Part shown: positions 1 to 64,000 of the stretch, one piece after another
Layout: each line of letters opens with the position of its first letter
Position numbering within the stretch: position 1 is the stretch's first letter
Source: Bradyrhizobium guangdongense
GTDB lineage: Bacteria; Pseudomonadota; Alphaproteobacteria; Rhizobiales; Xanthobacteraceae
DNA length: 64,000 nt
Reading direction: 5' to 3'
NCBI RefSeq assembly: GCF_004114975.1
Contig: NZ_CP030051.1
Span: 992,001-1,056,000, forward strand
Notes under the pieces: model-generated
The model's database searches: none
Seen by the model: the letters and a program-made list of their open reading frames with translations, nothing else
Told to the model about the DNA's origin: nothing
Made by a program: the position numbers and the translations under genes

Positions 1-16
1 AACGGTGAAGTTCTAG
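1..16 (+). CDS. C-terminal end of an upstream gene, possibly a TonB-dependent receptor
   Basis: One frame reads Thr-Val-Lys-Phe followed by TAG at 14-16, which would be the last codons of a gene entering from the left. A terminal phenylalanine is typical of outer-membrane beta-barrels, and PepSY membrane proteins like the next gene often follow TonB-dependent siderophore receptors. Only four codons are visible, so this is a weak inference from context. Confidence 0.25.
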
Positions 17-55
17 CCATGGCGATAACACGACAAGGCAAGAAGGCCAGCGCCG

Positions 56-1273
56 ATGCGTAAGCTCGGGCTCGCAATCAAGGCTGCACTGCTCCAGGTC
101 CATTCCATCGCCGGCCTCGTGCTTGCTCTGTTGCTCTCTTTGATCGCATTGACCGGCGCGATCATGAGCTTCGAGGACGAGATCGTCGATCACTTGAATG
201 CCGGCATCATGCAGGTCGTGCCACGGACGCCGCCGCCACTGCTGCCGGACGAGCTGGTATCGCGCCTGAAGGCCGTGCCCGATGCCGGCGAGGTCGCGGC
301 CATCACGCTGTCGAGCGATCCGGCTGCGGCCGTTCACATCCGCTTTGCCCGTGACGAGCAGGGTACGCGGCCGTCCTCGCTCTATGTCGATCCCTATGAC
401 GGGACCGTGCTTGGCGTGCCGCGCGGCGAGGACTTCTTCGCGACTGTGCGCAGGCTGCATCGCTGGCTGCTCGTTCCCGGCGATGGCAGGGGGTGGGGAC
501 GCCAGATCACCGGCGTTGCCGCGCTGGGCCTGATCGCGATGCTGATCTCAGGGCTCGTGCTGCGCTGGCCGCGTCGCCCAAGCAGCGTGAAGATGTGGCT
601 GAAGCCAAATCTCGGGCTCAGCGGGCGCGGCTTGCATCGCTCGCTACACGCGGTCATCGGCACCTGGGTCCTGCCGGTCTATCTCGTGATGAGCCTCACC
701 GGGCTCTGGTACTCCTTCGATTGGTATAAGGATGGTGTCGTCTGGCTACTGTCGCGTCCGCATGTGGCGGCGGCGAAGAGGCCGCCGCATCCATCCGGTC
801 GTGCCGAGCCGACCCAACGGGTCGGGTTCGATCGTGCGTGGTCGACCCTCCGGCGCGAACAGAGTGCTGGCTTCGCCAGAGCCCAGCTGATGCTCCCGGC
901 TGGACCGGGGACGGTCATGCGAATCCGGTCGTGGCCGAAAGACTCCACCCTCGAAAGCGCACGCGATGAATTCCGCATCGATGCCGCCACAGGCCAGCTG
1001 ATCTCCGCCGAGCGCTATGCCGACAAGACGCTCGGTGAGAAGACGATTGCAGGCGTGTTCGATATCCACCGCGGCGCCATTCTCGGCTGGCCCGGCAGGC
1101 TTGGGTTCATGATCTCAGCGGCGCTGATGCCGCTGTTCGCGATCACCGGCGTGCTCCTGTACCTGTCGCGCCGCAAGCTGCGGCTCTCACGCCAGCGCGC
1201 AGCGTTCGGCGATAATGCCGCCGATGGCGCGGGCGAACGGCAGGTTGCATCCCTCGGCAATACCAAGAGCTAG
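56..1273 (+). CDS. PepSY-associated TM helix (iron-uptake type) membrane protein
   Basis: Inner-membrane protein of the PepSY-TM family (405 aa), often linked to siderophore uptake and possibly to reductive iron release; the substrate here is unknown. Hydrophobic segments lie near residues 19-40, 150-170, 196-218 and 345-370, with a large periplasmic region carrying PepSY-like sequence between them. Family-typical features are the His-rich start (LLQVHSIAGL), LRRLHRWLL and the RSLHAVIGTW segment, whose histidines may bind haem. The ATG at 56 is preceded by AAGG. The last 29 codons (1187-1273) overlap the end of the convergent LysR gene, so the hydrophilic tail after the last helix may be acquired read-through sequence. 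Confidence 0.85.
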   Translation: MRKLGLAIKAALLQVHSIAGLVLALLLSLIALTGAIMSFEDEIVDHLNAGIMQVVPRTPPPLLPDELVSRLKAVPDAGEVAAITLSSDPAAAVHIRFARDEQGTRPSSLYVDPYDGTVLGVPRGEDFFATVRRLHRWLLVPGDGRGWGRQITGVAALGLIAMLISGLVLRWPRRPSSVKMWLKPNLGLSGRGLHRSLHAVIGTWVLPVYLVMSLTGLWYSFDWYKDGVVWLLSRPHVAAAKRPPHPSGRAEPTQRVGFDRAWSTLRREQSAGFARAQLMLPAGPGTVMRIRSWPKDSTLESARDEFRIDAATGQLISAERYADKTLGEKTIAGVFDIHRGAILGWPGRLGFMISAALMPLFAITGVLLYLSRRKLRLSRQRAAFGDNAADGAGERQVASLGNTKS

Positions 1274-2047
1274 CTCGACCGCGTTGAGCTGCGGCAGGCC
1301 CGCTAGATCGTTCGCGCGCCGCAGCGATTTGCGCTCGCCAAGTCTGGTCGGCAGCGCCGCGTAGCCGAGGCCGGCCTTGACGGCGCCGACCAGGCCCGAA
1401 AGGCTGCGCGCTTCGCAGGCGATGCCCCACGCTCGTCCGGCCAGATCCAGGCTGCGCAACGCCTCGCCGCGATAGGCACAGCCGTCCGCGAAGGCCACCA
1501 GCGGAACGGCATCGACGGATCGGCCGGATGCCGTCGTCTTGCCGAACCATGCCATCGGTTCGAACGCGATCGCGGCGCGGACCTCGTTTGTGGGGGCCCG
1601 CTTGTAGAAGGCAAGGTCGAGCCGGCCATGGCTGACGTCCTCGGCGAGCCGTGCCGACACGTCTGTGCGCACCGACAGCCGTGCCTTGGGGAAGCGCGAG
1701 CGGACTTCGTCGAAGGCCGAGGCGAAATCGCGCTCGAGAAAGTCGGCCGGCATGCCGAGCCGAACCCGCTCTTCTGGCGGCCAGCGCATCGCTGCGATGG
1801 TGCGGTCGTTGAGCGCGATCATCTCTCGCGCATGGGTAACGAGCTCCGCGCCCTTGGCGGTCGGTCCGAGCACTCGGCCTCGAATCCGCTCCAGCAGGGG
1901 ATGGCCGACCACGGCTTCGAGCCGGGCGATCTGAAGGCTGATCGCGGATTGCGATCGTCCCAGCTGCTCGGCCGCGCGCGAAAAGCTCTTCAGCGCGACA
2001 ATGGCGAGCAGCGCGCGAAGCGTATCGATATCGAGGGTTGTCGGCAT
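1187..2047 (-). CDS. LysR-family transcriptional regulator
   Basis: LysR-type regulator of normal length (286 aa). The N-terminal winged helix-turn-helix covers residues 5-64 (LDIDTLRALLAIVALKSFSR, then AAEQLGRSQSAISLQIARLE), followed by a linker helix and a periplasmic-binding-like effector domain from about residue 90. It is divergent from the Tat-exported alpha/beta hydrolase at 2212, its most likely target besides its own promoter. A T-N11-A type dyad lies between the two genes. The 3' end overlaps the PepSY gene by 87 bp. Confidence 0.9.
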   Translation of the reverse strand: MPTTLDIDTLRALLAIVALKSFSRAAEQLGRSQSAISLQIARLEAVVGHPLLERIRGRVLGPTAKGAELVTHAREMIALNDRTIAAMRWPPEERVRLGMPADFLERDFASAFDEVRSRFPKARLSVRTDVSARLAEDVSHGRLDLAFYKRAPTNEVRAAIAFEPMAWFGKTTASGRSVDAVPLVAFADGCAYRGEALRSLDLAGRAWGIACEARSLSGLVGAVKAGLGYAALPTRLGERKSLRRANDLAGLPQLNAVELALGIAEGCNLPFARAIGGIIAERCALA

Positions 2048-2123
2048 GGGAAGGCTCCGGACGGCGCCGCCGGATGAGGCTCCGGCTGGACGGGCAGTCA
2101 GAATGAGATTTATCGATCAAGCG

Positions 2124-2138
2124 ATTGCAGAAATCAAT
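2124..2138. promoter_or_regulatory. Candidate LysR box between lysR and hydrolase gene
   Basis: The sequence has the dyad ATTG-N7-CAAT, matching the T-N11-A consensus of LysR-type operators. It sits 77 bp upstream of the LysR start and 74 bp upstream of the hydrolase start, which suits divergent control. It is short and could occur by chance. Confidence 0.35.
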
Positions 2139-2211
2139 TTCTCCCTAGCAGGGTCCGCGCGCTATCAGGGCAGACAGCGCCAGCCGGAAATCGAAGGCGC
2201 GGAGGAAACAC

Positions 2212-3123
2212 ATGCAACGCCGCACCGTTCTGAAGGGCTTTGGATTGACCGCCACTGCCGCCATCGTCACCACGCCGGCCTTCGCGCAGGGCGCGGGCGG
2301 CGCCGCGACCGCACCGCCATCGTCGTCTCCCTGGCCATCACCGCAGCCGGCAACAGGCAGCCAGCTTGGCCATTGCCGCATCGGCAACGGCCCCGCGGTC
2401 TGTGTGGTGTTGCACGAATGGCTGGGCGATCACGTCAACTGGGAGCCGGTGCTGCCTTATCTCGACCCTGCGCGCTATACCTTCGTGTTCATGGATCTCA
2501 GAGGGTACGGTTGGTCACGCGCCATGGGCGGAAGCTACACGCTCGATGAAGCCGTCTCGGACGTGCTGCACACCGTCGATCAGCTTGCCATTACCCGCTT
2601 CCATCTGGTTGGCCACTCGATGTCCGGCCTTGTGGCCCAGAAAATCGCGCTTGAGGCCGGAAGCCGGCTTCAGAGCGTGACGCTGTTCTCGCCGGTGCCG
2701 CCCAGCGGCTTCCGGGCCGACGAGGCCGCGATGAAGGCGCTCAACGCCGTCATCGACGAGGACGAGGCGGCCGGACGTGCGATCACGGCCCGCACATCCA
2801 GTCGCTACGGCGCCGGTTGGCTGCGCCGCAAGCTCGCGATTGCGCGCGAGGCCTCGACGGTCGAGGCCAAGCGCGGTTATCTCACCATGTTCACGTCCTC
2901 CGTCATATCAGGCGAGACGCATGCGCTGGCTGCGCCGATGCATGTGGTGACCGGCGCCCTGGACATTCCGTTCTATCGCGGCGAGCCGCTGCGGAATTCC
3001 TTCGCGCTCGCCTATCCCGGCGTGACATTCGAGATCATCGACGATGCCGGCCATTATTCCATGTTGGAAACCCCGGTCCGGGTCGCCAGTATCATCGAGA
3101 AGCGGTTGGCGGGTGCGGGCTGA
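2212..3123 (+). CDS. Tat-exported alpha/beta hydrolase
   Basis: Alpha/beta-hydrolase-fold enzyme (303 aa) that probably acts in the periplasm. The N terminus has a twin-arginine-like signal (QRRTVLKGFG, hydrophobic stretch, TPAFAQ cleavage site near residue 26). The nucleophile elbow GHSMSG, the acid in GALDIPF and the C-terminal His in DAGHYSM form a full catalytic triad, so it should be active as an esterase or hydrolase; the substrate is unknown. GGAGG (2201-2205) supports the ATG. It is divergent from the LysR regulator at 2047. Confidence 0.85.
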   Translation: MQRRTVLKGFGLTATAAIVTTPAFAQGAGGAATAPPSSSPWPSPQPATGSQLGHCRIGNGPAVCVVLHEWLGDHVNWEPVLPYLDPARYTFVFMDLRGYGWSRAMGGSYTLDEAVSDVLHTVDQLAITRFHLVGHSMSGLVAQKIALEAGSRLQSVTLFSPVPPSGFRADEAAMKALNAVIDEDEAAGRAITARTSSRYGAGWLRRKLAIAREASTVEAKRGYLTMFTSSVISGETHALAAPMHVVTGALDIPFYRGEPLRNSFALAYPGVTFEIIDDAGHYSMLETPVRVASIIEKRLAGAG

Positions 3124-3188
3124 GACACACCTATCGCTTCGAACCTCATCCTGGAGATCCGGTACAAAATCTCGGATGGCCCAGGGGG

Positions 3189-3569
3189 ATGATGATGTCG
3201 CCAATCCGAGGCTTGCTCGCATTCACGATCTGTTTTGCGGCGCTTCTCGGCCTGTTCGATACGCCGAGCCGCGCCGATGCAGTCTGTAAGGAGCCGGAAA
3301 CGGGGTCGAAGGAGGCTCCGATGGTCTCGCCACCGACCTTGAATGTGGTGACAGGAGCCGGGCGGTTGCAATTCTACTCGGCGCCGAAACCGGGCTGTTC
3401 GATGAAAGGGATCTTCGTCATCCCCAGGGACGAACTGATCGTCTATGCTCGAACCGGCGATGGCTGGTCGTCGGTCATGTACATGAATCCGAGAACGACA
3501 GATAGCGTATCCGGCTGGGTCAGGTCGGAGCGGTTGAAGCAGACCGGGACCGTCGCGCCGAAGCAATGA
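3189..3569 (+). CDS. Secreted SH3-like domain protein
   Basis: Small exported protein (126 aa) of unknown function. It starts with three consecutive Met codons after GGGGG (first ATG 3189; 3195 also possible). A signal peptide ending near SRADA is followed by a region resembling a bacterial SH3 fold: alternating hydrophobic strands with a C-terminal DGWSSVMY ... VSGWVRSERL segment, like other SH3_3 proteins that bind peptides or cell-wall material. It lies 65 bp after the hydrolase gene and may be co-transcribed. Confidence 0.6.
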   Translation: MMMSPIRGLLAFTICFAALLGLFDTPSRADAVCKEPETGSKEAPMVSPPTLNVVTGAGRLQFYSAPKPGCSMKGIFVIPRDELIVYARTGDGWSSVMYMNPRTTDSVSGWVRSERLKQTGTVAPKQ

Positions 3570-3653
3570 GGGCCTGCGTACGGAGTGGCTAGCCAACGCG
3601 GTAGCAATGGTCCAAAAGCGTCGGATCCTTTCGACTTTCAGGCGCGTTTTCCC

Positions 3654-4886
3654 ATGGCTATTCCCAGCGTAACTCCGGCCGATATCCGCCGCGCGTTGCT
3701 CCTGCGCGAGGAAATCGCGCTGCTCGATCTCAGGCATGAGGCGGCCTTCGCCACCGGCCATCCGCTGTTTGCGGCCAATATGGCCGTGGACCGGATCGCG
3801 ATCGAAGCCGAGGTCCGGCTGCCGCGCAAGGATGTGCCGGTCGTGCTCTATGATGACGGCGAGGGACTGGTCGGAGCAGGCGCCGAACGCCTCGCAAGCC
3901 TTTCCTACACGAATGTCCGCGCGCTCGATGGCGGGCTGAGCGCCTGGCGCGGGGCGGGCTATGAGGTGTTCGAGGACGTCAACTCCTACTCGAAGGCGTT
4001 CGGCGAACTGGTCGAGGCGCGCCGGCATACACCCTCGCTCAGTGCCGACGAGGTGGCCAAACTGATCGCGGACAAGGCCAACATCGCCATCCTCGACGTT
4101 CGCCGCTTCGATGAATATGCGACCATGAACATTCCGGGCTCGGTCAGCGTGCCCGGAGCTGAACTGGTGCTGCGGGCCGGCCAGGCCGCGCCCGATCCCG
4201 ACACCACGATCATCGTCAATTGTGCCGGCCGCACCCGCTCGATCATCGGCACCCAGTCGCTCATCAACGCAGGCGTGCCCAACAAGGTGCGGGCCTTGCG
4301 CAACGGCACGATCGGCTGGACGCTGGCGCGGCACACGCTGAGCCATGGTGCCGACCGGCGCGGCGCGATCGGGTCGTTCGAAGGCGGTCCGGCCAATGCC
4401 CGCGATGTCGCCTATCGCGCCGGCGTCCGCCATGTCGGCGCAAACGAGATGTCGGCGCTGGTCGCTGCGACCGATCGCACGCTCTATCGCTTCGACGTGC
4501 GCGATGCCGAGGAATATGCCGCCGGACATCTCCCCGGCTTCCGCCACTATCCCGGCGGTCAGCTCGTGCAGGAGACCGATATGGCTGCGCCGGTCCGCGG
4601 GGCGCGCATCCTCCTGACCGACGACAAGGGCGTGCGCGCCGACATGACGGCCTCCTGGCTCGCGCAGATGGGCTGGGAAGTCTATGTGCTCGAAGGTGGC
4701 TATGACCGCACGCTCGAGGTCGGCCCGCCGCTGGTGTTGCCGAAGCCCGACCCCGCGCATCGCTACCACCGTCCCTACGAGGGAACCGGCATCGCAGAGG
4801 GCGCGATGCAAGCCTATCTCGACTGGGAATACGGCCTGGTCGACCAGCTCCGCCGGGACGGCACGCATGGGTTCTACGTGATCTGA
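3654..4886 (+). CDS. Multi-domain rhodanese-related sulfurtransferase
   Basis: Protein of 410 aa with three rhodanese-homology units in tandem. The second keeps an active-site loop (NCAGRTRS), which would carry the persulfide during sulfur transfer. The loops of the first (YDDGEG) and third (TDDKGVRAD) lack cysteine and are probably structural or regulatory. I chose the ATG at 3654; a GTG at 3585 would add 23 poorly conserved-looking residues. Neither start has a strong ribosome-binding site. Likely role is cytoplasmic sulfur metabolism; no partner gene is adjacent. Confidence 0.85.
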   Translation: MAIPSVTPADIRRALLLREEIALLDLRHEAAFATGHPLFAANMAVDRIAIEAEVRLPRKDVPVVLYDDGEGLVGAGAERLASLSYTNVRALDGGLSAWRGAGYEVFEDVNSYSKAFGELVEARRHTPSLSADEVAKLIADKANIAILDVRRFDEYATMNIPGSVSVPGAELVLRAGQAAPDPDTTIIVNCAGRTRSIIGTQSLINAGVPNKVRALRNGTIGWTLARHTLSHGADRRGAIGSFEGGPANARDVAYRAGVRHVGANEMSALVAATDRTLYRFDVRDAEEYAAGHLPGFRHYPGGQLVQETDMAAPVRGARILLTDDKGVRADMTASWLAQMGWEVYVLEGGYDRTLEVGPPLVLPKPDPAHRYHRPYEGTGIAEGAMQAYLDWEYGLVDQLRRDGTHGFYVI

Positions 4887-4972
4887 GCGCGGCGGCGTCG
4901 TTTCTTGCCTATTGTGCTGTGCGGCGTCCGCGGTCTAAGAGCTGCGGCAAAGCCGCCAGTCATGGAGATTCT

Positions 4973-6217
4973 ATGTCAGCCCCAGGCCAAAACCCTGAGC
5001 GGAGCGCGAAGGCGCTGCTGCTTGAAGGTGTCAACGACAGCGCCGTGGATCTGTTCAAGGGCGCAGGCTTCACCAATGTCGAGCGCCTGACCAAGGCGCT
5101 GGACGGCGAGGCGCTGCGCCAGGCGCTCAAGGGCGTCTCGCTGCTCGGCATCCGTTCGCGCACCCAGATCACCGACGAGGTGCTCGGGGCCGCCGACGGG
5201 CTGCTCGCGGTCGGTTGCTTCAGCGTCGGCACCAACCAGGTCGATCTCCTGGCGGCGCGCAAGCGCGGCATTCCCGTGTTCAACGCGCCGTTCTCCAACA
5301 CCCGCAGCGTTGCCGAGCTCGTGATCGGCGAGATCGTGATGCTGCTGCGGCAGATCTTCCCGCGGTCGGTGTCGGCCCATGAGGGCGGCTGGGACAAGTC
5401 CGCGGCCGGCAGCCGCGAGGTGCGCGGCCGCACCCTCGGCATCATCGGCTATGGCAATATCGGTTCGCAGCTCTCGACGCTGGCCGAAGCCATGGGCATG
5501 CGGGTGATCTATTACGACCGCACCGACAAGCTCCGCCACGGCAACACCGAGCCGGTCGAGAAGCTGGAAGAGCTGCTGGCGCAGAGCGACGTCGTCAGTC
5601 TGCACGTGCCCGAGACGCCGGAGACATCAGGCATGATCGGCGAGAAGGAGCTGCGCGCGATGAAGCCGGGCGCGTTCCTGATCAACAACAGCCGGGGTAC
5701 CGTCGTCGACCTCGACGCGCTTGCGGGCGCCTTGCGCGACGGTCATCTCGCCGGCGCCGCCGTCGATGTGTTTCCGGTCGAGCCGTCGTCGAATTCGGAA
5801 CGCTTCAAGAGCCCGATGCAGGGTCTCCGCAATGTCATCCTCACCCCGCATATCGGCGGCTCGACGGAAGAGGCGCAGGAGCGGATCGGGGGCGAGGTGG
5901 CGCGCAAGCTGGTCGACTATTTCATCACGGGCTCGACCATGGGCGCGGTGAATTTCCCCGAGGTGCAGCTGCATTTGCGCCCCTCCGGCGCGCGCTTCAG
6001 CCATGTCCATCGCAACGTGCCCGGCATGCTGCGCCGGCTCAACGAGGTCTTCCTCCAGCGCGACATCAACATCGCCGCCCAATATCTAGAGACCGCGGGC
6101 GACCTCGGTTACGTCGTGCTCGACGCCGATCTCGGCGGCCAGGATTCAGGCGCGCTGCTGGCGCAGATCCGCGCCCTGGAAGGAACGATCGGCGCCCGGC
6201 TGGTGTTCGAGCACTAG
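4973..6217 (+). CDS. serA: D-3-phosphoglycerate dehydrogenase
   Basis: First enzyme of serine biosynthesis: oxidises 3-phosphoglycerate to 3-phosphohydroxypyruvate with NAD. Length is 414 aa, close to the E. coli type (about 410 aa). Visible features are the N-terminal substrate domain, the Rossmann motif GIIGYGNIGSQ near residues 160-170, NNSRGTVVD with the substrate arginine, the catalytic His in LTPHIGGST, and a C-terminal ACT domain (VPGMLRRLNEVF to the end) where serine feedback inhibition would act. GGAGA just upstream fixes the ATG at 4973. Confidence 0.95.
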   Translation: MSAPGQNPERSAKALLLEGVNDSAVDLFKGAGFTNVERLTKALDGEALRQALKGVSLLGIRSRTQITDEVLGAADGLLAVGCFSVGTNQVDLLAARKRGIPVFNAPFSNTRSVAELVIGEIVMLLRQIFPRSVSAHEGGWDKSAAGSREVRGRTLGIIGYGNIGSQLSTLAEAMGMRVIYYDRTDKLRHGNTEPVEKLEELLAQSDVVSLHVPETPETSGMIGEKELRAMKPGAFLINNSRGTVVDLDALAGALRDGHLAGAAVDVFPVEPSSNSERFKSPMQGLRNVILTPHIGGSTEEAQERIGGEVARKLVDYFITGSTMGAVNFPEVQLHLRPSGARFSHVHRNVPGMLRRLNEVFLQRDINIAAQYLETAGDLGYVVLDADLGGQDSGALLAQIRALEGTIGARLVFEH

Positions 6218-6272
6218 CGCTGCGTTGACGGCCGGCAGCAGGCCGTATTGAATGCGCGCGATGGCGACGGAT

Positions 6273-8000
6273 TCACCCCGCCGCCATGGCCTGTGCGCCG
6301 CCGAGCAATTGCGCATTCAGCCTCCCGCCGGAGAACAGCATGTCGTCGAGCGCCTCGTCGATATCGGCTGAAATCACCGAATGGCCGCCGTCGCGCGCGA
6401 GGCTCGCCTGCGCCAGTCGTCGCATCAATTGCTTGATGAACGCGCAGCTCGTGCCCTCGCTGCGGCAGGCCGCCTCGGCGATGACCGCATCCTCAAGCGG
6501 CAGTCCCTTGCCGTAGAGCCGGACCAGCTTGGCACGGCCGGCCTCGTCCGGGAGCGGCACTTCGATCGCCTGATCGATACGGCCCGGGCGGCCGGCGAGG
6601 GCGCCTTCGAGGTCCTCCGGCCGGTTGGTGGTGAGGACGAACAGGATGTCGGCGTCCTCCTTCAGCCCGTCCATCTCGTTGAGCAGCTTGTTCAGCATGG
6701 ATTCCTCGCAGGGTCCCATGTCGTCGCGATCGCGGGCGATGAGGTCGACATCCTCGATCACGACCATCGACGGCTGGAGCAATCGCGCCAGGCTCATATA
6801 GGCGCCGAGCAGGGCGATCTGCTCGGCCGTGATGATCAGCGTGGTATGTCCGGGCAAATGTGTCGCGAGATAGCGGATGGTGTGGGTCTTGCCGGTCCCC
6901 GGCGGGCCGTACAGCAGGATGCCCTTGCGGGTCGACTGGCCAAGCCGACGTAATTGATCGCGGCTGCCGACGAAGGTCAGCACGTTGCGATCGAGCAGCC
7001 GCAAGGTCCGCTCCGGCAGGATCACCTCGTCACGTGCGACCGGCGCTAATCGATGCACGGTGATGCCGCGCGAGTTGCCGCGATAGTCGGAATCGGCGTC
7101 GAGCGAGAGGATCTTGCCGCGATAGCTGCGCGCGGCTTGCACGGCCTGTTCCAGCTCGCCAAAACATTGCTGGACGAGAACCGCGCCTGCGGTGCCCACG
7201 GGCACCATGATCTCAAGACGAATACCCGGCTCGCGGCTGAATTCGCGATGTGCGCTGAGCAGAACCGCAAAGTGCAGGTCGTCCTGCTTGCATAGCCACA
7301 GGCCGTTATCGAGGCATTTGACCGGGCTCTTCTCGCCGACATCGATGTCGGAATATTGCAGCGGCGCAATTGCGAGCGCATTGCGGCCTTCCCGGAGAAG
7401 CCGCGACATCGACAGCGTTTCGTAGCGCTGTTCCTCGTTCAGCCCGAACAGCCTGATGGCCTTGCCGAACAGCCTGTCGATGGCCGTCTGGAGGTCGACC
7501 CGCATATGTCCGGGAAACTGGCGGATCGTGGTCACCAGCTTGCTGCGCGCGATCCCGGTAAAGTGCCAGTCCAGCACATCGCAAGCGTGTTCGAATTCCT
7601 CTTCCGGCTCTGCCGGCATGCTCAAGGTGTCTGCTGCCTGAATGCAGTCGCTGCACAGCCAGACCGTGCGGTTGCCGACGCGAATGTCCGTCTGTCCCTG
7701 CGGCTTGCCGCAGAGCTCGCAGGGAGTCTTGATCTCTTCAAGCGTGATCTTCAGCGGATGTTGCCCGAGCCAGACATATTGCTTGGCCGATTTGAACAAT
7801 GCCTCCGCGACCGATTGTGGGTAGGGACCGCAGGCGACTTTCTCTTCGCGCTCGATCAATGTCACCAGCGCGGCGGCCTCGCGCTCCGTCTTGCCGAACA
7901 CCTGGCGGAGCAGAGCGATGACGAAGTCATCCGGCGTATCGTCATCATTGTAAATTACGAGCTGAGCCGGCTCACGCTCGCCGCGCGCATCATCCATCAT
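6273..8000 (-). CDS. ClpS-like / ClpX-type zinc finger / AAA ATPase fusion
   Basis: A 575-aa fusion. Residues 12-90 align without gaps to the adaptor ClpS: N18 and D19 match E. coli N34 and D35, which bind the amino group of N-degrons, but the H66 position is E50. A C4 zinc finger follows (C94, C97, C116, C119) like that of ClpX. A middle region of about 220 aa is unassigned. The C terminus is a classic FtsH/Cdc48-like AAA module: Walker A GPPGTGKT near 361, Walker B VVIEDVD, sensor 1 TTNRPED and GRPGRID with the arginine finger. There is no HEXXH protease motif and no ClpP-docking IGF loop that I recognise. The start at 8000 has a GGAG site; a longer frame to 8066 lacks one. Confidence 0.8.
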   Translation of the reverse strand: MMDDARGEREPAQLVIYNDDDTPDDFVIALLRQVFGKTEREAAALVTLIEREEKVACGPYPQSVAEALFKSAKQYVWLGQHPLKITLEEIKTPCELCGKPQGQTDIRVGNRTVWLCSDCIQAADTLSMPAEPEEEFEHACDVLDWHFTGIARSKLVTTIRQFPGHMRVDLQTAIDRLFGKAIRLFGLNEEQRYETLSMSRLLREGRNALAIAPLQYSDIDVGEKSPVKCLDNGLWLCKQDDLHFAVLLSAHREFSREPGIRLEIMVPVGTAGAVLVQQCFGELEQAVQAARSYRGKILSLDADSDYRGNSRGITVHRLAPVARDEVILPERTLRLLDRNVLTFVGSRDQLRRLGQSTRKGILLYGPPGTGKTHTIRYLATHLPGHTTLIITAEQIALLGAYMSLARLLQPSMVVIEDVDLIARDRDDMGPCEESMLNKLLNEMDGLKEDADILFVLTTNRPEDLEGALAGRPGRIDQAIEVPLPDEAGRAKLVRLYGKGLPLEDAVIAEAACRSEGTSCAFIKQLMRRLAQASLARDGGHSVISADIDEALDDMLFSGGRLNAQLLGGAQAMAAG

Positions 8001-8147
8001 AACAACTCCGCTACAACTTTCACTAGAATGGAACGAATAGGGAACACAAAAGGGAGCAGCCGTCAAGCACGACGTTGCCGGGAGGTCGCAGACGTGCTGT
8101 GCAGCATGACTGCTGTCTTTTTGACAATCCGATTCGCTTCGGGTATC

Positions 8148-8165
8148 TATTTCGCATGCGAAATA
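8148..8165. promoter_or_regulatory. Perfect 18-bp palindrome over the marR start codon (candidate operator)
   Basis: TATTTCGCATGCGAAATA is a perfect palindrome centred on the ATG (8156-8158) of the MarR gene. MarR proteins bind 16-20 bp palindromes and usually autoregulate, so this is a strong candidate operator. Binding would block initiation of both marR and the enoyl-CoA hydratase gene downstream. Confidence 0.6.
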
Positions 8166-8617
8166 AACTGCCCGAGGCGAGGCATCACCGGCTGATTTAT
8201 CTGCTGAACGTCGCGCAACGCCGTTTGCAGCGCTGGATGGCGGCGCAGCCTTCGAGCGAAGTGACGCCGGCGCAGGCGGGGCTGCTGTTCATCCTCGGCA
8301 AGCAGGATGGTGTCCTCATGGGCGAGGCGGGCGCAGCGCTTGATATGGGGCCGGCCGGCATCTCGGGTCTGGTCGATCGCAGCGCTGCGGCAAAACTGGT
8401 CGAGCGGCGAGCCGATCGCGATGACGGCCGCGCCTGGCGGGTGTGGTTGACGCCGAAGGGCCGCAATGTGCTTTCGCAGGCGAAGAGCGATGCGGCCGCG
8501 GTCAATGCCGCGCTGACGGAGGGGTTTACCAGCGCGGAGGTCGACATCGTCGCGCGCTGGCTGACGAGTATTCAAGAGAAGTTTCCAAGAGATACCGCAA
8601 GAGATACAGAGGAATAG
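8156..8617 (+). CDS. MarR-family transcriptional regulator
   Basis: Winged-helix dimeric regulator (153 aa, normal MarR size). The recognition region AALDMGPAGISGLVDR and the wing RRADRDDGRAWRVWLTPKG are typical. It starts at the ATG inside an 18-bp palindrome; upstream in-frame sequence to 8075 has no start of quality. The gene is 12 bp from an enoyl-CoA hydratase gene, so it probably senses an acyl-CoA or aromatic acid and represses its own operon. The ligand is unknown. Confidence 0.88.
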   Translation: MRNKLPEARHHRLIYLLNVAQRRLQRWMAAQPSSEVTPAQAGLLFILGKQDGVLMGEAGAALDMGPAGISGLVDRSAAAKLVERRADRDDGRAWRVWLTPKGRNVLSQAKSDAAAVNAALTEGFTSAEVDIVARWLTSIQEKFPRDTARDTEE

Positions 8618-8629
8618 CAGGAGAGACCC

Positions 8630-9403
8630 ATGACCGAGCATGTGCGAGTTGAGAAGAACAACAACGGAGTTCTCACGATCACTCTGGCGCGCCCAGACAA
8701 GAAGAACGCGCTGACGGACGCGATGTACGGCAAGCTCGCCGACACCATCGAATCCGCCGAGTCTGATCCGTCCGCGCGCGTGCTGCTGATCCGCGGCGAG
8801 GGCGACATGTTCACCGCCGGCAATGACGTCGGCGAGTTTGCAGCCGTCGCGTCAGGCAAGTCCGAAGGCAGCCGCAATGTCGGCCGTTTCATTCAGTCGC
8901 TGGCGCGCTGCAGCCGTCCGCTGGTCGCGGCCGTGCAGGGCCGCGCCGTCGGCGTCGGCACCACGATGCTCTTGCACTGCGATCTCGTCGTGCTCGCCGA
9001 CAATACCCTGTTGTCGACGCCCTTCGTCAGTCTTGCGCTGGTGCCGGAGGCCGCCTCGAGCCTGCTGATGCCGGCGCGCATCGGCTATGCCCGCGCATAC
9101 GAGATGTTCGCGCTGGGTGAGACTGTCCCCGCCAAGGCCGCGCTCGAATGGGGCCTGGCCAACCGCGTGGTGCCGCTCGACAAGCTCGACGCCGAGGCGC
9201 TTGCGCTGGCCCAGCGCCTCGCGCGCCAGCCGGCCGGTGCACTCATCGCAACCAAGAAGCTGATGCGCAATGGCGAGGCGCTGGTCGCGCAGATGCTGGC
9301 CGAGGGCGAGCAGTTTGCGCAGCGTCTGCGCACCGCCGAGGCGCGCGAGGCATTCACTGCGTTCGCCGAGCGGCGTCCGCCCGACTTCACAAAGATTTCG
9401 TGA
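8630..9403 (+). CDS. Enoyl-CoA hydratase/isomerase family protein
   Basis: Crotonase-fold enzyme (257 aa). The oxyanion-hole regions are visible: [11 protein letters not shown] near residue 62 and the [14 protein letters not shown] segment near 100. The next helix carries VPEAASS where true hydratases have the second catalytic Glu; one Glu is present, so hydratase or isomerase activity is possible, but the substrate is open. A good ribosome-binding site (AGGAGAG) precedes the ATG. It is in an operon with the marR gene 12 bp upstream. Confidence 0.9.
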
Positions 9404-9527
9404 AGTCCGGGGCCTGCTTAACGGTTTGGTAAGGCCAGAATTCCGGCGCCTGACAACAACCTTAACGGAACATTGGCAGGTCGCGGTGCAAGGTGGCCAA
9501 TCTTTGAACGTAGGCCCCTTGTGTCTC

Positions 9528-11609
9528 ATGGCATTCTTTAAGAAATCGGTAAGCTCGCTTCTCCTGACCTTGATGGCCTTGCTGGCGGCCGGTGCGCTGG
9601 CCTCTACGGCGATCCAGATGGTCGGGGCGTTCGGTCGCTACAGCGACAGTCTCGAGACCGCGCGGCTCGCCGCTGCCGACAAGGCAATTTTCCACGGCGT
9701 CCTGTCCTTGCGCAACAATCGCGGCGACGCCCAGAGTGCGCTGCTCGGCGACGATGACGCTCGGCCAAAGCTGGCCGAGGCCGAGAAAGCTGAGCAGGGC
9801 GGCTTTGATGGCGTCAGCGCCGCGATGGCCAGCGTCAACTTCGCGCGGCGCGACGAGCTTGCCGGCACGCTGAAGCAGCGCTGGGGTGAGGCCGCGCCGC
9901 AATTCCAGTTGTTCTACGACGAAGCCAAGCGTCCGCGTGCCGAGCGTAAGATCGAGCGGACCAATTCCTGGTACGACGCCGTCACCAAGGTCATCGAAAC
10001 GGCGAACCTCGCCTCCACCGCGGTGTCGAACCGCGCCTGGATGGACGATCCCTTCATTGCCCGCATGATCCAGGTCCGCCGTCTGGCCTGGCAGGTGCGC
10101 GACCGCTATGGAATCCATTGTTCGGCATTGCGCTCGAACGTCAACAGCAGCAAGCCGCTCGACGACAATCAGAAGCGCACGCTGGCGCAATGGGACGGCA
10201 CCATCAATTCCGGCTGGTCGGGCATGGACGAGCTTTTGGCCTCGCCAGACGTAGCCGCGGAGCTGATCACCGCTGCCAAGGAGGCGCGCGCCAAGACCGA
10301 CGGCGCTCTCAAGCAGATCGGGGAGATCACCAGGAACTTTGACGGCAGCGGCAAGCCAGCCATGGCCGCTTCGGAATGGAATACGCTGTGCCAGTCGCCG
10401 TTCGCGTCTATCGTGGCCGTCGCGAACAAGGCGCTGGACCAGTCGATCGCGCGGGCCGAAACGGTGCAGGCGAAGGCGCTGACCAATCTCGTGGTCCAGT
10501 CGCTCGCCTTCCTGCTGGCGCTCGCCGTGACCTTGGCCGGTGTCTACGTCGTGCGCAATCGTCTCATGCGCCCGGTGCGTGCCATCCTCGACGCAATCGC
10601 CCGTATCAGCGCTCGCGATTATGCGACGGCGGTTCCGCAACCCCGATATCCCGACGAGTTCGGCACCATGGCTGCCGCGCTCGAAAGCCTGCGCGAGAGC
10701 GCGGCCACCGCGGAACGCCTCGGCCAGGAGCGCGAATCGCAGCAGGCGTTGCAACTCGCTCGTTCGGGTACGGTTGATGCCGCCTGTCGCAGCTTTGATG
10801 ATACGGTGCAGGCCGTGATCGAGAGCGTCGCCGCATCGGCCAAGGAGCTCGATGCCACGGCGACCGATGTGCGCTCGCTGGTGTCGGAATCGAGCAGCCA
10901 GACCTCTGCAGTCTCGTCCGCCGCCGAGCAGGCCACCAATAATCTCGAGACCATCGCGGCCGCGACCGAGGAGCTCTCGGCCTCGGTCGGCGAGATCTCC
11001 GCGCAAGTGCAGTCGAGCGCGCGCGAGGCCCGCGAGGCCGTGGCTCAGGCCGAGCAGACCAATGCGACGGTCGAGATCCTCGACCAGACCGCAAGTCGCA
11101 TCAGCGAGGTCGTGAAGATGATCCACGCCATCGCCGGCCAGACCAATCTGCTCGCGCTGAACGCCACCATCGAGGCTGCCCGCGCCGGCGAGGCCGGCCG
11201 CGGTTTCGCCGTGGTCGCCGGCGAGGTCAAGAGCCTCGCGTCTCAGACGGCGACGGCGACCGAAGAGATCTCGCGCCAGGTCGAGGAGATCCAGGGCGCG
11301 ACCGGTCAGGCGGTTGCCGCCATCCGTTCGATCGGCAGTGCCATCAACGGCATCGATGAGAAGATGACCGCGATCGCGGCCGCCGTCGAACAACAGCGCG
11401 CAGCCACCACGGAAATCTCCCGCAATTTCCAGCAGGCCGCCCAAGGCACCCGTGAGGTCACCGACACCATCGGCAGTGTCGCCAGGCTCAACCAGGAAAC
11501 CGGCAATGCCGGGACGGTGCTGTTCCAGTCCGTGACCAAGATGTCGGCCGACGCCGATCGCCTCCGGGTCGCGGTCGAGGGTTTCCTTGGCGCGGTGAAG
11601 ACCGCTTAG
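9528..11609 (+). CDS. Methyl-accepting chemotaxis protein
   Basis: Transmembrane chemoreceptor (693 aa). Transmembrane helices lie near residues 11-31 and 322-342 and enclose a mostly helical periplasmic sensing domain of about 290 aa. A HAMP domain follows at about 343-395, then the long signalling coiled coil (about 420-690) with the conserved hairpin tip [19 protein letters not shown] near 548-566. It would control the CheA kinase. The start ATG at 9528 gives a typical short N-terminal tail; no strong ribosome-binding site is visible. No che genes are adjacent, so it acts with a pathway encoded elsewhere. Confidence 0.95.
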
Positions 11610-11747
11610 GTTCCAGCCCCTGTTCGATGGCGCGCGGATCGGCATTGCCGCGCGCGCGTTCGCCCTGTAGATGGTAGCGGTACCATGATCTGACGCGCCT
11701 TACCGGCGCATCAGAACAAGCGACAGGACTCCAGGGAGATATTTTCG

Positions 11748-12686
11748 ATGCCGGTCACCCCTCACAAGGCCCAGCGCCCCTATCGCGGCGTGTTCCCCGT
11801 CGCCCCCACCATCTTCGACGAGCGGGGTGAACTCGACCTCGAGGGCCAGCGCCGCTGCATCGATTTCATGATCGATGCCGGCTCGCACGGCATCTGCATC
11901 CTCGCCAATTTCTCCGAGCAGTTTGTGCTGACCGATGACGAGCGCGAGACCGTGATGCATGCAGTGCTGGAGCACGTCGCCGGCCGCGTGCCCGTGATCG
12001 TGACCACCACCCATTTCAGCTCGGCCGTGTGCGCCGCGCGCAGCAAGCAGGCCGAGGCGGCGGGCGCCGCGATGGTTATGGTCATGCCGCCCTATCACGG
12101 CGCGACGTTCCGGGTGCCTGAAAAAGGCATCGTCGAATTCTTCAAAGTGCTCTCGGGCGCGATCAACATTCCCATCATGATCCAGGACGCGCCGGTCGCG
12201 GGGACGCCGCTCTCCGTCGAGCTGCTGGCGCGGCTCGCGCGCGACTTCGCCAACATCCGCTATTTCAAGGTCGAGGTGCCCTTTGCCGCGGCGAAGCTGC
12301 GCAGCTTGATCGAGACCGGCGGCAGCGCGATCGAAGGTCCCTGGGACGGCGAGGAAGCGATCACGCTGATGGCCGATCTCGACGCCGGCGCCACTGGCGC
12401 AATGACCGGCGGCGGCTATCCCGACGGTATCAGGCAGATCATCGATCCCTATTTCGCCGGCGATCGCGAAAAGGCGAAGGCCGCCTATGAGCGCTGGCTG
12501 CCGCTGATCAATTACGAGAACCGCCAATGCGGCCTGATCGCATGCAAGGCGATGATGCAGGCCGGCGGCGTGATCAAGTCCGACACGGTTCGCCATCCGC
12601 TGCAACCGCTGCATCCGGCGACGCGCGCGGGCTTGCTGGAGCTGGCCAAGGAGCGCGACGCGCTGGCGCTGCGCTGGGGTAAGTAG
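11748..12686 (+). CDS. Dihydrodipicolinate synthase (DapA) family lyase
   Basis: Class I aldolase of the DHDPS/N-acetylneuraminate lyase superfamily (312 aa, TIM barrel). The Schiff-base lysine is probably in IRYFKVEVP near residue 170, and the YHG segment lies where the family tyrosine occurs. It differs from true lysine-pathway DapA and resembles 2-keto-3-deoxy sugar acid dehydratases or aldolases, so a catabolic role is more likely. AGGGAGAT precedes the ATG. It stands alone between the chemoreceptor and the phosphonate locus. Confidence 0.8.
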   Translation: MPVTPHKAQRPYRGVFPVAPTIFDERGELDLEGQRRCIDFMIDAGSHGICILANFSEQFVLTDDERETVMHAVLEHVAGRVPVIVTTTHFSSAVCAARSKQAEAAGAAMVMVMPPYHGATFRVPEKGIVEFFKVLSGAINIPIMIQDAPVAGTPLSVELLARLARDFANIRYFKVEVPFAAAKLRSLIETGGSAIEGPWDGEEAITLMADLDAGATGAMTGGGYPDGIRQIIDPYFAGDREKAKAAYERWLPLINYENRQCGLIACKAMMQAGGVIKSDTVRHPLQPLHPATRAGLLELAKERDALALRWGK

Positions 12687-12698
12687 AGTCTCTCCACT

Positions 12699-12783
12699 GT
12701 CATTGCGAGGAGCTCTTGCGACGAAGCAAGCCAGAGTATTTCCGCGGATACAGTCTGGATTGCTTCCCTGCGCTCGCAACGAC
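12699..12783. repeat. REP-like intergenic palindromic repeat, copy 1
   Basis: The block starts GTCATTGCGAGGAGCTCTTG and ends with the near-inverse TTGCTTCCCTGCGCTCGCAA, so it can fold into a long hairpin. A closely similar block lies at 37748-37833. It fills the gap between a plus-strand and a minus-strand gene and could act as a bidirectional terminator. Confidence 0.7.
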
Positions 12784-12797
12784 CGAGTTTGTTGAGG

Positions 12798-13496
12798 CTA
12801 TCGCGCCAGCTTCCACTCACCAATGATGCGAAAGCGTGCTTTCGCCTCATCCTGTTTGAACAGCGTGATGCGATCGATCTCAAGCGTATCGAGCTTCAGC
12901 GCCGCGAACCGTCTGCGCAGCATCTCCAGGATCGGCCCGTGCCGCTCGGCATCGAGCCTTCCCGTCAGCGTCATGTGGAAGCGGAATTCTTCCATCACGT
13001 AAGGGTAGCCCCAGCGATCGAGACATTCGCGCTGGCGCTGGCTCAGCTTTTCGGGCCTGCGCCGCGCGCGATCTTCCGCCGTGAGCGCTGGGCGAAAGCA
13101 ATCGAAATCGCGGACGCAATCGGCGGCCAATTGCTGGAGAGCGTCGACAGGTTCGGCGGGGATGACGGCGATGAAGCCGCTGATGGCATCGACGATCGGC
13201 CGGATCAGCGGAATCGGCCGCACCTTGCCGGCGAATGTCGCGCACGCAGTCACGAGCTCCGCCTCGGTCCCGCCTGATGCCAGGGCCATCGGTGCCTTCA
13301 ACGTGCCGTGAAATCCGTATTTGCGGGGATCGGCGGTGACGTCGCGCCAGTCCGGCGCGATGCGCAACGCCTCATCCGGAAACGAGACCTCGTCTCCGGT
13401 GTAAGCCTCATAGCCCAGCAGCTCGGCGCCGAAGCGGGTGAGCGCGTTGTCAGCGCCGGCGGCAAAGTAGATCGCGTAGCGGGGAAAACCTGTCAT
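12798..13496 (-). CDS. DUF1045 phosphonate-metabolism protein (2H phosphoesterase fold)
   Basis: DUF1045 family protein (232 aa) found with C-P lyase genes. Two HxT motifs are visible (H63-G-T65 and H174-M-T176), the signature of the 2H phosphoesterase superfamily that opens cyclic phosphates. Because no phnP is present in the window, I infer that it may hydrolyse 5-phosphoribosyl 1,2-cyclic phosphate, the product of C-P lyase, or a related compound. It is the last gene of a minus-strand unit with the acetyltransferase and phnM-like genes; 18 bp separate it from the latter. Confidence 0.8.
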   Translation of the reverse strand: MTGFPRYAIYFAAGADNALTRFGAELLGYEAYTGDEVSFPDEALRIAPDWRDVTADPRKYGFHGTLKAPMALASGGTEAELVTACATFAGKVRPIPLIRPIVDAISGFIAVIPAEPVDALQQLAADCVRDFDCFRPALTAEDRARRRPEKLSQRQRECLDRWGYPYVMEEFRFHMTLTGRLDAERHGPILEMLRRRFAALKLDTLEIDRITLFKQDEAKARFRIIGEWKLAR

Positions 13497-13514
13497 GGTC
13501 GCAGCATAACCAAA

Positions 13515-14708
13515 TTATGCCGCAACGACAGTCTCGCGCGGCATTGTTGCCGCGCCGAGCAGCCGCGTTGCATCAGTCAGATGCACGAGCTTTCCGGCCG
13601 ATATCACCGCAACCAATCGCGGTCGCAGCGGTACGCTGTCGTCGACGAGCAGGATATCGGCGCGATGCCCTGCGGCGAGCGTGCCGCGATCGGTCAAGCC
13701 GGTGGCTTGCGCGGGCGCCGATGAGATCAGCTTCCAGGCCTCGCCCAGCGGCAGCACGCCGTCCGCGGCGAGGCGGAACGCGGCGAGCAGCGGAGCGGGG
13801 TAATAGTAGTCCGAGGCCAGCACGGAGCAGAGCCCCTTGGCGATCATGTCCGATGCCTTGGTCCAGCCGGTGTGGCTGCCGCCCCGCACGACGTTCGGCG
13901 CGCCGTAGACGATGTCGTCGCCGGCGGCCGCGGCTTCGCGCGCGGTCTCCTCGTTGATTGGAAACTCGGCGAGCGTCACGCCCATGGTACGAAACTCCCG
14001 GCGCATCACCAGCGTCGCGTCGTCATGCGAGAGCATCCGCACCTCGGCGGCGCGCGCCGCCGCGGCCAGTCGGGCGATCGAGGCCGGAACATCGGCCGCA
14101 CGCGACACGATACGCGCAACCAGCTTGTCGAACGCCGCGCTCGACAGTCCGGTGCGCTCCACCATGCGGTTGCGTTTGCGCGGCTTGGCCATGTCGCCGA
14201 CGGTGCCGTCCATGTGATCGTTGAAGGCGAACAGGTCGACGCGGCCCTCGGCGAGCCACTGGCCGATCTCTGCCTCGGCATCGAGATTGTAGGTCTCATG
14301 CCGCAAATGGAAGCGGGTGTCGGCGGCGAAATGCGGACGCTGCCGCTCGATCGCCTCGAGCAGACGTCGCGCGTTGTCGCCGCTGCGCAAGCCGGGCTCC
14401 CACGACCAGGTCGTGGCGTGGAAAACCGTCGTGATGCCGTTGCTGATGACCTGGCGGTCCGTCTCCGCCAGTGCCACGTCGATCGGGAAATCGACGCCGG
14501 CGCGCGGCATCATCTGCCGCTCGAACGCGTCACCGTGCAGATCCACGATGCCGGGGAGCACCAGCAGATTGCGCGCATCGATCGCGAGCCGCGCCCGGCC
14601 GCGCGGGGCATCGATCTGAGCAATGTCGGTACTGGACACCGCGAGGGATGTCTCGACGAGCTCGGAGCCGATCAGGGTCCGGCCGCCTTCAAGGAAAATG
14701 TCTGTCAC
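13515..14708 (-). CDS. phnM: PhnM-like amidohydrolase (first of two paralogues)
   Basis: Amidohydrolase-superfamily protein (397 aa) related to alpha-D-ribose 1-methylphosphonate 5-triphosphate diphosphatase, which removes pyrophosphate before C-P bond cleavage. Visible family segments are PGIVDLHGDAFERQ, the HLRHETYN region, LSHDDATL, GAPNVVRGGSHTG and VLASDYYYPAPL. It diverges from the canonical paralogue at 24749 (ELHTDHLEAH, LMDHTPGQ), so its substrate may differ. The GTG start overlaps the stop of the upstream acetyltransferase gene in GTGA, which indicates translational coupling. Confidence 0.85.
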   Translation of the reverse strand: MTDIFLEGGRTLIGSELVETSLAVSSTDIAQIDAPRGRARLAIDARNLLVLPGIVDLHGDAFERQMMPRAGVDFPIDVALAETDRQVISNGITTVFHATTWSWEPGLRSGDNARRLLEAIERQRPHFAADTRFHLRHETYNLDAEAEIGQWLAEGRVDLFAFNDHMDGTVGDMAKPRKRNRMVERTGLSSAAFDKLVARIVSRAADVPASIARLAAAARAAEVRMLSHDDATLVMRREFRTMGVTLAEFPINEETAREAAAAGDDIVYGAPNVVRGGSHTGWTKASDMIAKGLCSVLASDYYYPAPLLAAFRLAADGVLPLGEAWKLISSAPAQATGLTDRGTLAAGHRADILLVDDSVPLRPRLVAVISAGKLVHLTDATRLLGAATMPRETVVAA

Positions 14709-15355
14709 GCGACCGCGCTTCGTTTGGTGGAAGATGAACCTGCTTCGTATGCTGCCAGGAATTCTTCAATCGAGAGCTTGCGAAAATCGGGCAGTGCTGC
14801 ACGCAATTTGTCGTGATCCCAGTCCCACCAGGCCAGCTCCGCGAGCCGTCCGGCAATCTCCTCGGAGAACCGGCGCCGAACGATGCGCGCCGGATTCCCC
14901 GCGACGATGGTGTAGGCCGGTACGTCCTTGGTGACGATGGCGCCGGCCGCAATCACGGCGCCGGTGCCGATGTTGCGGCCGGGCAGCACGATCGCGCCAT
15001 GTCCGATCCAGACGTCATGGCCGATACGGACATGATGCTGCCGCCGCCAATCAAAGAATTCGGCGTCATCGCTCTCGCTCGGGAAGTAAGCACTGGAGCG
15101 GTAGGTGAAGTGGGCCTGCGTGGCGCGGTGCATCGGGTGATTGCCGGGATTGATACGGGTCATCGCCGCGATCGAGCAGAACTTTCCGATCGTCGTGTAA
15201 GTGATCTGCGCGTCGTTGACGACATAGGAGTAATCGTCCATCGCCACTTCATGCAGGATCGTGCGAGCGCCCACCTCCGTGTATGCGCCGAGCCGCGTAT
15301 CGTGCAGCTTCGCGGAAGGATCGATGGTCGGCTCGACCGATAGCACCTTGGCCAT
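14705..15355 (-). CDS. Phosphonate-locus hexapeptide-repeat acetyltransferase
   Basis: Left-handed beta-helix acyltransferase (216 aa) of the type found in phn operons (chloramphenicol/DapH-like family). Hexapeptide repeats run from about residue 10 to 160, including IGHDVWIGHGAIVLPG, IGTGAVIAAGAIVTKDVP and the closing IVAGNPARIVRRRF; a probable catalytic His lies in PGNHPMHRAT. It could acetylate aminoalkylphosphonates, a role held by PhnO in E. coli; this is inference. It is the first gene of the minus-strand unit, with a triple Pho-box-like repeat 48 bp upstream. The frame stays open to 16141, but that part is shadow of phnC. Confidence 0.85.
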   Translation of the reverse strand: MAKVLSVEPTIDPSAKLHDTRLGAYTEVGARTILHEVAMDDYSYVVNDAQITYTTIGKFCSIAAMTRINPGNHPMHRATQAHFTYRSSAYFPSESDDAEFFDWRRQHHVRIGHDVWIGHGAIVLPGRNIGTGAVIAAGAIVTKDVPAYTIVAGNPARIVRRRFSEEIAGRLAELAWWDWDHDKLRAALPDFRKLSIEEFLAAYEAGSSSTKRSAVA

Positions 15356-15402
15356 GTTGCATCCGGGCGTTCGAGGGCGGGCGTCCCTCTTCGAGTCGCT
15401 TG

Positions 15403-15431
15403 ATGACGATGTCGTGACGCGACGATGACAG
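15403..15431 (-). promoter_or_regulatory. Triple Pho-box-like repeat upstream of the acetyltransferase/phnM unit
   Basis: Read on the minus strand the sequence is CTGTCAT, 4 bp, GCGTCAC, 4 bp, TCGTCAT: three 7-mers at an 11-bp period. This matches the PhoB box pattern (CTGTCAT-N4 repeats). It lies 48 bp before the acetyltransferase start and points towards it. Confidence 0.6.
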
Positions 15432-15457
15432 GGGATGAGATGTGCTGGATCGCCGCA

Positions 15458-15486
15458 CTGCGGTCTCGGTGTCACACAAGTGTTAA
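15458..15486 (+). promoter_or_regulatory. Pho-box-like repeat upstream of phnC
   Basis: Plus-strand 7-mers CTGCGGT, GTGTCAC and GTGTTAA occur at an 11-bp period, 47 bp before the phnC ATG. The middle unit fits the PhoB consensus well and the outer ones only in part. Position and orientation fit PhoB activation of the transporter operon. Confidence 0.45.
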
Positions 15487-15532
15487 GCACGCGCGTTAGC
15501 GGTTGGCTCCAGCTGCTACTCGGGAGCTCTGC

Positions 15533-16342
15533 ATGCTGGTGTTGGAAGGTCTGACGTGCCGCTTCGGCGCAAAAGCCGCGGTGGACGACGCTTCGTTTCA
15601 AGTCGCTCCCGGCAGCTTCGTCGGTGTGATCGGGCGCTCCGGTGCCGGCAAGTCGACCCTGCTGCGAACCATCAACCGTCTGGTGACGCCGACCCAGGGC
15701 CGCATCCTGTTCGACGGCCTCGACGTCACCTCCTTGCGCGGCGGGGAGCTGCGGCAGTGGCGGGCGCGCTCGGCGATGATCTTCCAGCAGTTCAACCTGG
15801 TCGGCCGGCTGGACGTGCTGACCAACGTGCTGATGGGGCGTCTCGCCACCATGCCGGCCTGGCGGGCGCTGTCGCAGCTCTGGTCCGAGCAGGACAAGGC
15901 GCTGGCGATGTCGGCGCTCGAACAGTTCGACATCGCCGCGCTCGCCGCGCAGCGTGCCGACCAGCTCTCCGGCGGCCAGCAGCAGCGCGTCGCGATCGCC
16001 CGCGCCCTGGTGCAGCAGCCCGACATCATCCTCGCCGACGAGCCGATCGCCTCGCTCGATCCGCGCAATACCAAGATCGTCATGGATGCGCTGCTGCGCA
16101 TCAACAAGCATTTTGGCATCACCGTGCTCTGCAATCTGCATTCTCTCGACCTGGCGCGCGGCTATTGCGACCGCCTGATCGGCATGGCGGCGGGCCGCGT
16201 GGTGTTCGACGGCGCGCCGTCGGCGCTGACCGATCTCGTCGCGCGCGAGCTTTACGATCTCGAAGCCGCCGACGTCATGGGCGCCACGCCTGCGCCGATG
16301 CCCCAGGGCGTTCCAGCGCTCGGAACGGCCGCGGCGGCCTGA
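15533..16342 (+). CDS. phnC: Phosphonate ABC transporter ATP-binding protein
   Basis: Cytoplasmic ATPase that drives phosphonate import (269 aa). Walker [11 protein letters not shown]-loop in MIFQQFNLV, signature [15 protein letters not shown], Walker [14 protein letters not shown] and the switch His in NLHSLDLA are all intact. The ATG at 15533 follows GGGAG. It is the first gene of the phnCDE1E2 operon. The pattern of signature and Q-loop sequence, and the neighbours, identify it as PhnC rather than another importer ATPase. Confidence 0.95.
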
Positions 16343-16400
16343 GCGACGTCGCGCTACTTGCTTTCGTACGAACCGACCTTAACCAAAGAAGGGGCTAACG

Positions 16401-17330
16401 ATGATCACTCGCAGACTGGTTCTTGCCGGCGCAGCCGCGCTGACCTTTGCCGGATCCGCTTCCGCCGAAGACTGGCGGGCGAAATATCCGGAAATCACCT
16501 TCGCCGCGATTCCGGCCGAGAACGGCTCGGGCGTGACCGAGCGCTACGCTCCCTTCATCAGCTATCTGTCGAAGGAGCTCGGCGTCAAGGTGACGCTGCG
16601 CGTCGCCAACGACTACGCTGCCCTCATCGAAGGCCAGCGCGCCGGCAACATCCAGATCGGCTATTACGGTCCGGCCTCCTTCGCGCGCGCCCGTCTCACC
16701 GGCGTCAAGACCGACGCCTTCGTCATCGACGTCAACTCCGACGGTTCGAAGGGCTACTATTCCGTCTTCTACGTTCTGGCGAAGTCGCCCTACCAGAAGA
16801 TCGAGGACCTCAAGGGCAAGAATCTCGGGCTTGTCGATCCGAATTCCACGTCCGGCAACAACATGCCCCGCTTCAAGCTGAACGCGATGGGCATCGATCC
16901 CGACGCCTATTTCTCCAAGGTCGTCTTCACCGGCAGCCACGAGAACGCCGTTCTCGCGCTGGCCCAGGGCACCGTCGACGTCGCCGCCAATTGGTGGAAC
17001 GCGGACGACGATTCCAACCTGACCCGCATGCTCAACAAGGGCATGGTGAAGTCGGCCGACGGCACCGTGATGAAGAAGGAGGACTTCCGCATCATCGTGA
17101 AGTCAGACCTCATCATCAACTCGCCCTACGCCTATCTCAGCGACCTGCCTGAAGACATGAAGGCCGCGATCAAGAAGGCCTTCCTCGACGCGGCGCAGAA
17201 GGACCCGGAGGCGTTCAAGAAGCTCTCCGACGGCAAGAACAAGCCGTGGGAGCCGGTCGCCACCGAGGACTACAACAAGACCATCGAGCTGATTAAGTTC
17301 GTCGACAATCTGCGTAAGAAGGCGTCCTGA
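16401..17330 (+). CDS. phnD: Phosphonate ABC transporter periplasmic binding protein
   Basis: Periplasmic substrate-binding protein (309 aa) of the PhnD family. It has a signal peptide (MITRRLVLAGAAALTFAGSA, cleavage after SASA) and the family core: ENGSGVTERYAPFISYLSKE, a GYYGPASFARA strand-helix, LGLVDPNSTSGNN (the phosphonate-binding loop with Ser and Thr) and AANWWNADDDSN. AAGAAGGGG precedes the ATG. A Rho-independent hairpin follows the gene, which would keep the binding protein more abundant than the membrane subunits. Confidence 0.95.
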   Translation: MITRRLVLAGAAALTFAGSASAEDWRAKYPEITFAAIPAENGSGVTERYAPFISYLSKELGVKVTLRVANDYAALIEGQRAGNIQIGYYGPASFARARLTGVKTDAFVIDVNSDGSKGYYSVFYVLAKSPYQKIEDLKGKNLGLVDPNSTSGNNMPRFKLNAMGIDPDAYFSKVVFTGSHENAVLALAQGTVDVAANWWNADDDSNLTRMLNKGMVKSADGTVMKKEDFRIIVKSDLIINSPYAYLSDLPEDMKAAIKKAFLDAAQKDPEAFKKLSDGKNKPWEPVATEDYNKTIELIKFVDNLRKKAS

Positions 17331-17352
17331 GCTCGTCGGGACGATGCACCTT

Positions 17353-17381
17353 GAGCCGGGTCGATGGACCCGGCTCTTTTT
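17353..17381 (+). terminator. Intrinsic terminator/attenuator between phnD and phnE
   Basis: GAGCCGGGTC, a GATG loop and GACCCGGCTC form a perfect 10-bp stem, followed by a run of five T. It lies 22 bp after phnD inside the operon, so it probably ends a share of transcripts and sets the ratio of binding protein to permease. Confidence 0.85.
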
Positions 17382-17385
17382 CTTG

Positions 17386-18291
17386 ATGGACCTATCCGCC
17401 GAACAGATGACGATCGCGGTCTCGATTCTCCCGGAGCAGCAGCTCGCAGCACTGAACAGCGCCTATCGCAAGGCGGTTGCGCGCAAGCGCCTGCGTCTCC
17501 TGGCGGCCCTCGCCGTTTTCCTTGCCGCGCTGATCATGTCGTCGATCGGCGCCGAGGTGAACCTTCGCACCTTCTTCACATATTTCGGCAACTTCGTCAG
17601 CTATTTCGACCGCATCCTCACCCTCGACAGCGGCCAGCGCGTCTGGACCAATGTCGGCGAGTGGTTCTGGGGCCTGCACAAATGGCTGAAGCTGCTCGGC
17701 GAGACGCTGCTGATCAGCTATGTCGGCACGCTGCTCGGTGCCGTCCTCGCTTTCGCGTTGAACTTCTTCGCTGCTGAGAATACCTCTCCCGCGCGCTGGC
17801 TGCTCTTCACGGTGCGGCGCCTGCTCGAATTCGCGCGCACGGTGCCCGGCATCGTCTTCGCGCTGATCTTCGTCATCGCGTTCGGCCTCGGCCCGATGGC
17901 CGGTGTGCTCGCGATCGCGATCCACTCCACCGGCGCGCTCGGAAAGCTGTTCTCGGAGATCGTCGAGAATGCCGACATGAAGCCGGTCGAGGGCATTCGT
18001 TCCACCGGCGCGAGCTGGCTCTCCTGCATGCGCTTTGCGATCCTGCCGCAGGTCTCGGCGGGCTACGCCAGCTATGCGCTGCTGCGCTTCGAGATCAACG
18101 TGCGCGAGGCCTCTGTGATGGGCTTCGTCGGCGCCGGCGGCATCGGGCAGGAGCTGATCGTCGCGATCCGGAAATTCTACTACTCCGACGTCAGCGCGAT
18201 CCTCGTGACCGTCATCGTCACGGTCTTCCTGATCGACATCACGACCGGCTGGGTGCGCGGCCGCCTGTTCGGCAAGGAGGCGCGGACGTGA
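17386..18291 (+). CDS. phnE: Phosphonate ABC transporter permease (first)
   Basis: Inner-membrane permease (301 aa) with about six helices: near residues 38-58, 107-130, 145-170, 175-200 and two near the C terminus. The binding-protein-dependent transport motif is near residue 200 (SEIVENADMKPVEGIRSTGA). The ATG at 17386 lies 5 nt after the terminator T-run, so upstream in-frame sequence is not coding; ATG 17407 is an alternative. No clear ribosome-binding site is present, which may further lower expression. It overlaps the second permease gene by 4 bp. Confidence 0.92.
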   Translation: MDLSAEQMTIAVSILPEQQLAALNSAYRKAVARKRLRLLAALAVFLAALIMSSIGAEVNLRTFFTYFGNFVSYFDRILTLDSGQRVWTNVGEWFWGLHKWLKLLGETLLISYVGTLLGAVLAFALNFFAAENTSPARWLLFTVRRLLEFARTVPGIVFALIFVIAFGLGPMAGVLAIAIHSTGALGKLFSEIVENADMKPVEGIRSTGASWLSCMRFAILPQVSAGYASYALLRFEINVREASVMGFVGAGGIGQELIVAIRKFYYSDVSAILVTVIVTVFLIDITTGWVRGRLFGKEART

Positions 18292-19136
18292 GCAGGAAGC
18301 CGGAGGTGAATGCGGCCGAGCTCCGCGGCCGCTATCCCCAAATCTTCGATCGGCCCGCATCGTCGCGCATGGCGACGCCCGTCGTGCTTGCCGCTGCACT
18401 GGCGATCTTCGCGTTCGGCCTGGTCGATCTCGATTTCTCGCCCTCTCGCTTCATCTCGGGGCTGAGCCAGCTCGGCTGGATCAGCATGATGATGATCCCG
18501 CCAGATCCCGGCTCCTCGCTGCCGCTCTATCTGAAGGCGCTGGGCGAGACGCTGTCGATCGCGCTGCTCGGCACCACGCTCGCGGCGGTGCTCGCGCTGC
18601 CGGTCAGCCTGCTCGCGGCGCGCAACGTCGTGCCGTCGATCATCCTGCGCTTTCCGGTGCGTCGCTTGCTCGATTCGATCCGCGGCGTCGATACCCTGAT
18701 CTGGGCACTGGTGTGGATCAACGTGGTCGGGCTCGGTCCGTTCGCGGGCGTGCTCGCCATTGCCGTGTCGGATTTCGGCGCTTTCGGCAAGCTGTTCTCC
18801 GAGGCGATCGAAGGCGCCGACCAGAGGCAGGTCGAGGGCATCCGCGCCTCCGGCGGCAGCGCGCTGCACGAGATCCGCTTCGGCCTGATGCCGCAGGTGC
18901 TTCCCGTCATCGCCGGTCAGGTGCTGTATTTCATCGAGTCGAACACGCGCTCGGCCACCATCATCGGCATCGTCGGCGCCGGCGGAATCGGCCTGCAGCT
19001 CGCCGAGCAGATCCGCGTGCTGGAATGGCAGAAAGTGTCGTTCCTGATCCTGATGATCCTGGTCGCCGTCGCAGGAATCGATTTCATCTCCGGCAAGCTG
19101 CGCTTTGCGATTATCGGGCGAAGGGCTGTGGCCTGA
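18288..19136 (+). CDS. phnE: Phosphonate ABC transporter permease (second)
   Basis: Second PhnE-type permease (282 aa), a paralogue of the preceding gene. The EAA-like loop SEAIEGADQRQVEGIRASGG and the following GAGGIGLQLAEQIRV match the first permease (GAGGIGQELIVAIRK). The GTG start overlaps the upstream stop in GTGA, so the two are translationally coupled and probably form a heterodimeric pore with PhnC. Rhizobial phn operons often carry two phnE genes. Confidence 0.93.
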   Translation: MSRKPEVNAAELRGRYPQIFDRPASSRMATPVVLAAALAIFAFGLVDLDFSPSRFISGLSQLGWISMMMIPPDPGSSLPLYLKALGETLSIALLGTTLAAVLALPVSLLAARNVVPSIILRFPVRRLLDSIRGVDTLIWALVWINVVGLGPFAGVLAIAVSDFGAFGKLFSEAIEGADQRQVEGIRASGGSALHEIRFGLMPQVLPVIAGQVLYFIESNTRSATIIGIVGAGGIGLQLAEQIRVLEWQKVSFLILMILVAVAGIDFISGKLRFAIIGRRAVA

Positions 19137-19138
19137 GT

Positions 19139-19290
19139 CCTTCGCCTCTCCCCGCTTGCGGGGAGAGGCCGGAATTTGCGAAGCAAATTCCGGGTGAGGG
19201 GAACTCTCCGCGAGTCTCACCGTCATTGCGGAGGCAGCCCCTCCCCCCAACCCTCTCCCCGTAAGAATGGGGCGAGGGAGAAGAGGCCGT
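19139..19290. repeat. Palindromic intergenic repeat block after phnE2
   Basis: The convergent gap between phnE2 and phnF holds several nested inverted repeats: CTCTCCCCGC-TT-GCGGGGAGAG, GGAATTTGCGAAGCAAATTCC, and CCCTCTCCCC paired with GGGGCGAGGG across a short loop. The first and last would make strong hairpins and could terminate both converging operons. The style matches REP-like elements common in Bradyrhizobium. Confidence 0.65.
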
Positions 19291-19293
19291 GCC

Positions 19294-20022
19294 TTAAGGC
19301 TCCACCAGAAACTCCACCCGCTCCGCCGCGAAGCGCGAATGCTTCGTCACCAGCGGCTTGCCGTCGAGATGGTGGTCGGTCGCGTCGACCACCAGGATCG
19401 GCCGCCCCAGCGGCAGGTCGAGGCGCGCGGCGTCGGTCGCGTCGACAATGCCGGCGGTGATCCTCGTGGCGCCGCGGCGGTAGTCGCGGATTCCGTAATG
19501 CTCCAGCATCTTCGTCATGGAACGCGTGGCGGCAAACACCGTGCCCGCGCCCGGAAACAGCTCGGCCGACAGCCATGTGGTCGAGACGCAGATCGGGGTG
19601 CGGTCGGCGAGGCGAATCGCTTCGATCCGCACCAGGGGCGCGCCGGTCTTCAATCCCAATTCCCGTGCGAGCTCGCGCGTTGCGACATCGTCTGACGCCT
19701 CGATCATCTTTCCATGCGGCTCGCGGCCGTCCGCACCGACGATCTCGGAGAAGCGCGTGCGCGAGCGCAAGGGATAGGCGAGCTTCTGTGCTTCGACATA
19801 GGTGCCGCTGCCGCGCTCGGCGCGCACGAGGCCGCGCTCGGCAAGGGCCGCGAGCGCGCGCCGCACGGTGTGCCTGTTGACCCGGTAAGTTTCGGCGATC
19901 TCCATCTCGCCCGGCAATTTGTCGCCCGCGGCGAAGCGGCCGTTGGCGATGCCGCGTTCGATGCCATCGGCAACGAGGCGCCACAGCGCGACGCCCGAGG
20001 AGGCGGTGTCCTGCATGCTCAT
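19294..20022 (-). CDS. phnF: Phosphonate-operon GntR-family regulator
   Basis: GntR regulator of the HutC/FarR subfamily (242 aa), like PhnF. The winged HTH covers residues about 10-78 (DKLPGEMEIAETYRVNRHTV, RRALAALAERG), followed by a UTRA effector domain. It is divergent from phnG with 128 bp between the starts, a gap that holds a strong inverted repeat probably bound by this protein. It is expected to repress the C-P lyase operon until a phosphonate or pathway intermediate is present. Confidence 0.92.
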   Translation of the reverse strand: MSMQDTASSGVALWRLVADGIERGIANGRFAAGDKLPGEMEIAETYRVNRHTVRRALAALAERGLVRAERGSGTYVEAQKLAYPLRSRTRFSEIVGADGREPHGKMIEASDDVATRELARELGLKTGAPLVRIEAIRLADRTPICVSTTWLSAELFPGAGTVFAATRSMTKMLEHYGIRDYRRGATRITAGIVDATDAARLDLPLGRPILVVDATDHHLDGKPLVTKHSRFAAERVEFLVEP

Positions 20023-20044
20023 ATCGCCGATCAGCCTAGCCCGA

Positions 20045-20073
20045 AAATCACACCCTTGTCACGAAACAGTCAT
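20045..20073 (+). promoter_or_regulatory. Pho-box-like triple repeat upstream of phnG
   Basis: Three 7-mers AAATCAC, TTGTCAC and CAGTCAT are spaced by 4 bp (11-bp period). The last two match the PhoB consensus well. They lie about 80-105 bp before the phnG start and directly upstream of the inverted repeat at 20087-20114, a layout that fits PhoB activation with PhnF repression downstream. Confidence 0.6.
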
Positions 20074-20086
20074 GGCGCTCCCGTAT

Positions 20087-20114
20087 CAAGTTGTCTAGTA
20101 TCATAGACAACTTG
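20087..20114. promoter_or_regulatory. Inverted repeat in the phnF-phnG intergenic region (candidate PhnF operator)
   Basis: CAAGTTGTCTA and TAGACAACTTG are perfect 11-bp inverted arms separated by 6 bp (GTATCA). The core GTCTA-N6-TAGAC has the form bound by HutC-type GntR dimers. It is central in the divergent region, so it could control both phnF and phnGHIJKLMN. Confidence 0.7.
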
Positions 20115-20150
20115 GTTTCGGCAAGTTCTGCCTTAAGTTCGGTGGTTTCG

Positions 20151-20606
20151 GTGAGCCAACACAATACCCAGCAAGCCCAGCGCCAGGCCGCCATGGCCGT
20201 GCTGGCGCACGCGGAGGCGGGCGAGATCGCCGCCCGTCTCCGCACGATTCCCCTGCCAGGCCATCAGGACCTGCGTACGCCGGAAAACGGCCTCGTCATG
20301 CTGCGCGGCCGGGTCGGCGGGGACGGCGCGCCGTTCAATCTCGGAGAAGCCACCGTGTCGCGCGCGGCGGTGCGGCTTGCGAGCGGCGAGGTGGGGTTCG
20401 GCTACACGCTTGGGCGCGACGGCGAGAAGGCGCGGTTGATCGCCCTGTGCGATGCGCTGGTGCAGTCGCGCGACTTTGCTGCGACCGTCGAGCGCGATGT
20501 AATCGCGCCGTTGCGCGAGCAGCTTATGGTCCGGCGCAAGCAGCAGGCCGAACAGGCTGCGGCGACAAAGGTTGATTTCTACACCATGGTGCGCGGTGAG
20601 GGGTGA
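20151..20606 (+). CDS. phnG: C-P lyase core subunit PhnG
   Basis: Subunit of the carbon-phosphorus lyase core complex (PhnGHIJ), 151 aa, the same length as E. coli PhnG. The conserved stretch GEATVSRAAVRLASGEVGFG and the DALVQ helix are visible. I placed the start at GTG 20151 because upstream in-frame codons begin with TTG inside the operator palindrome. It is the first gene of phnGHIJKLMN. Confidence 0.93.
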   Translation: MSQHNTQQAQRQAAMAVLAHAEAGEIAARLRTIPLPGHQDLRTPENGLVMLRGRVGGDGAPFNLGEATVSRAAVRLASGEVGFGYTLGRDGEKARLIALCDALVQSRDFAATVERDVIAPLREQLMVRRKQQAEQAAATKVDFYTMVRGEG

Positions 20607-20610
20607 AGCC

Positions 20611-21219
20611 ATGACCACGATTGCGGAGCTGCCGCCGGGATTCGCCGACAAGGTGTTGTCGGCGCAATCGACCTTTCGCTCGGTGATGGATGCGATGGCT
20701 CGGCCGGGTTCGGTGCAGCGCATCGTGCCGATGGCGGGAACGGCTGGCCCCATGATGCGCGGCACCGCCGCGATCGCGCTGACGCTGTTCGACCACGACA
20801 CGCCGCTCTGGCTCGATGCACGGATGTCGGAAAGCTCCGACGTCCTGAAGTGGTTGAAGTTTCACACCGGCGCGCCCGTGGTGCAGGACACGTCGGTTGC
20901 CTCGTTCGCGCTGATCAGCGACGGCGGCGCGCTGCCCGCGCTCGAACGGTTCGCGCTCGGCACCAATGAATACCCTGACCGTTCGACCACTCTGATCATT
21001 CAGGTCGATAATCTGGACTCCGGCCGCAGCTTCGAGCTGCGTGGCTCCGGCATCGATGGCGTCGCGACGCTCCATGCCTCGATCAAGCCGTTCGACCTGT
21101 TCGAGCGGCTGCGCATCAACGAGGCGCTGTTTCCGCGCGGCATCGACCTGGTTCTGGTTGCCGGCGATGCCGTGGTAGCGATCCCGCGCACGACGCGCAT
21201 CGTGAGCAAGGGAGGCTGA
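20611..21219 (+). CDS. phnH: C-P lyase core subunit PhnH
   Basis: PhnH (202 aa) is a PLP-transferase-like fold subunit that dimerises within the C-P lyase core. Family features include the N-terminal TFRSVMDAMARPGSVQRI and the ALTLFDHDTPLWLD segment. The ATG at 20611 follows GAGGGGTGAA and lies 4 bp after phnG. With PhnG, I and L it takes part in forming the ribosyl-triphosphate phosphonate. Confidence 0.94.
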   Translation: MTTIAELPPGFADKVLSAQSTFRSVMDAMARPGSVQRIVPMAGTAGPMMRGTAAIALTLFDHDTPLWLDARMSESSDVLKWLKFHTGAPVVQDTSVASFALISDGGALPALERFALGTNEYPDRSTTLIIQVDNLDSGRSFELRGSGIDGVATLHASIKPFDLFERLRINEALFPRGIDLVLVAGDAVVAIPRTTRIVSKGG

Positions 21220-21222
21220 CGC

Positions 21223-22338
21223 ATGTATGTCGCAGTCAAAGGCGGCGAACGCGCCATCGAGAACGCCCATCGCCTGCTCGCCAATGCGCGGCGAGGCGAC
21301 CAAAGCGTGCCTGAGCTCTCTCTCGACCAGATCTCGGAGCAGCTTGGGCTGGCCGTCGACCGCGTCATGAGCGAGGGCTCGCTCTATGATCGGGAGCTCG
21401 CGGCGCTCGCGATCAAGCAGGCGCGCGGCGATCTGATCGAGGCGATCTTCCTGGTCCGCGCCTTCCGCGCCACCTTGCCGCGCTTCGGCGCCAGCCAGCC
21501 TGTTGACACCGGCGCGATGCGGGTGCAGCGGCGCGTGTCCTCGACCTTCAAGGACATTCCCGGCGGGCAGATCCTCGGACCGACTTTCGACTATACACAC
21601 CGTCTGCTCGATCCCTCGCTTGCGGAAGGATTCGTGCCGGAGGCGCCGGCCGTGGCCGAAGCCTCGACGGCGCCGACGCCGCGCGCAACCGATATTCTGG
21701 GCCGGGACGGGCTAATCGAGACCTCTCCGCGAGCCGAGGAGGGCGCCAGTGTCGGCGACCTCACCCGCGAGCCGCTCAACTTCCCTGCCGAGCGGGATCT
21801 GCGTCTGCAGAATCTGGCGCGCGGCGACGAAGGATTCCTGCTGGCGATGGGTTACTCCACCCAGCGCGGCTACGGCCGCAATCATCCCTTCGCCGGCGAG
21901 ATCCGCTTTGGCGAGGTCGAGGTCGAATTTGCCGCCGAAGACGTCGGCTTCGCCGTGCCGCTCGGATCGATCGAGCTGACGGAGTGCCAGATGGTCAACC
22001 AGTTCAAGGGCTCGGCCACGGAAGCACCATGCTTCACGCGGGGCTACGGTCTCGCCTTCGGGCAGAGCGAGCGCAAGACCATGTCGATGGCGTTGGTCGA
22101 TCGCGCCCTGCGTGCCCGGGAGCTGGGTGAAGAGGCCCTCGCTCCGGCACAGGATGAAGAATTCGTGTTGTCGCATTCGGACAACGTCCAGGCCACCGGC
22201 TTCGTCGAGCACCTCAAGCTGCCGCACTATGTCGACTTCCAGTCCGAGCTCGGCCTCCTGCGCAAGCTGCGCAAGGAATTTGCCGAATCCTCCTCCGAGA
22301 CCAATACGCCCGATGCCATGAAGGAGGCCGCGGAATGA
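21223..22338 (+). CDS. phnI: C-P lyase core subunit PhnI (nucleosidase component)
   Basis: PhnI (371 aa, normal length) is the nucleosidase-type component that, with PhnG, H and L, couples methylphosphonate to ribose of ATP. Conserved family stretches: YVAVKGGERAIENAH at the N terminus, RVSSTFKDIPGGQILGPTFD, LLAMGYSTQRGYGRNHPFAGE and the C-terminal GFVEHLKLPHYVDFQSEL. It overlaps phnJ by 4 bp (ATGA). Confidence 0.96.
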   Translation: MYVAVKGGERAIENAHRLLANARRGDQSVPELSLDQISEQLGLAVDRVMSEGSLYDRELAALAIKQARGDLIEAIFLVRAFRATLPRFGASQPVDTGAMRVQRRVSSTFKDIPGGQILGPTFDYTHRLLDPSLAEGFVPEAPAVAEASTAPTPRATDILGRDGLIETSPRAEEGASVGDLTREPLNFPAERDLRLQNLARGDEGFLLAMGYSTQRGYGRNHPFAGEIRFGEVEVEFAAEDVGFAVPLGSIELTECQMVNQFKGSATEAPCFTRGYGLAFGQSERKTMSMALVDRALRARELGEEALAPAQDEEFVLSHSDNVQATGFVEHLKLPHYVDFQSELGLLRKLRKEFAESSSETNTPDAMKEAAE

Positions 22339-23243
22339 ACGCGCCCGCCTACAATTTCGCCTATCTCGACGAGCAGACAAAGCGGATGATCCGCCGCGCG
22401 ATCCTGAAGGCGATCGCGATCCCCGGCTATCAGGTGCCGTTCGCCAGCCGCGAAATGCCGATGCCCTATGGCTGGGGCACTGGTGGCGTGCAGGTGACGG
22501 CCGCAATCCTGGGGCCCGAGGATGTGTTGAAGGTGATCGACCAGGGTTCTGACGACACCACCAATGCGATCTCGATCCGTAAATTCTTCGCCAAGACCGC
22601 GGGCGTCGCGACGACGACCTCGACCGATGAGGCGACGGTGATCCAGACGCGCCACCGCATCCCCGAGACCTCGCTTCATGCGAACCAGGTGCTGGTCTAT
22701 CAGGTGCCGATTCCGGAACCGCTGCGCTTCCTCGAGCCGCGCGAAACCGAGACGCGGCGCATGCATGCGCTCGCCGAATACGGCCTGATGCATGTGAAAC
22801 TTTACGAGGACATCGCCCGCTTCGGTCACATCGCGACCGCATACGCCTATCCCGTGAAGGTGAACGCGCGCTACGTGATGGACCCGTCGCCGACGCCGAA
22901 ATTCGACAATCCCAAGATGGACAATTGCCCGGCGTTGCAATTGTTCGGCGCCGGCCGCGAGAAGCGCATCTATGCGATCCCGCCGTATACCCAGGTGATG
23001 TCGCTCGATTTCGAGGATCACCCGTTCGAGCCCTACCGCTTCAATGCGCCCTGCGCGCTGTGCGGGGCCGAAAACTCCTATCTCGATGAGATCGTCACTG
23101 ATGACAGCGGCAGCCGCATGTTCGTCTGCTCGGATACCGACTATTGCGAGGGCCGCCAGGCCGCCGGCCATCGTGGTGCCTTGAGTGCTGCGCCATACAA
23201 GGACCAGCCGCAGGGAGAAGCACAAGGGAAAGAAAATGGCTGA
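22335..23243 (+). CDS. phnJ: C-P lyase radical SAM subunit PhnJ
   Basis: Alpha-D-ribose 1-methylphosphonate 5-phosphate C-P-lyase (302 aa), the catalytic subunit that breaks the C-P bond using a 4Fe-4S cluster and SAM. The four key cysteines are C240, C243, C265 and C271, matching E. coli C241, C244, C266 and C272 with a shift of one, so both the cluster and the radical-bearing Cys are intact. Start overlaps phnI and the end overlaps phnK by 8 bp. Confidence 0.97.
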   Translation: MNAPAYNFAYLDEQTKRMIRRAILKAIAIPGYQVPFASREMPMPYGWGTGGVQVTAAILGPEDVLKVIDQGSDDTTNAISIRKFFAKTAGVATTTSTDEATVIQTRHRIPETSLHANQVLVYQVPIPEPLRFLEPRETETRRMHALAEYGLMHVKLYEDIARFGHIATAYAYPVKVNARYVMDPSPTPKFDNPKMDNCPALQLFGAGREKRIYAIPPYTQVMSLDFEDHPFEPYRFNAPCALCGAENSYLDEIVTDDSGSRMFVCSDTDYCEGRQAAGHRGALSAAPYKDQPQGEAQGKENG

Positions 23244-24027
23244 TCTTCTGGAAACCGATCAGCCGCTGCTCATCGCTGATGGCTTGAGCAAGTCCTACGG
23301 CCGTATCGCCGCATGCCGCGATGTGTCCTTCTCGCTTTATCCCGGCGAGGTGCTGGCGATCGTCGGCGAATCCGGCTCCGGCAAGTCGACGTTGCTGCAA
23401 TTGCTGTCGGGCCAGCTCGCGGCCAGCGGCGGACAGGTATCTTATCGCATGCGCGATGGTATCACCCGCGATCTCGCCTCGCTCGGCGAGGCCGAGCGGC
23501 GCCTGCTGTTTCGCACCGATTGGGGATTCGTGCACCAGGATCCGGCGCAGGGCCTGCGCATGGCCGTTTCCGCCGGCGCCAATGTCGGCGAGCGGCTGAT
23601 GGCGGTGGGCTGGAATCATTACGGCCGCATCCGCGAATCCGCCTCCGACTGGCTCACGCGGGTCGAGATCGACGTCGCGCGCATCGACGATGCGCCGCGC
23701 ACCTATTCGGGCGGCATGCGCCAGCGCCTGCAGATCGCGCGCAACCTCGTCACCGGCCCGCGGCTGGTGTTCATGGACGAGCCGACCGGCGGCCTCGACG
23801 TCTCGGTGCAGGCCCGTCTGCTCGATCTCCTGCGCAATCTCGTCGCCGAATTGCATCTCGCCGTCGTCATCGTCACCCATGATCTCGCGGTCGCGCGGCT
23901 GCTGTCCCATCGCGTGATGGTGATGAAGGGCGGCCGCGTCATCGAAACGGGCCTCACCGACCAGGTGCTGGACGATCCGCGCGAGCCCTACACCCAGCTC
24001 CTCGTCTCCTCGATACTGCCGCCATGA
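23236..24027 (+). CDS. phnK: C-P lyase ABC-type ATPase PhnK
   Basis: ABC ATPase-like protein (263 aa) that docks on PhnJ in the core complex rather than on a permease. Walker A GESGSGKST, signature YSGGMRQRLQIARNL, Walker B LVFMDEPTGGLD and the switch His in IVTHDLAVA are intact. The ATG at 23236 lies inside the end of phnJ, preceded by AAGGGAAAGA. The next gene phnL overlaps by 4 bp. Confidence 0.95.
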   Translation: MADLLETDQPLLIADGLSKSYGRIAACRDVSFSLYPGEVLAIVGESGSGKSTLLQLLSGQLAASGGQVSYRMRDGITRDLASLGEAERRLLFRTDWGFVHQDPAQGLRMAVSAGANVGERLMAVGWNHYGRIRESASDWLTRVEIDVARIDDAPRTYSGGMRQRLQIARNLVTGPRLVFMDEPTGGLDVSVQARLLDLLRNLVAELHLAVVIVTHDLAVARLLSHRVMVMKGGRVIETGLTDQVLDDPREPYTQLLVSSILPP

Positions 24028-24734
24028 GTTCTCCGATGACTGCCATGATCGACATCGCCGGCGCCAACAAGACCTTCACGATGCACCTCCAGGGCGGCAT
24101 CGAACTGCCCGTCGTGCGCGGCGTCACCTTTCAGGTCCAGCCCGGCGAGTGCGTCGTATTGTCGGGGCCATCAGGCGCCGGGAAATCGTCGATCCTGAAG
24201 ATGATCTTTGGCAACTACCGCTGCGACTCCGGCCGCATCGGCATCCGTCATCGCGGGGCGCTGATCGACCTCGCCACCGCCGAGCCACGGCAGGTGCTCA
24301 ACGTCCGCCGCTCCACCATCGGCTATGTGAGCCAGTTCCTGCGCGCGGTGCCGCGCGTGGCCACCATCGACGTCGTCGCCGAACCTCTGATCGCCGGCGG
24401 CACGGCTCGCGCCGACGCGCAGGCGCGCGCCGGGGAGCTCTTGCATCGCCTCAATATTCCGGAGCGGCTCTGGCAGCTTCCGCCCGCGACCTTCTCCGGC
24501 GGTGAGCAGCAGCGCGTCAACATTGCGCGCGGCTTCATCTCGGAGCTGCCGATCCTGCTGCTGGACGAGCCGACCGCCTCGCTCGATGCCGCCAACCGCG
24601 CCATCGTGGTCGAGCTCGTTGCCGAGAAGAAGCGCCAGGGCGTTGCCATGGTCGCCATTGTCCATGATGACGAAATCCGTCATTTGATTGCCGATCGCAT
24701 AGTCGACGTCACCGGCTTTGCCGCCGCGGCCTGA
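24024..24734 (+). CDS. phnL: C-P lyase ABC-type ATPase PhnL
   Basis: Second ABC-type subunit (236 aa) required with PhnGHI for the ribose-triphosphate phosphonate synthase step. Walker A GPSGAGKSS, signature FSGGEQQRVNIARGF and Walker B ILLLDEPTASLD are intact; the AIVHDDEIR switch region has His followed by two Asp, as in PhnL. Start ATG overlaps the phnK stop. Confidence 0.95.
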   Translation: MSSPMTAMIDIAGANKTFTMHLQGGIELPVVRGVTFQVQPGECVVLSGPSGAGKSSILKMIFGNYRCDSGRIGIRHRGALIDLATAEPRQVLNVRRSTIGYVSQFLRAVPRVATIDVVAEPLIAGGTARADAQARAGELLHRLNIPERLWQLPPATFSGGEQQRVNIARGFISELPILLLDEPTASLDAANRAIVVELVAEKKRQGVAMVAIVHDDEIRHLIADRIVDVTGFAAAA

Positions 24735-24748
24735 AGGAACTGGGGAAA

Positions 24749-25900
24749 ATGAAGCCGAAGGAAACAGTGATCGCCAACGCCAGGATCGTGCTGGCCGACC
24801 GGGTGATCGAACAGGGCTGGCTTGCTCTCACCGACGGACGCATCGCTGAGATCGGTGAGGGTAGGGCGCCCGCGGGTGCCGAGGATGCCGGCGGCGATCT
24901 CGTCATGCCGGGGTTGATCGAGCTTCACACCGACCATCTCGAAGCTCATTACGTACCGCGCCCGAAAGTGTTCTGGAATCCGGTCGCCGCGGTCATCTCC
25001 TATGACGGCCAGCTCGCCACGTCCGGTATCACCACCGTGTTCGACTCGCTCCGGGTCTGGCGCGAGGACGGTGCCGAGGAGGTCGACGGCCGCGCCGGCG
25101 TGCTCGCCGCCGCGATCACCAGCGCGCGCGAGGCGAGCCTGCTGCGCGCCGACCATTTCCTGCATCTGCGCTGCGAAATCCCGATGCCGAGCGTGGTCGA
25201 GGAGGCCAAGGAGCTGATCGACCGCCCCGACGTCAAGCTGATGTCGCTGATGGATCACACGCCCGGCCAGCGCCAGTTCCGCGACGAGGTCAAGCTGCGC
25301 GACTATTACCGCGGCAAAGGCGGTGGCAAGACCGATGCCGAGCTCGACGAGCTGTTTGCAAAGCGATTCGAGTACCAGAAGAAATATGCCGCAACCAATA
25401 TGCGCGAGATCGTGGCCTTGGCGCACGAATACCGGATTCCGCTGGCGAGCCATGACGATACCACCGACGAGAATGTCGCGGATGCCGTGCGTGACGGCGT
25501 GGCGGTGGCGGAGTTCCCGACCACGATCGAGGCCGCGCGCGGCCTGCACCAGGCCGGCATCGACATCCTGATGGGCGCGCCCAACGTCGTGCGCGGCGGC
25601 TCGCATTCCGGCAACATCGCCGCCGTCGATCTCGCGCGCGAAGGCCTGCTCGATATCCTGTCGTCGGATTACATCCCGTCCAGCCTCTTGATGGGCGCGC
25701 TGCAATTGCCCGAGCATGCACCCTCGATCAGCCTGCCGGCGGCTGTTCGCACCGTGACCAAGGCGCCGGCCGATGCGGTCGGCCTCACCGACCGCGGTGA
25801 GATCGCGATCGGCAAGCGCGCCGATCTGATCCGCGTCCACATTGCGGGCAGCGTTCCCGTGGTCCGCAGCGTCTGGCGCGAAGGCGGCCGCGTCGCATGA
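24749..25900 (+). CDS. phnM: Alpha-D-ribose 1-methylphosphonate 5-triphosphate diphosphatase
   Basis: Canonical PhnM (383 aa), which releases pyrophosphate from the triphosphate intermediate to give the PhnJ substrate. It carries the E. coli-like motifs PGLIELHTDHLEAHYVPRP, HLRCEIPMPS, LMSLMDHTPGQRQFRDE, PLASHDDTT, GAPNVVRGGSHSGN and LDILSSDYIPSSLL, with metal-binding His and Asp residues intact. GGAACTGGGGA precedes the ATG. This is the second phnM-type gene of the locus (the first is at 13515). Confidence 0.95.
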   Translation: MKPKETVIANARIVLADRVIEQGWLALTDGRIAEIGEGRAPAGAEDAGGDLVMPGLIELHTDHLEAHYVPRPKVFWNPVAAVISYDGQLATSGITTVFDSLRVWREDGAEEVDGRAGVLAAAITSAREASLLRADHFLHLRCEIPMPSVVEEAKELIDRPDVKLMSLMDHTPGQRQFRDEVKLRDYYRGKGGGKTDAELDELFAKRFEYQKKYAATNMREIVALAHEYRIPLASHDDTTDENVADAVRDGVAVAEFPTTIEAARGLHQAGIDILMGAPNVVRGGSHSGNIAAVDLAREGLLDILSSDYIPSSLLMGALQLPEHAPSISLPAAVRTVTKAPADAVGLTDRGEIAIGKRADLIRVHIAGSVPVVRSVWREGGRVA

Positions 25901-26493
25901 GCGACACCGAGACCATGGCACAGGACAAGGCGGGCGCGATCGGCCCCGGCCGGCTCGTGCTCGTGGTCGGCGCGAGCGGCGCCGGCAAGGACACGCTGTT
26001 GCGGCTGGCGCAGGCCGCCTGCGCCGACGATCGGAATATCGTCTTTCCGCGCCGCATCGTGACGCGTGCCTCCTCGGCCGACGAGGACAATATTGCGGTG
26101 AGCCCGGACGAATTTGCCCGCGCGCGCGAGCATGGCGATTTCGCCGTGCATTGGGACGCGCATGGGCATGCCTATGCACTGCCGCTGGAGATCAATGACG
26201 ACATCCGCGCCGGCCGCACCGTAGTCGTCAACGTCTCGCGCACCGTGATCAGCGCGCTGCGCCGGGCCTATGCCAACGTGGTCGTCGTCGTGATCACGGC
26301 GCCGCCGGACGTGCTGGCGCAGCGGCTTGCCGCGCGGGCACGACACAGCGACGGCAATATCGCGGAACGGCTGTCGCGCAGCGTCGATGATTCGTCGGCC
26401 AATGCCGATGTCACCATCCTCAACGCCGGCAGTGCGGACTATCACGGCCGACAGCTCGTACGCGTGATCAGGAATGAAGGCTGGCAGGACTAG
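25897..26493 (+). CDS. phnN: Ribose 1,5-bisphosphokinase
   Basis: PhnN (198 aa) phosphorylates ribose 1,5-bisphosphate to PRPP and returns the ribose carbons of the C-P lyase pathway to nucleotide synthesis. It has a P-loop GASGAGKDT near residue 27 and a guanylate-kinase-like fold with RRIVTRASSADEDN. The start overlaps phnM by 4 bp. It appears to be the last gene of the C-P lyase operon. Confidence 0.94.
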   Translation: MSDTETMAQDKAGAIGPGRLVLVVGASGAGKDTLLRLAQAACADDRNIVFPRRIVTRASSADEDNIAVSPDEFARAREHGDFAVHWDAHGHAYALPLEINDDIRAGRTVVVNVSRTVISALRRAYANVVVVVITAPPDVLAQRLAARARHSDGNIAERLSRSVDDSSANADVTILNAGSADYHGRQLVRVIRNEGWQD

Positions 26494-26518
26494 TTGCCGG
26501 CACAGCAAGGAGAGCGGA

Positions 26519-27130
26519 ATGACGGTGATCGAAACGGTCGAACAGCTGGAAGCCATCTATGGCGCCACCAACGACGCCTCGACCGTGAAAGTCGCCGACC
26601 ATGTCACCCCGCTCTACCGCATCTTCATCGAGAAGGCGCCGTTCGCGGCGCTCGCCACCATCGGGCCCGAGCGCGTCGACTGCTCGCCGCGCGGCGATCT
26701 CCCCGGCTTCGTCCGCATCCATGATCCCAAAACGCTGATGCTGCCCGACCGGCGCGGCAACAACCGGATCGATTCCCTTCGCAACATCGTGCGTGATCCC
26801 AGGGTGTCGCTGATGTTCCTGATCCCCGGCTCCGGCAATGCGGTCCGCGCCAACGGCCGCGCGCACCTCTCGGTCGAGCCCGAACTGCTGGCCTCGTTCG
26901 AGGTCCAGGGCAAGGCGCCGCGTAGCGTCATGGTGATGAGTGTGGACGAGATCTACTTCCAATGCGCCCGCGCCATCGTCCGCGCCGACCTCTGGAATCC
27001 CGACAAGCGCGTCGATCCCAAAGCGCTGCCGACGCCGGGCCAGATCCTCGCCGAGATGAGCGAGAACAAGGTCGGCGGCGCGGCGTATGATCGCGACTGG
27101 CCGGAGCGGGCGGCCGCGACGATGTGGTAA
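26519..27130 (+). CDS. PPOX-class (pyridoxamine 5'-phosphate oxidase-like) flavoprotein
   Basis: Protein of 203 aa with the split-barrel FMN-binding fold of the MSMEG_1061-like PPOX family. Visible segments are FAALATIGPERVDCSPRGD and LMLPDRRGNNRIDSLRNIV, which line the flavin site, and a conserved tail SVDEIYFQCARAIVRADLW. AAGGAGAG precedes the ATG at 26519. It follows phnN by 25 bp and could be co-transcribed with the phn operon, but no role in phosphonate use is known for the family. Confidence 0.85.
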   Translation: MTVIETVEQLEAIYGATNDASTVKVADHVTPLYRIFIEKAPFAALATIGPERVDCSPRGDLPGFVRIHDPKTLMLPDRRGNNRIDSLRNIVRDPRVSLMFLIPGSGNAVRANGRAHLSVEPELLASFEVQGKAPRSVMVMSVDEIYFQCARAIVRADLWNPDKRVDPKALPTPGQILAEMSENKVGGAAYDRDWPERAAATMW

Positions 27131-27351
27131 GCCTCTTACACGTCGCGAGCCGGGATTCGTAGCAACCATTAAGTCGCCCCCGATGGCCTTGATGGTGACG
27201 CCGCGCTTGCGCCCATCAAGGCGTGGCCTGGCAGCAGCTGATGTAAGGCGGGAGCAGAGCGACGGCCAGCCTTGACGGCCGCCGCGCGCGGCGTCTTTGT
27301 TGCGGCAGGTCGGGACGAAGAAACGGTCGCCTAGTCGAACAAAGAAACGGG
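27131..27351. other. Intergenic stretch upstream-end of IS110 element, no gene seen
   Basis: About 220 bp of GC-rich sequence between the PPOX gene and the IS110 transposase stop. It contains partly palindromic pieces (for example CTTGATGG ... CCATCAAG at 27187-27220) and a frame without a credible start. It may include the flank of the IS110 element. Confidence 0.4.
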
Positions 27352-28323
27352 TCAGGCGGCGGGCCGCTTGGCGAGTTGAGGCAGCTCTGCCACCCAGGGA
27401 GTTCCGCGGGCGACGACGGCGTTGATCGTGACGAGCAGCTTTCTGGCGCAGGCGATGAGCGCGCATTTGTGGCCTTTGCCGGCGGCGATCAGGCGGGCGT
27501 ACAGAGCCTTGAGCTGCGGATTCCAGCGGAAGGATGCCGCAAGGGCCGCGGTGTAGAGCGCCCGGCGCAGGCGTTCGCGGCCACCCTCGATGTGACGGGC
27601 GCCGGCGCGATTGCCGCTGTCGTCGTCGTAAGGCGCCAGCCCGCCGAGAGCTGCAGCGGGCCCACGCGTGATGTTGCCGACCTCGGGCATCCTGACCAGG
27701 ACGGCAACCGCGGTCGGCAGGCCGCAGCCGGCGACGCTATAGATCAGATCGAGCCGTGCGGCCAGATCAGGGTGCTTGCGGATCGTCGCCAGCAGCGCTT
27801 TGAGTTCAGCTCGTTTGGACTTGGTCAGGAGCGCGATCTGCGCCTTCCAAACCCCTTGAATCCGCGTGTCGCGGCAACTCTCAAGCCGGTTCTTCAGTCT
27901 TGCGATGTCCTCCGTGATCTGGTCGATCATCGTCAGATGCTCGGCAAAGGGCTGCAGACGCGGATCCGGAGCGGGATGGATCGTTTTGACCGCAGCAGTG
28001 CACATCGCGATCAGCGCCGCGTCGATCGTATCGTTCTTGGCCAGCAGCTGATGGAACGTGGCATAGGCACGGACCTGCTTGGGCTGAAACAGGACGACGA
28101 CGAACCGCTTGCGTCGCAGCTCAGCGACGACAGCCCGCTCATAGCCTCCGCTTGCCTCGATCCCTATCCGCTTGACCTTGTGGCCCTTCAGCCACTCCAC
28201 CAGCTCCTGGCGGCCTTCTACCGTATTGTCGACCTGCAATCGCTCCGAGCTGCCGTCGACCGCCACGTCGAGCTTGTCTTTGCCGGTATCGATCCCGGCA
28301 CAGATCATGATATGCTTGGCCAT
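27352..28323 (-). CDS. IS110-family transposase
   Basis: Transposase of 323 aa. The N-terminal RuvC-like DEDD catalytic domain shows CAGIDTGKDKLDV, the Glu in GIEASGGYE and the KNDTIDA pair. The C-terminal transposase_20 domain has SVAGCGLPTAVAVLVRMPEV and the Ser-containing segment, GGLAPYDDDSGNRAG. The start at 28323 has AGGGAGG upstream. It appears full length. Its sequence is different from the IS110 gene at 55753. IS110 elements lack clear terminal repeats, so the ends are not defined here. Confidence 0.93.
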   Translation of the reverse strand: MAKHIMICAGIDTGKDKLDVAVDGSSERLQVDNTVEGRQELVEWLKGHKVKRIGIEASGGYERAVVAELRRKRFVVVLFQPKQVRAYATFHQLLAKNDTIDAALIAMCTAAVKTIHPAPDPRLQPFAEHLTMIDQITEDIARLKNRLESCRDTRIQGVWKAQIALLTKSKRAELKALLATIRKHPDLAARLDLIYSVAGCGLPTAVAVLVRMPEVGNITRGPAAALGGLAPYDDDSGNRAGARHIEGGRERLRRALYTAALAASFRWNPQLKALYARLIAAGKGHKCALIACARKLLVTINAVVARGTPWVAELPQLAKRPAA

Positions 28324-28634
28324 CTTCCTCGACCCTCCCTTGTGAATGCGAACCTGAAGTTCGTTCAACCATGCGGGTCCCGCTGAAGTGCCGACCGCGA
28401 TCTTGCTACGAAACGCAGCCCTTCAGGGCTTCGGTGGGCATCGATCCGATCGATCGGCGGCCCAGCTCGGGCGGCCACCCGGGCTGGGCCATTCCTCACG
28501 GAACGTGGCCATCCTAACCCGGCGCGCTAATACAAGGGTGGGCAAAGGCGCACTTGCGCCGTGCCCACGAATTCTCACCAATCACACGCAAAGGGTGGGC
28601 ACGCATTCCCCGCGTTCGGAAGAGGGAGGCCCCC
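28324..28634. repeat. Hairpin-rich gap: IS110 flank and REP-like repeat
   Basis: No gene is seen in these 311 bp. A long imperfect hairpin at about 28456-28488 (GGCCCAGC ... GCTGGGCC) may belong to the IS110 element. At about 28539-28573 GTGGGCAAAGGCGCA and TGCGCCGTGCCCAC form a second stem-loop of a type repeated in Bradyrhizobium intergenic DNA; a partial copy GGGTGGGCACGC follows at 28585. Confidence 0.5.
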
Positions 28635-29366
28635 CTAATTGAACGCCATCCCGCCGCTCAGCGCGATGGTCTGCCCCGTCATGTAGGCGTTGTCGACCAG
28701 CAGCATCACCGCTTTCGCCACCTCGTCCGCGGTGCCGAACCGGCCGAGCGGGATGCGGCTGACGAGCTGCGGCTGGCCGCTCATCATGTCGGTCTCTATC
28801 AGCGACGGCGCCACTGCGTTGACAGTGATGCCCTCCTTCACCAGCCGTGCCGCGTAGCCGCGGGTGAGCCCTTCCATCCCGGCCTTTGACGCATTGTAAT
28901 GCGGGCCGATCGAGCCGGCGCCCCGCGCAGCACCCGAGGAGATGTTGACGATGCGGCCCCAGTTTCGCGCGCGCATCGACGGCAGCACCGCTTGCGTGCA
29001 CAGGAAGGCGGATTTCAGGTTGACCAGGATGGTGCGATCGAAATCCTCCTCGGTGAGGTCATCGACGCCGCGGGTGATCGCGATGCCGGCATTGTTGACG
29101 AGAATGTCGATGGGCCCAAGCCCGGCCGTGACGCGCTCGACCATTCCGGCCACGGCTGCGCGCTGCGACACATCGGCCGCGACTACGATGGCGCGGCCGC
29201 CCTGCCGGACAATCTCGCCTGCGAGTTGTTCAGCCGGGCCAATTCTCTCGCGGCAATTGATTGCCACCGCCACGCCTGCTTCGGCCAGCGCACGGCAGAC
29301 CGCTGCGCCAATCCCGCGCGAGCCGCCGGTGACGAGCGCGACGCGCCCCTTGAGTGTCTCTGACAT
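28635..29366 (-). CDS. SDR-family oxidoreductase (FabG-like)
   Basis: Short-chain dehydrogenase (243 aa). Cofactor motif TGGSRGIGAA near residue 12, structural NNAG near 86, catalytic Ser in NISSGAARG, and the YNASK motif (Tyr and Lys) are intact, so it should be active with NAD(P)H. It resembles 3-oxoacyl-ACP reductases but the substrate is unknown. The ATG at 29366 follows GGAG; the frame continues to 29393 without a better start. Confidence 0.9.
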   Translation of the reverse strand: MSETLKGRVALVTGGSRGIGAAVCRALAEAGVAVAINCRERIGPAEQLAGEIVRQGGRAIVVAADVSQRAAVAGMVERVTAGLGPIDILVNNAGIAITRGVDDLTEEDFDRTILVNLKSAFLCTQAVLPSMRARNWGRIVNISSGAARGAGSIGPHYNASKAGMEGLTRGYAARLVKEGITVNAVAPSLIETDMMSGQPQLVSRIPLGRFGTADEVAKAVMLLVDNAYMTGQTIALSGGMAFN

Positions 29367-29447
29367 GAAAGCTCCGCTCGATCCAATGACCACCGGATCG
29401 TCAGTCGAGAGCAGCTCGCGTTCAACTCACAAGGCCGCTACACGCCA

Positions 29448-29951
29448 TCAGCTTCGGCGGCGTGCCCTGGTGCGCGCCGCCTTCTTCGCGGCGGCGGAGC
29501 GGGCCATGGCGCCCTTGGTGCGGCTCGCCTTCCGTGCGGCGGCCGAACGCGACGCCGCGCTGCGGCGGCTTGCGGCGCTCTTGGCTTGTTTCGAGAGCGC
29601 GTTGCGCGATGCCGTCGAGCGCGGCTCCTTCTTCAGGACGTTCTCGACGGCGCGTGACACCTTCGGCCGCCGCTTCGGCGTGCGTTTACCCTGGCCGGCC
29701 TCATAGGCGTATTTGGCGCTGCGGCGCGTCGATTTCTTGGTGCGTCCTTTGCGCGGCGGCGGCAGATCGACGCCGGCGCGGCGCGCCTCGGACAGGCCGA
29801 TGGCAATCGCCTGCTTGGTCGAGCGCGCGCCGTGCTTGCCTTTCCGGATCTTGTCGATCTGGTCCTTGACGAATTCGCCGGCCTGCGTGCTGGCCGATTT
29901 GCCGGCGCGCTTGTCCTGCTTGGCTTTGCGAATGACTTCTTGTCTTGGCAT
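29448..29951 (-). CDS. Histone H1-like basic protein (DUF6496 type)
   Basis: Strongly basic protein (167 aa). The N-terminal part (about residues 1-60) has the RKAKQDKRAGKSASTQAGEF motif of the DUF6496 family, a conserved QAIAIGLSEARRAG helix follows, and the C-terminal half is low-complexity Ala/Lys/Arg/Ser with repeats such as SRSAAARKAS and AAAKKAAR, like eukaryotic H1 tails. It probably binds nucleic acid in the cytoplasm. Function is not established. Confidence 0.75.
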   Translation of the reverse strand: MPRQEVIRKAKQDKRAGKSASTQAGEFVKDQIDKIRKGKHGARSTKQAIAIGLSEARRAGVDLPPPRKGRTKKSTRRSAKYAYEAGQGKRTPKRRPKVSRAVENVLKKEPRSTASRNALSKQAKSAASRRSAASRSAAARKASRTKGAMARSAAAKKAARTRARRRS

Positions 29952-30019
29952 GGGTCAAGTTCCCTCTGGAGTTCACAGGGATGTCCGACCGCAACGCATG
30001 ACGCGGACGATTGATCCGC

Positions 30020-30802
30020 TCAGTTCCTCAAGGCCGCCAGCAGTTCGTCCGGACGCTCGGCCATGATCATGTGGCCGGCGCCCGGCACCACGATCGTCTT
30101 TGCATGCGGAATCGCCGCCGCAAGCGCTTTGCCGGCCTTCGGCGGCGTCATCATGTCTCTTTCGCCGAGGATGAGGGTAACAGGCACTTTCACGCTCGCT
30201 GCTGCCTGAAGCGCGTTCGCATAGGCATTGCAGGCCGACAAATCACGGAACAGCACGCCGGGTTCGCAGTGTTTCAACACCGCCTGCGCGCCGCCATGCA
30301 TCCACAGGCCCGGCGCAAGGCTGCCGCCGAGCTCGGCCCTGAAGCCGAGGCCCCAGATCGAGACCATGTCGTTCGCATCCTGCGAGTTGGCTTCCGCCGC
30401 TTTGAGCAGATCCGGGCCCACCGTCATGGTCGCGGCCGTGCCGATCAGGCTGAGCGCGGACACCTTGTGGGGATGCCGCGCGGCGGTCTCCAGCGAGATC
30501 AGCGATCCCATGGAATGGCCGATCAGGTGCGCCTTGGCAGCTCCTGTCGCATCGAGCAGCGCCGAGGTCCAATCGGCCATGTCGGCGATGCTTCCCAGAG
30601 ACGGCCCGGCGGAGCGGCCGTGCCCGGGGAGATCAGGCGCCAGCACGCCGAAGCCGTGATGGGCGAACCAGCGCGTATGCAGCGCCCAGGTGGAATGGTC
30701 GAAGCCCGCGCCGTGGAGGAAGACGACTGTGGGCAGCGTCTTATCGAAGTCGCGGCCGCCGGTTGCGACGAACACCTCGGTGCCGTTGACGGTGAGCTGC
30801 AT
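30020..30802 (-). CDS. Alpha/beta hydrolase
   Basis: Cytoplasmic alpha/beta-hydrolase (260 aa). HGAGFDHS forms the oxyanion-hole region, GHSMGSL holds the nucleophile, LGERDMMTP the acid and GAGHMIM the catalytic His. It resembles small-molecule esterases such as 3-oxoadipate enol-lactonase-like enzymes; the substrate is not evident. It starts 4 bp after metY and is probably in the same operon. Confidence 0.88.
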   Translation of the reverse strand: MQLTVNGTEVFVATGGRDFDKTLPTVVFLHGAGFDHSTWALHTRWFAHHGFGVLAPDLPGHGRSAGPSLGSIADMADWTSALLDATGAAKAHLIGHSMGSLISLETAARHPHKVSALSLIGTAATMTVGPDLLKAAEANSQDANDMVSIWGLGFRAELGGSLAPGLWMHGGAQAVLKHCEPGVLFRDLSACNAYANALQAAASVKVPVTLILGERDMMTPPKAGKALAAAIPHAKTIVVPGAGHMIMAERPDELLAALRN

Positions 30803-30806
30803 CCTG

Positions 30807-32102
30807 TCAAACCTTCTGCGAGATGCGCAGCGCCTGCGCGAGATCGTCGATGATGTCGGACGCGGTCTCGATGCCGACCGACAGCCGCACCAGCTCCTCG
30901 CCGATGCCGGCGGCCTTGAGCTGCTCGGCGTCCATCTGCTGATGCGTGGTCGAAGCCGGGTGTATCACCAATGTCTTGGCGTCGCCGACATTGGCGAGAT
31001 GGCTGATCATGCGCAAGCTCTCGATGAACTTTCGGCCCGCGGGCCGGCCGCCCTTGATGCCGAACGAGACGATCGACCCCGCGCCGCGCGGCAGCAGCGT
31101 TTTTGCCAGCTGATAATCGGGATGGTTCTCCAGCGAGGGATGCAGCACCCAGTCGACCGCCTTGTTGGACTTCAGGGCTTCCAGCACCAGATGCGTGTTC
31201 TGCATGTGCCTGTCCATGCGCACGGCGAGCGTCTCGACGCCCTGCAGCAGCTGGAACGCGTTGGTCGGCGACAGGCAGGCGCCGAAATCGCGCAAACCTT
31301 CCGTGCGCGCACGCATGATGAAGGCGGCCGTGCCGAACTGCTCGTCGAAGACGATGCCGTGATAGCCGCCATAGGGCTCGGTCAGCACGCCGAACTTGCC
31401 CGAGCCGCGCCAGTCGAAGCGGCCGCCGTCGACGATGGCGCCGCCGATCGCGATGCCATGCCCGCCGATCCATTTGGTTGCCGAATGCATCACGATGTCG
31501 GCCCCGAGCTCGACCGGCCGGCTGAGATAGGGCGTGGCGAAGGTGTTGTCGATCAGCAGCGGGATCTTCGCCTCATGCGCAATCGCGGCGACCGCGGGGA
31601 TGTCAAGCACCTCAAGGCCCGGATTGCCGATGGTCTCGCCGATCACGAGCTTCGTATGCGGCCTGATCGCGGCGCGGAACGCATCGAGATCGCGCGGCTT
31701 CGCGAAGGTCGTGGTGATGCCGAAGCGCGGCAGCGTATGCGCGAGCAGGTTGATGGTGCCGCCATAGAGCGAGCTCGACGCCACGATATGGTCGCCGGCA
31801 TTGAGCAGCGTCGCGATGGCGAGGTGCAGCGCCGCCATGCCGCTCGCGGTGCAGATCGCGCCGACGCCGCCTTCGAGCGCCGCAAGCCGCTCTTCCAGCA
31901 CGCCGGTGGTGGGGTTGGAGATGCGCGTGTAGATGTGGCCGGCGCGCTCCAGGTTGAACAGCGCCGCCGCGTGATCGGAATCCTGGAACACGTAGGACGT
32001 GGTCTGGTAGATCGGCACCGCGCGGGCGCCGGTCGCGGGATCCGGATGCTGGCCCGCATGCAGGCTCAGGGTTTCGAAGGCAGGCGGTTTTGGCGCGGGC
32101 AT
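30807..32102 (-). CDS. metY: O-acetylhomoserine aminocarboxypropyltransferase (sulfhydrylase)
   Basis: PLP-dependent Cys/Met metabolism enzyme (431 aa, the size of MetY rather than the 380-400 aa of MetB/MetC). It converts O-acetylhomoserine plus sulfide to homocysteine. Visible features: FETLSLHAGQHPDPATGARA at the N terminus, YTRISNPT, SGMAALHLA, and the PLP lysine in HSATKWIGGHG near residue 209. The ATG at 32102 follows TGAGG; a longer frame would need TTG at 32114. Related to O-succinylhomoserine sulfhydrylase, so the exact acyl donor is inferred. Confidence 0.93.
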   Translation of the reverse strand: MPAPKPPAFETLSLHAGQHPDPATGARAVPIYQTTSYVFQDSDHAAALFNLERAGHIYTRISNPTTGVLEERLAALEGGVGAICTASGMAALHLAIATLLNAGDHIVASSSLYGGTINLLAHTLPRFGITTTFAKPRDLDAFRAAIRPHTKLVIGETIGNPGLEVLDIPAVAAIAHEAKIPLLIDNTFATPYLSRPVELGADIVMHSATKWIGGHGIAIGGAIVDGGRFDWRGSGKFGVLTEPYGGYHGIVFDEQFGTAAFIMRARTEGLRDFGACLSPTNAFQLLQGVETLAVRMDRHMQNTHLVLEALKSNKAVDWVLHPSLENHPDYQLAKTLLPRGAGSIVSFGIKGGRPAGRKFIESLRMISHLANVGDAKTLVIHPASTTHQQMDAEQLKAAGIGEELVRLSVGIETASDIIDDLAQALRISQKV

Positions 32103-32198
32103 GCGTGGCCTCAAAGCTCGGTCGGCGATGGCGGCCCTTGTGCCACAAAACGAGGGAGCAAGTCAGCCATTGACAGCGCCGCGTGAGCTCCGGGAGCG

Positions 32199-32993
32199 CT
32201 AACCGCGGATCGCCTGCTCGATGACACGCGCCTCGCGCAACAGGATCTCCGCGACCTCCTGCTCGCGGCGCGGGCCGAGCCTCGTTCGAACGGCGGAGAC
32301 GGTCATGGCCGCCGCGGGCCGGCCGTCCGGGGTCTTGATCCAGGTCGAGATCGATTTGGTGCCCTGAACGAGGCCAAGCTCCCGCATGCCGTAGCCGCGC
32401 CGCCGTGCCGCGACGACCTGGCCGAGCACGGTCGCAGCGTCGGTGCGGTAGCTCTCGAATCTCTTTTCATTGGCCGCGACAAGCTTTCGCGCATCCTGCG
32501 GCGGCAGCGCGGCGAGGATGGCCACCCCCGCGCTGGAAACGCCGAGCGGGCGGCGCGCGCCGACATCGATCGACAGCACCTGGATCGGATAGGCGCCGAT
32601 CCGGCGATCGACGCACAGCGTGTCGTTGCCGGTCCGTACCGTCAGGAACAGCGTGTCGCCGATCGCGGCGGAAGCCCGGCGCAGCGAAGGTCCCGCCGCG
32701 ACCAGCAGCGGCGAGGGCTGGGGACGCGCCAGCGCCAGCTCAGGCACCTGGTTGCCGATCGCATAGCAGCCGGTTCGATCGTGCCGTTCGACGATGCCTT
32801 CCTCGATCAGCACGTGCACGATGCGATGCACGGTCGGGCGGGTGAGGCCGGTCGCCTGCACGACCTCGGCCAATGGCACACCGTCCTCGCGGCCTGCGGC
32901 AAGAATGCGCAGCACCGCGAGCGCGCGCCGGATGGCTTGCGCGCCTTGCCGCGGTTCTGTGGGGCTGTTGGCCGGCTTGCGTCTCTTGTCCAT
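32199..32993 (-). CDS. IclR-family transcriptional regulator
   Basis: IclR regulator (264 aa). The N-terminal winged HTH covers about residues 18-80 (AIRRALAVLRILAAG, VQATGLTRPTVHRIVHVL) and the GAF-like effector domain follows (DTLFLTVRTGNDTLCVDRRI, LGVSSAGVAILAALP). It is divergent from the catabolic operon starting at 33123 and is its probable regulator. I chose ATG 32993, which lies inside a perfect inverted repeat; GTG 33020 is an alternative. Confidence 0.9.
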   Translation of the reverse strand: MDKRRKPANSPTEPRQGAQAIRRALAVLRILAAGREDGVPLAEVVQATGLTRPTVHRIVHVLIEEGIVERHDRTGCYAIGNQVPELALARPQPSPLLVAAGPSLRRASAAIGDTLFLTVRTGNDTLCVDRRIGAYPIQVLSIDVGARRPLGVSSAGVAILAALPPQDARKLVAANEKRFESYRTDAATVLGQVVAARRRGYGMRELGLVQGTKSISTWIKTPDGRPAAAMTVSAVRTRLGPRREQEVAEILLREARVIEQAIRG

Positions 32994-33006
32994 ATTGTGG
33001 ACAAGA
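32984..33006. promoter_or_regulatory. Inverted repeat at the iclR start (candidate IclR operator)
   Basis: TCTTGTCCA and TGGACAAGA form perfect 9-bp arms with a 5-bp spacer. The repeat covers the iclR start codon and sits 117 bp upstream of the divergent operon. Autorepressing IclR proteins bind dyads of this size. Confidence 0.6.
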
Positions 33007-33122
33007 ACGCCATAATTCACTCGACAGGTAAAGCGCCCATCGGGAGATTGCGCCGCAGTCGAGTGCCGTGCGCGTCATCGGGGCATGCGACCTGGAATTG
33101 GAAGCGCCGCCGGGAGGTTAAC

Positions 33123-34088
33123 ATGAGATTAATCGCAATTGCCATCGCTGCCGTCGCTGCGATGCTGGCAGGGCCGGTGTCGGCCCAGCAATGGCCGGCA
33201 CGCAGCGTCAAGCTGATCGTGCCCTATCCCGCCGGCGGCAACGTCGACAGCGCCGCGCGCATCATCGCCGACAAGCTTCAGGAAAAGCTCGGCCAGCCCT
33301 TCATCATCGAGAACAAGGCCGGCGCCGGCGGCATGATCGCGGGCGAAGCCTTCGCGAAATCGGCACCCGACGGCTACACGCTGTTCGTCGGCGCCAACGG
33401 CCCGGTGCTGTTCGCGACCGAGATCAACAAGCGCGATGCCTACAACTGGAAGAAGGATTTCCTGCCGATCTCGACGATCTCGATGACGCCGCTGGTGCTC
33501 GAGGTCCATCCGTCGGTGCAGGCCAACACGTTCAAGGAGTTCGTCGACCTCGCCAAGCGCGAGCCCGGCAAGCTGACCATGGCCTCGCCCGGCCCCGGCA
33601 CCACCAACCACCTGCTCAGCGAGTTGATGCAGTCGAGCCTCGACCTGCAATGGGTTACGGCGCATTACCGCGGCAACGCGCCTGCGATCAACGATCTCCT
33701 CGGCGGCCAGGTGCAGTTCGCGTTCGACCAGCTCACGGTCAGTCTCCAGCACATCAAGGCCGGCCTGTTCCGCGCGCTCGCGGTCACCAGCCCGCACCGT
33801 CTGAAGTCGCTGCCCGACGTGCCGACCTTTGCCGAGCTCGGCTACAAGGACTTCGACGGCCAGACCTTCACCGGCCTGTTCGCGCCCGCGGGCACGCCGG
33901 CGCCCATCGTCGACAAGCTGCACGAGACGCTGGTTGCGATCCTGAAAGACCCGAGCGTGGTCGACAAGTTCGACAAGCTGGGTGCCGAAGCCACGCCGAT
34001 GACGCCGGACGAGTTCAGGGCTTATCTCGAGCGCGAGGACGCCAAGTGGATTCCGGTCGTGCGCAAGGCCAACATCAAGGCCGATTGA
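33123..34088 (+). CDS. Bug/TctC-family solute-binding protein
   Basis: Periplasmic tripartite-tricarboxylate-transporter receptor (321 aa). It has a signal peptide ending at VSAQ (residue about 22), the family start WPARSVKLIVPYPAGGNVD, the ENKAGAGGMIAGE loop and the MASPGPGTTNHL region that binds carboxylates. GGGAGGTT precedes the ATG. No TctA/B membrane genes are in the window, as is common for Bug proteins. It is the first gene of the IclR-linked operon and probably captures the organic acid that the operon degrades. Confidence 0.93.
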   Translation: MRLIAIAIAAVAAMLAGPVSAQQWPARSVKLIVPYPAGGNVDSAARIIADKLQEKLGQPFIIENKAGAGGMIAGEAFAKSAPDGYTLFVGANGPVLFATEINKRDAYNWKKDFLPISTISMTPLVLEVHPSVQANTFKEFVDLAKREPGKLTMASPGPGTTNHLLSELMQSSLDLQWVTAHYRGNAPAINDLLGGQVQFAFDQLTVSLQHIKAGLFRALAVTSPHRLKSLPDVPTFAELGYKDFDGQTFTGLFAPAGTPAPIVDKLHETLVAILKDPSVVDKFDKLGAEATPMTPDEFRAYLEREDAKWIPVVRKANIKAD

Positions 34089-34091
34089 GCG

Positions 34092-34709
34092 ATGCGGATC
34101 GATCCCACCGAGCTCGGCGCGGAGCGCATCTACCGGCTGATGACCGGCATCGTGGTGCCGCGCCCGATCGCCTGGGTGACCAGTCTGTCGCGCGCAGGCG
34201 TGCTCAATCTCGCGCCGTTCAGCGCCTTCACCTTCGTCTCGCAGAAGCCGCCGATGCTCGCCATCAGCGTCGGCCGCAAGGGCGCCGACTACAAGGACAC
34301 CGCGCACAACATCCTCGACACCGAGGAATACGTCATCCACATCGCCGACACCCCGCTGATGTCTGCGGTGCACGACAGTTCGGTCGAGCATCCGCCCGAG
34401 ATCAGCGAGGTCGAGCATCTCGGGCTCGAGACGCTGCCGTGCGAGCGCATCAAGGTGCCCAGGCTTTCGGCGGCGCCCGTGGCGATGGAATGCGTGTTCC
34501 GGCAATGTCTGGAGTTCGGCGACGCCCGCAGCCGGCTGATCGTCGGCGAGGTCGTGATGTTCCACGTCCGCGACGGCCTCGTGAACGACGGCAAGGTCGA
34601 GACCAGGGCGCTCGACCCGATCGCGCGCATCGGCGGTCCTCGTTATGCCCGCCTCGGCGAGATCGTGACGCTGAACACGGTGTTCCAGACTCCCAAATCA
34701 AAAGACTGA
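34092..34709 (+). CDS. Flavin reductase-like / FMN-binding split-barrel protein
   Basis: Protein of 205 aa with the flavin reductase-like domain: MTGIVVPRPIAWVTSLSRAG, LAPFSAFTFVSQKPP and the later FRQCLEFGD region. In this subfamily FMN is bound and either supplied to a partner oxygenase or used directly in catalysis. No oxygenase is adjacent. It starts 3 bp after the binding-protein gene, inside the same operon. Confidence 0.85.
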   Translation: MRIDPTELGAERIYRLMTGIVVPRPIAWVTSLSRAGVLNLAPFSAFTFVSQKPPMLAISVGRKGADYKDTAHNILDTEEYVIHIADTPLMSAVHDSSVEHPPEISEVEHLGLETLPCERIKVPRLSAAPVAMECVFRQCLEFGDARSRLIVGEVVMFHVRDGLVNDGKVETRALDPIARIGGPRYARLGEIVTLNTVFQTPKSKD

Positions 34710-34754
34710 GCGCTTGGGCCCCCGAACGCGCCTCTCGACACCTGGAGAATGACA

Positions 34755-35615
34755 ATGCGACTGGTGAGCTATCTGGTGGACGGAGAGCCGCGCTATGGCG
34801 CTGCCGTTGAAGCCGGCGTCATCGATCTGACCAAGCGGATCGGCCGCGACTTCTCCGACGTGAAAGCGTTGATCGCGGCGAACGCGCTCGGCGATGCGCA
34901 GGAGGCGGTGGCCGGTCAAAAGCCCGACTACGCGCTGGAAGAGCTCACGCTGTTGCCGCCGGTGCTGGCGCCGGAGAAGCTCTGGTGCATCGGCGTCAAC
35001 TACGCCGAGCGCAATGCCGAATACAAGGACAATTCGGACCTGCCCAAATATCCGAGCCTGTTCGTGCGCAGCATGTCGTCGATGACAGGTTCCGGCCAGC
35101 CGCTCGAGAAGCCCAAAGTCTCCGACCAGCTCGATTATGAAGGCGAGCTCGTCATCGTGATCGGCCAGGGCGGCCGTCATATCAGCCGCGAGAAAGCCTG
35201 GTCGCACATCTTCGGCATGACGCTGTGCAACGAGGGCACGATCCGCGACTGGCTGCGCCACGGCAAGTTCAACGTCACGCAGGGCAAGAACTTCGACCGT
35301 TCCGGCAGCATCGGCCCCTGGATCGTCACCGCGGACGAGCTTGATCCGCGGGGGCCGCACGACATCATCACCCGCGTCAATGGCGAGGTCCGGCAGCAGG
35401 ATACGACCGAGCGACTGATGTTCCCGTTCGACTTCCTGATCTCCTATCTCTCGACGTTCGCCACGCTCAAGCCCGGCGACATGATCGTGACGGGCACGCC
35501 GACCGGGGCGGGCGCGCGCTTCGACCCGCCGCGCTGGCTCAAGGTCGGCGACGTCGTCGAGGTCGAGTCGAGCCGTATCGGCGTTCTTCGCAACACCGTG
35601 GCCGCGGAGCAGTAA
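34755..35615 (+). CDS. Fumarylacetoacetate hydrolase (FAH) family protein
   Basis: FAH-fold enzyme (286 aa). The core WCIGVNYAERNAEYK, the metal ligands in DYEGELVIVIG and the end GTPTGAGARFDPPRWLKVGD are typical. The usual ND of the third-ligand region reads NEGTIRDW here. Family members hydrolyse or decarboxylate 2-keto dicarboxylates, or hydrate them, in meta-cleavage routes. ATG 34755 has GGAGA at correct spacing; ATG 34749 is too close to it. Confidence 0.88.
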   Translation: MRLVSYLVDGEPRYGAAVEAGVIDLTKRIGRDFSDVKALIAANALGDAQEAVAGQKPDYALEELTLLPPVLAPEKLWCIGVNYAERNAEYKDNSDLPKYPSLFVRSMSSMTGSGQPLEKPKVSDQLDYEGELVIVIGQGGRHISREKAWSHIFGMTLCNEGTIRDWLRHGKFNVTQGKNFDRSGSIGPWIVTADELDPRGPHDIITRVNGEVRQQDTTERLMFPFDFLISYLSTFATLKPGDMIVTGTPTGAGARFDPPRWLKVGDVVEVESSRIGVLRNTVAAEQ

Positions 35616-35617
35616 TC

Positions 35618-36420
35618 ATGCTGGACGCCGCCACGATCGAACGCCTGGCCGCTCGCCTCGATGAGCCGAGCGCAGCAAGGTGCTGATCCCGATGTTCTCG
35701 AAGGAGTTTCCAGAGTTCAGCATCGAGGATGCCTACGCGGTCCAGCGCGCCTGGACCAAACTGCAGCTGGGCCGCGGGCGCGTCATCAGGGGGCACAAGA
35801 TCGGCCTGACTTCGAAGGCGATGCAGAACGCGGTCGGCATCTCCGAGCCCGATTACGGCGTGCTGTTCGCCGACATGTTCTATGCCGACGCCACGCCGAT
35901 TCCTTTCGACCGTTTCCACGCGCCGCGGATCGAGGTCGAGCTCGCCTTCGTGCTGAAGGCGCCCCTGCGCGGGCCCGACTGCACCATCTTCGACGTGCTC
36001 AATTCCACCGATTACGTCACGCCCGCGCTGGAGATCCTGGAGACGCGCATGCATCGCGTCGATCCCGAGACCGGCAAGACGCGCAAGGTGATGGATACGA
36101 TCTCGGACAACGCGGCTAACGCGGCGCTGGTGCTCGGCGGCCGGCCGATCCGCCCGATGGATGCGGATCTGCGCTGGATCGGCGCGCTGCTGTTCCGCAA
36201 CGGCGAGGTCGAGGAGACCGGGCTTGCCGCGGGCGTGCTCAACCACCCGGCCAACGGCATCGCCTGGCTCGCCAACCGCCTTGCTCCGCATGATGAGCAT
36301 CTCGCAGCCGGCGAGGTGGTGCTGGCGGGATCGTTCACGCGTCCGGTCGACATCCGCCGCGGCGACACGTTCCACGCCGACTACGGCGCGTTCGGCTCGG
36401 TGTCCTGCCAGTTCGTCTGA
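35618..36420 (+). CDS. 2-oxo-hepta-3-ene-1,7-dioate / 2-keto-4-pentenoate hydratase, frameshifted
   Basis: Hydratase of the HpaH/MhpD family. The true start is ATG 35618 ([16 protein letters not shown]), but the frame meets TGA after 22 codons. The frame continuing from 35665 ([18 protein letters not shown] and onward) joins perfectly if one G is added at 35665, giving about 267 aa. The main body has the family signature [23 protein letters not shown] and acidic EVELAFVLK and [12 protein letters not shown] segments. As sequenced only a GTG-started 246-aa product (35680) could be made. It starts 2 bp after the FAH gene. Confidence 0.8.
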
Positions 36421-36445
36421 ATCAACAACAAACAGGGAGCGCATC

Positions 36446-36841
36446 ATGACGAGTCAATCGCGGCGCAAGAGCATTCACATCGGCGGCTTCAAGCACGCCA
36501 ATCCGATTCCGAACGCCTGCCGCATCGGCAACCTCGTGATGTCGGGCGTCATCCTCGGCCGCGATCCCGCGACCAATACGATGCCCGAGAGTCTCGACGC
36601 GCAATGCGCCAACATGTTCGCCCATATGAAGGCGACGGTCGAGGCCGCCGGCGGCACCACCGATGACATCATCAAGATGACGGTGTGGCTGAAGGACCGC
36701 GGCAATCGTGGCCCCGTCAATGTCGCATGGCTGAAGATGTTTCCGGACGAGCATTCGCGCCCGGCACGTCATGCGCTGCCGATGGACAACATGGATGGCG
36801 GCGCACTGGTGCAGTGCGACTTCACCGCCGTGATCGACTGA
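36446..36841 (+). CDS. RidA (YjgF/YER057c/UK114) family protein
   Basis: RidA-like protein (131 aa) that would form a trimer. Family-typical segments are VMSGVILGRDPAT, a TTDDIIKMTVWLKD strand, and an end PMDNMDGGALVQCDF; the key Arg lies in HSRPARHALP. Members hydrolyse enamines or imines, and some, such as 2-aminomuconate deaminase, act in aromatic catabolism. Start ATG follows CAGGGAG. It lies between the hydratase and the amidohydrolase genes. Confidence 0.88.
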   Translation: MTSQSRRKSIHIGGFKHANPIPNACRIGNLVMSGVILGRDPATNTMPESLDAQCANMFAHMKATVEAAGGTTDDIIKMTVWLKDRGNRGPVNVAWLKMFPDEHSRPARHALPMDNMDGGALVQCDFTAVID

Positions 36842-36854
36842 AGGAGCCTGCCGC

Positions 36855-37730
36855 ATGCCGACCTATCTGCCGTTCGATCCGAACCCGCGCCGCCCGATCA
36901 AGCCACCGCCGCCGAAGACCGTGGACAGCCAGTTTCACGTGCTCGGGCCCATCGAAAAGTATCCGGAGCGCCCCGGTGCGGCCTACCGGATGCCGTCAGC
37001 GACCTGGGAGGCCGCGCTGCGCATGCACAAGACGCTCGGCATCGAGCGCGGCATCATCGTGCAGACCACGACCTACGGCGCAGACCACGCCGTCGTGCTC
37101 GACGGGCTCAAAGCCATGGGTCCGAACTATCGCGGCTGCGCCAACGCGCTGGTGTTCGCGGAGGCGAACGACGCCTATCTGGCAAAACTGCATGACGCCG
37201 GCGTGCGCGGCGCGCGTTTCAGCTTCCGCCAGGAGCTCGGCGCGGTGCTGTCGGATGCCGATTTCGGCCGCGCCATCGCCCGCATCCGCGAGCTCGGCTG
37301 GTACGTGAAGATCCAGCCCGAGAAAGACGGCATCATGTCGAGCGTCGCCAAATACGAGAATCTCGACGTTCCCGTGCTGATCGACCACATGGCCCGCCCC
37401 GAGCCCTCGCGCGGCAAGGACGACCCGAACCTGCGCAAGATGCTGGAGCTGCTCGAGAAGGGCAATTTCTGGGTCATGCTCTCGCTCGGCGAGAAGACCT
37501 CGCAGGCCGGGCCGCCTTACGACGACGTCATCCCGATCGCGCGCGCCTATATCGAAGCGGCCGTCGACCGCTGCGTCTGGGCTTCCGACTGGCCGCATCC
37601 GGTCTCCGTGAAGCAGCCGCCGAACGATGCCGACCTGCTCGAACTGATGTACCGCTACGCGGCGGACCAGACCGAGCTGGAGAAGATCCTGGTGCACAAT
37701 CCGGCCAAGCTGTTCGGGTTTGTGGATTAG
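36855..37730 (+). CDS. Amidohydrolase family (LigI/ACMSD-like) protein
   Basis: TIM-barrel amidohydrolase_2 protein (291 aa), similar in layout to 2-pyrone-4,6-dicarboxylate lactonase and aminocarboxymuconate semialdehyde decarboxylase. The strand-1 HxH motif reads VDSQFHVLGP, so the first His is Gln. VLIDHMARP and WASDWPHP supply the later His and Asp. AAGGAGCC precedes the ATG. It is the last gene of the IclR-linked operon and may open a lactone or decarboxylate a ring-cleavage product. Confidence 0.85.
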   Translation: MPTYLPFDPNPRRPIKPPPPKTVDSQFHVLGPIEKYPERPGAAYRMPSATWEAALRMHKTLGIERGIIVQTTTYGADHAVVLDGLKAMGPNYRGCANALVFAEANDAYLAKLHDAGVRGARFSFRQELGAVLSDADFGRAIARIRELGWYVKIQPEKDGIMSSVAKYENLDVPVLIDHMARPEPSRGKDDPNLRKMLELLEKGNFWVMLSLGEKTSQAGPPYDDVIPIARAYIEAAVDRCVWASDWPHPVSVKQPPNDADLLELMYRYAADQTELEKILVHNPAKLFGFVD

Positions 37731-37747
37731 GACGAACTCCCTCCGTC

Positions 37748-37833
37748 GTCATTGCGAGGAGCTCTTGCGACGAAGCAATCCAGGGTCTTGCAGCAGTGGC
37801 AGTCTGGATTGCTTCGCTGCGCTCGCAATGACG
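37748..37833. repeat. REP-like intergenic palindromic repeat, copy 2
   Basis: Begins GTCATTGCGAGGAGCTCTTG and ends GCTTCGCTGCGCTCGCAATG, with the two halves complementary enough for one long stem. It is nearly the same as the block at 12699-12783. It lies between the converging amidohydrolase and monooxygenase genes. Confidence 0.75.
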
Positions 37834-37847
37834 GCGTGGCCCCACGC

Positions 37848-38855
<1,008 letters not shown>

Positions 38856-38992
38856 GGGAGGGTACCGGTGAGGGGCTGCGCGTCTTGAGAGATCACATGT
38901 AGTGTTGGCGCCTCGGATGGGTAGGGCCCCGCGAGGCCCGCCCCATCCTGGTCCTGCTTGTCGCAAATGGTGGCGGAGCGTATCCTGCGCCG

Positions 38993-39481
38993 ATGACCGC
39001 CAGTTCCCCCGATCTGAAAGCGTTCCTCCTCGCGACGCCGTTCTTCGGCGGTCTGTCGGATGCCAGCCTCGACCTCCTGATCTCGATGCTGGTCGAGCGC
39101 CACTTCGAGGTAGGCGCGACGATTGTCGCCGAAGGCGAGCCAGGACGCTCGATGTTCATCGTCAAGTCCGGCCGGCTGGCGGTGAGCAAGCGAGCGAGCG
39201 CGGGCGGCGTCATCCCGCTGTCCGCACTGGAGCCCGGCGATTTCTTCGGCGAGATGACGCTGATCGAAATGCAGAACCGCTCCGCCACGGTCGTCGCCGA
39301 AAGCGAGACGGTGCTGTACGAGCTGACGGCCCAGAAGCTCTACGCCTGCTACAAGGCCGACATCCACGCTTATGTGATGGTGCTGCAGAACATCAACCGC
39401 GAGCTGTGTCGGCGGCTAAGGCGCGCCGATGAGCGGTTCACGGGGCAGCGGGTCGGCAGTGAGGAAACCTCTTTGAAATGA
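38993..39481 (+). CDS. Cyclic nucleotide-binding domain protein
   Basis: Stand-alone Crp-like sensory domain (162 aa) without a DNA-binding [41 protein letters not shown] and [24 protein letters not shown] are the cNMP-binding fold; the phosphate-binding cassette has [13 protein letters not shown] with the Arg in place. It may bind a nucleotide and act on a partner. The gene overlaps the start of the HAD gene by 4 bp. Confidence 0.87.
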
Positions 39482-40148
39482 ACGCGTCTGCAACTCCCGA
39501 ACTCATCATCTTTGATTCCGACGGCGTTCTGGTCGATAGCGAGGTCATCGAGCTGACCGTCTTTGCGCGCATCGCAGCCGAGGAGGGCGTGGCGATCAGC
39601 GTGGAGGACGCGGTGCGATCTTTCCGCGGAGTCAAGATGGCCGATTGCGTAAGCGAGGTCGAGCGCCGGCTCGGTCGCGGCGTTCGGGATAGTTCGTCGC
39701 CGACGTGCGACAGGCAACAGCGCTGGCTTTTGATGCCGAACTGGAGCCTGTCGATGGAATTCACGCCGCGCTGGCAGAGATCACAAGTCCCGTTTGCGTG
39801 GCGTCGAACGGGCCGATGTCGAAGCTCACGCATGCGCTCGCATTGACGAAGCTGCTCGGCCATTTCGAAGGCCGCATTTTCAGCGCCTACGAGGTCGGCT
39901 CGTGGAAGCCGGATCCCGGACTGTTCCTGCACGCGGCGCAAACGATGGGCGCGCAGCCCTCGGCTTGCGTCGTTGTCGAGGATTCGTTGTCCGGAGCCCG
40001 CGCAGCCAGGGCCGCTGGAATGAAGGTCCTCGGCTTTGCCGGCGGTCGTCCGGACGCCGAGCAGGAGTTGGCGGCGTTCTGTGACGGCGTCTTTCATCGC
40101 ATGAGCGATCTGCCGTCGTTGCTGGCTTGTCCTGCGGTGAGGGCGTAG
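39478..40148 (+). pseudogene. HAD-superfamily phosphatase (subfamily IA), frameshifted
   Basis: Starts [22 protein letters not shown] with the DxD motif I, a cap domain, then loses frame near 39693. A one-base addition (TTT instead of TT at 39693-39694) gives continuous reading into FVADVRQATALAFDAELEPV, motif II VCVASNGPMSK, motif III Lys in GSWKPDPGLF and motif IV VVEDSLSGARAA. The restored protein has about 224 aa and every catalytic motif. Either a recent mutation or a sequence error. It is coupled to the cNMP-domain gene by ATGA overlap. Confidence 0.8.
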
Positions 40149-40167
40149 GCCGCTCTTCGAGTTCGTC

Positions 40168-40250
40168 GCCCGGATGGAGCGAAGCGCAATCCGGGGCATG
40201 TGTCCGCAGTTGACGCCCCCGCATTACGCTTGCGCTCGATCCGGGCTACG
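40168..40250. repeat. Short palindromic repeat (CCCGGATGGAGCGAAGCG type)
   Basis: CCCGGATGGAGCGAAGCGCA and later GCGCTCGATCCGGGCTACG form an imperfect inverted repeat. A shorter copy of the same family is at 43893-43927. Repeats of this type are common after genes in Bradyrhizobium, by my recollection. Confidence 0.6.
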
Positions 40251-40931
40251 AAAGTTCGTTGCCGATGCGGCTACAGCAGCGCCAATGAGTGCAGCGAATT
40301 TCGATGAAGGCCGAAGGCAACCAGGCCGGAGAGAAGCAACGCAGTCCCAGTCACGATCAGGCAAAACGCAAACACTATTGAAGCCCCTGGTACGTCTTGA
40401 ATGACCAGGACGATAATAGATAAAATTTTACCGACAATCGAAAGGAAGAATTAACCTTACCTGTGCGGTCGCACGACCCGTCGGGCAAAACACCCGCCTC
40501 CTCCCAAATCCCGTCAACCCCTCCACAAAAACATTCCGCTTTACCGAAATTCGGTTTTGCGACATTATTCGCGCCATCCCGGCCCGTTGGAGAGGGGCGA
40601 TCGTACGTCGTCACGAACGTGGGCTGGGGATGCGGTGGACGCGGCAGCGCCGGCGCGGATGTGAGGGCAGGGCGGGCGGAGGATTGAGCCGAACCCCGTG
40701 AGCCCATCGCAAGCCGTGTCGTACGAACGGCGCCTGAACCCGGCGTAGCCCTTGGGCGAAGTCGGACTGCGTACGGCAAAACCGTGTGGTCCTGGCCGTC
40801 GTTGCTACGGTCAAGCACTTGCGGAGGCGGCACTGGCGTCAACCGGCGCGGTGCCGGTGAATTCCGTGAGGTGAGGGAGGCCAGAAGGAATTCGGCTCCC
40901 GGGAGAGCACGGCATAAGCCGTCCGACCACC
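40251..40931. other. Non-coding region with a likely repeated intergenic block
   Basis: About 680 bp with no convincing gene. The left part to about 40590 is AT-richer. From about 40590 (GAGAGGGGCGATCGTACGTC, then GTGGGCTGGGGATGCGGTGG) sequence follows that I recall as part of a long intergenic repeat found in many Bradyrhizobium genomes; this needs a search. Short open frames (for example 40463-40687) have no start signal or plausible composition. Confidence 0.45.
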
Positions 40932-41046
40932 GCGCAGGGAAGGCCGAGTGTTCGGCGCCACCTGTATGCTGCTGTGCGGTTTCCTTGCGCTACACACCTC
41001 GCGCAGCGGACCGCGGGTGCCCGTCGGCACCCGGTCTTCCCTGCGC
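40932..41046 (+). ncRNA. Candidate structured non-coding RNA element
   Basis: GCGCAGGGAAGGCCG (40932-40946) and CGGTCTTCCCTGCGC (41032-41046) pair over 15 bp with one G-U, closing a domain of about 115 nt. Inside, CGGGTGCC-CGTC-GGCACCCG (41014-41033) can form a competing 8-bp hairpin, and further stems are possible. The strand is a guess; G-U pairing favours plus. It lies 94 bp from tRNA-Thr. It may be a transcribed RNA or only a structured repeat. Confidence 0.35.
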
Positions 41047-41139
41047 CCTCTTCACAAGAGGAGGGCAACGGACAAGAGCAATACTCGGGCGTTTCGTGCC
41101 GCGAGAATGCCGATCCGTGATCGTTCTGGGAAGAATGGA

Positions 41140-41214
41140 TGGTGCTGCCAGACAGGATTGAACTGTCGACCTCTCCATTACCAATGGAGTGCTCTACCAC
41201 TGAGCTACGGCAGC
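41140..41214 (-). tRNA. tRNA-Thr (GGT)
   Basis: The minus strand gives a full cloverleaf: acceptor arm GCTGCCG paired with TGGCAGC, D arm TAGCTCAGTGGTAGAGCA, anticodon stem CTCCA/TGGAG with loop TTGGTAA and anticodon GGT, and T loop GGTTCAATCC-like (CAGTTCAATCCTG). CCA is encoded (41140-41142). Confidence 0.96.
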
Positions 41215-41530
41215 ATGTGCTGGGATAAGAATCGGCCGCCCGAGGGGCCTACCAAGCGGGCCGATATCTGCCACAGGCCTCCCCGCTGTGCAAGCTTGCA
41301 AGACCAGCCAAAACGAGAAAATCGGGGCGATATCGGGGGTATTACGGCTGTTTTTGCCCGGAATGACCGACTTTCCATCGATTTTGGTTCCGCTTCCCCC
41401 GCCCACCTGGCCAGTTGGCCCCTCCAGTGGATTCGACCCATTTTGGATTTCGCATGATCGGGACCATCAGGGCCTCTTGAGCTGCCGCATTCTCTGGGCA
41501 TGGTATCGGCATCTGCTGGATGGACCCGTG
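41215..41530. other. Intergenic region between tRNA-Thr and small gene
   Basis: No gene or clear structure recognised in about 315 bp. An open plus-strand frame runs from 41288 into the small gene at 41531, but it has no good start and an atypical composition. The promoter of tRNA-Thr should lie in the first 60 bp. Confidence 0.4.
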
Positions 41531-41719
41531 ATGGCTGACGAGACCGACAAGACCGCGAAACAGACAAGAGCATCGCGGGACGACCGCCTGAAATCGGCGC
41601 TGCGGGAGAATTTGAAGCGGCGCAAGGCGCAGGCGCGTGAACGCGCCGCAAGCGGTGATCCCTCGCAAAACGAAGATGGGCCCCTAAATCAGGGGACCGC
41701 CGGCGAGGCCGGCAATTAG
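41531..41719 (+). CDS. Small conserved basic protein of unknown function
   Basis: Hypothetical protein of 62 aa, rich in Lys, Arg and Glu: a helical core RDDRLKSALRENLKRRKAQA followed by a low-complexity acidic tail. Similar short proteins, by my recollection, occur near murA in rhizobia, but I cannot name a function. The ATG at 41531 follows GGACCCGTG, a weak site. The next gene starts 19 bp downstream. Confidence 0.6.
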   Translation: MADETDKTAKQTRASRDDRLKSALRENLKRRKAQARERAASGDPSQNEDGPLNQGTAGEAGN

Positions 41720-41738
41720 AAATCTGGAGTGCAAGAAC

Positions 41739-43451
41739 GTGGCGATGGGGCAGAACGAACAGGACCGAATCGATCGCGACGCGATGATGTCGCGTTTCAC
41801 CCGCCCCGAGCAGACGTTTCCGGTGCTGACCTCAGCCGAGATCGAGCGCATCAGGAGTTTCGGCGAGCTCCGTACGTACAAGGACGGCGAGCTGCTATTC
41901 GAGACCGGCAAGCCCGGGCCGGGCATGTTCGTCGTGCTGAAAGGTCATGTCGCCATCACCCAGCGCGACGGTCTCGGCAACGTCACCCCGCTGATCGAGC
42001 AGGGGCCGGGACAATTTCTGGCCGAGCTCAGCCAGCTCTCCGGCGGTCGGGCGCTGGTCGATGGCCGTGCCGAGGGCGATGTCGAGACGCTGCTGCTGCC
42101 GCCGGAGCGCCTGCGTGCGCTGCTGGTCGCCGAGGCCGAGCTCGGCGAGCGCATCATGCGGGCGCTGATCCTGCGCCGGGTCAATCTGATTCAAGCCGGC
42201 GTCGGCGGCATCGTGCTGATTGGTCCCTCGCATTCGGCCGGCGTGGTGCGCCTGCAGGGCTTTCTCACCCGCAACGGCCAGCCGCATCATCTGCTCGATC
42301 CCGACCGCGACCGCGATGCCGCCGAACTGATCGCGCGCTATTCGCCGAAGCCCGAAGATTGGCCGCTGGTCGTCACCTCGGACGGCGCCGTGCTGCGCAA
42401 CCCCGGCGAGACCGAGCTTGCGCGGGCCATCGGCATGATCGGCGGACCGCGCAATGACCGGATCTACGACGTCGCGATCGTCGGCTGCGGCCCGGCCGGG
42501 CTCGCCACCGCCGTGTATGCGGCATCCGAAGGGCTGTCGGTCGCCGTGCTCGATACCAGAGCCTTCGGCGGCCAGGCCGGCGCCAGTGCGCGCATCGAAA
42601 ACTATTTGGGCTTTCCGACCGGCATTTCCGGCCAGGCGCTCACCGCCCGCGCCTTCAACCAGGCGCAAAAGTTCGGTGCCGATATAATGATTCCCGTCAC
42701 CGTGAAGTCGCTCGACTGCACGCGCACGGGCGGCGCCTTTTCCATCGCGCTCGACGGCAGCGATCCCTTGCGCTCGCGCGCGGTCGTGGTCGCGAGCGGG
42801 GCGCGCTATCGCCGGCCCGAGATCGAGAACCTCGACACATTCGAGGGCCGCGGCGTCTGGTACTGGGCCTCCCCAATCGAGGCGAAGCTGTGCGCCGGCG
42901 AAGAGGTCGCGCTGGTCGGCGCCGGCAATTCGGCGGGGCAGGCGGCCGTGTTCCTGTCGGGACATGCCAAGAAGGTCTTGATGATCATCCGCGGCGGCGG
43001 CCTTGGCGCCAGCATGTCGCGCTATCTCATCGAGCGCATCGAAGCGACGCCGAACATCGAGTTGCTGTTCAACACCGAAATCACGGCGCTCGAGGGCGAC
43101 GAGGCCGCGCTGCTGCGGCGGATCCGCTGGAAGAGCCGGCTGTCAGATGACGAGGATTCTGCCGACATCAAGAACCTGTTTCTGTTCGTCGGCGCCGATC
43201 CCGCCACGTCCTGGCTCGACGGCTGCGGCGTCACGCTCGACCGCGGCGGCTTCGTCGTCACGGGCGCGCAATCCGAGCAGAACCAGGGTCGGCTGGTCGC
43301 GCCGCTCGAGACCTCCGTCCCCGGCGTCTACGCCGTCGGTGACGTCCGCTCCGGTTCGGTCAAGCGCGTCGGCGGCGCCATCGGCGAAGGTGCGCAAGTC
43401 GTAGCCTCGCTGCACGGCTATCTCGGCGACGCCGCAAAACCGGCGCTTTAG
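41739..43451 (+). CDS. cNMP-binding domain / thioredoxin reductase-like FAD oxidoreductase fusion
   Basis: Fusion of 570 aa. Residues about 20-140 are a Crp-type cyclic-nucleotide-binding domain (GKPGPGMFVVLKGHVAIT, FLAELSQLSGGRALVD). A short thioredoxin-like linker follows, then a thioredoxin reductase fold from about 242: FAD motif IVGCGPAGLATAVYAAS, NADPH motif VGAGNSAGQAAVFLS and VYAVGDVRSG. The redox CxxC of TrxR is replaced by WASP (376-379), so it cannot reduce thioredoxin by the classic route. Start GTG 41739 has GGAG at good spacing. Confidence 0.9.
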   Translation: MAMGQNEQDRIDRDAMMSRFTRPEQTFPVLTSAEIERIRSFGELRTYKDGELLFETGKPGPGMFVVLKGHVAITQRDGLGNVTPLIEQGPGQFLAELSQLSGGRALVDGRAEGDVETLLLPPERLRALLVAEAELGERIMRALILRRVNLIQAGVGGIVLIGPSHSAGVVRLQGFLTRNGQPHHLLDPDRDRDAAELIARYSPKPEDWPLVVTSDGAVLRNPGETELARAIGMIGGPRNDRIYDVAIVGCGPAGLATAVYAASEGLSVAVLDTRAFGGQAGASARIENYLGFPTGISGQALTARAFNQAQKFGADIMIPVTVKSLDCTRTGGAFSIALDGSDPLRSRAVVVASGARYRRPEIENLDTFEGRGVWYWASPIEAKLCAGEEVALVGAGNSAGQAAVFLSGHAKKVLMIIRGGGLGASMSRYLIERIEATPNIELLFNTEITALEGDEAALLRRIRWKSRLSDDEDSADIKNLFLFVGADPATSWLDGCGVTLDRGGFVVTGAQSEQNQGRLVAPLETSVPGVYAVGDVRSGSVKRVGGAIGEGAQVVASLHGYLGDAAKPAL

Positions 43452-43571
43452 TCAAGGATATGACAAGCAGACGGCAAGTCGAATGTGACTTGCCATCTCG
43501 CCGTGTCCCACGGACACTCGCCACGTCGCGAGATCAATCGCGCGAAGACAAAGATCAACTGGGAGGACTCA

Positions 43572-43880
43572 ATGGCCGAACTCGTCGTGCTCTACAAAAC
43601 GCCAAAAGACGCTGCCGCCTTCGACAAGCACTACGCCGAAACCCACATTCCGCTCGCCAAGAAGCTTCCTGGCCTCAAGAAATACGCCGTCAGCACCGGT
43701 GCGGTCGGCTCGCCCGCTGGACCATCAGGCATTCACCTCGTCGCCATTCTCACCTTCGACAGCGTGGGCGATATCCAGAAGGCCTTCGGCAGCGAAGCGG
43801 GCAAGGCAGCCGCAGGCGACGTGCCAAAATTCGCTAGCGGCGGTGCCGATCTGCTGATCTTCGACACCAAGGAAGTGTGA
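43572..43880 (+). CDS. EthD-family (dimeric alpha/beta barrel) protein
   Basis: Small protein of 102 aa with the EthD signature: an N-terminal strand VVLYKTPKDAAAFDKHYAET, then HIPLAKKLPGLKKYAVS, and a late FASGGADLLIFDTKEV strand. Such proteins form ferredoxin-like dimers; EthD assists ether degradation, but most homologues have no known role. TGGGAGGA precedes the ATG at 43572. It follows the FAD oxidoreductase by 120 bp. Confidence 0.85.
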   Translation: MAELVVLYKTPKDAAAFDKHYAETHIPLAKKLPGLKKYAVSTGAVGSPAGPSGIHLVAILTFDSVGDIQKAFGSEAGKAAAGDVPKFASGGADLLIFDTKEV

Positions 43881-43892
43881 ACCTGTGATTTC

Positions 43893-43927
43893 GTGGCCCG
43901 GATGGAGCGAAGCGTAGTCCGGGCTAC
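43893..43927. repeat. Short palindromic repeat (CCCGGATGGAGCGAAGCG type), copy 2
   Basis: GGCCCGGATGGAGCGAAGCG followed by TAGTCCGGGCTAC folds into a hairpin. It shares its core with the repeat at 40168-40250. It may terminate the EthD transcript. Confidence 0.6.
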
Positions 43928-44094
43928 AATTGCCGTCGTTTGTGACAGCGGTGCAAAAAATTCAGCCATGCGTTCTTCGACTCGCGCGAACACGCATGGC
44001 TGCACGCGCATGTGTGATGCGAGTGCAGGTGGTAATCCAGTGGGGGACGTACTATCAATCTCCAGATCTCAATGCAGAGAGTAGGAGAGATGCC

Positions 44095-44604
44095 ATGGTC
44101 CTCGGCTTGAGCCTTCCCGCCTTCACCTTGGTCCACGTCGTCATCAGCCTGATAGGTATCGTCGCCGGCCTGATCGTGATGTTCGGGCTGCTCGGCTCGA
44201 AGCCGATGCCGGGCCTGACCGCGATCTTCCTGCTGTTCACGATCCTCACCAACGCCACCGGCTTTCTGTTTCCGTTCAAGGAGCTGCTGCCCTCGTACAT
44301 CATTGCCGCCATCTCGCTGGTGCTGCTCGCGATCGCGTGCGTGGCGCTGTACGGCATGAAGCTTTCGGGCGCGTGGCGGCCGGTCTACATCGTGACCGCG
44401 ATGATCGCGCTCTACTTCAACGTCTTCGTGCTGATCATCCAGTCGTTCCTGAAAGTGCCGGCGCTGGCCGCGCTCGCCCCGGCCGTGCCGCCCGCGCCGC
44501 CGTCCGGGCCGGTGTTCGCCGTCGTGCAGGGCATCGTGTTGGTGTTCTTCGTCCTGCTGACCATCGGCGCCTGGCGCCGCTACAAGCCGCTGGCGTTCGC
44601 CTGA
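44095..44604 (+). CDS. Four-helix integral membrane protein, unknown function
   Basis: Hydrophobic protein of 169 aa with helices near residues 8-30, 38-55, 65-85, 95-118 and a last one at 140-160, separated by short loops; a Pro/Ala-rich loop (APAVPPAPPSGP) precedes the last helix. I do not recognise a catalytic motif. AGGAGAGATGCC precedes the ATG at 44095; the frame extends upstream but without coding character. Confidence 0.75.
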   Translation: MVLGLSLPAFTLVHVVISLIGIVAGLIVMFGLLGSKPMPGLTAIFLLFTILTNATGFLFPFKELLPSYIIAAISLVLLAIACVALYGMKLSGAWRPVYIVTAMIALYFNVFVLIIQSFLKVPALAALAPAVPPAPPSGPVFAVVQGIVLVFFVLLTIGAWRRYKPLAFA

Positions 44605-44617
44605 TCGTCAACACCTC

Positions 44618-44728
44618 GTCATTGCGAGGCGATGCGAAGCATCGAACTGTGGTGCGCAATTGCGCACCTGAGAATCTCGCGAGCAATCTCTGAATGCCGG
44701 GTTCGCGCTGTGCGCGCCCCGGAATGAC
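44618..44728. repeat. REP-like intergenic repeat, variant
   Basis: Begins GTCATTGCGAGGCGATGCGA and includes TGGTGCGCAATTGCGCACC, a near-perfect palindrome, and GGGTTCGCGCTGTGCGCGCCCC. It shares its first bases with the repeats at 12699 and 37748 but diverges after them. Confidence 0.5.
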
Positions 44729-44751
44729 ATTTTCAATGAAGGAGTCCCCCA

Positions 44752-45576
44752 ATGCCTACCATCACCACCAAAGACGGCGTCGAGATCTTCTACAAGGATT
44801 GGGGCTCGGGCCAGCCGATCGTGTTCAGCCATGGCTGGCCGCTGTCATCCGACGACTGGGACGCGCAGATGATGTTCTTCGTCACCCGCGGCTATCGCGT
44901 CATTGCGCATGACCGCCGCGGCCATGGCCGCTCGGCGCAGGTCGCCGACGGTCATGACATGGATCACTATGCCGACGATCTCGCTGCGCTGACGGCGCAT
45001 CTCGATCTCAAGAACGCCCTGCATGTCGGTCATTCCACCGGCGGCGGCGAGGTGGTGCATTACATCGCGCGCCACGGCGAGTCTCGCGTGGCGAAGGCGG
45101 CGATTCTCTCGGCAGTGCCGCCGCTGATGGTGAAAACGGATGCCAATCCCGGCGGTCTGCCGAAGAGCGTGTTCGACGGCTTCCAGACCGCGCTCGCCGC
45201 CGGCCGCTCGGCGTTCTATCGCGACATCGCCGCCGGTCCGTTCTACGGTTACAACCGCCCGGGCGCGAAACCGTCGGAAGCCGTGATCCAGAACTGGTGG
45301 CGCCAGGGCATGATGGGCGGCGCGAAGGCGCATTACGACGGCATCGTCGCATTCTCGCAGACCGATTTCACCGAGGATCTGAAGAAGATCAACGTGCCGG
45401 TGCTGGTGATGCACGGCGACGACGATCAGGTCGTGCCTTACGCGGATTCCGCGCCGCTGTCGGCCAAGCTGCTCAAGAACGGCACGCTGAAGACCTACAA
45501 GGGTTTTCCGCACGGCATGCCGACCACCGAAGCCGAGACGATCAACGCCGATCTGCTGGCGTTCTTCAAGGCGTGA
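44752..45576 (+). CDS. Alpha/beta hydrolase of the non-haem chloroperoxidase type
   Basis: Enzyme of 274 aa, full length for cofactor-free haloperoxidases/arylesterases. Family motifs: [22 protein letters not shown], the nucleophile elbow GHSTGGGEV, acid in [11 protein letters not shown] and catalytic His in FPHGMPTT. It could act as an esterase and carry out perhydrolysis. GAAGGAGTC precedes the ATG. The gene is convergent with the TetR gene, which ends 9 bp away. Confidence 0.93.
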
Positions 45577-45585
45577 GGCGCGGCC

Positions 45586-46227
45586 TCACGCCAGGATCGC
45601 CCTGATCGCATCGAAGGTTCGCTTGACGAAGGCCTCCGGCTTGTCGCGTGAGCCTTCGCTGAGCCAGCTCTCGCCGCCGACGCGCATCGCGCCGGTGGCG
45701 ATCATGGCGACAAGCCGGGCCTTCAACCGGTCCGACTTGCGGCCCGAGCGTTGCGCGAGACCGTCCGCCAGCGCGCGTTCCAGCTTTTCGTATTTGAGCT
45801 GGTCGCGGGCCTGAAGTGCGGGATTGTCACGCTTCAGCCGCGACATCGCCGCCGCCTCGGTCGGATCGATCCGTTTGAGCGCGGCTGCGATCGCGTTCTC
45901 CGCCGCCGTCAGCATGGATTCCTCCGCGGGCCGTGCCAGGATCTCGGTCACGAGGGCCGTCGCAGCATCCTCCTGCCAGGCAGCCACGACGTCCTCTTTC
46001 GAGGCGAAATAATGAAAGAAGCTCCGTCGCGACATGTCGGCTGCATCGGCGATGTCGTCGATGGTGGTGGTTTCGAAGCCGCGCTCCAGGAACAGCGCCA
46101 TCGCGGCTCGCTTCAGCCGCTCGCGGGTCGCCTGCTGCTTGCGCTGGCGCAGACCGGCGGAAGCCGGAAGTTTCTCTCCAGGGATCAAGGGCTTGGGACG
46201 TTTCCCGCTCGGCTTCGACGCCTTCAA
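45586..46227 (-). CDS. TetR-family transcriptional regulator
   Basis: TetR regulator (213 aa). N-terminal HTH at about residues 30-75: RERLKRAAMALFLERGFETT, TIDDIADAADMSRRSFFHYF. The C-terminal ligand domain is variable. The start is TTG at 46227, supported by AGAGGTGA 5 nt upstream; no ATG fits. It is divergent from the SDR gene at 46310 with an 82-bp gap that holds a short dyad, so it probably represses that operon. Confidence 0.9.
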   Translation of the reverse strand: MKASKPSGKRPKPLIPGEKLPASAGLRQRKQQATRERLKRAAMALFLERGFETTTIDDIADAADMSRRSFFHYFASKEDVVAAWQEDAATALVTEILARPAEESMLTAAENAIAAALKRIDPTEAAAMSRLKRDNPALQARDQLKYEKLERALADGLAQRSGRKSDRLKARLVAMIATGAMRVGGESWLSEGSRDKPEAFVKRTFDAIRAILA

Positions 46228-46248
46228 TTATTTCACCTCTTGCAAAGT

Positions 46249-46261
46249 TGCACTGAGTGCA
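46249..46261. promoter_or_regulatory. Candidate TetR operator
   Basis: TGCACTGAGTGCA is a perfect 13-bp palindrome with one central base, located midway between the divergent tetR and SDR genes. Its size and position fit a TetR-type operator. Confidence 0.45.
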
Positions 46262-46309
46262 CATTTAGACCCCTCGCGGGCGGCATTCCAGCCCCGAACG
46301 GAGATTGGC

Positions 46310-47248
46310 ATGACCGACTGGACCACGGCAGACATCCCTTCGCTCAGCGGCAAGACCGCCGTCGTCACCGGGGGCACCGGCGGCCTCGGGTATGAGTCGG
46401 CATTGGCGCTGGCAGGCGCCGGAGCCATCGTCATACTCACCGGACGCAACGACGCAAAGGGCCTGCGGGCGATCGAAGGCATTTGCGCGCAGTTTCCCAA
46501 CGCTCTGATCGCCTATGAGCATCTCGACCTCGCCAGTCTGTCCTCGGTCGCCGATTTCGCCCGGCGCTTCGCGGCCAGCAACGACCAGCTCGATCTCCTC
46601 GTCAACAATGCCGGCGTGATGGCGCTGCCCAAGCGGCAGCAGACCGAGGATGGTTTCGAAATGCAATTCGGCACCAACTATCTCGGCCATTACGCGCTCA
46701 CGGCGCGTCTGTTGCCGCGTCTTCGCCGCGCCAAGGCGCCTCGGGTCGTCAATCTGTCGAGCCTTGCGCATCGCTCAGGCGCCATCAATTTCGACGATCT
46801 GCAGAGCAAGCGGTCCTATCGTCCGTTGCGCGCTTACTCCCAGTCCAAGCTCGCCGTCCTGATGTTTTCGCTCGAATTGCAGCGGCGGAGCGATGCGGCC
46901 GGTTGGGGCTTGCGGAGCATCGCCGCGCATCCCGGCTTTGCGCGAACCGATCTGATTTCGAACGGGCCCGGCGTCAGCACCTTGCAATGGCGCGTGGGGC
47001 GGTTGCTCCAGCCCTGGATCAGCCAGTCCGCGGCCGAGGGCGCTCGGCCCACGCTGTTTGCGGCGACCTCGCCGGCGGCCGAGCCCGCCGGCTATTACGG
47101 TCCGAACGGGTTTTACGAATTGAAGGGACCGCCGGGGATTGCGAGGATCATGCCACAGGCGAAGGATTTTGCCGCGGCAGCCATGCTCTGGGATGCTTCG
47201 GCGACGCTGACGGGTGTATCTTTCGACGAGATCGCAGCCGCCGCATGA
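46310..47248 (+). CDS. SDR-family oxidoreductase (retinol dehydrogenase-like)
   Basis: Short-chain dehydrogenase of 312 aa, longer than classical FabG-like ones. Cofactor motif TGGTGGLGYESA, NNAGVMALP, catalytic Ser in VNLSSLAHRSG and YSQSK are intact; the GFEMQFGTNYLGHYALT segment is typical of the WWOX/retinol dehydrogenase-like group. CGGAGATT precedes the ATG at 46310. It forms an operon with the NAD(P)-binding gene downstream. Confidence 0.92.
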   Translation: MTDWTTADIPSLSGKTAVVTGGTGGLGYESALALAGAGAIVILTGRNDAKGLRAIEGICAQFPNALIAYEHLDLASLSSVADFARRFAASNDQLDLLVNNAGVMALPKRQQTEDGFEMQFGTNYLGHYALTARLLPRLRRAKAPRVVNLSSLAHRSGAINFDDLQSKRSYRPLRAYSQSKLAVLMFSLELQRRSDAAGWGLRSIAAHPGFARTDLISNGPGVSTLQWRVGRLLQPWISQSAAEGARPTLFAATSPAAEPAGYYGPNGFYELKGPPGIARIMPQAKDFAAAAMLWDASATLTGVSFDEIAAAA

Positions 47249-47274
47249 GCCGCGACATCGATGGGAATGTCCCG

Positions 47275-47934
47275 ATGCAGGTCATCATCTTCGGCGCGAC
47301 CGGAATGGTCGGGCAGGGCGTGCTGCGCGAGTGTCTGCTCGACGACGGCGTTGATCGCGTGCTGGTCCTTGGGCGTAGCCCGACCGGCGTGCACAACGCC
47401 AAGCTGACCGAGGTCATCCATGACGATTTCACCGACTATACGGCGATTGAGGCGAAGCTGACCGGCTATGACGCCTGCTTTTTCTGTCTCGGTGTCTCGT
47501 CGATCGGCATGAGCGAAGAACGCTACCGCCGTCTCACCTATGACATCACGCTTGCGGCTGCGACGACGCTGGCGCGGCTCAATCCGCAGATGACCTTCAC
47601 CTACGTCACCGGTGCCGGCACCGATTCCACCGAGCAGGGCTCGCGAATGTGGGCCCGCATCAAAGGCAAAACCGAGAACGATCTGCTCAAGCTGCCGTTC
47701 AAGGCCGCCTACATGTTTCGGCCCGGTGCGATACAGCCTTTGCACGGGATCAGATCAAAGACGGCCTGGGTGCAGGCGGTCTATGATGTCTCATGGCCGC
47801 TGTGGTCGGTGCTGCGCCGGATTTCGCCCAGGCTCGTCACCTCGACCGAGCAGATGGGCCGCGCCATGATCCATGTCGCTCGGGTCGGCTATCCCAGGCA
47901 CGTGCTGGAGATGGAGGATATCAATAGCCTCTAG
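47275..47934 (+). CDS. NAD(P)H-binding Rossmann-fold protein (atypical SDR)
   Basis: Protein of 219 aa with N-terminal VIIFGATGMVGQGVLREC, the GATGxxG nucleotide motif of atypical SDRs, and DACFFCLGVSS and TYVTGAGTDS strands. Active-site Tyr/Lys are not obvious. I chose ATG 47275, the usual family start with GGGAA upstream; ATG 47245 would overlap the previous stop (ATGA) and add 10 residues. It is probably co-transcribed with the SDR gene. Confidence 0.85.
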   Translation: MQVIIFGATGMVGQGVLRECLLDDGVDRVLVLGRSPTGVHNAKLTEVIHDDFTDYTAIEAKLTGYDACFFCLGVSSIGMSEERYRRLTYDITLAAATTLARLNPQMTFTYVTGAGTDSTEQGSRMWARIKGKTENDLLKLPFKAAYMFRPGAIQPLHGIRSKTAWVQAVYDVSWPLWSVLRRISPRLVTSTEQMGRAMIHVARVGYPRHVLEMEDINSL

Positions 47935-48014
47935 TCCGTTCGTCGCGGGATCGCTAGTTTGCGCGGAAATTTCGGCAGTTCCAGGCGTTGAGCCGTATCA
48001 GCCCTAGAGGAGAA

Positions 48015-48473
48015 ATGTCGGGAATGTCTCCCCAGCTCAAACTGATCGCGCTCGATGCCGACGATCTCGCCGTGATCTCGACCCATGTACAGGATGCTCG
48101 CGTCCAGCCTTCCGACATCATCTGGCGGCAGGGCGAGAAGCGCTTAGTGGTCGGCATGAGCCGGCTGGACTGGGAGCAGACGCTGGACGGGGAGGCCGAA
48201 CCGCGCCGGCTGGTCGCAGCGCTCCGCTTCGACCGCGTGCTCGCCTGCAAGTCGCGCAACATCGACTTGGGAGCTCCGGACAAGATCCTGGACCTCGTCG
48301 GCATCGAATTTCATCCGCAGGGCGGCCGCGACGACGAGCCCGGCGGCAGCGCGCTGTTGCTGTTTGCCCATGGCGGCGCCATCCGCCTCGACGTCGAATG
48401 CCTGGAATGTCAGTTGACCGATCTGGGGGCGGACGAACTGGGGACGGGCGTCGGGATCGAGGGGGAGGGTTGA
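48015..48473 (+). CDS. DUF2948 family protein
   Basis: Protein of 152 aa. The segment LKLIALDADDLAVISTHVQD, followed by RFDRVLACKSRNID and LLLFAHGGAIRLDVECLECQ, is the DUF2948 signature. The family is confined to alphaproteobacteria and sits just before hisD; function unknown. GAGGAGAA precedes ATG 48015; ATG 48024 is an alternative. Confidence 0.9.
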   Translation: MSGMSPQLKLIALDADDLAVISTHVQDARVQPSDIIWRQGEKRLVVGMSRLDWEQTLDGEAEPRRLVAALRFDRVLACKSRNIDLGAPDKILDLVGIEFHPQGGRDDEPGGSALLLFAHGGAIRLDVECLECQLTDLGADELGTGVGIEGEG

Positions 48474-48631
48474 GGTGGCCGGTATACCAGCTCCGTCGGG
48501 GCAGGCCCTCGCTGGATCGGTAGCTTCCAGGAGGTGGCAGCCAAGGGTTGACGCAGCTTCCCCGCCGCGCCATTGAGCAGGGGGGGCTGAGCCAGACTGC
48601 GCCCCCTCAACCAGCAGAAGCCTAGCCCCAA

Positions 48632-49927
48632 ATGCCCGTTCGTCTCGACCGCAGCAGCGCCGATTTTGACCAGCGATTCCAGGCGTTCCTCGCCGCCAAG
48701 CGCGAGGTCTCGGCCGATGTCGAAGCCGCCGCGCGCGCCATCGTCGATGACGTGGCCAGGCGCGGCGATGCCGCCTTGCTCGAGGCCACCGCCAAGTTCG
48801 ACCGCTTGAGGCTGGATGCAGCCGACCTTCGCGTCTCGGCCGCCGAGATCGAAGCGGCAACAAAGGCCTGCGAGCCTGAGACGCTGGACGCGCTGAAACT
48901 CGCGCGCGACCGTATCGAGATTTACCATCGCCGCCAGCTGCCGAAGGACGAGCGCTTCACCGACCCGCTCGGCGTCGAGCTCGGCTGGCGCTACACCGCG
49001 ATCGAATCCGCCGGCCTCTACGTGCCCGGCGGCACCGCGGCCTATCCGTCCTCGGTGCTGATGAACGCTGTGCCGGCCAAGGTCGCGGGCGTGTCGCGCC
49101 TCGTGATGGTGGTGCCCTCGCCCGACGGCAAGCTCAATCCGCTGGTGCTGGCCGCGGCTTCGCTCGGCGGTGTCACCGAGATCTACCGCGTCGGCGGCGC
49201 GCAGGCGGTGGCCGCGCTCGCTCACGGCACCGCGACAATCGCGCCGGTCGCAAAGATCGTCGGTCCCGGCAATGCCTATGTCGCTGCCGCCAAGCGTTTG
49301 GTGTTCGGCAAGGTCGGCATCGACATGATCGCCGGCCCCTCCGAGGTGTTGGTGATTGCCGATGACACCGGCAATGCCGACTGGATCGCCGCTGATCTGT
49401 TGGCGCAGGCCGAGCACGATGCCAGCGCCCAATCGATCCTGATCACCGACTCGGCGCGGCTTGCGGCTGATGTCGAGAAGGCCGTCGAAGCGCAGCTGAA
49501 GACGCTGCCGCGCGCCGACATTGCGGGGCGCTCCTGGGTCGATTTTGGGGCCATCATCATGGTGAAGAATCTCGCTGAGGCCATTCCGCTCGCGGATGCC
49601 ATCGCCGCCGAGCACCTCGAAATCATGACCAGCGATCCCGATGCGCTCGCCGCCAAGATCCGCAACGCCGGCGCGGTGTTCCTCGGAGCCCATACGCCAG
49701 AGGCGATCGGCGACTACGTCGGCGGCTCCAACCACGTGCTGCCGACGGCGCGCTCGGCGCGGTTCTCCTCAGGCCTGTCGGTGCACGACTTCATGAAGCG
49801 CACCTCGATCCTGAAATGCGGCCCGGACCAGCTGCGTGCGCTTGGCCCGGCCGCGATGACACTCGGACAAGCGGAGGGGCTGGATGCTCATTCGCGCTCG
49901 ATTGGATTGCGCCTCAATCTGTCATGA
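48632..49927 (+). CDS. hisD: Histidinol dehydrogenase
   Basis: Zinc enzyme for the last two steps of histidine synthesis, histidinol to histidine with two NAD (431 aa, normal length). Motifs: [78 protein letters not shown] with zinc ligands and GGSNHVLPT. It is followed by UPF0262 with a 4-bp overlap. Confidence 0.97.
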
Positions 49928-50421
49928 CAAAGCCGCCCGAACAGGACGACTCGACCAATCGCATCGTCGCGGTCACCCTCGACGAGGACTCGATCGGCCG
50001 TTCCGGGCCCGACATCGAGCATGAGCGCGCGATTGCGATCTATGATCTGATCGAGCAGAATCTGTTCGCGCCCGAAGGCGCCGACGGGAAGGGGCCGTTC
50101 ACGCTGCATATCGGCATCAGCGGCAACCGGCTGATGTTCGACATTCGTCGCGAGGACGGCACGCCCGTGGTCGCGCATCTGTTGTCGCTGACGCCGTTCC
50201 GGCGGATCGTGAAGGACTATTTCATGATCTGCGACAGCTATTACCAGGCGATCCGCACTGCGACCCCCGACAAGATCGAGGCGATCGACATGGGCCGCCG
50301 CGGCATCCATGACGAGGGATCGCGCACGCTGCAGGAGCGGCTGAAGGGTAAGGTGCGGGTCGATTTCGAGACGTCGCGCCGCCTGTTCACGCTCATTACT
50401 GTCCTGCACTGGAAGGGTTAA
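49924..50421 (+). CDS. UPF0262 family protein
   Basis: Conserved protein of unknown function (165 aa) found next to hisD in rhizobia. Characteristic stretch: [34 protein letters not shown] and [20 protein letters not shown]. The ATG overlaps the hisD stop, so translation is coupled. Confidence 0.93.
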
Positions 50422-50427
50422 ACGCGG

Positions 50428-50895
50428 ATGGCTGCGCCCCCACGCGCACGCGATCCGCAATCGGTGCTGTTCGCCTGCGCGATGAACAGCGTGCGCTCGC
50501 CGATGGCCGAGAGCCTGTTGCAGCACATGTTCCCGCAGGGCCTCTATGTGAAGTCCGCCGGCGCAAGGAAGGGCGAGCTCGATCCGTTCGCGATCGCCGT
50601 GATGGCCGAGCTCGGCCAGGACATCTCCGCTCACAAGCCGCAGACCTTCGAGGAACTGGAAGACTGGGAGGGGCTGAATTTCGACCTCATCATCACGCTC
50701 TCGCCCGAGGCGCATCACAAGGCGCTGGAGCTGACCCGCACGCTCGCTGCCGAGGTCGAATACTGGCCGACCCAGGATCCCACCACCATCGAAGGCAGCC
50801 GCGACCAGAAGCTCGCCGCCTATCGCGAAGTCTGCGACCAGCTTCTGATGCGCATCCGCCGCCGGTTCGCCAAGGTCGGCGCCGCGAACGGGTAG
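50428..50895 (+). CDS. Low-molecular-weight phosphatase family protein
   Basis: Protein of 155 aa with the LMW protein-tyrosine-phosphatase P-loop CAMNSVRS (CX5R) near residue 18. The fold is shared with ArsC arsenate reductases. The usual DPxxG-type acid loop appears as WPTQDPTT near residue 112, with an Asp in place for acid catalysis. It starts 6 bp after UPF0262 in the hisD operon. Confidence 0.88.
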   Translation: MAAPPRARDPQSVLFACAMNSVRSPMAESLLQHMFPQGLYVKSAGARKGELDPFAIAVMAELGQDISAHKPQTFEELEDWEGLNFDLIITLSPEAHHKALELTRTLAAEVEYWPTQDPTTIEGSRDQKLAAYREVCDQLLMRIRRRFAKVGAANG

Positions 50896-51051
50896 GTCGC
50901 AATGATCGTAACACCGGCGTCACAGACCGAGGGCACTCCATGTGGCGACTCCCGAATCAGCAAAGTCCGGGTTCCCGGGTTGTGAAATCAGCCCCCTTCC
51001 GATAGGTTCCGCGCGCAATTCACCTCCTGCCTCATCTCCTCAAATCACCTG

Positions 51052-51681
51052 ATGCTCGGCCGCCCCAAATTCGTTCTTGCCTCCGGTTCGCCGCGGCGCT
51101 TGTCGCTGCTCAACCAGGCCGGCATCGAGCCGGACGCGCTCCGGCCGGCCGACGTCGACGAGACGCCGCGACGGGGCGAGCTGCCGCGCGCCTGTGCCAA
51201 CCGCCTGGCGCGGGCCAAGGCCGATGCGGCGCTGAAATCGGTACAGCTCGACGACGAGCTGCGCGGCGCCTTCATCCTGTCTGCCGATACCGTGGTGGCG
51301 GTCGGCCGCCGCATCCTGCCCAAGGCCAATCTGGTCGACGAAGCCGCGCAGTGCCTGCGGCTCTTGTCGGGCCGCAACCACCGCGTCTACACCGCGATCT
51401 GCCTGGTGACGCCGCGTGAGGCCTTCCGCCAGCGCCTGGTCGAGACCCGCGTCCGCTTCAAGCGCCTCTCGGAAGACGACATCCAGGCCTATATCGGTTC
51501 CGGCGAATGGCGCGGCAAAGCCGGCGGCTATGCGGTGCAGGGCATCGCCGGCTCGTTCGTGGTGAAGATGGTGGGCTCCTACACCAACGTGGTCGGCCTG
51601 CCGCTGTACGAGACCACGACGCTGCTCGGCGGCGAAGGCTTTCCGATCCGCTTCGGCTGGCTCAACGCCACCGCGGTCTGA
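51052..51681 (+). CDS. maf: Maf-family nucleotide pyrophosphatase
   Basis: Maf/YhdE-type enzyme (209 aa) that hydrolyses modified or non-canonical NTPs. Motifs: [20 protein letters not shown] at the N terminus, [20 protein letters not shown], and [21 protein letters not shown] with metal and phosphate contacts. In rhizobia it normally follows infA, which is not present in the 156-bp gap upstream. Confidence 0.94.
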
Positions 51682-51807
51682 CCAAAATCTCGAAAACAAC
51701 CCCATGCACAGTAGAACCGGCCGGCGGCACGCGGGCGCCTGTTCAAGAGGAACCCGTTTGCCGAGAGACGCTTGAACCGTCTCTGCTGGTGTAGACTGCC
51801 CGCCATC

Positions 51808-51990
51808 ATGGACGACCAGATCAAGAAGCCCACCGGCCCCCTCAAAACCTGCCCGATCTGCGGCAAGCCGCAGGTGCAGGCCACCCGCCCGTTCTGCTCC
51901 GCGCGCTGCCGCGACGTGGACCTGAACCGCTGGCTGAAAGGCACCTACGTCATCCCCGGCCGGGATGACGAGGTGGATGATATCGAATAG
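51808..51990 (+). CDS. yacG: DNA gyrase inhibitor YacG
   Basis: Small zinc protein (60 aa). Zinc ligands are in CPICGKP and CSARC, followed by [14 protein letters not shown], the typical end. E. coli YacG binds GyrB and inhibits gyrase. Start ATG 51808; the frame continues to 51772 without a better start. It follows maf, as is usual in alphaproteobacteria. Confidence 0.94.
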
Positions 51991-52176
51991 CTGAATAATA
52001 TCAGCCTATTAGCCGCGCTTCCGACGCGCTGCCCGTCCGCCGCGGCGGGCCCGCCCGAGCTTGTGCACAGCCGGGCCGCACCGCGCGGGGCCAATGGCGA
52101 AGCGTGGGTGGACAGGCCGCTCTCGGCCCACTATAAACCGCCCGCTCGATGGGCTTTGGCCCCTCTCTTGGAGCAC

Positions 52177-52252
52177 GCCCAGGTAGCTCAGTTGGTAGAG
52201 CATGCGACTGAAAATCGCAGTGTCGGTGGTTCGATTCCGCCCCTGGGCACCA
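52177..52252 (+). tRNA. tRNA-Phe (GAA)
   Basis: Cloverleaf on the plus strand: acceptor GCCCAGG/CCTGGGC, D arm TAGCTCAGTTGGTAGAGCA, anticodon loop CTGAAAA (anticodon GAA), T arm GGTGGTTCGATTCCGCC and encoded CCA at 52250-52252. An integrase gene starts 87 bp downstream, so its 3' end is the likely attachment site. A hairpin GGCTCTT-TT-AAGAGCC follows at 52254. Confidence 0.97.
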
Positions 52253-52338
52253 CGGCTCTTTTAAGAGCCTGATATCCAAAGCAAATCAGCAATTCCAACG
52301 GCTTACCCCTCCACTAGTGGTACAGAGAGGTGGTACAA

Positions 52339-53060
52339 ATGCCGTTGCTCATGTCGCGTCCTTGGAAGCATCCAAAAACCGGTATCTATCAGCTCCGGCG
52401 AGCGGTCCCAGAAGACTTGCGCGCGCTCGTTGGCAAGCGTGAGGAGAAGGTAAGTCTCCAAACCCGCGATCCCGCAGAAGCCAAACAGCGGTTCGCAAAA
52501 GCCCTGGCGGAGCTGGAGGTCCGCTGGGCGAACCTTCGCGCCGGTCCAAAGCCCCTGACCGAGCGCGAGGCGCACCATTTGGCTCTTGCCGAACATGATA
52601 GCTGGCTGCAGGCGTACAGTGACAACCGGAGCCAACAGACGAAATGGGACGTGAGACTCGGGGACTGGGTCTTTGGAGCTCGAGGAAGCTCCCCATTGGT
52701 CGAGCCAGGTTCTTTCCGATCGGACTCAAGCCAAGAGTGGCTCAAGATCCGCCTCATGGAGCACGACTGTCTTGAGACAGCGAACCGATATCTGGTTGCG
52801 CACGGTTTAAGTGCCGATTGGCAAAGCCGGCAGACGATGGCCAGAGCCATTGGCGCAGCAATACAGCGTGCATGCCTAGCTCTCGCAAAGCTTGCCAGAG
52901 GTGAAGGTCTTACGCAGTTTGCCTTCTCGCCTGCTGTCATGTTGGGCGGTGGACCGGCCGCTTCACTCGCGTCCCAGCGAACCACCTCGTTTCAGGAGCT
53001 TTTGGATGGCTGGGAGGCTGAACGCAGACCAGTAGCGAAAACCATTTATGAGTGGTCGCG
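52339..53060 (+). pseudogene. Tyrosine-type integrase, 5' part (split by IS21)
   Basis: N-terminal 240 codons of a phage-type integrase: MPLLMSRPWKHPKTGIYQLR, followed by RAVPEDLRALVGKREEKVSL and PAEAKQRFAKALAELE, the DUF6538-like arm-binding region, then the start of the core-binding domain (FQELLDGWEAERRPVAKTIY, EWSR). ATG 52339 follows GAGAGG. The frame is cut at 53060 by an IS21 element; as it stands it runs 36 codons into the element. The rest of the gene is at 57106-57949. Confidence 0.88.
53054..53060. repeat. Target-site duplication GGTCGCG, left copy
   Basis: GGTCGCG is directly before the IS21 terminus at 53061 and again directly after the other terminus at 57099-57105. A 7-bp duplication fits the 4-8 bp made by IS21 elements. 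Confidence 0.8.
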
Positions 53061-53189
53061 TGTAGCGCGGCAATCTGGGTGGGAAGTGCGCGGCAAACAG
53101 GATGGCGAGGCAGTGTCGCGGCCTGATGATGATTGCCGCGATGATTGTCGCGCGCAAGAGTTTTGTTGAACTCTGATTGTCGCGCAGCG

Positions 53190-55752
<2,563 letters not shown>

Positions 55753-56778
55753 TCATGCCGTCACTGCCTGCGCTGGGTTCCGATAATCCTCCTTCCGGGT
55801 GAGCATGGCCCAAATCGTCCGAGCCATCTTGTTCGCCAAGGCGATCGCCACAAGCATGCGCGGCTTCCTCGCCAGCATCTGCGCCAGCCAGGATCCGCTA
55901 GGGATCGACTTGCGCCCGAGCCAGTTCAGCCGCGACATCGCCCCAACGATGAGCAACTGGCGAATGTCCGCCTGTCCTTCCTTCGAAACGCGTCCGAGCC
56001 TTTCCTTTCCCCCTGAGGAATGTTGCCGTGGGACCAAGCCGAGCCAAGCCGCGAAGTCTCGGCCACGTCGAAAGGCCGCCATGTCGGGCGCGAAAGCCTC
56101 GATCGCGAGTGCGGTCAGCGGGCCGACCCCCGGCATTGTCTGCAGCCGCTGCGCCGTGACCGTCCGCGTCGCCAACTTCTTGAGCTGCTCTGCCTTGGCA
56201 TCGATCCGCTCCGTCTTGTAGGCGATCTGATCAATGAGACTCCGACATTCCTCGCGGACCAGTTCTGGTAGATCGCTGTTCGGATCTTCGAGGATTGCGT
56301 CAATGCGTTTAAGTTGTTCGATTCCTTGCGGGATGATATGGCCGAATTCGTAGAGAACAGAACGCAGCGCATTCACCAGATCGGTGCGCTGATGAACAAG
56401 GCGCTTCCGAGCCCGAAAGAGCACTGCCCTGGCCTGCTGTTCTTCCGATTTCGGCTCGACGAAGCGCATCTCGGGGCGCTGTGCCGCGATCACGATTGCT
56501 TCGGCATCAGCCGCGTCGTTCTTTTGGCGTTTCACAAAAGGCTTCACATATTGCGGAGCGATCAGTTTCACTTCATGGCCGAGCTTGACCATCTCCCGTG
56601 CCCAATAGTGGGCGCTGCCACAGGCTTCCATCACCACCACTGCCGATGGGTGGCCCGCCATGAACTTCCGAAACTGAAGCCGCGACAGTTTCTTTCGAAA
56701 TTTCAAGTGTCCCGCCATTGACGCCCCGTGGAGCTGAAACACATTCTTGGCTAGATCCACTCCGATCACCGTATCCAT
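55753..56778 (-). CDS. IS110-family transposase (nested inside IS21)
   Basis: Transposase of 341 aa, distinct from the one at 27352. N-terminal DEDD domain: MDTVIGVDLAKNVFQLHGAS, Glu in VVMEACGSAHYWA, KRQKNDAADAEAI. C-terminal part: LQTMPGVGPLTALAIEAFAP, DFAAWLGLVPRQHSSGGKER and ALANKMARTIWAML. ATG 56778 is chosen from family starts; the frame extends to 56814. It seems intact, so it may still be mobile. Confidence 0.95.
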   Translation of the reverse strand: MDTVIGVDLAKNVFQLHGASMAGHLKFRKKLSRLQFRKFMAGHPSAVVVMEACGSAHYWAREMVKLGHEVKLIAPQYVKPFVKRQKNDAADAEAIVIAAQRPEMRFVEPKSEEQQARAVLFRARKRLVHQRTDLVNALRSVLYEFGHIIPQGIEQLKRIDAILEDPNSDLPELVREECRSLIDQIAYKTERIDAKAEQLKKLATRTVTAQRLQTMPGVGPLTALAIEAFAPDMAAFRRGRDFAAWLGLVPRQHSSGGKERLGRVSKEGQADIRQLLIVGAMSRLNWLGRKSIPSGSWLAQMLARKPRMLVAIALANKMARTIWAMLTRKEDYRNPAQAVTA

Positions 56779-57098
56779 CAATTTGCCGTCCTCTTCGCTT
56801 CGGGGTTCAAACACTGCGTTCTTGGCACATTACGATGCCGTCTGGGGAGGGCGGCAACCATCCCATCTCATCTGGTGATCTGTGATGTGTCGGCCGGGCA
56901 AGCGAGTGATTCCTCTTGGCGGAAGAACCACTTGCATAACCCCGCCGGCCGCGATCACCAGTCGGCGCGGTCCTCCTCGGGATCGCGCCGACGCTGGGCC
57001 CGTAACTCCGGTCGGGCTACGCCCTCCCTACGTCACGGGCCCAGCGAAACTCTCTCACCTTGATTGACGCTGCCTTCCATCCTGATTGCCGCGCGACA
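56779..57098. other. IS110 end and right end of the IS21 element
   Basis: 320 bp without a gene. Part belongs to the IS110 element upstream region and the rest to the IS21 right terminus; the IS21 inverted repeat ends at 57098. A GGGCCCGTAACTCCGGTCGG ... GTCACGGGCCC dyad at about 56996-57043 could be an IS110 recognition structure. Confidence 0.4.
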
Positions 57099-57105
57099 GG
57101 TCGCG

Positions 57106-57949
57106 CGTGATCCGCGAGCTGGAGAGGTATCTCGGCCATACTGACGCCAACCGCTTGACGTCGGAGAACTTGGTCGATTGGAAGCGTGCGCTGGTTGCGG
57201 GCGGATTGCGACCCAAAACCATTCAAGGAGCCAAACTTTCGCCGGTGCGGGCGATCTTGCAATGGGGCGTTCAGAACAAGCTCCTTGGCTCCAATGCTGC
57301 CGAAGGCATTTCCCTCGAACTCAGAGCCAAACAAGGAGAGCGCAAGCGAAGCTTCACGGATGAAGAAGCGAAGACGATCTTGCGAGCTGCGCTCTTGGAG
57401 AAAGAACCAGTCAAGAGGTGGGTGCCATGGATCGGCGCCTACACCGGAGCGCGACTTTCCGAAATCTGCCAATTGCGCCGGGAGGACGTCCTAAAGATTG
57501 AAGATATCTGGTGCATAAAGTTCGTCCCGGAAGCTGGCTCGCTCAAGACGGCTGGATCGGAGCGCATCGTCCCTGCTCACCCGGCGCTGGTTGAGTGTGG
57601 CTTTCTCAAATTCGTCGCCGAAGTGAGATCCGGGCCTCTCTTCGCCGAACTCTCTCCAGACAAGTTTGGCAAGCGCGGTGGTAATGGGACCAAGATGATC
57701 GGGCGGTTCGTGCGTCAGCTTGGATTGAAAGACCCACGACTGTCTCCAAGCCATTCATGGCGCCACCGGATCAAGACACTCGGACGAAAACATGGACTTG
57801 CCCAAGATATATTGAATGCGATCACTGGCCACGGCTCGAAGTCGGTCGCCGACTCGTATGGCGAGTTTCCTGTGGAGGCGCTTTATCGAGAGCTTCGCAA
57901 GATTCCGGCTCTCAATTTGGGCGGCTTCGCGCAGGGAAAGGGGACTTAG
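57106..57949 (+). pseudogene. Tyrosine-type integrase, 3' part (catalytic domain)
   Basis: Continuation of the integrase split at 53060, in the correct frame: VIRELERYLGHTDANRLTSE in the core-binding domain, then the catalytic domain with Arg in TGARLSEICQLRRED, Lys near AGSLKTAGSERIV, H-x-x-R in SHSWRHRIK, His in ITGHGSKS and the Tyr nucleophile in VADSYGE. Joined to 52339-53060 it gives 521 codons. An open frame from 57086 gives a fragment that could still be translated but lacks the N-terminal domains. Confidence 0.88.
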
Positions 57950-58314
57950 AAGGCTGCTGGTCGCAAGCACAGCACCTACGAGAGCTACCGCAACACCGTG
58001 GCAAAGCTTGTGGGGTTCCTAACTGTTTATTGGGGCACCGATGGCGGTGGCAGGAGCTCCAAGATCCTTTGCATCAGCCATCACAACCATTGACAGATTC
58101 GTGTCGGTGAAGCCAACTAGCAGTGGGCCGCCATGCGGATGCTTCAGGTTCAGAGCTAGAGTGCGGATGGGACTTGGTAGCTGCTGCGCGAACGAAATGG
58201 CACGAGGCGAGAGAAGTTCAAGATATGGGAAGATCATGTTTGACCGCCTGTCATGCCCGCCAATATTGAAGCGCTAGGGCACCGGCGGCGCGTGAACAAG
58301 GACTTTGCCAAGCC
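57950..58314. other. Gap with a possible second integrase remnant
   Basis: Directly after the integrase stop, codons at 57962-58021 read RKHSTYESYRNTVAKLVGF, which resembles the start of a tyrosine-recombinase core-binding domain; this may be a scar of another integrase. The remainder to 58314 has no good gene; a minus-strand frame 58019-58237 (72 aa) has no recognisable family and weak initiation. Confidence 0.35.
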
Positions 58315-60378
58315 GTGACCAATCTTCAGTTCAGCGTGAAGCCGCGTCTCCTAACTCTGCTGGGTGACCAGTTAATACGCGACGCCTCTATCGCCGTCTT
58401 TGAACTTGTCAAAAATGCCTATGATGCTGACGCGACTGAATGTCACGTAACGCTAGAACATCTTAATGCTCCAAGTGATGGCTGCGTTGTTGTTCAGGAC
58501 AACGGCGTAGGAATGGATGCAAAGACCATACGTGAAGCCTGGATGGTCATCGCAACAGACTTTCGCAAGGTCCAGAGAGACGAAAACAGACGAACGCGGA
58601 AGTTTCATCGTCTTCCGTTAGGCGAAAAAGGACTCGGTCGACTGTCGGTGCACAAGCTCGGGCACCGCGTCCGGCTCGTGACAAAAGTAAAAGGCGGCCC
58701 CGAGATCGTCATCGAGATAGATTGGGACGAACTTGAGGAGGCGAGTAGTTTTGACCGCGCAGCCGCAGTCATGACAGAAAGAGAGCCGCGTATCTTTACC
58801 GGCAGCAAAACCGGTACGCGCCTCGAAGTGAGCCGACTTAGAGAGGAGTGGTCACGCGGCGAGCTGCGACGGCTTCATCGCTCAGTGAACAGCCTATGCT
58901 CGCCTTTCGAAGGGCCCACAGATTTCAAGGTAAGTCTGTCTGCTCCAACCAACGAGCGTTGGCTCGATGGAATGTTTGCCGCGAGCGACGCGAGAAAATG
59001 TGCGCTGTACCACGTCCGCGGCACTTTCGAAGGCTCCAAAATGCAGTTTGATTACCGGTTCAGACCCCCGCCGGGGTTTGAAAAGCAGCTCACTGCGCAG
59101 CATCGCAAGGCAACGCACCCCCTTGAGCGCAGGGCCGGAAGGAAGACGGAGCTACTTGATCTTTCGAAGTACGAGATCGGTAAAGTACGGTTCGAGTTTC
59201 TTCTTTATGATAGAGCGCCAGGAATTCTCCGATCTGTGACTGACGATGTGACCGGACTCAAAGACTTCCTTGATGAAAATGGCGGAATAAGAATCTATCG
59301 AGATGGCATACGCGTCTTTGATTTTGGAGAGCCTGGAAATGATTGGCTCAATCTTGATATTCGTCGGGTGAATACTCCGACCGCGAGAACGAGCAACAAT
59401 CAGATTCTTGGAACTTTGCAGCTGAGTGCCGAGTCGAGTGCAGACCTGCGCGAAAAGACAAACCGTGAGGGGTTTATTGAGAACCCTGCATTTTCAGATT
59501 TTCGGGAAGCGGTAATAGGCGTTCTTACCCAGGTCGAAGCCGAGAAGACCAAAGAACAAAGAAAGCTTCGTGAAGCTCTGGGGCGCGGCACCGGCAAAAG
59601 GGTATTTCAGAAACTGGGCGACCTTCGAGATATTCTGGAACGCAAGGGTGTTCTCAAGGAGGTTGAGCCACGATTGAAGGCGGTTGAGAAGGAGATGGAA
59701 ACCTACCGTGACCAGTTATTGCACGCCGCGGTACCCGGGCTAAGCGTTGGGATCATGCTCCACGGCGCCGAGAAGATTCTGGAAGAACTAAGAGCGGCGG
59801 CGGCAAAAGGGACAGACGTTGCAAAAATAAAGGGCCTGGTCGAGAGCCTTTATCGTGCAATGCGCCCCGTAACAAACCTTCTGAAGAACCCGGGCCTCGG
59901 GAAAACCGGCGCCAAATCCCTCATCAAGGAAGCGATATTCAGCACCGAGTTGCGGCTGAAGAGGCATGGCATCAAATTGATCGACGGCCTCGATGAGGGT
60001 GACGAAGATTTCCCGGTCAAAGGCTCCAAACAGATGCTGGTTGCATCAATAACGAACCTAGTTGACAACAGCATCCACTGGTTGGAACACAAGAACCCAA
60101 AAACGAAGCTCCTGTATATTGGAACGACGCGTGACCCCGAAGGAGGTCCTGCAATAGTTGTGGGCGATAACGGCCCGGGATTTGGCAAGGATGATCCGGA
60201 GGACCTTCTGCAGCCGTTCTTCACGCGCCGCAGCGGTGGAATGGGCCTGGGCCTCTACATTACAGATGAGGTCATGCGGGTGAACAAGGGGCAGGTCGTA
60301 TTCCCCGGGAAAGGTGACGTTGACTTGCCAAATGGTATTGACGGCGCCGTCGTTGCTCTGCAATTTCTAGATGCATGA
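58315..60378 (+). CDS. Double-GHKL ATPase: MORC/Hsp90-like domain plus histidine-kinase-like ATPase
   Basis: Protein of 687 aa with two GHKL modules. The N-terminal one is MORC/Hsp90/MutL-like: E30 and N34 in ELVKNAYDADA, D62-N-G-V-G-M67 and lid G103EKGLGRLS111. A transducer-like middle (about 180-400) and helical region (about 420-560) follow; H483 in GIMLHGAEKI sits where a phospho-accepting or structural His occurs in related kinases. The C-terminal module is HATPase_c: N581LVDN585, D618NGPGF623, G642MGLGLY648. No membrane segment. It starts with GTG; AAGGA is upstream. It overlaps the receiver gene by 4 bp. Codon use is AT-richer than the core. Confidence 0.85.
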   Translation: MTNLQFSVKPRLLTLLGDQLIRDASIAVFELVKNAYDADATECHVTLEHLNAPSDGCVVVQDNGVGMDAKTIREAWMVIATDFRKVQRDENRRTRKFHRLPLGEKGLGRLSVHKLGHRVRLVTKVKGGPEIVIEIDWDELEEASSFDRAAAVMTEREPRIFTGSKTGTRLEVSRLREEWSRGELRRLHRSVNSLCSPFEGPTDFKVSLSAPTNERWLDGMFAASDARKCALYHVRGTFEGSKMQFDYRFRPPPGFEKQLTAQHRKATHPLERRAGRKTELLDLSKYEIGKVRFEFLLYDRAPGILRSVTDDVTGLKDFLDENGGIRIYRDGIRVFDFGEPGNDWLNLDIRRVNTPTARTSNNQILGTLQLSAESSADLREKTNREGFIENPAFSDFREAVIGVLTQVEAEKTKEQRKLREALGRGTGKRVFQKLGDLRDILERKGVLKEVEPRLKAVEKEMETYRDQLLHAAVPGLSVGIMLHGAEKILEELRAAAAKGTDVAKIKGLVESLYRAMRPVTNLLKNPGLGKTGAKSLIKEAIFSTELRLKRHGIKLIDGLDEGDEDFPVKGSKQMLVASITNLVDNSIHWLEHKNPKTKLLYIGTTRDPEGGPAIVVGDNGPGFGKDDPEDLLQPFFTRRSGGMGLGLYITDEVMRVNKGQVVFPGKGDVDLPNGIDGAVVALQFLDA

Positions 60379-60968
60379 TTTCACGGCTCTCCAATCCTTC
60401 GATCTGCGTCATTGATGACGAAGAGGACGACTACAGGCCTATCCTTGATGCGCTGAACGGGCTTTACGTGAGTTGCGTGCATCTGAAGGGAGACGCAGCC
60501 GGCCTCCCTTCCAAGCCGTTTCAGAGTTTGCGCCTGGTTTTTCTGGATCTGCATCTGACTGGCTCTGTTGGCCGAACTGGAGCGTCTCATACCGCAAATG
60601 TTTTCAGAAAGGTCGTCTCGTCGGAAACTGCACCGATCGTGGTGGTTATCTGGAGCAAGTTCGCGAGAGATACGCTGGGACAGGAAGACGTCCCACCTGA
60701 GGATCAGGAGACAGAAGCTGACCTGTTCAAGCGGTTTCTTATCGAGGCTGAACCTGCGTACAAGGAACGCTTGATCTTCATAGAAATGAAGAAGCCGAAG
60801 CAGAATGCGCGGCCAGGGCGGCGCGATTGGACGCAGCGTCTAAAGACACAGATCAAGAAGACGTTAAAGGGTCAGTCGGCTGTAGATGCGCTTTGGGCAT
60901 GGGAGCTTCTGTGTCGTTCGGCCTGCAATATTGACCCCCTAAGCCGGGGGATCGGCGTCCAAAATTGA
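60375..60968 (+). CDS. Receiver-domain (response regulator-like) protein, C-terminally truncated by IS21
   Basis: Partner of the double-GHKL protein, coupled by ATGA. The N terminus is a CheY-like receiver: acidic pocket D14-D15 in CVIDDEED, phospho-acceptor D58 in LVFLDLHLTG, and a VVIWSK strand near residues 91-95 in the Thr/Lys switch region. The insert between the receiver core and the later ERLIFIEMKKP part is longer than in CheY. Native sequence ends at residue 179; codons from 60912 on (CRSACNIDPL to the stop) come from the IS21 terminus. The original C-terminal output part is unknown. Confidence 0.8.
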   Translation: MISRLSNPSICVIDDEEDDYRPILDALNGLYVSCVHLKGDAAGLPSKPFQSLRLVFLDLHLTGSVGRTGASHTANVFRKVVSSETAPIVVVIWSKFARDTLGQEDVPPEDQETEADLFKRFLIEAEPAYKERLIFIEMKKPKQNARPGRRDWTQRLKTQIKKTLKGQSAVDALWAWELLCRSACNIDPLSRGIGVQN

Positions 60969-61025
60969 CCCCCTACAGATTGGTCTGTTGCGTTGCCTGC
61001 TTTGGAACGAAGCAGGTGGTGGGGG

Positions 61026-62525
61026 ATGCTGATCGTGGAGACGATTGCCCGGATCCGGCGCGAGCACTTCATCAAGGGCAAGACGATCAAGGAGATCGCC
61101 CGTGACCTGAAGGTATCGCGGAACACGGTTCGGAAGGTGCTGAGGTCGGGAGAGACCTCCTTCGAGTACGAGCGGCAGGTGCAGCCGCGGCCAAAGCTGG
61201 GACGATGGGCAGCAGAGCTTGATGGATTGCTGGCGGCGAACGCGGCTAAATCGGCTCGCGAACAGCTGACGTTGATCCGGATCTTCGAAGAGCTGCGCGG
61301 CCGCGGCTATGACGGCGGTTACGATGCGGTGCGGCGTTACGCCAGGCGGTGGAGCAAAGAACGCGGGCAATCGACCGCGGCCGCTTATGTCCCGCTGAGC
61401 TTTGCCCCAGGCGAAGCCTACCAGTTCGACTGGAGCCACGAGGTGGTCTTGCTGAGCGGCACCACGGTGATGGTGAAGGCCGCCCATGTCCGGCTCTGTC
61501 ACAGCCGCATGCTGTTCGTGCGGGCCTATCCGCGGGAGACGCAGGAGATGGTGTTCGACGCCCACGACCGGGCGTTCGCCCTGTTCAAAGGCACCTGCAC
61601 CCGCGGCATCTATGACAACATGAAGACCGCCGTGGAGACGATCTTCGTCGGTAAAGGGCGTCTCTACAATCGCCGCTTCCTGCAGATGTGCAGTCACTAT
61701 CTGGTCGATCCGGTCGCCTGCACGCCAGCGTCGGGCTGGGAGAAGGGGCAGGTCGAGAACCAGGTCGGGCTGGTGCGAGAACGCTTCTTCACGCCGCGGC
61801 TGCGGTTCAAAAACCTCGACGAGTTAAACGCCTGGCTGCTCGACAAATGCATCGCCTACGCCAAGGCTCATCGCCATCCGGAGCTGGTCGATCAGACGAT
61901 CTGGGACGTGTTCGAAGCCGAACGCCCCAATCTCGTTCCCTATGCCGGCCGCTTCGACGGCTTCCATGCGGTGACGGCATCGGTCTCGAAGACCTGCCTG
62001 GTGCGCTTCGACAACAACAAGTACTCGGTCGCAGCCAGCGCAGTCGGACGCCCCGTCGAGGTTCAAGCCTATGCCGATCGCATCGTGATCCGTCAGGATG
62101 GACGCATCGTTGCCGAGCACCCGCGATCCTTTGGCCGCGGCGATACCGTCTACGACCCCTGGCATTATGTGCCGGTGCTCGCCCGCAAACCCGGCGCCTT
62201 GCGTAATGGTGCTCCCTTCAAAGACTGGGTGCTGCCGGCCGCGATCGAGCGGATCCGGCGCAAGCTTGCCAGCACCGACGATGGCAATCGGCAGATGGTC
62301 GACATCCTCAACGCGGTGCTGACTGACGGTCTGCCCGCGGTGGAAGCGGCCTGTGCCGAAGCGCTCAGTCACAGCGTCCATTCCGCCGATGTCGTGCTCA
62401 ATATCCTGGCCCGTCAACGCGAACCCGCCCCACCGGCCAACATCATGACGCCGGCCGCACTGACGCTCCGTCATGCACCGATCGCCGATTGTGCTCGCTA
62501 CGACAACCTCCGGAGGACCATCTGA
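61026..62525 (+). CDS. istA: IS21-family transposase IstA
   Basis: DDE transposase of 499 aa. N-terminal [26 protein letters not shown] core: Asp in [12 protein letters not shown], Asp in [13 protein letters not shown] and Glu in [12 protein letters not shown]. The ATG at 61026 follows GGGGG. It differs strongly from the istA at 53999, so the two IS21 elements belong to different subgroups. The stop overlaps istB by 1 bp. Confidence 0.96.
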
Positions 62526-63388
62526 TGGAACGAACCCAAATCTTCGACCTCATGGGCGAACTCAAGCTCTACGGCATGAAGGCTGCCTTCGACGAGATCA
62601 TGGCGACTGCCGTCAAGCGCCAGCACGAACCTCAGCGCATTGTCGGCGACCTGCTCAACGCCGAGATCAACGAGAAGCAAGCCAGGTCGATCAAATACCA
62701 GCTCACCATTGCCAAGCTGCCGCTCGCCAAGGACATCGCCGACTTCCAGTTCGACGGCACGCCGATCAATCAGACTCTCGTCAATGATGTCGCTGGCGGC
62801 GGCTTCATCGCCCAACAACGCAACGTCGTGCTGGTTGGCGGCACTGGCACAGGCAAAACCCACCTGGCCATCGCCATCGCCAGAAGCTGCATCCGATCCG
62901 GTGCCCGCGGCCGCTTCTTCAACGTAGTCGACCTCGTCAATCGCCTCGAGACCGAGACCCGCAACGGACGGCAAGGACGGCTCGCCGAGCATCTGACCCG
63001 GATGGACTTCATCGTGCTGGATGAACTCGGCTATTTGCCCTTCGCGCAGTCCGGTGGCCAGCTTCTCTTCCACCTCGTCAGCCGGCTCTATGAGCGCGCC
63101 TCCGTCATCGTGACCACCAATCTCGCCTTCGGCGAATGGCCGAGCGTGTTCGGCGACGCCAAAATGACCACCGCGCTGCTCGACCGATTGACCCATCACT
63201 GCGACATCGTCGAGACCGGCAACGATAGCTGGCGGTTCAAGAGTCGAGACGACGATCACGCCACCCGCGCTCGTCTCGCCTCCGCTATCCCGGCCAGCTC
63301 CGACGAGACGAGCGCTACCAGCAAAACCCGCCGCACGAAGGGGTCAAAATTGGACGCCGATGAGGGGTCAAATTTGCAGGCCGATTGA
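62525..63388 (+). CDS. istB: IS21 helper ATPase IstB
   Basis: AAA+ ATPase of 287 aa. Walker [16 protein letters not shown], Walker [14 protein letters not shown], and sensor [16 protein letters not shown] are intact. The last codons ([14 protein letters not shown]) run into the terminal inverted repeat of the element. The start is the ATG in TGATG that ends istA. Confidence 0.96.
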
Positions 63389-63390
63389 CA

Positions 63391-63589
63391 GATCGTCGGT
63401 GCGACCGCCCTGCTGAGGCATATTCGAAAGGGCCGTCATAAGCCCACACCATGGCTCGCTTCGCTGCTGCAGCGAAAGCCGCCAAAGTTGGTCGCAGTGG
63501 CCTTGGCCAACAAGTTTGCCCGCATCGCTTGGCGCTTGATGATATCGGGCGGCGTGTACAAGCAGCCGGTAGCCGTCATGCCGACTTGA
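63391..63589 (+). pseudogene. IS110-family transposase, C-terminal remnant
   Basis: Codons 63392-63589 read IVGATALLRHIRKGRHKPTP, WLASLLQRKPPKLVAVALAN, KFARIAWRLMISGGVYKQP and end at TGA. This matches the end of IS110 transposases (compare LLIVGAMSRLNW ... LVAIALANKMARTIW in the copy at 55753). The 5' part is missing, replaced by the IS21 element. Confidence 0.8.
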
Positions 63590-63850
63590 TCTGAAATCGG
63601 CCCGCGAGCAGATTGCTCGGCGGATTTCCCACGAACTTGCAGGACGCAGTAGATGGAAGGACCGATCGGTCGATACGCGCGAGCTTCCGAAGATTACACT
63701 GGCAACAAGAATGTCGCCCATGTGCTTGGAGCGCGCGTAGCGAACACCATCTCGGCCAGCGGGCTTTGTCCGCGCAAACAGGCCGGACATCTGATAGCAA
63801 GCGATCTGGCCAAAAGTCTGCTACAATCCTGACAAGTGGGGGCCGTCCAC
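63590..63850. other. Likely 3' flank of the IS110 remnant
   Basis: 260 bp with no convincing gene. It probably includes the downstream end of the degenerate IS110 element, ending just before the SRAP coding region near 63836-63850. Confidence 0.4.
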
Positions 63851-64000
63851 ATCTGCAATCTCTACTCCATGACAAAAAATGTCGAGGCGATCCGCCGCCT
63901 GTTCGGCGCCCTGAACAGCGACGTCGGCAACCTGCCGTCCATGCCCGGCATCTTTCCCGATTATCCGGCGCCGATTGTCCGAAACGCAGCCGAGGGGCGG
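63851..64000 (+). CDS. SOS response-associated peptidase (SRAP/YedK family), 5' part
   Basis: Reading from 63854 gives CNLYSMTKNVEAIRRLFGAL, NSDVGNLPSMPGIFPDYPAP and IVRNAAEGR, the N-terminal part of an SRAP protein, which crosslinks to abasic sites through its Cys2. The codon before TGC is ATC at 63851, where ATG would be expected; ATG 63869 would remove the Cys, and GTG 63836 would place it at position 7. The gene continues beyond the window. Confidence 0.75.
   Translation, partial: MCNLYSMTKNVEAIRRLFGALNSDVGNLPSMPGIFPDYPAPIVRNAAEGR

Follow-up and report, generated by a model that had tools for sequence, protein, structure and literature searches.

A decaying copy of a predicted mobile two-component module with a MORC-like ATPase fused to a histidine kinase in Bradyrhizobium guangdongense

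The DNA analyzed here, which we term the window, is a stretch of 64,000 nt of the forward strand of the Bradyrhizobium guangdongense genome (GCF_004114975.1, NZ_CP030051.1:992,001-1,056,000; coordinates prefixed C1 are genome-scale). It includes a genomic island whose left edge is a tRNA-Phe (GAA) gene (52177..52252, + strand; ARAGORN). An integrase had been reported at this site, and it is indeed present but split, as seen from the sequence, by insertion elements. Its N-terminal part (52330..53169, +) has a DUF6538 domain (PF20172, E 4e-17), and its C-terminal catalytic part (57086..57949, +) matches PF00589 with an E-value of 1.7e-5, slightly below the curated cut-off; both match adjacent stretches of the same Pseudochrobactrum plasmids, where they are annotated as a DUF6538 protein. 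Within the integrase gene lie an element with two ORFs (53190..55615, -), which we take to be of the IS21 type (IstA/IstB), and a further ORF (55753..56814, -), presumably that of an IS110-like transposase. The right att site of the island was not found up to C1:1080000.

The first gene of interest on this island (58315..60378, +) has an intact frame and codes for a 687 aa histidine kinase with an N-terminal MORC-like ATPase module (PF13589 and PF02518); its listed homologues show 66-71% identity over 97-100% of its length. Profile matches and the predicted structure concur in placing two separate ATPase folds in this one protein, as was originally proposed: a MORC/MutL/Hsp90-type module (aa 7-415) is separate from the histidine-kinase module (aa 463-687). 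The former (58333..59559, +) is a MORC3/Hsp90/MutL-like GHKL ATPase followed by an S5-like transducer, an arrangement also seen in MORC and paraMORC proteins. The predicted model further has a helical hairpin (aa 447-523; 59653..59883, +), with a local pLDDT of about 61-73, whose first helix carries H483 (59761-59763), a residue invariant in 50 of 50 aligned rows. The histidine-kinase-type ATPase domain at the C-terminus (aa 575-687; 60037..60375, +; PF02518 over aa 575-663) has 4kp4 and other kinases as its structure matches. Matches of general histidine-kinase models to the C-terminal half stay under the respective cut-offs. No HisKA-type dimerization/phosphoacceptor domain (PF00512 or kin) matched the kinase up to an E-value of 1, despite the H483 hairpin in the model. 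Pfam matches and hydropathy point to the union of HATPase_c_3 (N-terminal) and HATPase_c (C-terminal) in a single soluble protein, in agreement with the cytoplasmic location suggested for it earlier.

The second gene overlaps the first by 4 nt and specifies a receiver domain of 179 native codons (60375..60911, +; delimited by alignments). The acidic pocket and phosphoacceptor attributed to it in the initial annotation are in place (D14/D15 and D58), along with W93-S94 and K140; the (beta-alpha)5 fold, acidic pair, Asp, Thr/Ser and Lys characteristic of REC domains are all present. The description of the locus as a two-gene cassette holds for the intact kinase frame and the coupled receiver gene, but it had missed the truncation of the latter: an insertion element cuts the receiver after 179 of about 447 codons, followed by read-through codons inside the element up to a stop (60912..60968, +; from the element boundary). 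The receivers of intact relatives span 428-465 aa. A profile built from them has a single match in the whole genome, covering its positions 1-179 of 452 (limits E 1e-10 and E 1), with no remnant of the lost output domain elsewhere in the genome at the limit of E 1; likewise, tblastn with 19 intact receivers against 37 kb around the locus recovers the N-terminal part and, elsewhere, just matches with E-values of at least 0.038. Because the output domain is missing from the point where the IS21-like element starts, the complete relay once envisaged for this locus is not supported: the window copy is probably unable to signal onward, with the relay ending at a bare receiver.

The truncating element (60912..63390, +; defined by its terminal inverted repeats and genome copies), which we assume to belong to the IS21 family, is 2,479 bp long and has terminal inverted repeats of 27 nt with 85% complementarity. 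There are 7 full-length, 100% identical copies with the same ends in the genome (itself counted), and 3 more at 96-98%. The identity of these copies suggests that transposition was recent, which would fit the intact frame of the kinase. The element is abutted by a fragment (63391..63590, +) resembling the C-terminus of what is presumably an IS110-type transposase. Since no target duplication was seen at the ends of the element and its right flank is transposase-like, a deletion probably accompanied or came after the insertion at the receiver. We read the locus as the decaying remains of a cytoplasmic two-component module of mobile nature; in itself this copy matters less, but it illustrates how insertion elements dismantle such a module at a stage when the frame of the kinase is still intact.

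The intact relatives display the conserved pairing of the two genes that had been proposed as a check: the receiver gene is directly downstream of the kinase gene in 24/24 intact loci, which amount to 21 distinct ones upon merging the near-identical L014/L015 and L017/L019/L023. At all 21 non-window kinase loci examined it lies directly 3', with spacings from a 20 nt overlap to a 3 nt gap, and at 11 of these the 4-nt overlap is identical to that in the window. Conversely, at each of the two loci recovered with the profile of the receiver, the kinase gene immediately precedes it, and kinase and receiver are both present in one more relative (G1097). These counts exclude the partial or weak L011 and L024-L026, the duplicate L031 (of L030) and the plasmid hits H2 and H6. 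L011 is an unused weak fragment, one of 3 loci from a single-protein scan of genome contigs, and L024-L026 are weak viral loci with 22-25% identity that reach residue 408; plasmid hits from H8 downward, at 22-32% identity, were used, where fetched, purely as wider kin.

The family is sparsely distributed and found on mobile DNA. With the B. guangdongense genome counted in each case, the kinase occurs in 2/397 genomes of the order and 3/398 of the phylum, the receiver profile in 3/385 genomes of the class, and a family-level survey yielded 3/100 genomes, one of them with a partial match only. On plasmids there are 44 records at a limit of E 1e-20, a number that includes remote kin, and 29 of them are predicted to be conjugative; viral contigs contribute 14 loci, with coverage of the full kinase in 11. 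At L016 the pair sits in a P2-like prophage, flanked by the portal gene and gpA, a site that corresponds to the anti-phage hotspot described for P2, occupied in P2 itself by old and tin (PMC9122126); the terms histidine kinase, GHKL and receiver are absent from the text of that study. The pair at L014 is surrounded by gpA-like, repressor and integrase genes of phage type, and the G965 locus by phage genes including P2 GpU and GPD. With regard to E. coli as a host of these prophage versions, the L014 and L016 pairs had no DNA match in 20,395 records.

Such a distribution bears on the possibility that the pair is an ordinary two-component regulator of host genes, present on the island by chance. 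This reading draws on the sub-threshold matches of the C-terminal half to general histidine-kinase models and on a precedent from Marinomonas, where a different kinase/regulator pair confers phage resistance by controlling CRISPR-Cas (PMC8523701), making regulation of host defense genes conceivable. However, a very sparse family borne on plasmids and viral contigs is hardly what it predicts; moreover, the scanned receivers have no DNA-binding domain over cut-off (the best match of this type being one sub-threshold TetR-C, E 0.04), and the kinase has no known input domain except the ATPase. We accordingly regard it as highly improbable.

The genomic neighborhoods of the relatives offer a functional clue. 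A gene for a C5-methyltransferase and/or Vsr is found near the pair at 19/21 distinct loci by annotation, tblastn and Pfam; the match is partial at L020, and at L032 the genes are about 6 kb off, inside a run of restriction genes. None was found near the pair at L016 and L049. In the five other whole genomes checked, which have 1-3 C5-methyltransferases each, 4/5 have one within about 150 bp of the pair; the chance of at least 4/5 falling within 5 kb under random placement is about 4e-9, a value that ignores the clustering of mobile genes. The accompanying restriction enzymes vary by copy (AspBHI/Mrr, MvaI/BcnI and EcoRII-type), and therefore the pair and the methylation genes represent the more constant part. 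The defense-like company foreseen for the pair is thus seen in its relatives, in the form of C5-methyltransferases, Vsr, restriction enzymes, prophage sites and plasmids; that most of the intact relatives examined adjoin DNA-methylation genes, often on mobile DNA, points to a role in defense against foreign DNA. The window copy is an exception: within 37 kb around it (C1:1043001-1080000) no C5-methyltransferase or Vsr match is present, and the only ones reported from this genome are at C1:462-464 kb, about 0.6 Mb away, beside another pair discussed below.

One alternative takes the restriction genes to be mere island company and the pair to be a stand-alone abortive infection system, in which the ATPase clamp would sense a phage product, phosphate would pass to D58 and the C-terminal domain of the receiver would be toxic. 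The prophage locus without a detected methyltransferase or Vsr gene (L016) and the lack of a fixed restriction enzyme across relatives would be consistent with this, as would the size and conservation of that C-terminal domain. Yet, the recurrence of C5-methyltransferase/Vsr genes at 19/21 distinct loci, within about 150 bp in four whole genomes, speaks against it, and the scanned receivers match no family over cut-off; we hold this alternative to be unlikely.

The C-terminal output domain of the intact receivers comprises about 280 aa (residues 165-447 in the homologue at L012:3570-4913) and has invariant C343, D344, R424 and R441 in an alignment of 67 rows, in which the phosphoacceptor Asp and the Lys of the receiver domain are invariant too. 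The scanned receivers of this lineage had no family match over cut-off. A Foldseek search with the whole receiver model ranks receiver domains and PorX at the top (TM-score about 0.2 of the query), with nothing firm past residue 164; the top hits of the same model in a viral structure library are mainly receiver-like, and the best match of the intact-receiver sequence profile among solved structures is a response regulator at E 0.25. Whole-protein comparison failed to establish an output domain common to the receiver families. When the C-terminal profile was compared with five whole receivers of the wider kin, L040 alone rose (probability 18%), whereas L039 was outscored within its own set of 40 shuffles and L041 barely exceeded the best of its shuffles. 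Hand-chosen C-terminal segments of four such receivers, cut around the motif of interest, gave jointly a probability of 66% and a score of 38.1 over 34 columns, versus 22.1 for the best of 60 column shuffles; taken singly, the same motif-centered segments gave 43% for L040 and under 3% for the remaining three. As the segments were cut around the motif and the tests are mixed, the recurrence of a PACDL ... LR ... RxG-like output motif in these otherwise unlike receivers is a hint only.

The earlier impression that no described system matches this locus has to be revised, for the architecture was published in outline in 2021. Kinases of the HEF_HK family (PF19191), mostly with an N-terminal HATPase_c_3, pair with Response_reg_2 receivers (PF19192) at a linkage of 91.6% and adjoin C5-methyltransferases and Vsr genes or restriction-modification systems, and their descent from paraMORC ATPases has been proposed (Bellieny-Rabelo et al., 2021; PMC8011034). 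The likeness comprises the HATPase_c_3 and kinase combination, the neighboring receiver gene, the lack of a membrane segment and the C5-methyltransferase/Vsr neighbors; the window lineage differs in the absence of any report by these Pfam models, in a Gly after the conserved His and in lengths of about 690 and 450 aa. A true HEF_HK/Response_reg_2 pair is encoded elsewhere in the same genome (C1:457-464 kb; HEF_HK 33.5-35.3 bits, Response_reg_2 75-78 bits), with methyltransferase and Vsr genes after it; in its kinase, the ATPase part at the N-terminus is in a different frame. A direct scan of the window pair with a limit of E 1 reported neither PF19191 nor PF19192 on it, and the same holds for genome searches, which went to E 10 and start with a loose first look. 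The genome search with PF19191 reported three places, none in the window, with C1:459916 alone over cut-off, and that with PF19192 a single place, C1:460602; the receiver gene adjacent to the window kinase belongs to a family other than Response_reg_2.

The kinases can nonetheless be aligned: hhalign joins the window family to four HEF_HK-type kinases (L039-L042) across 628 columns with a probability of 100%, while the receivers of the two sets align only weakly. In the three of these kinases that were scanned, the PF19191 model is over cut-off (L039), sub-threshold (L040) and not found (L041), indicating that the wider kin is itself mixed. In a tree of 54 kinases the clade of the window (34 rows, 33 of them different) stands apart with support of 100/99, the very long outgroup branches leaving the root unsure. 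The residue after the conserved His is Gly in 34/34 rows of this clade and Glu in 16/16 of the sister clade, a difference amounting to one change on the tree; accordingly, the His followed by Glu/Asp that marks HEF_HK is not seen in the window kinase. The restriction-modification association that likewise marks HEF_HK is seen in 19/21 distinct intact relatives and not in the window copy. On these comparisons the window pair is a broken copy from a separate, unnamed lineage.

In many histidine kinases the acidic residue following the His acts as a base, and its loss here places phosphotransfer by H483 in this clade in doubt; its absence may signify weak or no kinase activity. In one alternative the C-terminal module of the clade would no longer be a kinase, and the protein would be a structural DNA machine with two ATPases on which the receiver docks without phosphate flow. 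The uniform Gly within the clade against the uniform Glu outside it accords with such a view. Nevertheless, the clade retains H483 and the key residues of the N, G1 and G2 motifs without variation, and the receiver likewise its Asp and Lys; such conservation would be difficult to account for if no phosphate chemistry took place, and E486, at +3 from H483 and invariant in 20 sequences, could serve as a substitute base; this view is therefore distinctly unlikely in our estimation.

Taken together, we consider it fairly probable that the intact module is a phosphorelay that senses DNA and is linked to restriction loci of the C5-methylation type, and that the window holds a decaying copy of it. 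Counting against this are the loci without C5-methyltransferase or Vsr genes nearby, the window copy among them, the missing acidic residue after H483, the merely partial PADLOC matches and an output domain that resembled no known fold in the searches made. In its intact form a MORC/MutL-like ATP clamp is joined to a histidine kinase, and the downstream partner is a receiver with a C-terminal output domain. By analogy with the MORC/MutL fold, ATP binding would shut the clamp formed by the N-terminal dimer around DNA or around a complex bound to it, and closure would move the long H483 helix against the C-terminal ATPase. The conserved residues suggest that phosphate would then pass to H483 and on to D58 of the receiver, which would free the output domain; the gene neighborhood, in turn, suggests that the latter would act with or on the adjacent C5-methyltransferase/Vsr restriction locus against foreign DNA. 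If intact members work in this manner, a histidine kinase would have a DNA clamp of the MORC/MutL type for its sensor; a phosphorelay would thus be coupled to epigenetic DNA marks, and a way in which restriction loci on mobile DNA may be switched would come into view. More speculatively, and with a low likelihood, this MORC-gated phosphorelay lineage might have a clamp that senses how DNA is methylated or in what state its ends are, an output domain of ~280 aa, with invariant Cys-Asp, Arg and Gly positions, that is a new effector or restriction switch, unusual phosphate chemistry in the clade of the window, given the loss of the acidic base that normally adjoins the His, and an effector type that serves several receiver families. 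The intact relatives, the clade difference next to the His and the possible shared output motif make the idea testable now.

Comparison with other known systems delimits this proposed phosphorelay further. Detocs is a phage-defense relay that likewise couples a kinase and a receiver, with TPR sensing and a PNP-type enzyme as output. The window kinase lacks TPRs, on which ground membership in Detocs was rejected, as it had been at the outset; no PNP gene occurs among the flanking genes scanned, which cover part of the flanks. In the DefensePredictor study of 2026, the domains that a figure legend gives for predicted, untested systems include HATPase and REC; TPR and purine phosphorylase are named too, and the system may be Detocs-like (PMC13092281). 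The paraMORC families 1-5 and prokaryotic MORCs share the N-terminal GHKL and S5 module and a restriction-modification neighborhood with Vsr and cytosine methylases, but the accessible text describes no histidine-kinase half or receiver partner, the word 'receiver' occurring 0 times in it (Iyer et al., 2008; PMC2292703). The Shedu-like VcSduA/paraMORC3, for which phage defense is proven, has a comparable GHKL ATPase N-terminus and clamp-like middle domain; it differs in being a single protein with a C-terminal nuclease where the window protein has its kinase (PMC12137116). The BbrUII/HgiDII restriction enzyme model (NF050001) matches aa 6-191 of the kinase at E 4e-25, but with 88 of 550 bits, far under its cut-off, and the window protein has no nuclease match. 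A named anti-phage system was also sought with PADLOC 2.0.0, which returned partial matches with no model matched over most of its length. The literature searches listed neither biochemical work nor phage assays on these kinases. Beyond the right end of the window, at ~3-20 kb from it (C1:1059-1076 kb), lies a cluster of conflict genes that adds to the defense-like surroundings expected of the locus and codes for a Pycsar-type TIR protein, two other TIR proteins, an AAA protein (weak MoxR match), a CHAT-TPR protein and a TIR-nSTAND1-WD40 protein.

The IS21-like element that cuts the receiver gene short (window 60912-63390) is present in this genome as seven full-length copies, the window copy counted, which are 100% identical, along with three further copies at 96-98%; the identity of the former is a sign of its recent transposition. 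One IS21-like and one IS110-like element also interrupt the island integrase gene (window 52330-57949). To the right of the window lies a cluster of conflict-type genes (contig positions 1059380-1076077; L037:16380-17636 and L038:1514-14077), which includes a CAP12/Pycsar TIR effector and two more TIR genes, as well as an AAA gene that matches MoxR weakly, a CHAT-TPR gene and a gene for a 1470 aa TIR-nSTAND1-WD40 protein.

Elsewhere on this contig, at 457-464 kb (L039:7029-14478), we found a true HEF_HK/Response_reg_2 kinase-receiver pair (Bellieny-Rabelo et al., 2021), accompanied by a C5-methyltransferase and Vsr. The N-terminal ATPase part of its kinase is in a different frame from the rest, reflecting either a frameshift or a sequence error. 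Another pair, comprising an ATP-binding protein and a response regulator, occurs on a Burkholderia aenigmatica plasmid (L043:8001-10756), where it adjoins genes for a type I methyltransferase subunit and an MBL-fold protein, with an anti-phage-associated HerA gene ~8 kb upstream. A CD(L/V) motif recurs in the C-terminal parts of the otherwise unlike receivers of these two loci and of three others of the wider kin (L040, L041 and L042), followed in several of the five by LR...RxG-like residues.

Finally, the P2-like Escherichia phage PhiR44_1 (L035:10001-11959) carries a ParaMORC3-annotated gene and Dcm flanked by the portal gene and gpA, the same type of site as that of the intact relative of the window pair in a P2-like prophage (L016).
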